Positions 1 through 64,000 of a stretch of 64,000 nucleotides of DNA are shown piece by piece. Source of the DNA: Antennarius striatus (lineage: Eukaryota > Chordata > Actinopteri > Lophiiformes > Antennariidae); NCBI RefSeq assembly GCF_040054535.1, contig NC_090781.1, positions 12,253,482 to 12,317,481 on the forward strand, written 5' to 3'. Made by a program: the position numbers and the translations under genes. Positions within the stretch are counted from its first letter, which is position 1. Each line of letters starts with the position of its first letter. The notes under the pieces are model-generated. The model was not told the DNA's origin. It searched no databases and was given only the letters and a program-made list of their open reading frames with translations.

Positions 1-7999
<7,999 letters not shown>

Positions 8000-9090
8000 T
8001 TTGTGAAGATGTAACGCAGCGGCTCCTCTCTGCTCCTCGTCACTTTCCCTGTTTGATAATTGTCATTGATAACTTTGTTGTCAGACCGGATGTTGAATTT
8101 CACCAGGCGGAAGTCAGGAGTGACGCTTCTGCTTCTTCTTCTACGTTTTGTGGATGGATTTACGGAAGAATTACCTGAATTAAACTTCAGCACCTTTTTT
8201 TTTTAAATGTATGGAATAACCGTATTTATCAGCGAGTGACTGATATGTTGATATGTTTCCTTTGTGGATAATTTGCTATTAAAATTCTATCTTTACTATA
8301 TGTAAAGGTTTTACTCTGAACGCCCCAACCGGAAGTGAGGGGATTATGTCACGTCGGATTGAACGATTATTGGACAATTATCTAAAGTCGTTTTTGCACT
8401 TTTTTTACTTAAAAAAAGCCATTGATTGAAACTGCGTGCCGTGACACACTTAACGGAATGATTTTTGTGTTTTTAAAAAATATCTTCAGTTTTATTTTTA
8501 ATTCTTTTTATTTGCTTTTTCCGTGACGGTTCATTCTAGCATGGATAAGCACTATGCAATAAAGTTGAAAATAAGCAGTCCAGTTGAAGTTGCTGTCTAC
8601 AGCCACTGTGGCCTCTGGATGGTCGCTGGAAAACACACCAATCCCCCCGAACATTTATGATTGAGACAAGTAAAAGTGATATGATGATTGTGTGAATGTT
8701 ACTTTTAATCTTTTTAAAATATACAGTACAGTATTAGTTTTTTAACCATTACATTTTGACAGGGCCCTGTAATAAAACTGACGATTTATCCATGGTGTAC
8801 CCGGCCTCCGCCCTTAGTCAGCTGGGAACGACTCCAGTGACCCGCATCGGGATAAGTAGCTCAAGATGAGACTTGTTACTGATTGTTCAAGAAAACTGAA
8901 TGGATGAATGAAATGAATGAATGAATGAAATGAATGACTGAAAGCTCTTTAGGCAGTTTCCCTTTGAGTTGTTTTGCAGTTCCCAATTATGACCGCAGGA
9001 GGGCGGTAGAACCTAAATACATTAATTGATGCACGCAGACGTACAGTATAAGTAAAACGTGTTCATTAGTTAGGAATTGTTAAATCTCGC
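8000..9090. other. Intergenic, ercc2 5' flank
   Basis: No coding sequence recognised. There are two ETS-like GGAAGT sites, near 8107 and in CCGGAAGTG at 8329-8337, as often seen in housekeeping promoters; their use by ercc2 is inference. From 8765 the sequence is a SINE-like tail, listed separately. Confidence 0.4.
8765..8950 (+). repeat. Fish SINE/LINE tail with (AATG)n end
   Basis: Contains the typical teleost tail phrase GTCAGCTGGGAACGACTCCA followed by a GATAAGTAG-like motif and an AATG-rich tail (8897-8940). Related fragments occur at 6123 and, inverted, at 32960. The clade was not determined. Confidence 0.6.
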
Positions 9091-9430
9091 TTCAAAGCGG
9101 TGATGTATTGTAATTGTCAATATCCATCCGCTCATCCGTTAGTCCACCAAATATCTTCGCAACCGTTGCAAATACAAAGATGAAACAAAAATCACATTAC
9201 TCTTGACCTTAGGAAACCTAGGTCAAGGTCAAATTTCAATTTATGTACTCAGGAACCAGATAAGATAGAAAGACGAAGGAGAAGGCCAGTGTGAGTAAGA
9301 CCCTAGATCAACGCTATGCTTTGATCAATGCCAGTAGGTCAGAGCACTAGCTTTAATCTTTGACCTATGAAAGTAGGTCAGGGTAAAATTTTGAATTCAG
9401 GGATGTTGCAGTCTGTGACTGCCTTGTCTT
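9075..9430. repeat. Dispersed repeat, copy A
   Basis: Begins with CGCTTCAAAGCGGTGATGTA and contains AGGTCAAGGTCAAATTT and GACCTATGAAAGTAGGTCAG. The reverse complement of these phrases recurs, in reverse order, at 36680-37085. This is one old repeat family present twice in opposite orientation; the family is unidentified. Confidence 0.7.
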
Positions 9431-9699
9431 GCTTTGCTTTAGTAGCCATAATTAGATATTGTGCCGATTTAATCAGCTTTTTTAATATTTTGAAGCTTGT
9501 CAACGGAATTCAAAATGCAAGAGTAAACATAAATAACTTAGAGATAAAGCCTGTTATTAGAAATTAGATTAGCTGCCAACATCACTTCCTTCATTCGTAT
9601 TGATCATTTGTATTAATCTACAAATCAGACACCAGAAACCTTGGGCCATTTAGTAAACAGGCATCAGAGTTTGATCGTTGGATTTTGATGTCCTTTTTA

Positions 9700-9776
<77 letters not shown>

Positions 9777-10871
9777 ATTGTGTGTGATCCAAACACAGTA
9801 AGATACACGTTTGTAATCAGAGATTTTATTGTTTATAAAGTCTAGACATGCAGTCCGTACTTTTATGTTTGTGTTCATGTGTGAAGAATTACCCAGAGTG
9901 CCTCAGGTTTCTTTACAGGAATGTTTTATTCTTACATTAACAATAGACATCATAACTGACATTTGAATAATGCTAGTGTGATAATTCAGGGGTTGAATGT
10001 CAAGGAGGCTGACAGTGAAACACATCATAGACCACTGTCTGGAAATCACCTGGAGAGCAGCACGTTTCTTCAGCAGAGCTTTTCATGTGTTGAACCATGA
10101 GAATCAGCTTCTCCTGTCTCCGTATCATCAAAGAAGACGAGTCAATAAAAAAAAGGAGAGGCAGCTCTCAGCGACACTCAAGGGCAGGTATCCGCTGCGT
10201 GAGGACACACATCAGTTCCATCTGGCAGTGAAGAATTACACTAAGTGAAGATATTAATGTTCATTTCTATGGAATATTTCAGAACTGAGGATCAACATTT
10301 TAACGAACAAAATGACTTGAGATATCAGGTTAATATGACGAAAGAAGTTTGAAGAAATGATTGATGGTAGCCGTCACATCCATGATGTGTTGATGAGTTC
10401 TGCTGCTCCTGGATTTTCTTCACAGCTGCTAATTTTTCTAGGTCAGTCAGGTCCATTTATATCTGACTCAGTTGGTAATTTGTTAACTATTAACCAGCAG
10501 ATAATTCTGAGCACAAGTCTGGTTATGTGACAATACAGTGCAGGCAGTGGCTGGTGTTTGTCCAAAGAATGCATCGCCAATGTTTGCGCTAACAATGTGA
10601 ATGCAGTTTGTTTCTTTTAGGTCATAGTTTCAGAGGTTCAGCTTCATCAAAGGCTCCAAAGGACCAGCCTGATGCCTCGGCTGTTGTCATAATGGGAACC
10701 AACATCCCAGCACTCAATAACAGCATCCATGTACCTCTCTGATATCAGTCAAATATATGAAGAGTTTTTTAGAAAGAGGTTTTTAGTCTACACACCCTTC
10801 CTGGGTCCACATCCCTCGATCTCCTCAATATATATATATAGAAAACAAGAGGGTATAAAGCTTCCCATTCT
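9431..10871 (-). other. Probable 3' UTR and flank of the Cdc42 effector gene
   Basis: No coding sequence recognised. On the minus strand an AATAAA hexamer lies at 9925-9930, about 940 bases past the stop codon, and is a plausible polyadenylation signal. A TG microsatellite follows at 9701-9774. Confidence 0.4.
9701..9774. repeat. (TG)n microsatellite
   Basis: About 37 units with single-base interruptions near 9730 and 9774. Confidence 0.95.
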
Positions 10872-11780
10872 TCACAGCTCACAGCGGTTGTCCTCAGCCT
10901 TGTAGCGGTCCATGATGCTCAGGACGTCCTCCAGGATGGACGGGCCCAGGTCCAGGTCTAGACCCGCCATCGAGTCCGAGCGTGGCACACTGGAGGGCGC
11001 TCTGAGACCGGCGGGCTGGAAGGAAGTACACGGTGACTCGCTGCGCTCACTCCTCAGATCCTCGTTGCTTAGGCCAGCGTCTGAGTCCAGGCTGAGGCCC
11101 CGGCGGACGTCCAGGGGCCCGCAGATTTCCGACATGGAATCCTCAGAAGAGGCCTCTGAGAAAGAGCCGGAGGAGGGGACGAGCCTGTGGATGGAGGGGG
11201 AGAGGGAGATGTCGCGGCAGGGCTCTGAAGCCAAGTGGCCGACCACGCCGTTCCCCAAGAGTGACAGCGTGGTGTACTGCCCCCTGTGGCCGTCCGTGTC
11301 ACTGCAGCTGTTGGCCTCTCTGGGGTTCCTCTCCGGACACGGCTGATGGTGCTGGAAGGAGTTCTGCTGGGGGGGCAGCGACGGAGGGGAGGGATCATCC
11401 AGGTGGAGGCGTGGCGGTTTGGGCGGAGCCTGTTCGTGGGCGATGAAGACGGGCAGGGAGATGGTTGTCTTCAGGAGGCCGCTGGAGGAGTGCTGGTAGT
11501 GGTATCCGTTGTAGGAGTAGTCGTGTGGGTCGCTGCTCTCCACGCTGTGTGAACGCCCGTTCTGCACCCGGCTCAGGGCGGGCAGCATGTTCATCTTCCC
11601 CTGAAGGAAACCCACATCTCCAAACATGTCACCTTCCCCTTCGGGCCCCACGTGTGCACTGTGTCTTACATCCCCCAGCGGCGGACTGATCATGTCCCCC
11701 GAGAGGACGTCTCGAAGCCTCATCTTCTTTCCCTTCTTTGGAGTGGTGGTTTTTAGGTAAATGGGTGTCTTGGCTGGCAT
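10872..11780 (-). CDS. Cdc42 effector protein (Borg/CDC42EP family, EP2/EP3-like)
   Basis: Single coding exon of 302 codons. Borg proteins bind GTP-loaded Cdc42 through a CRIB motif and organise septins and actin at the cortex. The N-terminus MPAKTPIYLKTT followed by a Lys-rich stretch resembles CDC42EP3. Residues about 31-45 form the CRIB, followed by the BORG homology FGDVGFLQGK. A Pro-rich stretch QAPPKPPRLHL resembles CDC42EP2, and the C-terminal BD3-like block DLGPSILEDVLSIMD is near residues 280-294. The CRIB reads ISPPLGDVRHSAHVG, with Val where family members I recall have Phe. An acceptor-like CTTCTCTCAG at 11807 suggests a spliced 5' UTR starting at 11806, with the first exon further upstream. 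It is longer than human EP2 and EP3 because of a Ser/Pro-rich middle. Paralogue assignment is open, so no symbol is given. Confidence 0.9.
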   Translation of the reverse strand: MPAKTPIYLKTTTPKKGKKMRLRDVLSGDMISPPLGDVRHSAHVGPEGEGDMFGDVGFLQGKMNMLPALSRVQNGRSHSVESSDPHDYSYNGYHYQHSSSGLLKTTISLPVFIAHEQAPPKPPRLHLDDPSPPSLPPQQNSFQHHQPCPERNPREANSCSDTDGHRGQYTTLSLLGNGVVGHLASEPCRDISLSPSIHRLVPSSGSFSEASSEDSMSEICGPLDVRRGLSLDSDAGLSNEDLRSERSESPCTSFQPAGLRAPSSVPRSDSMAGLDLDLGPSILEDVLSIMDRYKAEDNRCEL

Positions 11781-14700
11781 TTTGCTCCAGATATCAGTGT
11801 CTCTGTCTGAGAGAAGAGGTGATCCTCCTCTCTGGGGTTCTCCTCTTGATCGCTTCCAGCAAGAGGAATGAAGTGGAGTCTCAATAGAGCGTCAACAACT
11901 CACAAAGAGTTCATGAGAAGCTCTGCTGGCCCATCCCACTCTGATCCACTCTGTTGTTTCTCCAAGTCAGTTTACGAGTATTTAGGTCTGTCCGTGTAGC
12001 AATAGCAACCCCGGGGTTGTGCCTCACGCTGACATGTGACTCGGGGGAGGAGAGTAGGAAGGCCTTGACCTCAGCTCAACTACCTCTGTCTTTTTCTCAT
12101 ACACAGAAAAGCCATATCCAAGCAAGCACAGGGGCTTTTCCCTTCCGAGCAGGTCTTTATCTCTCCTCAGTCCAGGGGGATGAAGGGATGAAGGCCGTGT
12201 TCTCTGGCGGTCTCGCCGTCTGCCGTTCGATCGGTACCTCGGCTCGGAGACTTCAGGAATGAGACATCAAAAAGCTGGAGATCTGTGAGGAGAAGCGAGA
12301 CAGAAGAGGAGTCAGATACAGATGAAGTGAGAGGGAAGAGAAGCTCAGGAGATAAATGGAGGGGAAGGGAGGAGGCACAAACCGAAGGGGAATGAATGCG
12401 GGAAGAGATTTACAACCCTCTCGTCACTGAGCCAGAGGACATAGGATGACAAACACTCCAAGAATCCTGAGTGCTAAGGAAAAAAATGGCCTGACTGGCC
12501 CAGAATATGTGAAAATGTGTGACTTGAGGTCTCGTGGGTGTTGAGGCAGCTCTTGTCAAAATGCATCAGTGCAGAAAATTGGTCATACATTCCTGAAGAC
12601 CCCTCAGATTACTTGAAGGAAACACAAATTATCGCAGTAAAATTGTTGTTTTGGAACTCTTTTGGACTCTCAAGCCCGCGTTCTCGTCTGCAGCGGCGGC
12701 CTGTTATCACTGAAGAATCTTAAAGTCCCTCTCCTGACACAAACACTATGAATTATGGGACGGCATTCGGGTCATGCCTGAGGGCTCTGTGATCTTGTGA
12801 TCCCATTAAGATCCTATATGTTCCATTGGTATGCGACTCTTTAAAATACAGAGGGGTGCTGTTCAGAGGAATCACCACAAACAGTTTGGAATCCTTTGAA
12901 GAATAGAACTCCTTCCTTCATAAAAACATGTAAAAAACAAGAACTGTACAATCAGCCTGGTGCGGCAGAACTATTAATGTCTCTAGGAGGCTATTTCAGT
13001 CGTGAAAACAGATTATATTTTCCTCAGTCCTTCTCATATAACTTGGAGATCTTGTGATTGTGTCTGACTGCCATATGTCTCAAACGCTCCTCCATATTTA
13101 CTCATCACTATCTAAAAATAAGAGAAACCAGAGCGAGAGAAGTCACAGTGTCGATCTCTGTCTTGTGACCGCCTGACCTTGAGTTCACAGGCATCGGAGT
13201 GTTTACTGAGGAGACACACACAGGAATGTGACAGCGTGGATCCAGAAAGCACTACAGACATCATTTCAAAGAATAAAACCTCAGGGATATTTTTGCTTCA
13301 GGTGCGTCTGCATATAACAGCGTATCACTGATGACATGTCACTATTACAGTCTTGGGTATTGAACGTTTGAAAATGTGATTTGGTTTCAGTTCAGTTTGA
13401 CTAACAGTCAACATCTTTAGAATTTCAGTTTAAAGTGTCAAATCACATGAAGACAGTTTCAATTTTTTTTTTCAATTTTATTTACTAATTTGATCCCCGA
13501 AGGGCAATTAAGAGGAGAAGCTGAAATTGCAGGATCTGTTTACATCTCCATGGAGTCATCATCACGAAGGCATCTGAAACGGTCCTGTGAACGTTGAGGG
13601 TTCATATTCCGGTTAGCTTGCACGGCTGAACTTCACTGGGGTTTCTTTGACTTATATTTATCTAAAGTACAAGAGCTTTAATAAACATAAGGATTGAATG
13701 TTTTTATCACAAATCCTTATAAATGTGTGACAACATGAAGAGAATGAAGGGTTCACCCTGAATAACGTCAGCTAGGACAAACCAAATAGAATGTTTAAGT
13801 AATAATAAGATCCCAATAAGCACTGATCTGATCATTTACAGGCAAGACATTTCGCTTTCTTGGATGTCCATATCACTAATAATTGTTGTTTCAGCAGTTT
13901 TCCAACTGCTGTATCTGCACATTTGATTAAAACCAGGTCACACTGAGAACTATTGATCTGAATACGATCGCAGCAGCTGACAGAAGATGCAGACTAGTGG
14001 TCGTCTGCTGTGTGAGCGTCCCAGCAGGAGTTTGCTTGGAGTCATGCTGACACATCACCAATGAAACAGACAAGACGTCTGCAGCTGGAGACGTTAGCCC
14101 TGGAAATTCCATCATCATTCCCTCTCCTGTGATATAAACACAGAGCTCATATATATTCTGATAGACCCACCCAAAATAGTTCACCACTACTCACAACACA
14201 GTTTGGCATTCCACTTCTTATTTATGGTTTTATTTCTAGTTAAGAAAAGGCGTTCCAAGAGCTTGACCATTACTTTTCATGTCACACAACCATCTGATTA
14301 ATATTTTATTTCCTTTAAAACTAATGACATTCCTATTTAACACAGTTTTGGAGTTTAATATACAGCTTTTATTCCACATAAGCTTCTGATCAAAATATTG
14401 TACTTTTGACAATGCTTGTGAACAATTTTATGCAGTTGGAACATGTATTTTCTAAGTTACTGATATGCCTTGACTACAGCATCATAACAGCAGGTCTACT
14501 AATCACATGTGGAATTCCCGGTCTCCTATATATGTCCTAATCAGATGCCCACACCATCAACAGCTCCTTCCTTACTGTGAAATTCTACATGTATATCTGT
14601 ATTCGTGTAAATGTGCTGTCTCACTTGTTTTTCTCTCTTTTTCAATACCTACATTTAAAAAAGCATCTATTTGCTGTTAATGAGAGGAGAAAGTGTCTCT

Positions 14701-15390
14701 CATCCGACTGTATCTTAAACAGCGCAACCTTATTTAAGTCAAATAGAATGAGACTTTCAGCGATAATTTTAGCACACAAGAAAAAAAAATCTTACGATGC
14801 AGAAAAAAAAAACCTGGTATAATAATGTCTGTGAGGAGAGGATAAGTAACATCTGCTACATTTACACAAACAACCAGACTATAAAACAAGACAAAAGAAT
14901 AACCACAACAATGAAAATATAAAATAATACAAGTGCAGAACTGAACCAGGGTGGAGCAACTCTGTCTGAACGGATGAAGAAACTGTTCCTCAGCTATTCC
15001 TCCATCCATGAAGGAACCTCAGATGATAAATCTGTTGAAATCACACATCTTTTGTCACTGAAACTACTATGGATTCAGACGCACACAATATTAACCACGT
15101 GTCTGGTCATGAATCATTTTTGTATTGGTGGAGAAAGACGAGCGGCACACGGTGAGAACATTACTCAGTTCTATCTGATATTTTCACTCAGTATAAATGT
15201 GAGGTAAATAACAGTGGATGGAAGACACATGTCCTCGTGTCCCACTGAGTTTTTACTCCAAATGTGTGAAGACAACATGTTTTATGTCCTAGAGAGGAAA
15301 TTCAATAATGAGAGTCGCTAAGGTTACCGATCACACAGCAGACAGTTGATTGTTTGCATAATCATTCCACTGGAAATAATGATTCAATCA
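11781..15390. other. Gene-free stretch upstream of the Cdc42 effector
   Basis: No exon, RNA gene or clear mobile element recognised. A possible non-coding 5' UTR exon of the Cdc42 effector at about 12237-12281 (minus) is bounded by an acceptor-like CTCCTCACAG and a donor-like GAGGTACC, but this is weak. Near 13491-13515 is a GATCCCCGAAGGGCAATTA phrase like fish retrotransposon tails. Confidence 0.35.
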
Positions 15391-15394
15391 ATAC

Positions 15395-15705
15395 CTCCAG
15401 AACTGAAGAAGCCTCTTGGATGAGAGGTGAAAAGTCTTCAAGAAACGTTCTTAAAGTCCAATGGACTGATTTAAACTGCTTTGGATAACCATGACCTGGA
15501 TAACTGAGAACTTAACACAGACATGCAAAAGCTGCTGAGTCGATCCACTGGACGTTAAGAAAGTTCTTGAAGACGTTTCGTCTCTCACAACTGAAGAAGT
15601 CTCTTGGATGAGAGACGAAACGTCTTCAAGAACTTTCTTAACGCCCAGTGGATCGACTCAGCAGCTTTTGGATACCCATGACCTGGATGACTGAGAAACC
15701 AACAC
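15395..15705. repeat. Dispersed repeat with 61-bp near-perfect inverted arms
   Basis: Left arm 15527-15587 and right arm 15609-15669 are reverse complements with one mismatch in 61 (an A at the position after CCACTGG against G in the other arm), around a 21-nt spacer. A diverged direct copy of the right-hand unit lies at 15395-15510; both contain CTCTTGGATGAGAG and CATGACCTGGAT. The unit resembles a repeat I associate with many teleost genomes, but its class is not known to me. Confidence 0.85.
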
Positions 15706-15710
15706 AAACA

Positions 15711-18700
15711 TCTTACACAAACATGATTCAATCAAACTGCAGCGCTGTTTGCTGAACAACTTCAGCAAACAAACGTTCAATAGTTGTCTGTGACCAAATA
15801 GAATTCTGCTAAAAGAAAAATAATTGTCTCATCCATCAGAGAAAATGAAACTAATTTGAAGACTATTTATGTCTGAACTCTCAAACACACATCTTTCAGC
15901 CCTCCCCTGAAAGCTGGAATTCGGGCCGGTGGTGATGCAATCCGCCGCAGAGGAGACTGACCTGACATCTGTTTCTACTCTCAGGCTCCGTTTGCTGCTC
16001 GTCTCCAGCAGGACAGGCGGTTTAGTGAGCTGTCATCTTAGGACACACATTTACCAACAGAAACGCCTGAACGCACGTCGACACCGCTCGTTTCTTTCGG
16101 TCCGCTGCCTCTTGCGCCGCGCGTAATTACGCTCAGCAGGGGACTGTTGACCAAACCTCACTGCCTGTCTGTTAATCCGCTCGTTCATAATCAGAGATCA
16201 AGATGGATTTATCTGTTATTAGATGCCATAACTGTTTGTAAGAGCCTTTTTTTTTTTTTAACTTCGCGACTTTCATCTTTTTAAAATCTTTTTTAGAACT
16301 ACTTTTGACTCCCTGAACTCAAGTTTGGAAACTTTTCTCTATCAGTAAAACTATGAGTAAGTAATTTTTTCTGGAGCTCTGAGGGAGTGTACACAGTGAG
16401 TCACCTGTGATCCATCCCTCACAGTTTTAATAAACCGAGATCAAGCTGTTGGTCGCAGCTGATTTCCCTTTATGAACAAAACAGAACGTCAACCAGTGAG
16501 TGAGGATACAGTCCAGCTCCGGTCCACTCCCTCTTCCTCTGGTGTTATGTAACCAGATCCTGTGAGATCATCTCTCCTCCTGAAGCCTCTCACCGGTTGA
16601 CTACCAGTAGATCAAATACATGTTTCTAGTCAACAAGCACAGCTATGTACAGTCTGGTTCATGTGAACACGACTTTAGCTCCTATTGGCTGCGGTCAAAC
16701 ACTTCAAATTGTCCCTAGGATGCTAGAATAAATATCTGTTTCCATGTTGGAACAGCGCCTTCAAATTTAAGACAGTAATAACAGTCTGGTGTTGTGGTTC
16801 CATTTGAACTGTTCTTAAATTCTCTGGGACTTGGAGTTCATGTTCACTGACAGGAACAGTAATCACCAGTCTGAGCCACAGGACGCGTTTAAAATTACGC
16901 ATAATCCCAAATCTGATTGTTCTCCCCATTCCACAGAACAATTAGAACGCAACGCCTCTATAAAACTAATCTGCTGTGAAATTAGATCGTCTGACCCTAA
17001 TTTGTTCAGGTCGTGTTCTTTTCACCCGAAACTGCAAAGTGACAAAGGCGAATAAAACAATGTTATCTCCTCCAACATCAGAACATCTACAGAGTGACAC
17101 AACAGCATTGCGTAACCGTAAACCCGACCAGGTTTTAATCTAATTATCTATATGAAAAACGTAGATCATACTCACAGGTGTCTTAAAAGTAAACCTCACT
17201 CCGACGGTTTCAAAAATAAGGGATGTTTTCCATGTGTTTTAAAAACTGCGCACATTCAACCCAAAGGGAGTGTCTCACGCCGCGGAGCCACTGCCCGTGT
17301 TTTTAAACACGTCCAGTGCGACAGGTTTACTTCTTTTTGTCACTGACACAATAGACAACAGAAAGTCTATTCAAGAGGATGGTCATCCATAGTCCACGGC
17401 TCACGGGTAACCTCGCTGAATAAATTACCACATGATCCCAGAATAATCTGATTACCGGGTGACAGATTACTCACGGGATGAGACGTGGCTCCGCCACTCA
17501 GACCGGTGCAGCTCGGTCCAACAGTCCAGCGACACTGACCCCCACCTCCGCACAGGTAACCCGCTTATCTCCAGGAGCGCTCTGGATGGAGAAAGTAAAC
17601 GGGGATCAGCGCGACGCCACGCGAGACGTCAAGTTTATGACAGGAGCAAATCACATCCGGTAAGAATTTCAAAATAAAACGATTAACTTTAGAAATGGCT
17701 GTATGCTCCCTTCACGATGTATGGTTCGGAGGAGGATACAGTGATTTGATTTGGTTTCAGAAAGAGATTTTAAAAAGCGATGACAAAATGTTCTTTGATA
17801 TATTTTTGTTTTTTAAACAACCAATATTGAAAACAATGCGACAATATATATTTTGTAGAAAAAAAATTATATATTTTTTCGGTTTCTGAGACCGGAAGTA
17901 GTCAGCTGGCTTCAAAATAAGAGCATCAACTGCGGTGGCACGAACACCCCTACCCGATTACCTGTGACTCAGGAGTCCACGGTTGAAGAATAAGCACACT
18001 TTTTTTTTTCGGACAATGCAAATTCCACCAAGAAAATGCTGAATAGTCTATTTTACTGGATTTTCTGAAATTTAAACTTAAAATCAGGGTTTTACAAATT
18101 GACATTCGTTGATATCATCAATATAATGAGAAAAATGGACCAAAAACAATATTCACATTTAGCTCAATAATTAAAGCGTGTCATGCCTGACTTCAAAATA
18201 AATGCATCTTTCAGTGATCACTCAGTAGTAGTAAAATAATCAGATGTGTACTGATAAAAAGTGTTGAAAGTGGTTGGACGATTGAATTCACCATCAAAGC
18301 AAAGCGAGACATCTGAAAACACTGCTGATGGAAAACCCCATGAGAAAGACTAGTTAACAGGTGGGAATACGCAAGAGGTCAAAGGCCAGACAGTGAAAAA
18401 TGATGTCAATTAATCCACATTTATTGTTTGTCGTTTATTTGCGTTTTTTGTTGGGGTTTTTTGCAAAATCTACATCACAAAAAAAGGTCCTTATTCCTTT
18501 GTACCTTCAGATGAAAGTAATACGTCAGGGTGTTCTCACCACCTCACACAGTGAAACAGAGGCACATGTCACCGTGGTGAAAGACTGAGTGAAGGTGATA
18601 AAGACGTCTGTCACTGATGATTGATCCAGGAAAAATGCTAGTTGAGTACATAGTTGTACATTTTGATGATGAAGGCGAGATCAGCAAGTATTTCAGGCTC

Positions 18701-21600
18701 ACAGAACACAATGAATTCAAACATGTCGATGTTGGTTTTATTGGGTACAAACTGATGGCAGGAGCATGATTTGCATGTTCTTCATGTCAACTCGCAGAGC
18801 TGAGCTTCCGGTCAAATAGGATGGTATTTATTATATATTGTTTTGTCCACAGCGTGAAAGTCTCTGCATGGAAATGGATTGATTAAACTAGTTAAACCAG
18901 CCATCAAAGTCTCAGTGGAGACCTACTGGGGTGTAAAATTCAAGGGCAACAGCCCTGGGTGTGAGTACACTGAGGTAATGAGGGTTTAACAAATGGAGAC
19001 TGCAGACGTTTGCTGTTTGTTGGTCAGACTGCAGACACATCTCGTTTACAGCTCCTGTGGGATGCCTCAGGGCAAATTAAATTCATTCCCTCTGCACTCA
19101 TTTAAAGGTGTGTGCTTTGTGCTAGTCTGCAATGAAAGGCGGGCGTCTTTTCCACTGAAGCATCATCACACAATAAAACTGCACACAAGCAGAACAACGA
19201 AGAAACAACAAGATGCTGCTTTCAGGATTGTGGCTTTGAGTGTAAGCATTTCTGGAACAAAGTCATCCCCCTCCATGCAACGACTGCATCACAAAGAATT
19301 TTATACTGTATTATGAGACCAGAACATCTTTGCCTGTGACCTTCGTCAGGGTCATTAGATGCTTCCTCGTTCATTCTTATTTCCCTCTATAAAAAGGAAA
19401 CTTGAACCTTGAAGTTTCTGATGGAATTTTCTTAAATACAAAGATAAACATAAGAAAAAAAGAAGCTAACAAAACCCATTTTATCTCTCTTACTCACCCT
19501 ATCAATCTCTCTCAGTGTGCAAAGTCAACTGGAATGTGTAAACTAGATAAGTAGTGGATTACACACAGTTTGTTAAAGCTGCGGTTGTATCACACGGCAG
19601 TGGCCCATGTGTTCTTGCACACACAGATGGAGACATGACATCACCTAAATAAATCAGGATGTAATCAGCAGAGTATTGGGTGGGTCCACACGAGGATCGA
19701 TGAATGACCCTTCTCCTAATGTGCTCACACACACACACACACACACACACACCGTCCACCAGGCTCCATGGCAACGCTCCAACCACCCAGGTGAAGCCCC
19801 CATGCTAAGACCCCCGGGGAGACTGGTGTTTCTCCAGTTGTGAGGGGCAGAGTGGGGGCAGGGTTGTGTCTCCGTTCTTTAACCTGAAGCCAGAGCTAAG
19901 AACTCATTTACAGTCCTTTAGGGCGACTGAGAATATAAAGAACTAAAACTGAACCAAGGAGAAAAAGGAAGGAGGTTGCGTTTGTTTGCTCTGTGTTTCG
20001 TGTCAGCTGAGCCTGACAGGTGAGAGCAGAGCCAGAGTTCTCCTGTCCTCTCTTTGTGTGTTATTATGCAACAGGCTCACTCAGCCAGGTGGAATTAATT
20101 TGTCCCTATGAGACATGAAGTCTCCTAGATTTCACAACAGAACAATCAAGATTGGGCAAAAGTTCCTTGACTGAATCACTTCCAGTCTAATTCCCATAAT
20201 GTTCAATGACTTGCTTTGGGGATGGGTTGTTGTTGTTTTTTTAAAACAAATTGAGTTTCAAATCTCATTAAAATGTTCCTGTATGTTGGTTGGAATATAA
20301 ATGTTTCTAACTATGACTCATTTTCACACTAGATGATCAGCTCTTAATATTTCATGTCTATTTCTCCCATAATTCACGATATAATTCATGTCACACCTGA
20401 AGGTGGTATTATCGCAGCAGTTATTCCAGATGTTTGTGGGTAGTTTTCTGTGTTTGACCATAGTTCAGAATTACATTTACATATTTGAATCTAGATGACA
20501 TAATAAGAATATTGACATTCTTGTATTTGAGGAACAATAGTTTCATTGTTGGACTGAAACATGACTGTTTCAGAGTTTATGAAGGAATCCCTTTCACAAC
20601 TCTTTTGTGTCCTATTATCTGTCGTCTCAGTTGGTCTTCCTTAATCTGGAGAAATATCCTGTAGTACTTCAGCATCAAAATTACTGTAATTCTAAAATTA
20701 CTATCAGAGTGAATGTGACATAAAAATCCCTTTAAAATTATTTTGCCTTGATAATCCTAACCGATATATACCAAACATCCACCCCACAGTGGTTCCTGGT
20801 TAGTGGTGTTGTATTTCCACTTCCGAGCAGTGAAAATCGTGAGCAATACACAAGTTTAACACGGAGTGACCTCATAGCCCGGAATTCTGGGAATCTATGA
20901 GTAAATGAGGGTTCATGTGTTTCCATTTAGTTTGCTGTGATTGAAGAAAACTGCCAGGCCTCAAGGGTGATAGGCCGAAGGAAAAAAGAAAAAAGCGGAG
21001 TCGAGAAAAAAAAAAAAAAAAAGGGAAAATGTGAAAAAGCACAAAAAATAAAACATGTTTACATCCTGTATCTGGGCGGAGATAAAAGCTGATGAACTTG
21101 CAATGAGGAGCATAAAAAGAGAAAAGAGAATGTCTGATCAGAGAGACGACCTCAGAGAAATGACCTTGAGAAAGTGATTTCCAGCTCTCCCTCTGCACAC
21201 TGCAGCTTGACTTATTCCACATAATGGAATCCTCCATCTGCTGAGTAGCGACCAAATATTTAACTTTTTTTTTTTTTTTTTACACCTTAAAGACTGGTGA
21301 GTCAAACAGTTTGAATTGGACACGTTTTGGGTTTTGAATAAAGAACACTTTTTCCTTTAGTAATTCTTTGGTGGCAGAGATGGATTGATCTGTCTCTGCT
21401 TCCAAACTCCAAACCTTTGAGGGACAGTCTGGAGGCTTCTGCGCTCCTGGTTGTCCTCCTCATGGGTTGCTGCTCTGAATGCAGTAGAGCTCTTAGTTTT
21501 TCCAGAGTGGTTAGAAAGCAAAACAATGAATGACGTAAGAGGACAGCGGGTAGAAAAACACAAGACACTAAATGTGTCACTGCAGGATCGAAGCACAGAG
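15711..21600. other. Gene-free stretch
   Basis: Only short, unrelated open frames on both strands, with no splice-consistent coding segment and no RNA gene recognised. There is one modest CA tract near 19726-19752 and poly-A/T runs at 21006 and 21266. Confidence 0.4.
19726..19752. repeat. Short (CA)n tract
   Basis: About 13 units in gene-free sequence. Confidence 0.9.
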
Positions 21601-21624
21601 CTGTTAACGTCAACACTTCATAGA

Positions 21625-21670
<46 letters not shown>

Positions 21671-22119
21671 AAACCCTATCACTCACATCTCTCTATCGCT
21701 TTCCTGACTTCTGAGTACTGTTACATAAATATGGTCACACACACACATACACACAAACACACACGCACGCACACACACACACACACACACACAAACATCA
21801 ACATGTTTAACCCATTCCGTCTCTCTTTCCCCATATGCAGAGCAGATCTTCCCATCTCTCCTTCCGTTCCCACAACAATCCTCTGGGCCTCTCCTCGGCC
21901 CTCCCTGATGGTCTCTCTCCCTCTCTCTGCCTCTCTCTCTCTCTTTCTCTCTGTTCTTCCTCATCTCCTCGTCCCCTCACTCTGTCAGGTCCCAGGGTCG
22001 TTCGGGGGGGGTCAGAGCTGCTGTTGGAACAAACACACAGAAATAGACAAAGGCAGAGAAAGAGAGGAAGGGATGGTCACTTCTGTGCTTATCAGCAGCA
22101 GGCATCAGGCAGGGGACAC

Positions 22120-22256
<137 letters not shown>

Positions 22257-22701
22257 CCAACCTTTCAGGGATTTTTGCAGATTTGATGTATAGATGGTGA
22301 CACAGGCATTATGACCTGTAATTATGGCATACTAATAACATAACGTATAGTAGTCCATTGACTGTTTGTCTGTGCAGGGATGAAACTGGACTGTTTCGCA
22401 TGACATCACAGAAAAGTTCTTTTTAAAAATAAAGTAAGAGCAAACACAACGACTCAGAGAAAGAAAGCAAACTATTCTAAGGTGTCCTTCAAGATGTGGT
22501 TCAGCGGTTATAGGTCAGTCAGGGTCAGGCTGAGAGTCTGTGTGGAGTGCAGTGCAAACACTCGTCCCACAAGCATTCATGTTTATGTGTGAGGATGACA
22601 GACAGAATAAACCTGGGAACCTTAACGGCCCAACGGCAACACAAACATCCAACTCAGGCCACCTAGATACCAGAAGACTGCCAGTATGGCTTAAGTGCAT
22701 C

Positions 22702-22704
<3 letters not shown>

Positions 22705-22772
<68 letters not shown>
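22705..22772. repeat. (TG)n microsatellite
   Basis: About 34 perfect units. Confidence 0.97.
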
Positions 22773-22774
<2 letters not shown>

Positions 22775-23696
22775 CTTGCTCTAGAATCAAGTGAATCCTC
22801 TTTCGTGGAGGGAAGAATTTAATGCCAGAGTGGCAAAAACATCAGGTAGCAGCATTTTTACATCATATTTTAAGAAATCCCCATTAGTAATCAGAAATAC
22901 TCGTTTATATTTTTGCCTTACTGTTATTTATAGTTACCCTTTGTATTTAAGATATTAGAGTTGTTGAGCTTCTTCCTACTGCTGCTGTAAGTAAGCAATA
23001 AAATATGACTTTAACAGCATTGCCACAACAGAAACTTCAATTGCACACACACCAAATTTAACAAACACATCAAGTGACCACAGGAAAGCCCCAGAAATAT
23101 AATTATTTTGCAGTTCATTTATTTACTTAATTATTCATATGAATGTAAACCGTAATGAACGACAGCAGCAGTGGAGATTAAAAACACCGTTAAGATGTAA
23201 GACTTTCCACATTGCAGAGTTATGAGACTCGCCAGGTTAGATCATCCTCAGCATTGGAATGACATCATCAACTTTCAATTTATGGATGATGAAACAAAAG
23301 GAAAAAGTTATGGACCGGGGGTTTATTTTTTTTTATAGAAAACAGACAGACTGGCTGGGGCCTGATTGAAAATTTAATGATCCTTCTGTGTTTGAAAAGG
23401 AAAGCGCAGCATTGTTTAATTTGTTAGTGAAGTGATCCATCAAGGAGAAGAAACGGGCACGTTCTGGAGCATCAAGAGGAGAACAGGAGACAGTGATCAT
23501 CATCATCAGACCGTGAGTGGAGCACATGCACTTGAACTGCAGTAACCTCAGCACAATAGAAAGAAAGGAAAGGAACAGATGGAAACGGACGTGGAAAAGT
23601 AAAGAACAGGGAAGGAAAGGAAATCCAAAGAAAGGAAAGGAGGAGTCTTCCCAGGATGAGAGCAGTGACTGAACTTTTTTGGCAGGGGCAGGAAGT

Positions 23697-23699
<3 letters not shown>

Positions 23700-23772
<73 letters not shown>

Positions 23773-23929
23773 CGTGCATGTGTGTGTGTGTGTGTGTTCG
23801 CGTGTGTGAACATGGGAACTGCACACGACAATCCCAAATTCTCAGCATGACATACATACATGGACATGCATGCGTGCGCGCACACACATACAGACACACA
23901 CACACAGACACACACAAACACACACACAC

Positions 23930-23975
<46 letters not shown>
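23700..23975. repeat. Facing TG and CA tracts
   Basis: A TG-rich tract (23700-23797) is followed after 82 bases by a CA-rich tract (23880-23975). The two arms are complementary in opposite orientation and could pair as a long imperfect hairpin. Confidence 0.9.
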
Positions 23976-23979
<4 letters not shown>

Positions 23980-24483
23980 CCCAAACGCAATGTCCAACTT
24001 GTTTTCTGCTGCCCCTGAGACTGCAGACAAAAATATCAGGCACATTCATGACGAACAGGATGTCCACAACAACATCAGTGGCACACACAAAACAACTGGC
24101 AGCAGGGGGGGAGGACGAGGCTAATAGTGACCATAGGTAACATGCTGTAAAGGATTTTCACCAGATCAATGCTATCATTCATTCAGAAATTTTGTCTCTT
24201 GACTCTTGGTAAAGGCAAGTAATGTAAGTTTTATGTTCAAGCCTCAATGTCCGTCTTAAAACTAACAAGGACTGTAGTAGCCCAATGACGTCAGCCACTG
24301 CTGTGGACCAGGTGAGTTTGAATCCTCACTAAAGCTAAACACACACTTCAGTGCAAAATTACTTAATGGTTTGACTGAAAAAGATTGATCCAAATGAATA
24401 AATACAGACAACGCATGCAGACAAATTGTGGTCAAGTTTTGACAACAATAGACTCATATGAATATACTCATGCATACACACAG

Positions 24484-24597
<114 letters not shown>

Positions 24598-24600
24598 CCA

Positions 24601-27600
24601 CCACAAAGGCTGCTGTCACATGTTGAACAGATACGACATACCAGCACAGTGATGTCAGTTTGTTCATCTCAGACTCAAACTGCGGATCTATTCATCAGGA
24701 GCTCTGCAGCTCAAGGCTGCAGAGAACAAAGTTGTTGGGGTTTTTTTTTTTTTAGTTCAAGTCTCTCATGGTTGTTAAACTCAGATTTTTGCATCTCAAA
24801 CAGCAGAACCTCTTTAGTCCTCCCGATATTCTGATGACATGAGAGGTTGTGTGAAACTGCTTTTACAGGAATTTCAAACATCTCTGTTTAACAGATATCA
24901 TTAGTCAGCAGAAGAGTCCAGTAAAACGTAAGATTTGTAAATCGGGCATCACAGAGAAATGACTGCCACTTCTTGACTGATTTATTTCACTATTTGAACA
25001 AAGAATTTTCAGATGATCAGACGTGACTCTTGATGAGACATGAATATTAAACTTCATCTAAAGCAGCAGATGTACAACATATCAGCAGAAAGCATCTTGG
25101 TCAGTGATGATAACAGAATCCTGGTTCATCTTCTGGATTTCTGATCGCCTGGTTACCAGGGATGTCAAAACATGATGCCCAAAAACATTTCTTTTGATTG
25201 GTAACTGAGCTTATTTACTTTCGTCCTACGTTAACGGACAATTTCGTTCATGTGCGTGGCTCTAAATCTAGATCACATTACTGCACATAGCTCTTACATT
25301 AATATGATTTGTGTTTGTCAGCTCAACTCATCACTCTGCAGGTTTCTTTATTATAATTTCAAGTGTTATTAGCAGTCTCCCCAACACAATGAGACAAGAA
25401 CAGGGAGGCAAATTACATCCACACATTTTTGGCATTTACTAGAGAGTCTTATCTGGAGGAACCTCCACCAGCAACTTATAGCAGACAGACTGAGCAGCGT
25501 GGGCGCCAGGAAGAGAAAACTATCACAGGAAAGCATTGTGTTATTCACTTTTATTTGTTATTTGATGCAGATGGCAAAAAGTTGAAATGCTTTTAATTGT
25601 GTCTTTTTGTTCCTTAGGAAATGCCTTTAATTGTAACAGCTTGTCATCTGGGTGAAATAAATCTTCATTTTTTCCTGGAATGCTGGTGTCTTTCTCTCTG
25701 TTCAAATGATGCACCATGTGGGAACTCTTTGCATCTATAAAGAAACTAATCCCAAAACACATCACACCTCCTCTGAATTGAGACCAAATGTTCAGCCCAG
25801 TCAACAGCATCCAGTCATGACAGCCTCACGACTGAAGAAACAATCCTGCAGCTGACGTGCTGTCAATCTCCAAATCCCAGCCAAAGTTGTCCGCTAAGAG
25901 GATCAGATCTTCTATTTATAGACCCGTTACAGGTAGCTTCCTTAAACAGGAAGGTAAGCGGATTGCTAATAAAAGATACAATCAGCAAACACACAACTTG
26001 TCAGTGTTTCATGGAACACTATCAGATTTGAAAGGGTGCCGCAGTATAACGGCCCACGGACCACTGATACTTATAAATCACAATCTCATGTAACCTCAAA
26101 ATACAGCAGATGTGACAATATTGAGCAACGTTGATGAAAGGCATTTAATGGCCCATTAGGCTTTGTAATCTAGCCCCACACTTTTGTTTAAATGATATAA
26201 TTAAATGTAATTATAATCAAATCACATTACAGTCTTTTCCGCACTATAATGCGCACTAAAATTTTCTCAAAAACCAACAGTGCGCCTTATATATGAAAAA
26301 GGTTTTAAAATAGGCCGCTCATTGAAGGTGCGCCTTAGGCCCTTATAGTGCGGAAAAGTGTAATTTTAATATTATATAAGGATTTTTACACATTATTTGC
26401 ATTAGTACAAATTAATACTCCATCCATCTGTTCCTCAGCTGAGCCCACCAGTCAAAATGTTTGTCCTCTCTGGGTCTAGATCATGCTCGCCTCAGGGTGG
26501 GAATGCATTTGCGCCTCAGGGTAGATCTGTGTGAAACAGTCTGACTCAAAACAGCAGGTACAGTATGTGGTAAGCCACGCCCACTCAGCTGGGATCCGTC
26601 TTCTGACAGGTCAATATTCCACACGCTCCCGACACATCCGAATCGTCATAACAGGAAACCCTTGAGGATTGGATGTAGTCGGTGATGCAGGATGGGGGTG
26701 GGGGTTGAGATCAGAGGATGGTAAATAACCATGTAATAGGCCGTGATGCTCCAGTGCTGCTCCAGACTCAGAGGTGGATCCAGAGCTGGCTTCATGCCTG
26801 TCTGTGAAGAATTAGAGGCTTCAGGATTGGTTGTGGGTCAAAGGCCATTTTCAAGTCATTTATAATTCGACTGGAGTGTAAGACAGCCAGCATGACAGAA
26901 CGGAAGGGAACATTTAAAATAGCACAGGAAAGAGAGGTCAGTTTGGTGACCATAGCCTCAATTGTCCTGATTTACCAAACTCCACCCGTCTGGTTCTCTG
27001 AACCGCTTAAAATAAACACAATGTTTTCTGCCAGACAAATATTCAGAAAGCAAACAAAACCCAACACGACACAATCCCATTCAATCCATGTGCTGTAAAT
27101 CAAATTGATCTAAATCAAGTTGATTTTAGTTCGTAATGACAGATACGACAGCTTTTACCTCATTTTACTTGGACTGAATTGAAACTGGATCAATTTGACT
27201 GATTATCTAAATTATTGATGAAGACACCCCTGACTAGAGAATATAATGTTAAGTATGAGGATGAGGACAAGCAAACAAAACAGATTTTCAACTCATTGAT
27301 CGTATCAATTTTATTTAAATACTTCAACAACCTCAGCTATACTGTACAGTTAGAAAACTCTTCCAAAGACAGGATACTGGTCAAATTCACAGAGAAAAAA
27401 GAAAAAAACAAAAAAATCCAAGAAACAAATGGCTCAACAATGACTTTCACACGTGTTACAGCTGAAACAGCCTCCTAACAGGATTATTCATGTCCAGGAA
27501 GGCGGGAGCCGTTGATGAAATTTTGGTAGTTTGAATTGTTATACAGAAATCCGTGAGGAGAAAAAAAAAAGACTATCCTCTCTTCAAACTGCCACAGGCT

Positions 27601-29190
27601 GCCTGTGTCAAAGTGAGTGATTATCACATATTCCTGTTGTATAAAATGAATTAGTTCAAAAATGACGAGTGAGGAAGTATGTTTACCCAAGTATAAAAAA
27701 ATAAATTAAAATGATCAACATTTACACACAAGACAATCAAAAATCCTAACAGTTTGACAATCATAACCTTATGAAAGACAAAAACTTCTTTTAGCGTCAC
27801 AGCAGTGATCCCACCTTTAAAAATATTCTAACAATGAGCTCACTGCTTCAAGGAAAAATTTAGGAAAAACTTGCTAACCTCTGACTTCAACAGTTTACCG
27901 AAAACGGTATAAACTAATTAGGACGGTTATAGAGAAAACATTTTAAACAACAGTGAATCCATGTCAATTCCATAACGCCACCATACGGTATGCACCTCTG
28001 CTGCAGCAAGCCTGAGACAGAAAAACACAAATATTGAATGATTTCAACATTGTTCATGTTAAAATCCCGAAGTGTAATGGGTGTGGTTCTTGAACTGATT
28101 GCAGGGAGAACGTCTGCACAGAGCAATGCAAGATTCATGCATTCATTTCAGATCATTTCAGGTCTACTTATTGATTGTCAAGAAAGCCAGCAGCTCTATG
28201 AACTGATGCAGTGGGGCTGGAATTTATTCGCTTCCCCCAATAACTCACTGATGTCGGCAGTCTGGACCCCTTTCATTTCTCAACTAATAGTGAGTTTGAA
28301 TAAAATAACTGAAGGATCAAAACAGTGTGTCCTATTTTGACAAAGGTGAAAACAAGGTGAAGGGTTAAATGACCAAAGCTGACTTGATAAAATGTTGAAA
28401 CTATCCGTTTTCAGGAAAAAACCAAAAAACGACTACCATCTCACAGAGGGGATGCAGGTTTGTCTCTTTCCCTCTCCTACTTTAATTTTCCTTACAGAAG
28501 CTGTTAATGAACTAAAGGCTCTCCGGCTTCACAAACCCATAACACAAATTGTATGATTGAAAACTTATGAAAATTGACCCATCGGGGTAAAGAAACATGG
28601 TGGAAAAGAAACATAGTGGTTAGAGACGGTACTGAAAGGTCACAGGTCACTTCCAGGTACCAGCAAAGTCAGCTAAATATCTGAAATGACATATATGATT
28701 GTATGTTGGAACTACATGCATTAAAAACATTAATACAGCCCCAATATCATACAAACTGTCAGTGCAAAGCAGTGGAAAAAATATATACTAAAAATAACAG
28801 ATGATATATATTTTAATTACTTGTTTCAGCAGGAAATGTGATACGGTGAATGACATTATGAAGGGTTCTGAGTAGTTTCCACAGGGGATAAAGAGAACAA
28901 ATGAAGCAAAGGCAGTGATACGGTGGGTGGGAAGTTCTCTCAAGGTCCTTCTTGTCTTAAACAAAAACACCACAACAATCAATATGTTGGGAAAAATTAA
29001 ATACCCAATATTTGTATCTATGTAATGGCGATTTTGATGGTTGAAACGTACAGACAAGAAGCACAACAGTTTGAAGATGAGAATGCTTTCAAATGATTTA
29101 GACAAAAGATGCGAGGATAAAATGGTCATGTGTATTTTTGCTGCTGGCTAATCAAACTGTATCCACAAAGAACTGAACTGAGGAGAAACA
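24601..29190. other. Gene-free stretch downstream of zc3h4
   Basis: No coding exon recognised. It holds a small MITE at 26230-26360 and otherwise AT-rich unique-looking sequence. Part of the right end could be extended zc3h4 3' UTR if a more distal polyadenylation site is used. Confidence 0.35.
26230..26360. mobile_element. Palindromic MITE, copy 1
   Basis: A 131-bp element between TA dinucleotides (26228-26229, 26361-26362). Left end CAGTCTTTTCCGCACTATAA; the right end inverted reads CACTTTTCCGCACTATAAGG. The interior carries TTTTCTCAAAAACCAACAGT and GCGCCTTA blocks. It shares ends and interior with the copy at 45033. TA target sites suggest a Tc1/mariner-type non-autonomous element. Confidence 0.75.
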
Positions 29191-29309
29191 TTTATTTATA
29201 CGTCAATATATCTGTTTAAAATAGAAATTTAGAGATTTAACTTTAAACCCTTCCCATAACCCAAGAGTCTTTTATAGAATCTAAATCTTTCACACCATGA
29301 TGTGTGTGT

Positions 29310-29357
<48 letters not shown>

Positions 29358-29511
29358 ATGAAATATGTTATGAGGCATCAGTTTTGTTCACCAGTTTGTC
29401 TTCTTAACCATCTCAAAGGGGTAGTTACAACGCTCGTCTCTCTCCTTTTCACTGATGTGTCCAAAAAAGTCAAGCGCGCTGAAGGCCGACCTGTCGACCG
29501 GCTCCAGGTGG
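29191..29511 (-). other. Candidate proximal 3' UTR of zc3h4
   Basis: Follows the zc3h4 stop codon. An AATAAA hexamer on the minus strand at 29191-29196 is a candidate polyadenylation signal. The UTR would include the TG tract at 29300-29354. Confidence 0.4.
29300..29354. repeat. (TG)n microsatellite in zc3h4 3' UTR
   Basis: About 27 units with one interruption, 158 bases past the stop codon; it would be CA-rich in the transcript. Confidence 0.95.
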
Positions 29512-32500
29512 TCACTGGCAAAAAGGGGAGGCTGTGGGGTCAAAACCTTTGAACACCTCCTTCAGCGACGCGTTGTCCTGCTCTGTGGCCACCTGCTCCG
29601 GCTGCACCGGGCTGCTGCCTCCAAACGGACTGCCCGTCCCCCCGGGTTTGTTTGCCTGCTTCACAACGCCGAACAGAGAGGACACTGGGAGGTTGTGGAC
29701 GCCGGCAGACGCCTGATCCCCAGCAGGCCCGGGGAGACCCTGACCGGCAGCTGCTGCACTGGCTGCGGCGCTTCCTGCCTGCGCCGTGGAGTTGGGCGAG
29801 GGCGCCGGCTTGGGCCGCGGCCTGTTGTAGCTGTTGTAGCGATCAGTCCCCTGCTCGCCGCTTTTCTCCGGTTCTGGATGGTCCAACGCAGACTTCCGAA
29901 CAAACAGAGGCTCCTTGGACTTGGGTTTGGACGTTGTTGAGTCGCTTGATTTGGACTCTGTGCTGGTTGAACTTGGGGAGCTGTTAGAACTACTGCTAGT
30001 GCCAGGACTGCCTGGTTTGTTAGTCCGAGGGTCATACAGACTGATACTGCTAAGCACGCTAGCGCCCCCTGGTGCCCCTGCTGCCACACTGCGCCCCGCC
30101 CCACCTGAAGACAGCAGCCTGGGGTCGTAGGGGGCAACAGTGGGAGGAGAGGAGCTTGATGCTGTTGCTGGAGAGGTAGAAGACGCAGGAGGGGGTGTAG
30201 GGTCTGACGATTGTTTCAGTGATGATTTCTGAGGCTGGAGGCGGGGGTCTGTCAGGCCTTTACGGGCCATCCGGGGGTCAACAGGCTTTTCTATTAGCGT
30301 AGGAGGATTGGGGGGAATAGGGCCCAAAATTGGCCCAGGGGCCGTTAAAAGAGGAGGGGAAGGGCTCTGTGACGGGCTGGAGTTAACAGTCTTCAGGATA
30401 CGTGACAACAGCTCGAAGTCTGGAAGGGAGGATGTGGAAGAAGATGGAGCGGGGGTCTCTGAGGACGGGGTGGGCTGTAAGGGAGGAGGCTGCGTGTGAG
30501 ACATGGAGGTGTGAAGTGACTGCTGAGCACGAGACAGACGCATGTCTATGGAGGAAACGGGAGGGATGCCTGGGGGGAGTGGGAGGAGGTCCTGCTTCGG
30601 GATGGGGAGTGGGAGCAGATCTTCGGGCGACCAGGTGACGGCCTTGGAGAAGGCAGGGACGTGGAGGACGATGTCCTTCTTGATGTGGCTGAACTGCTGC
30701 AGCTGTGAGCGCGGGTCTCTGAGGGCCATGCCCATCAGGGGGTCCAGAGGGATCGGGACGGGTTTGTCCCGGAGAACGCGCTCCGTCTCCTCCTCGTCCG
30801 CTGTTGGGACGGTCAGCGGCGGGGGCTTGTAAACCAAAGGAGGCTCTGCTTTGGGAGCTGGAGTCGAGAGGGAGGTGGAACCCGGTGAGGCGGCGGCATT
30901 TAGCCGAGCTAACCTGGGGTCTGCCGGAGGTCCAGCGGAAGATAGAGCAGGCATCGAGTGGGCGGAGTCAGACGTTTGAGCCGACTCGGCAGCGCGGGCC
31001 AGGCGCGGATCCCTGACCAGGCGGGGATCCGCCGGCCGCGCAGGAGCTGGAGAAGCTTTCTGGAGGCGAGGATCGCTCGGAGGTGCTTCGGATTTTTGAG
31101 AAGGCTGGGTCTGCTGACGGAGAGTCTTCAAGATGGAGGTCACCGTACCACCGCCATCCTCATCCTCACTGGAGTACCAGTTCCCTGAGTCACCTGGGAA
31201 ACACACACTGACGTTATCCAATGTCAAGCTGGAGATTTCAAAAATAATCCTGAAATATTTGAACTCTTTAACTGCTTCCATCACAGAAGAAAACTAACAG
31301 AGCAAAAAACACAACACATTATTGATACACCAGCAGGTAGAGATGCTTTTTCTCTACCTTCCATTTCTCGGCTCTTCTCAGCTCCCCCCTCTGCTATCCT
31401 GCGAGCTCTTTCCTCCTCTTCCTGCTGCTTCTGCTGGATCCTCATGAACAGAACTCGCTGTGCTGGTGGCAGGAAGTCAGGCACAGAAATCCCTCCCTGA
31501 CTGGCTGATGCTCCATTCGTCGATGCCTCCACTCCTCCTGACTGGTTGCCAAACTTTCCTCCTCCTCCTCCTCCTCTCTCATCCATGGCAGCAAAACCCT
31601 GATAATCGTCACCTGAGAGGATCCGTAAACACACTCATCAGCACAAACAGTGGAAAATCAAACTTTAAATTTATCCTGTCATTTCGTAAGTATTCGTTTG
31701 GATAACCCAACTCCACGCTCACCTTCTTGCACGACCCCCTCCATCGTCATACCGTCTTGCTGATTGAAAAAGTTATTAAAGAAGTTCCCTCCCCCCTGAG
31801 GAGGACCTGGAGGCATCACACCTCCTTGAGGAGGTCCGTCTCCAGCTGGAAATCCTGCCATCATGGGTGGGGGAGGCCCCTGGTTCATCCCCAGGTTCTG
31901 TGCATCGGGAGGCATCATGCCTGGGGGGGCAGGGAAGCGGGGTGGAGGGGCACCAGGGGCCCCTGGGGGTCCAGGTGCTGCAGTCTGAGTCTGGTTGCCA
32001 TTGGGAGTCTGGCTTCTGTCACAGTGAAAGAAGAAAAGAGTAGGAGCCGTTAGAGAAACGACAGGAGCCCTCAGTCCAGTGTGGTTAAATATCTCACAGA
32101 ATCAGCAGCTTCAGGTTTTACAGGCATAAATAATACAGATTTTCATTTTCTCAATGATTTTCTTCACCTGACAGCCAGTTTTTGAGCCAACTGTCCGGTT
32201 GGCTGAACTTTAATCTCAAACAGCGACGGGATCTTCTTCCCTGCACCGCATCCCCCCGCACCGGCAGCAGGTGGGGGACCAATGTGGGGAGGGGGAGGCC
32301 CGTTGAGGTTCGGAGGAGGAACACCCTGGAAAGGACTTCCTTCAGGTCCATGAACAGGGGGGGGTGGACAGGGGTTAGGAACAGGAACAGGCACTGGTCC
32401 TGGTGGCCCTTTGCTGGGAAGGGGCCCCGGGTTGGGTCCAGGAGGCCCCCCAAAGTCACCTAACGCAGGACCAGTGAAATCCCCAGCCACTGTGTTGGTG

Positions 32501-35500
32501 TCCAAGGGAACAGGCCGAGGAGGGGTGGGGAGGAGGCCGACACCAGGTGGGGGTTTGGGGAGCGGGTTTATCCCCTGCTTCTTCAGCTCCTCCACCTCCT
32601 TCTCATCCTCAGCTCCAGCCTCAGCATCCTCTGCCAGCATCTAGAAAACACATCACACAGTTTACACAGATTCATCTGACATTTTCATGAAGCATTCCTA
32701 AAATCAAAAAAGTTCACCTATAAAATTGTAAACCCAGTTAGTGAGCAGAGTTCCTGACCTTGTTGAGCAGCTCCTGGGTGTCGTCGTTGAGGGCTTCATG
32801 GGAAAACATGCATTCATCACTGTTGACACAGTTGCCTGTGGTGTGAAACAGCTTACAGGGGAATTCACGTAACACAGAGGGTTAAGGAGAAAAATGATAT
32901 CAGACAGAAAATTCTTGCCGTCTCCAGTTCTACAATCAGAACAAACTCACTACTTTTAATCTGTCCAATTCTTGTAGAGCTGCTTAACCGTCTTGTGGGT
33001 TACGGGTCTGCTGGAGCCTATCCCAGCTGTTCATGGGTAAAAGGCGGGGTACACCGCCGATAAGACGACAGCCAAACAAGTCAGGTGGAATTAATGTAAC
33101 TTAAACGGTCTTTTCCCCTTCAATCGTATCGCTTTAGGGACAAACAGGAACACATCACCAAGAATCTGTATTTACTTGTACATAAACCGTCTCTGAGCTG
33201 GACAGTAAAGGATATCATGCATGTAAGGACAGTGGTCAGCTCGGGCACAAAATCCAGTAATGTAGAACTTGCACAGCTCCTTTTTCTTGGGCAGTTCAAT
33301 GTCATGGCTAAAATTACAGTGGTCCCCCTGGTGGAGAGAACAACAGAATGAGAGATGCAGCAGATGTCGGCTTTTTCCCCACCTTAAGTTTTGTTCATCA
33401 AACTAAAACTGCATTTATATCAAGAAAAACAGTTGACTCCTACCCAGGTGCATCTCCCCTCAATGTAGTACTTGCAGATGGCCTTTCCTTTCTTGTCCTG
33501 GTGTTTGTCGTTCTGATTCCTTCTACCAAGGCCGACTCCATCACCTCCTCCACCTCCATCCTGAAAAAAATACACACACCAAACAGAAAGCATGGTGTCA
33601 GGCAGAATATTACTGGTCAAGTCTAATATAAAGAATATAATAATTATATGTCGGTGTGCAGAGACATATTTTTGATTTCGATTATCTATTTGTCTAAAGG
33701 TCTCACCCCATTGTCCATGTCTCCATTGTTGTCATCTTCCATTCCCATGTCACCTCTTCCTCTCCCGCGGTTTCGACCCCTTCCCCCTCGCATCAGACCG
33801 CGTCCTCCTTTTCCCCTCCCTCGCCCGCGGCCACCTCTACCTCCTGGTGAAAAAAATTAAAGACAGACAGGGAGTGAAATGTTTTGGAGACAAGGATAAT
33901 AGATATTGCCAGACAAAGTTTTAGGCTGGACAGTAATCACACCTCTGCCTCTGTCTTTGGATTTTTTATAGTGATTGAGTTCTTTTGAGTAGTCGTCATA
34001 GTCGTCCTCCCCCATGTTGTCGTAGTCATCATCTCCATACTGTACGGGCAGATTTAACAGGTGTCACTTCAGTGATAGGTCACAGAACATAAAAAACAAC
34101 AGGTTTTATAATTGATATTATTAAGAGTAAATAATAGTAAACAAGCTGAGATATTTTTGGACAAGAATTTAACAACTTTATATGTCAAATGAAATCAAAC
34201 ATGATGGTTTGTGGGGGAGACAAACATAGCACCAGATCAATTAGATCAATTTTTAGAGATTCAGTGTAATAATACACAAATATTCACAATGCATGAATTA
34301 TACACCAGTTATATACTATCAATAGAGAAGCTTTTACTGTTTTCTATCAATTTAGAAGCTTTATGTTTGTCTATTTCAAAGGGAAACACTGAAGAGCTTT
34401 CTGTTCACTGGAACGTTATCAGGTGAAATATATTTACACACCTGTCCAAATACAGGAGTGTAGGAAAAGAATAAGAACTTCTCTCCTGAATTTTGACCAA
34501 ATCAAGAGGACTCCTGCTTCCTTTTTGAATTGTTAACCTCACCTCCATCTCGTCTCCGTAGCCGTCACCATCTTCATCTCCCATCTTTCCTCCTCGGCCT
34601 CCTCTTCCTCTGCTGCCTCCTCTTCCCCTCCTCCCACCCCTTAGTCCTCCACGACCTCTGAGGTTCCTCATACGACCTTTTCCAACTGGAAACACAAAAA
34701 CAAAGAGAAAAACATGAGAAAAATACAGATGCAGGCAGACAGAGTCCACATCTGAAGAGACATCCCTCACATCACGAGTCCGTTTCTGAACTCCATTCAG
34801 TCTGACCCGGCTGACATGGACTCACCCCGCCCGCCTCGGCTGGCGCCTCCCTCCTTGGCCTTGCGATACTGGTTCAGCTCCTTGGTGAAGTCGTCATAGT
34901 CTTCCTCTCCCATGTCATCATCTTCCTCTCCCTCGTAGTTGTCATCGTCATACTCGTCATAGCCTCCATAGCTCTGCTTGTCCATCTTCATGTAGCCTCC
35001 TTTCTTTGAGCCGCCGTAGCCGCCGTGAGACTAGGGATGGGGAAATGTTACATTTTGGATTAAAAATAATCCCCACAATGTTGACAGGTGCGGACAACTT
35101 AAAATGTTACTGTGATTTTACCACAGACTTCTGTTCAGATTGCATTTTAAATGTTTGAGAGGTAACTTTTGGGGCTTACAGATGGGGGGTACTGTGGACT
35201 GTAATCTCTGTACTTTCTCTTCTCGCTGGGACTGTAGTCAGAGTCGTCGCTGTAGTCTGAGTGATCATCATCAGAGGACGCATGACGCTACAAAACATTC
35301 AGAGAAAAAATACTCTTAATAACGCTCATATACTAACAGACACGAGTTCATCTAGAGGTCTGTTTCCTGTAGCTGTAAAGACTCTTACTTTGTGCTTGGA
35401 TCTTCGTTTCTTCTTGGACCTCCTCTTCTCCCTCTCTCGCTCCTTCTCTTTCTTCCTCTTCCTCTTGCGACGGTGGGATCTCTCGTCGTCTGAGTTGCTG

Positions 35501-35692
35501 CTGGCGTGGCGCTCCTTACTCCGCCGGGGCCTCTCCCCAGGACCTTCTCCAACTCCGTCACCTCCCCCTCCTGCTTCATCACCGCCATCTCCACCACCCA
35601 TTGCTGCAGACGCACCCCCACCCATCTCCTCTTCCTCCACATCACCTCCATCGTCCTCCAGCTCGCCTTCCTCCAACTCTCCATCCTCTGGC
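29512..35692 (-). CDS. zc3h4: zc3h4, CCCH zinc-finger protein (exons 2 to last)
   Basis: In mammals ZC3H4 with WDR82 restricts non-coding RNA polymerase II transcripts in the nucleus. Coding exons: 35389-35692, 35180-35287, 34826-35030, 34543-34685, 33943-34039, 33707-33843, 33444-33560, 33216-33327, 32759-32868, 32168-32640, 31723-32015, 31358-31612, 29512-31193. Frame is kept throughout, giving about 1344 residues without exon 1 (human about 1303). Order: acidic [13 protein letters not shown], Lys/Arg-rich [20 protein letters not shown], two acidic-plus-RGG modules, three fingers (C-X7-C-X5-C-X3-H twice, then C-X8-C-X5-C-X3-H), [20 protein letters not shown], a Pro/Gly-rich stretch, [10 protein letters not shown], many DPRL/DPR repeats and the family C-terminus [13 protein letters not shown]. 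The intron 32869-33215 is AT-AC. I recognise the protein clearly; only the N-terminal exon is uncertain. Confidence 0.96.
32869..33215 (-). other. zc3h4: U12-type AT-AC intron of zc3h4
   Basis: The preceding exon ends CATG and the intron begins ATATCCTTT, the exact U12 donor consensus. A perfect branch-site match TCCTTAAC lies at 32888-32881, followed 12 nt later by the AC end at 32870-32869. The joined codons read CAT G|GT GAA TTC, giving His-Gly-Glu-Phe between zinc fingers 2 and 3, which agrees with the family sequence. No GT-AG alternative keeps the frame here. Confidence 0.93.
32960..33070 (-). repeat. SINE/LINE-tail fragment inside the AT-AC intron
   Basis: Contains the inverted phrase CTGGAGCCTATCCCAGCTG and GGCGGGGTACACCG, matching the tail family seen at 6123 and 8765. 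It makes up about a third of this short intron. Confidence 0.6.
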
Positions 35693-38600
35693 CTGTGCAT
35701 GTAGAGAATTCAAATGGAGAAATGTTATTTATGTTCCAAGTGGCAATTGCACTGCAAAACTTATACATGTATTATAACGATTTAGTTGGGAAAAAAAAAA
35801 TCCTCGTTGTAGACTTATGTAAAAATAACAAGAAACGAGTGCAGAGGAACGATGCCAAACAAAGACTAGGTCTGTACTTTTTTATAAATACTAGTTTTTC
35901 GCTTCATTTTTAAGAGACAATCAATGCTTTTGGATGTTTCATATTTTTAAGACGGACTCACTGAAACATCGTTAGAGGAACAAACGCTGGCTGGACTGAC
36001 TACAACTGGTCCTTAAGACCTGCTGGAATAAACGGTTGTTTTTGCACGACTGTGACGATGGTTTGAATTTGCACAGCCTCTCAGTTTCTCAGCCTTTCAG
36101 TGACTTTGCTTTGCATGTGAATAAAAATTGCAGTAAAACACTGCTGCATCTAAAACTGATCACTTAAAACACAGGTCAACCTAATGTTCTCGAACTGTGT
36201 TCCACTGTCAGGACGGGATCCGCACTCAAAGCAAAACGGGCAAAACCATGAGACCCCAGTTGACATGGAGCACATGAAGGCTTCCTCCTGCAGTGTGGGG
36301 AGTTTAGTGTGTGTGGCCTCAGTTGTGTGTGTGTGTGTGTGGGGGGGGGGCAGACAACACACAATACATACACGTGAAGGGGAGGATGTGGTTTAAGAAA
36401 TTTAGCAGCAATTATATTTTTCAATACCAGCGATAATATCCATTTTTCTGAATTACCAGTAATTCCAATTTCTACTTTTTTGGCCATAAAAAGGGGTGTT
36501 TTAGCACGACATACATCTCTCTTCCTAACCACTCACCTCTTCCTGAGTACCAGCTTTAACCAGTCAAATACTCCACCCTGCTGACCATACAACATGCTCT
36601 TGACAGTCACTGTTTGGTCTGTTGTCTCCACCGACAAAGATTTAGACACAGTCAAGTAAAGGGATCAACTAGAACCAAGGCAGTCACAGACTGCAACATC
36701 CCACGACACCGCTGAATTCAAAATTGTACCGACCTACTTTCATAGGTCAAAGATCAAAGCTAGTGCTCTGTCCTACTTTCATAGGTCAGGGTAGATCAAA
36801 GCATATGTAGATCAAAGCACTAGCTTTGATCTAGTCTTACACTGGCCTTCTACCTCATCTTTGTTATTCTGTCCCTGAGTGTACTAAAGTTCAAATTTAA
36901 ACTTGACCTAGTTTTCTCAAGGTCAACATCATCATCTCATTTTCATCCCCTTTGCCACCTGAGTAATGTGCTTTTTGTTTCATCTTTCTATCTGGTTGTT
37001 AAGATATGAGGTGGAGAAACAGACGGACGGACGAACACACAAACGCTGACAATTACATCACCGCTTTAAAGCGGGATGTAAACAACTAAGAAAGGGAGTA
37101 TATGATATTTCCAAATTAAATAATGTTTCTGGCTCACCCACAAAAGACCAGGAACTAAAAAGGGTCTTGTACAGGAGTGAGGTCAGAGGACGAATGACGA
37201 CTCTCAGGTTTTATTCTACTAAATAAACCTACACAAGTCAAGCAGTAACGGTGACCTGCCTGGAGGCAGAATAAAAGCTGCCCTGTGTGTGTACATTCCA
37301 TCTTCAGCATACCAGCCAAAGAGCACAATAACCAGTCTGATAATCCGCGCTGTATCGCACCTCACAAAACATTCATCTAGAGCAGCACAGCCGTCCTGCT
37401 TCAGACATCTGTCTCCACCCGCCCAAGTTAACACTTTAGGCTCCTCAAGCAGTTCCTCATCCCTGGAACACGACTAATTCTAAAGGACACATCTCTCTGA
37501 GCATCGTGGGTAGGTCCTAGGTTGATCAGTCTGACGCCATTAGACACTGAACCTATCAGGAACTGATGTAAAGTGTAAAGAGTAGAGACACAAAGTGTAA
37601 CGGGTGTAAAGCCCCAAGGCCATCTTTTGTCAATTTTAGCTAAATATAAAAACTTTGCTCATGGATTGCTGAGTTGTGTACTCTACAACACTGACCTGAA
37701 GTTATTAAAAAGAATGCACATATACACATAGATATGTTTTCAGAAAATTTCAGTATCAGATACCAATAGCTGGAGTGTACTTCAGGAGTAACATCTCACC
37801 GCTACTAGACTGTGACGTTAATAAACCTATTACTCCAAACTGTCAAAGTAAAACTCTTCCAACACAAGGTAGGACGCTCATAACCCTGGGATAATATGGA
37901 AACGGACAGCTATTAAAAGTGGATTGGAATCAATCTGGGTACATCTACCCAGTTCAGACACTATACATCAACAGCTGCCAACAACACCCAACTCTACAGT
38001 AAATACTCCAAAACCAACAGACATGGATTTCTTTGGCCAAGAAATAAACAGCTTGGATCAGTAATAATTAAGAATGAATGTAATTTAAATGTACCAGCAT
38101 TACCTTTGCCTCACCAGAACCACAGAAACAACAGCGTTATTGCCTTGAGTTATTCAATCCAAGTATCACCATATTGCTGGCAATTAAGTTCAATAAAACC
38201 TGCATCTGAGGATGAGAACTAAGTCAAATCCCATTTACAGCCAACACTATATAACACTGGCGATAAACGCTTATAAAACCTTACTTACGGAGCTTAACGT
38301 GAAAAGTAGTGAAACGTCAAGAGAAAAGGTTGTCCCTGTCCTTCACACCTGACTGAGACAAAGGGCATTCCACGCGAGTTTGGTACGACTTCTAAACGTT
38401 AATTCATCCTAGAAGCAAAGGGCCGTGATTAAAGTTGGGGATACTTACTGTGACAGGTTCCCATTTTGCATTCACAACCTAAGAGAAGGTTTTTCCCTAA
38501 GCTTGAGAGAACACTAGTGGGGTGAAACATGGACGTGGGGCCAAAGGAAAAGCAAGCAGACATTTTCCAAGTGGGGACTATGGAATAAAGGGAACGTGTG

Positions 38601-39116
38601 TTTGACTTGAAACACTTCTGGGATGCTTTGCAGACAGTTTTAGACTTTTTTTTTTTTTTTGGAGGGGGGGGGTTGTTGATGTTGTTGACTCAACGTGAAA
38701 CGACTGTGAATAAAGAAGACATGTTAGACAAATAACACGATCAAACTACACGATCCAGCTGCTACAGGTTACACAACCAATGAAGTCATTCACATTTTAA
38801 AGGATCGTCGTTTAAATATAGCTTTTGTAAACGACTTAAGATATTATTATTATTATCATAATAAGATATTTGGGGGTGAAAATGTGTGAAATTAACTTCC
38901 GTACTTGTTTTGTCTATGTAGAAAGACGATTAGTTGAATAAGATTTAAAAGTGCGTAGGAGGAAGTGAGAAAAGTTGATTCGCTCTGAAATACGTTTCAT
39001 CTAAACGACTAAAAAAATGCCACGGTAAATTCGAGTAATATTATTCGACAAAATGTTGAATCTCTATATATCGATATATATATTGATTTAACACGTTGAC
39101 GAAAAAAAAAACTTAC
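35693..39116 (-). other. zc3h4 putative intron 1
   Basis: A 3.4-kb interval between the acceptor at 35693-35694 and a donor at 39115-39116. It contains repeat copy B (36680-37085) and a short TG tract near 36325. No coding exon recognised. Confidence 0.45.
36680..37085. repeat. Dispersed repeat, copy B (inverted relative to copy A)
   Basis: Ends in TACATCACCGCTTTAAAGCG and contains GACCTACTTTCATAGGTCA (twice, in part), the reverse complement of phrases at 9075-9430. It carries an internal partial duplication of the CTTTCATAGGTCA block. Confidence 0.7.
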
Positions 39117-39142
39117 CGCCGTAGAAAAAAAAACATTAGCAT
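39117..39142 (-). other. zc3h4: Candidate zc3h4 exon 1 coding segment
   Basis: A strong donor CGGCG|GTAAGT lies at 39116. The upstream ATG at 39142-39140, preceded by an in-frame TAA, reads through MLMFFFLRR across the junction into [11 protein letters not shown] of exon 2 with the phase kept. The Kozak context is weak (C at -3) and the predicted N-terminus is much shorter than in human. Transcript data could move the start. Confidence 0.4.
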
Positions 39143-40949
39143 TAGCTTAGCTTCTCTAGCTTAGCACCTAGCCGATGCTATTAGCCACAAACTAGGCCCA
39201 CGCTCAGAGAACTGGTCCAATTTTTGCACCAACTTTAACACCGCAATTTCAAGTTCACGCAATTAATTTAATTAGCATCCATTTCGCACAATGGATAAAT
39301 AATTAACCTTTTTTTTTGTTTGTTTCTGGCCACCTCGCCATCCAAGCGGCGTCACGCTATGATTGATCAGCTTATTCGATCTCGTTTTTCCATCCTCAAA
39401 CAAGTTGGCTTGAGTCGAATAATTGTCGCTTTTGTTAACTTAATAAAACATAGGGAATAAAATCATCCCAAGCGGTATTTGGCCTCCCAGTTGGCGCTGT
39501 CGTGTCAACATTGCGTTCTTTACCTCTGCACTCGTTTCCCAGAATAGGCGAGTTTAATCCTTGTGACAGAAAAAGAAAAATGAACCCTGGGCTTTCTATG
39601 TAAAAGCACAGGACAAATAAATATTTTCATTTAAATATGATTGTAGAATTACTCGACCTTTCGTCAGTCAGGAGACTGTTGTGTTCGTGGTTGGTAGTTG
39701 GGGAGTTTGGATGGACAGTCATGCTTTCCACAGCCATTTCCTCTAACGTTAGCTACATTGAGGTGAAAAAATTACAACTCGACACTGGAATCTGCTGGAT
39801 TATGCGTCACTTCACTAGGATCTACTTGTTTTGATTTTAGGAAGAGTTCATAGTAGGCAATTCTCCACTACAGTTGTAAGAGAAATATGATGAAAGTGAG
39901 TCCTGACGTTCTCCGTCCTACTGTAGCGATGTGAAATGACGACTGAAAAACATAAAATGGCTGACTGTCTTCTTTCTCAGAAAAGAGGGCGTGGTCTCTT
40001 TATGACGTCACATGGAAACGCCCTTTCTACTCGTCTAACGGACATTACCGAGTTGGGAATTGAGAGGGTAAATTAAGCCCCGATATTTGACTCGCCGGTA
40101 TGTTCGTGTAACTAGAGATATGAATAGATCTGAAAAAGCTTTGGTTTACATATGAAACACTTTTATTTTAAGTGAAAAGCATTTTATCTAAATGAAATGT
40201 CTATTTTTTGGCAAATAAAACGTTGCAGATGGCATTGCCAACTGAATGTGTACTTAGGAAAATTCAACAGGGATCATAACATATTATGCGTCAAATTTGA
40301 TATGCAGGACAGATTGATTTATATAAAGGCATTAACACAGCATACATGAAAGTTTTTTGGGAGAATTCTTTGCAAATTTTTTGCAAGCCCATACATGATA
40401 GGTTCTTGCCTTATTACTTGCTGCTGTTAAAATAAAAGTTTAATGACTTGCGTTTGAGATATTATATGTACAAACATTATATTAAAGCGAATATTAGCGT
40501 TTATAAAAAAAAAAGATTAATCAACTATAAAAAACGATTGTACAAATACCACACTCAGGGGGAAAAAACACGGATTTGTTTTCGCTCGTCAAAGACAACA
40601 CCTTAGATGTATATAATCACAGTACTGTACCTGCATGGATTTCTGCAAGGATGGGTCGGGATTATTAAAGGCGTCTGATTACGCGGCCTCTTTAATAAAT
40701 TGAATACACATGATAGAGAAATAAAGTAAACCTTTGACATTTTATAAATATCTAACGTGAATTCTGGGATGGCACTTGAGTAAAGTAAACGGTAAACATC
40801 CGACACTAAAGTTGGGGAAACCGTCAATCGTTTGGTCCTCTACGTCATCATTCTGCGCCCATTTCGCGGGGCGGACGCTGCTAGTATCTGTTGTTTCCGT
40901 CAAAAGGGTTCTTTGCACCACTCTTTTCCTTCTTTTGGAGTGATTTGAA
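39143..40949. other. Divergent intergenic region between zc3h4 and sae1
   Basis: About 1.8 kb separating head-to-head genes. It includes the presumed zc3h4 transcription start near 39.2-39.4 kb and the sae1 promoter near 40.8 kb. No other gene recognised; much of it is AT-rich. Confidence 0.5.
40841..40875 (+). promoter_or_regulatory. Candidate proximal promoter elements of sae1
   Basis: TACGTCAT (40841-40848, CRE-like) and a GC-rich CGCGGGGCGG (40865-40874, GC-box-like) lie 75-110 bases before the sae1 start codon. This is motif spotting only. Confidence 0.3.
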
Positions 40950-51831
<10,882 letters not shown>

Positions 51832-53534
51832 TTTGTTAACGAAATGTTTTTTTTTTAAAATTAAAAAGTACAGCAAACTTCTGTCTTTTCATCAATTTTT
51901 TTTCCAGATTCTTGATCAATAATTTCTTTACTTGTCATGCAGTTAAAATAAAGTTCCATTCAGGTTTTTTGTTCATGTTTCCTAAATTGTTATACCTCAA
52001 GTCTCTTCTTTTATTAAATATAATGTTTGTGTATCTGATACTTGGCATTAGTTGTCTTTTGGCAAATACTTTTGTTTGGTTAAGATATACGATAATTTGA
52101 TAATCATGAACTTTGGGTTGTGCCATTCACGTAGATGAAATGTTGACATTTGCTGCCTACTTAAACACTGTTGTACACCAAGCAAACACCCCTCTATGGA
52201 AATAGTCTTGCCCAATGGCATAATGTTGGATGTCCAATCACGGAGGCCTGAATTTAAGCACAACACTTGAAATTTTTGCTTTAAAGGATTTGAACTAGTT
52301 GTTTTCTGTGCTGGATTTCAGTTTGTTTGAAAGGGAAAGACAGCAGACAGTCACATGCAGCTGATTGTTTTTTACAATGACATCTCACCACCTGGCATGT
52401 GACTCATCAAACCTAACAGGACTGTGAGGTCTGTGAGTGACGCCACAGCACGGAGCAGAATAATGAGGGGCGTGTGTGGGCAGAGCCTCAGGACAAACTC
52501 AAAGTGTGTCTTATTGTCTTCACCCCAAATGAGCAGCGACACCAGTGCATCATAGGGGAAAACCAGCAGCGTCGTCCCGTGTCTGACTCCAGTCCCTGGG
52601 AGCGGTGGCTGGTAGAACCTGTTTAATTCGCCCAACATGTGAAACCTGAACTGCAGACGTGTTTTTAACACAGATGGGGGGGGGGGACAACGCTCATTTT
52701 GACGTAATTTACCTGTGACAGCAGTAACATCATCTGCTGGTTAGTAACAAACATAATCAGTCCCCATTTTTACCTTTTAAACTATACGGCCTTTTTAATC
52801 CCAACAGCAGATAGTTTGTCAAAAAAGTTCATTTGAGTACCGACAGAACAATATTTTTTATTTGAAGTTAAATTTCTTCTATCTCACAAATAAAAGCCAA
52901 ATGATTTATTTGCAAACATTTAAGGTCATTCATTGAGTTACAACCATTATGTCACAGTCAAAAGATTCTTCTCTGAATACAAGATGTTTTATAAATTCAC
53001 TGTCATTATAATGTGAAATGAAGAACACATCTGTGACAGAAACCCTCTAAAGAATGATTTACATTTCAAAAGGTTTAATTAAGGAAATTATAGAACCTGT
53101 TGCTTCCAGCAATCAATGATGAAATTAGTTTTCAATAACAACTGCCACCATGAAGGAGGAGGTGAACATTAAGTTTAGTGACAAAAGAAAAAAAATTGTG
53201 TGTGATCTAGTAAATAATGTATTATTATGTAATTGCAATGCTTTTTCCTGCTGCAGCAGAAAAGTGGTTATTTATTTAACAGTATCATCAGCCTGGGTTT
53301 AACATGAGTTCACTACAGAGAGCAAACGAGGACGGAAAGAATGAAAGAATAATGAGCATGAGGCTTTTGGTGGAAAATGCTGCCTATAACTGCATATGAA
53401 GAAACACAAGTGTGCTTCTGGTCTGTGCTGCTTTTTAAATGCAAAGCGCTGGTTTCAGTGAGGATCCTCTCCATGAACCCACAGTGATCTGGCAGCACAG
53501 GGTAAAACTGCTCTTTACAGCTGTTTATGAAAGG

Positions 53535-53578
53535 AGATAACAGTTTAGGGTTCTTTAATTAACCCTAAACTGTTATCT
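53535..53578. repeat. Perfect 18-bp inverted repeat
   Basis: Left arm AGATAACAGTTTAGGGTT (53535-53552), 8-nt spacer CTTTAATT, right arm AACCCTAAACTGTTATCT (53561-53578). No flanking duplication or coding content was seen. Hairpin-forming potential is the only visible property. Confidence 0.8.
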
Positions 53579-54553
53579 GCTAACACACGCACACACGCAC
53601 ACACACACACACATCCCACTGTTACACACACACTGATTATTTCTCTCCATCCCTTTTTTTTCTTCTTATTCTTAGAGCACTTTCTCTCACATTCTCTCCC
53701 CCAACACAGAGTTAAGCCTGTTGACCCCACTCTGTGGCCACTCTCTGTTTCCACTCCACTTCACAGCAAGAATCAAGCCTCTACCGTAGTAACCAATCCC
53801 ATCTCTCGTCTTGCTCAAGGAGCTGTATGATTGGCTCATTCTGCAGAGCAGTTTTCTAGAGGATGTCTAGTACCAGTGCTGCCTGTTGACTCGGTAACAG
53901 AGGAGAGTGTGTGTGGGCTCACCAGGAGGTCCTTTCTATTCCTGGGGAATTCTTGCCTTTGCTCATGTTACAAACAGCAGATCTGCAACTAACGATATGT
54001 TTCTTTAATAGTTACTAATCTATATATTTTCTTGATGTATTGATTGGTTATTTTTGTTATAAGTGTCTTTAAATAGTGAGAAATGTCTGATACAATTTTC
54101 TACGTTTTTAAGTGGCTTGTTTGCACAAAACTCAAATATTAAATGAAATGAAATGCTTTATTGTCATCGTACAGTATAAGTACAAAACAATACCACCATA
54201 CAATGAAGTTATGTTTGCATAACCTACCAGTGAGAATCTCGTTTACTGTAACATCCAAACACGGTTAATGCCAAAAGTCTGCCCTTCACTATAGATTTGT
54301 TTTTAACAGCTTCAGTTCTTTGCATGTCAAGATTTTAAAGACAAAGAACATCTGTTTATTGTTGAAAAATATGCCTTTTTGCAGATTATATTGATTCATG
54401 AATAAAACATTCATATGAAACACTAATCTAAAATGCTAATTGTATATTAATGCGTCAGTAACAACAATTCAACCTGAACAGACATAAATATATATGATAG
54501 TAAACTTACAGGGCTCATTATTATTCCTATATTAAGTGTGTGTATTTAAGTGT

Positions 54554-54672
<119 letters not shown>

Positions 54673-57110
54673 CATAAAATAATCAATAACTGATCAAATA
54701 AATGCAACCGGTAAAAACTTATTTCATGCAACAACCTGACATTTCTCAAAGTTGTAAAGTTAGTGCTTGTTGGCTCCTTATTGAAATGATGAATTGATTC
54801 TATATTGACACAGAATCCTTTATGCAATGCAAAGGTTATTCAAGGCCTGTTTAGAATCATCAAAATAACTTCTGGAGTAGTTTGATTCGAGTGTTGTCAC
54901 ATTGACCATTAATGTAACAGTGTGTGTGTACGTGTGTGTGTGTGTGTGTGTTTGTAGAGTCACACATGTCAGGAGAGCCGCTGACATCTGCTCAACCATA
55001 TTCCACTTAGAGGTCGACTTTTGGGTGGCACCGCCCAAAAACCCCTCTCCTGTCCGGCAGCGAGCTTAGAGCTGCATCGCCAGACAGACGAGGAACAGAA
55101 TCCCCCAGGGCTGGAAGGAGTTGACAAACTCTGTTTAGTCAACGTTCTTTCCAGTCCATGTTTTTCTTAGAATGACTTTAGTTATCAAAAATGTTTTTTT
55201 ACAGCTCCAGTAAATGTGTACTTAATACTTGGAAATAAAGCTATAGTAGACTATAGTTAGATTCTAACATTCACCATGCTCATCTCCCACATGATTACAT
55301 TTGTAGTTACATCTTCCATCAACTCAAGAAAGTGTACTGTTTATTTATTTTCAATAACTTGTCTTCCTTTCTGCCATAAAATCCATCAACACCATCTGCT
55401 GTATCAAAAACCAGACAAGTGGATATAGCTCTCTTTATCTTTAATGTATCAAAAAGAATAAAGTACAAAATCATGTATAAAGTTCACAATAGAAAAAAAA
55501 AAACTTTGAAAACCAGTAAATACACTGCATGTGCTTACACAGAACATTGTAGGAGGGCGAGCAGCGAACTAGTAAACGCTCTGCCCCGACAAAATCAACC
55601 AATAACCGATGAGCTGCGACCAGGCTGGTGATCATCCACAGGTTGAACAATATCACATATTTACAGGTAAAATGTTCCAAAATCTGTTGATGAAAGCAAA
55701 CATGGCTAAAAAAAAAAAAAAAGCACTGCTAGCAATCCGATCAGAAAACAAGAAAACACAAACAGTAACAAGTGTCGACACGCCAGCAGTTTGCTCATTT
55801 CTTAGCGTCATGTTGGACTGAACATCTGGAGGTTGTTTTATCACCAGGACTTTATACACAAAGGCTTTTAAAAAAAAAATGGGCAAGGACTTATGCCGCC
55901 CCATACCCCCCTCAACCACCCCTAAACAACAATAAACAATAAACCAAAACAGTTAAGGGGGGTATTATGTGTGTGTTTCAACATAAAGCTGCCACAGCCA
56001 ATCACGTTCCAGTTAAAATTTAGACAGTTTCAAAAGTGACAGGTCAATAAAGCTCCACATGTCTGTCATGGCTTCCTGAAATATAAGCAGAAATAATCCG
56101 CTGAGTGGAAACTTTCAATTCAAAGCATGTTACAGTCATCTGTGTACACTGTCAGCGTTTAGTCAGGGTCCTGGCTAAACGCTGAAGCAGTACAGATTTG
56201 GAACCGAGAGACCTAGCTGGGTTTCAATGGAACTTTTCAGGTTTGTCAGTTTTAAAATGTTGTATTGTCAATTGTTTGATTTTGCTCAAAGGGAGAATTT
56301 TCCATTTCATGTAATTTAGTCCACTGAAAGTCAGTGTGTTTCTCTCAGACTCTAGAGCTTTCATCTCATAGGCTTACATCTTGTTCATCCGCTAAACATG
56401 AAGGCAAGAAAAGGGATCTTTTAACAGTGAAATATCATTTTTCTTGTAATAAAATAAAAACATGGCTTTAAAATATTGTTTATTCCTCTTATTGTGAGTC
56501 CCTGGATACTGGCACCGTTTTCTGAAATTGATAATATTTGAAATGATCGTTGTCCCTGCTTTTTAAAATTGACGCAATTCTGTGTGTAGAGTGACCGCTG
56601 TCACTTCCATCGTACTACAGCTCTATTTTACGACACACAAAGCTAATTCATAGCTTTGATCGGGAATGTAAGAAATAAAATAAATAACGCAAACGTTAAA
56701 AACCAAACAACGCTACAGTAAGGCTACGTTTGAAAATAAATTACGCTCTTCATATGAGCAATTACAACTTTCTCCCAAACTACGATGAAAATATACACAC
56801 AACCAAATGGTTCCATTTTTACAAACCTCATCTAATTGTTTTCATTCAAACCACACATTTTCTTCTTTCACTCAAATCCACTGGATTTAAATTTGAACTC
56901 CACTCAGAAATACAAAAAAAGATCTCTCAAACACAGTGAACCCTCTAATAAGTTTTGTTTTGTTTTTTTAAATCCAAAATGATCTATTCAAATCATCTCA
57001 CAAAATATTTACGGACAATCAAGTAAATACAAACACTGTCAACACAGGTGTGTGAGACTCTGCTCCAACACTGGCTCTAGGAACGGTGTGAAGGGACATA
57101 AAGTGGCATA

Positions 57111-57111
<1 letters not shown>

Positions 57112-57189
<78 letters not shown>

Positions 57190-57212
57190 CGTGTGTGTGT
57201 GTGCGCGCGTGT
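57112..57212. repeat. (TG)n microsatellite
   Basis: About 37 units plus a GC-interrupted right end, probably in the bbc3 3' UTR or flank. Confidence 0.95.
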
Positions 57213-58236
57213 TTCATATGAAGGTGTGAGTTCTGTTAGTTTGAACAAAGCACTTGATGAATGTGTGAATGTCTCTGAATGACTGTGTGCAGCTGATTGT
57301 CCTGAATGTGAAGGCGAGGCCTCGACGGAGCACCGGGGCAGGAAGGCACTTCGTATTCAGAAAAAAGAAGCGGAGTCAGATTGGGACAGAGGCTCACTCT
57401 GTGCTTTCCTCCAGCGTGGAACAACACCTGACTTTCCCTGAAATGCAAACAGTGTCCACTTTCACAGTTTCTGACAAGGAGAGCAAAGGATGCAAGAATA
57501 AAGAAAAACGAATCAACATAAATCAAACAAGAGTCAGTATCATGTCTGTTATGATTCTCTGTTAGCTTTAAAAAAAACAACTGATGAGTGGAGAAGAATT
57601 TTTACGATTTCTTTAGATGAAATTTAAAAGGGAAGCACGAGATCTATCATCTGTTTTAAGAAACAAAATCATCTTCGAGCTAAATGATGAAGACTCAAAA
57701 TAATAAGGGGACGACTGAAGGAGTCGTGAAAACCCAATTTTTAAGCATCTGTACTTTCCAAATGAAACAAAACTTTACACACAAGTTATCCATCTGACTC
57801 GGGTCTGCCATGCATACACTCACACACACGTGTACCCTGACTCACACACACACTGAGTTCATTCCTACTTCATACAGATCGCCCTCGAGATGCTGACACA
57901 AAAAAAAGAGTCAAATGTGGACTTTACAAAATGTACAGGTTGGAAAGTGACCATTGGTCTGACAGCGGCAGTCTGGACCAGCAGACTGACTGGAGGACAG
58001 ACCATCAGACGATCCACAGACGAATGGCAACCTCCAGCTGCTGGCCTCGTCCTCCATGTGATTCTCTATTCAAGCAGAAGCTTCCTTTAATGCTGAGGTG
58101 ACCCCCCAGGATCAAACGGACGGCCCCTCAGTGACCGGTCCTTGTGGATCTGTTCCGTAAAGTCCGACGGTCAGCGGTCCGTCAGGTCATGAAGGTCAAA
58201 CACCACCACTGTAAGCAGGGGAGGTGAGTCAGCGCT

Positions 58237-63461
<5,225 letters not shown>

Positions 63462-63473
63462 CTCATTAGAAAC

Positions 63474-64000
63474 CTGAATGGGAGGCAAAATAAAATAAAA
63501 AAAACCTCTAAATATCAAAAACTCAAAATATAAGTAACTTAACATTTCAAATGACTTTGAACATGAAATAATTATATGTATTTAAAATAAAGTAAAATCA
63601 ATAGTATTGGATCACAAATGAAATGTTAAAACATCGGAAAGTAAATCATTTTTTGTCTTTTTTTTTTTTTTTTTTTTACTACAACTGACTTCGAATCAGT
63701 GAGAAAAATGTCTTTAAAACAAATGTTTGACCGTTTCTGATGCAGAAACCCGCAGATGCGTTTCAACGCTGTTGTTTTGCTCCGCGTTTGACCCACCAAC
63801 CTATATTTATCTAACACCGCTAGGGGGCAGCAGTGAGCTCCCCTCCCCCCACACCAAAACCCCGCCCCGCCCCCCGCCCCCCCCCCACCTCTCCTGTGCA
63901 CGAGACTCGTGTTTGTAAACAAATCCGTGCCGCACGAGCGCGAGAGCCGCGCGACGTGCTCACCCAACCCGGACGGAGAGAAGAGAGCACGACTTCAGAC
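63474..64000 (-). promoter_or_regulatory. bbc3 5' flank and probable 5' UTR exon
   Basis: From 63840 to 64000 the sequence is GC- and CpG-rich, unlike its surroundings, as at a promoter. On the minus strand a donor GG|GTGAGC lies at 63963, so 63964 to beyond 64000 may be the non-coding first exon, spliced to the acceptor at 63474. Transcription would then begin outside the window. Confidence 0.45.

Follow-up and report, generated by a model that had tools for sequence, protein, structure and literature searches.

U12-type introns with AT-AC termini are known from vertebrates in general, and their share among the introns of U12 type is 22% in Danio rerio and 26% in human (PMC7367187, Table 2). 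Several gene families are rich in minor introns, among them the sodium/calcium channels, E2F, RASGRP and the matrilins, and the fact that their paralogs share the minor intron has been explained by the duplication of an ancestral gene (PMC6865273); the main text of that paper contains no match for CCCH or zinc finger. The machinery of transcription termination is also dependent on minor splicing through the Integrator, whose subunits INTS4, INTS7, INTS8, and INTS10 are minor-intron genes, and for which measurements showed intron retention, a decrease in INTS7 and INTS10 protein, and 3′-extended snRNAs, whereas the effect on zc3h4 that we discuss below is a predicted one (PMC9881141). ZC3H4 itself has been reported to restrict non-coding transcription in human cells (PMC8137146). 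Here, we analyze a putative minor intron in zc3h4 of Antennarius striatus. It resembles the U12-type AT-AC introns of vertebrates in its termini, its donor, its branch site, and in standing alone as a minor intron beside major introns, and it differs from them in nothing essential, other than that zc3h4 as host gene was not found beside minor-intron terms in the literature searched.

The window, that is, the whole 64-kb stretch of DNA that was analyzed (C6:12253482-12317481), carries zc3h4 on its minus strand. The three-finger CCCH block of this gene matched PDB 2cqe, described as 'KIAA1064 protein' (E 3.2e-35), and the Pfam family PF22623 (zf-CCCH_9, 'KIAA1064-like'; E 2.8e-25). We take KIAA1064 to be human ZC3H4. 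The best scores against the KIAA1064 stretch were 239 for the window copy, 170 for a related gene on C11, and 158 for another on C8, which by score identifies the window gene as ZC3H4 and not a paralog. The gene model and its features are listed in Table 1; coding sequence extends beyond the model, toward position 29400, and the exon numbering is that of the model only, which leaves out the 5′ end. Also on the minus strand of the window are a DEAD_2 helicase (4376-4735), a CDC42 effector (BORG_CEP; 10875-11891), and a BH3 match (59994-60326) that is weak, with 20.1 bits against a Pfam cut-off of 25. The first is presumably ERCC2-like and the last bbc3-like, which would suit the synteny of ZC3H4.

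Table 1. Features of the zc3h4 model in the window and the corresponding introns of the two related genes.
Feature	Position	Strand	Description
zc3h4 coding exons 1-11 of the model	31723..35692	(-)	699 codons, 0 stops; nine GT-AG introns and one AT-AC intron
Exon 7	33444..33560	(-)	117 nt; start of finger 1; GT-AG intron 7 next
Intron 7	33443..33328	(-)	GT-AG, phase 0
Exon 8	33216..33327	(-)	112 nt; end of finger 1 and finger 2; Pfam CCCH matches on the joined block
U12-type AT-AC intron (number 8 in the 11-exon model)	32869..33215	(-)	347 nt, phase 1
5′ splice site	33207..33215	(-)	ATATCCTTT; sole copy in the window
Branch site	32881..32889	(-)	CTCCTTAAC; branch A at 32882 or 32883
3′ splice site	32869..32870	(-)	AC
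Exon 9	32759..32868	(-)	110 nt; finger 3; Pfam zf-CCCH_9, KIAA1064-like
Intron 9	32758..32641	(-)	GT-AG, phase 0
Exon 10	32168..32640	(-)	preceded by GT-AG intron 9
C11 intron			110 nt; ATATCCTTC...TTTCCTTAGCCTGTGTTTGCAC; junction MH-N-EYPCK
C8 intron			89 nt; ATATCCTTC...CTTCCTTAACCGCCTGAAC; junction MH-K-SFPCK

The donor of U12-type AT-AC introns has the consensus ATATCCTT(T), and their branch site the consensus TTCCTTRAC. The zc3h4 intron, with the ends ATATCCTTTACTG...TTCTCCTTAACCCTCTGTGTTAC, reads ATATCCTTT...CTCCTTAACCCTCTGTGTTAC from 33215 to 32869, and its donor agrees with the U12-type pattern ATATCCTT(T). Its branch site, CTCCTTAAC, matches the consensus at eight of nine positions (one mismatch), with 12 nt from the AAC to the end; counted from TCCTTAAC, exactly 12 nt follow, the terminal AC included. 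An earlier note on this DNA had placed the intron at 32869..33215, with a donor and a branch site of the minor type and a terminal AC 12 nt downstream. The coordinates proved exact, with gene and intron on the minus strand, and ATATCCTTT, CTCCTTAAC, and the 12-nt spacing were all found. The exons are joined as CATG|GTGAATTCC, which encodes His-G|ly directly behind the final His of the second CCCH finger. Both ATATCCTTT and TCCTTAAC occur once in the 64-kb window, the two strands taken together, and both copies are inside this intron. In 50 order-1 random sequences of 64 kb (one strand), we counted 13 copies of ATATCCTTT, 62 of TCCTTAAC, and no properly spaced pair, which rules out a chance co-occurrence of the donor and branch motifs.

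A looser scan of the window, for [AG]TATCCT and a branch site with at most one mismatch no more than 3 kb apart, returned nine pairings, one of which is the zc3h4 intron. The remaining eight candidate U12-like pairings, for example, that at 16509..15539 of the minus strand, are tied to no coding junction. The intron also contains a dispersed repeat fragment at 32964..33072, clear of the splice signals, which is present at a minimum of 39 further places in the genome with 77-86% identity (40 of 394 candidates scored), and a related piece is located at 6120-6183 of the window.

A protein search of the genome (548 Mb, 42 contigs) with the finger block yielded six matching pieces, which pair up at three loci: the window, C11:15933553-15933887, and C8:24822090-24822400 (the C8 pieces are L014 and L016). 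When the C8 block was used as the query instead, the same three loci were recovered, and no fourth family member was present among the candidates scored with the two queries (17 and 19, respectively). The C11 and C8 genes are each split at the same codon as zc3h4 by a phase-1 ATATCCTTC...AC intron, which places an AT-AC intron at this codon in all three family members found in the genome (two of two paralogs, of which one also has a rival U2 pair). Introns 7 and 9, on either side, are at matching places in the three genes, and exons 8 and 9 measure 115 and 110 nt in both C11 and C8, as against 112 and 110 nt in zc3h4; the upstream intron 7 of C8, as modeled, starts with GC. Three junction placements in C11 lead to an identical mRNA and only one of them has AT-AC ends, while the best GT-AG/GC-AG pair scored 78 vs. 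170 for AT-AC. For C8, the protein alone is indecisive, with a score of 158 for an AT...AG placement vs. 156 for AT-AC, and the AT-AC placement is favored because of its ATATCCTT donor and TTCCTTAAC branch site. An in-frame GT-AG pair in C8, with a score of 145 and the product MHNILQSFPCK, overlaps the U12 AT-AC sites. Since this U2 pair is present, the C8 intron may be spliced both ways or may be converting, and we regard it as a candidate dual intron. The ZC3H4/ZC3H6/ZC3H8 family has three members. We took the C11 gene to be zc3h6, given its ZC3H4-like C-terminal part (42% identity over 218 aligned columns) and the description of ZC3H4 and ZC3H6 as paralogues (PMC8137146). The C8 gene, which adjoins the gene for a PLA2G12-like protein, may be zc3h8, by elimination as the third member.

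We also located U12, U4atac, and U6atac snRNAs of the minor spliceosome in the genome. U12 and U4atac have one locus each over the Rfam cut-off (123.1 and 94.1 bits, respectively), and U6atac has eight. The AAGGAGAG stretch of U6atac, which pairs with the donor, is found near the 5′ end in all eight loci. By eye, a full-length RNA is combined with a TATA-like box approximately 30 bases upstream in the C5 copy (L018) alone; another copy (L024) has TATAAA at about −39 and a diverged 3′ part. Four U6atac-like copies (L019-L022, C19:1773862-1800690) are spaced approximately 9 kb apart and have near-identical 80-base upstream flanks, in which no TATA box was seen; they are segmental copies and probably not expressed. 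With one A bulged in each case, GTAAGGAA of U12 forms seven of eight Watson-Crick pairs with the zc3h4 branch site, seven plus one G-U pair of eight with that of C11, and eight of eight with that of C8.

As most introns are U2-type, the zc3h4 intron might be spliced through a nearby GT-AG or GC-AG pair, the AT-AC match being a coincidence. We scored 40,975 donor/acceptor pairs between the flanking exons against the KIAA1064 stretch, 6,041 of which leave the frame open. The top junction was the AT-AC pair 33215/32869 with a score of 239, compared with 205 for the best GC-AG and 158 for the best GT-AG pair, and no shifted placement of this junction gives an identical mRNA. GT-AG alternatives were rejected, as fingers 2 and 3 are retained by none of the 229 pairs of this class (22 open). 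Two of the 233 AT-AC pairs (36 open) retain them, and the second uses the same donor with an acceptor within the branch site itself. The GC-AG class, with 70 pairs and eight open, includes a single one that retains both fingers, 33198/32851 (donor CCA|GCTCAG, acceptor GTAAG|CTG), which stays in frame and leaves the finger 3 spacing intact. Its donor, however, is unlike the GC-AG consensus AG|GCAAGT, and the linker GEFPCK becomes DILYCP, with the Cys correctly placed by chance, so we set this pair aside. The statement in the earlier note that only this junction restores His-Gly, therefore, holds among the canonical pairs tested, with one GC-AG pair that retains the finger spacing. Moreover, the ATATCCTT...AC signature recurs at the same codon in the two paralogs, and we consider a U2-type intron in zc3h4 extremely improbable. 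For the same reason, it is unlikely that the homologous intron is U2-type throughout vertebrates, the outcome that had been named as speaking against the AT-AC proposal; C8 also offers a U2-type pair. Major introns with AT-AC ends and U2-type signals form a rare class, of which 85 are mentioned in PMC8280824, and the zc3h4 intron could in principle be one of these. Its donor, nevertheless, is of the full U12 type (ATATCCTTT) and its branch site pairs with U12, which makes this assignment hardly credible. The signals and the best of the 40,975 junctions, thus, support the proposal of a U12-type AT-AC intron that separates fingers 2 and 3 of zc3h4.

That both paralogs have an AT-AC intron at this very codon indicates that the intron most likely predates the duplications. 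Could the three AT-AC introns instead have arisen separately, or by conversion, with no single ancestral U12 intron? The overlapping U2 and U12 sites in C8 suggest that the intron type may drift in the family, the comparison covers a single genome, and minor introns may be gained more often than used to be assumed, with 55 candidate gain events reported (PMC6865273). Nevertheless, codon, phase, and subtype are the same in three of three members and introns 7 and 9 also match, and we regard a separate origin as very unlikely. The intron of zc3h4 conforms to the pattern of inheritance, a separate minor-intron gain being less favored, and the three introns are most likely homologous, judging from position and type in one genome. 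The evidence we gathered points to a genuine U12-type AT-AC intron in zc3h4, of which we are highly confident and which has most likely been retained from a time before the ZC3H4/ZC3H6 duplication. This intron is ordinary in kind; the new point is that an AT-AC intron is shared by three of three members inside an exon pair that is jointly in frame.

In the literature searched, we came across no paper naming a minor intron in ZC3H4, ZC3H6, or ZC3H8 (supplements, U12DB, MIDB, and IAOD were outside the search). The term 'zc3h' has no match in the main text of PMC12332006, on Rnpc3 in zebrafish and mouse, or in that of PMC8034651. A search for ZC3H4 together with U12 led, going by titles and abstracts, to work on trypanosomes, Red1/MTREC, and renal cancer, and neither Restrictor nor the little elongation complex or ZC3H8 was found together with minor introns among the matches listed. 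It is quite possible that the zc3h4 intron has a prior database listing.

In minor splicing, the donor is read by U11 and then by U6atac, and the branch site is bound by U12. For zc3h4, we propose that the ATATCCTT donor would be read in this order, that U12 would base-pair to the CTCCTTAAC branch site, leaving one A bulged, and that the cut at AT...AC would join His-Gly between CCCH fingers 2 and 3; we infer the use of these sites in RNA from the genomic signals. Sensitivity of zc3h4 to minor-spliceosome defects is a sound prediction. Were the minor spliceosome to fail and the intron to be retained, 14 codons would be added and translation would stop after finger 2, and the skipping of exon 8 alone or exon 9 alone would shift the frame. 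If, on the other hand, the major spliceosome joined exon 7 to exon 10, the product would be in frame and would have the first half of finger 1 only. The loss of exons 8 and 9 is in frame in zc3h4, C11, and C8, and in zc3h4 it removes the rest of finger 1 together with fingers 2 and 3. In a study that inhibited components of the minor spliceosome, 60% of 58 raised alternative-splicing events skipped one or both of the exons flanking the minor intron (PMC8034651). Given this exon skipping and the in-frame double skip, a nearly finger-less product is predicted upon failure of the minor spliceosome.

A link from the minor spliceosome through zc3h4 to non-coding transcription is plausible and would not be the first of its kind, since the Integrator subunits already connect minor splicing to snRNA 3′ ends. 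If the mRNAs of zc3h4 and its paralogs need the minor spliceosome, this need could account for some of the transcriptome change in minor-spliceosome disease, beside the known route through the Integrator. The loss of CENATAC affects A-type (AT-AN) minor introns most, 92% vs. 24% of the G-type (PMC8280824), and this AT-AN bias offers a sharp test for zc3h4 dependence. A bolder reading, which we hold to be unlikely, is that the whole ZC3H4/ZC3H6/(ZC3H8-like) family might be wired to the minor spliceosome, as one ancestral AT-AC intron would be located between two exons that are jointly in frame; low activity would then switch the products from finger-bearing to nearly finger-less, and not only lead to mRNA destruction. 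ZC3H8 belongs to the little elongation complex, the driver of Pol II snRNA genes, as a subunit whose role is unknown (PMC5493778). Under such a family-wide wiring, and if the C8 gene is zc3h8, the output of the minor spliceosome would feed back on how its own U11, U12, and U4atac RNAs are transcribed.
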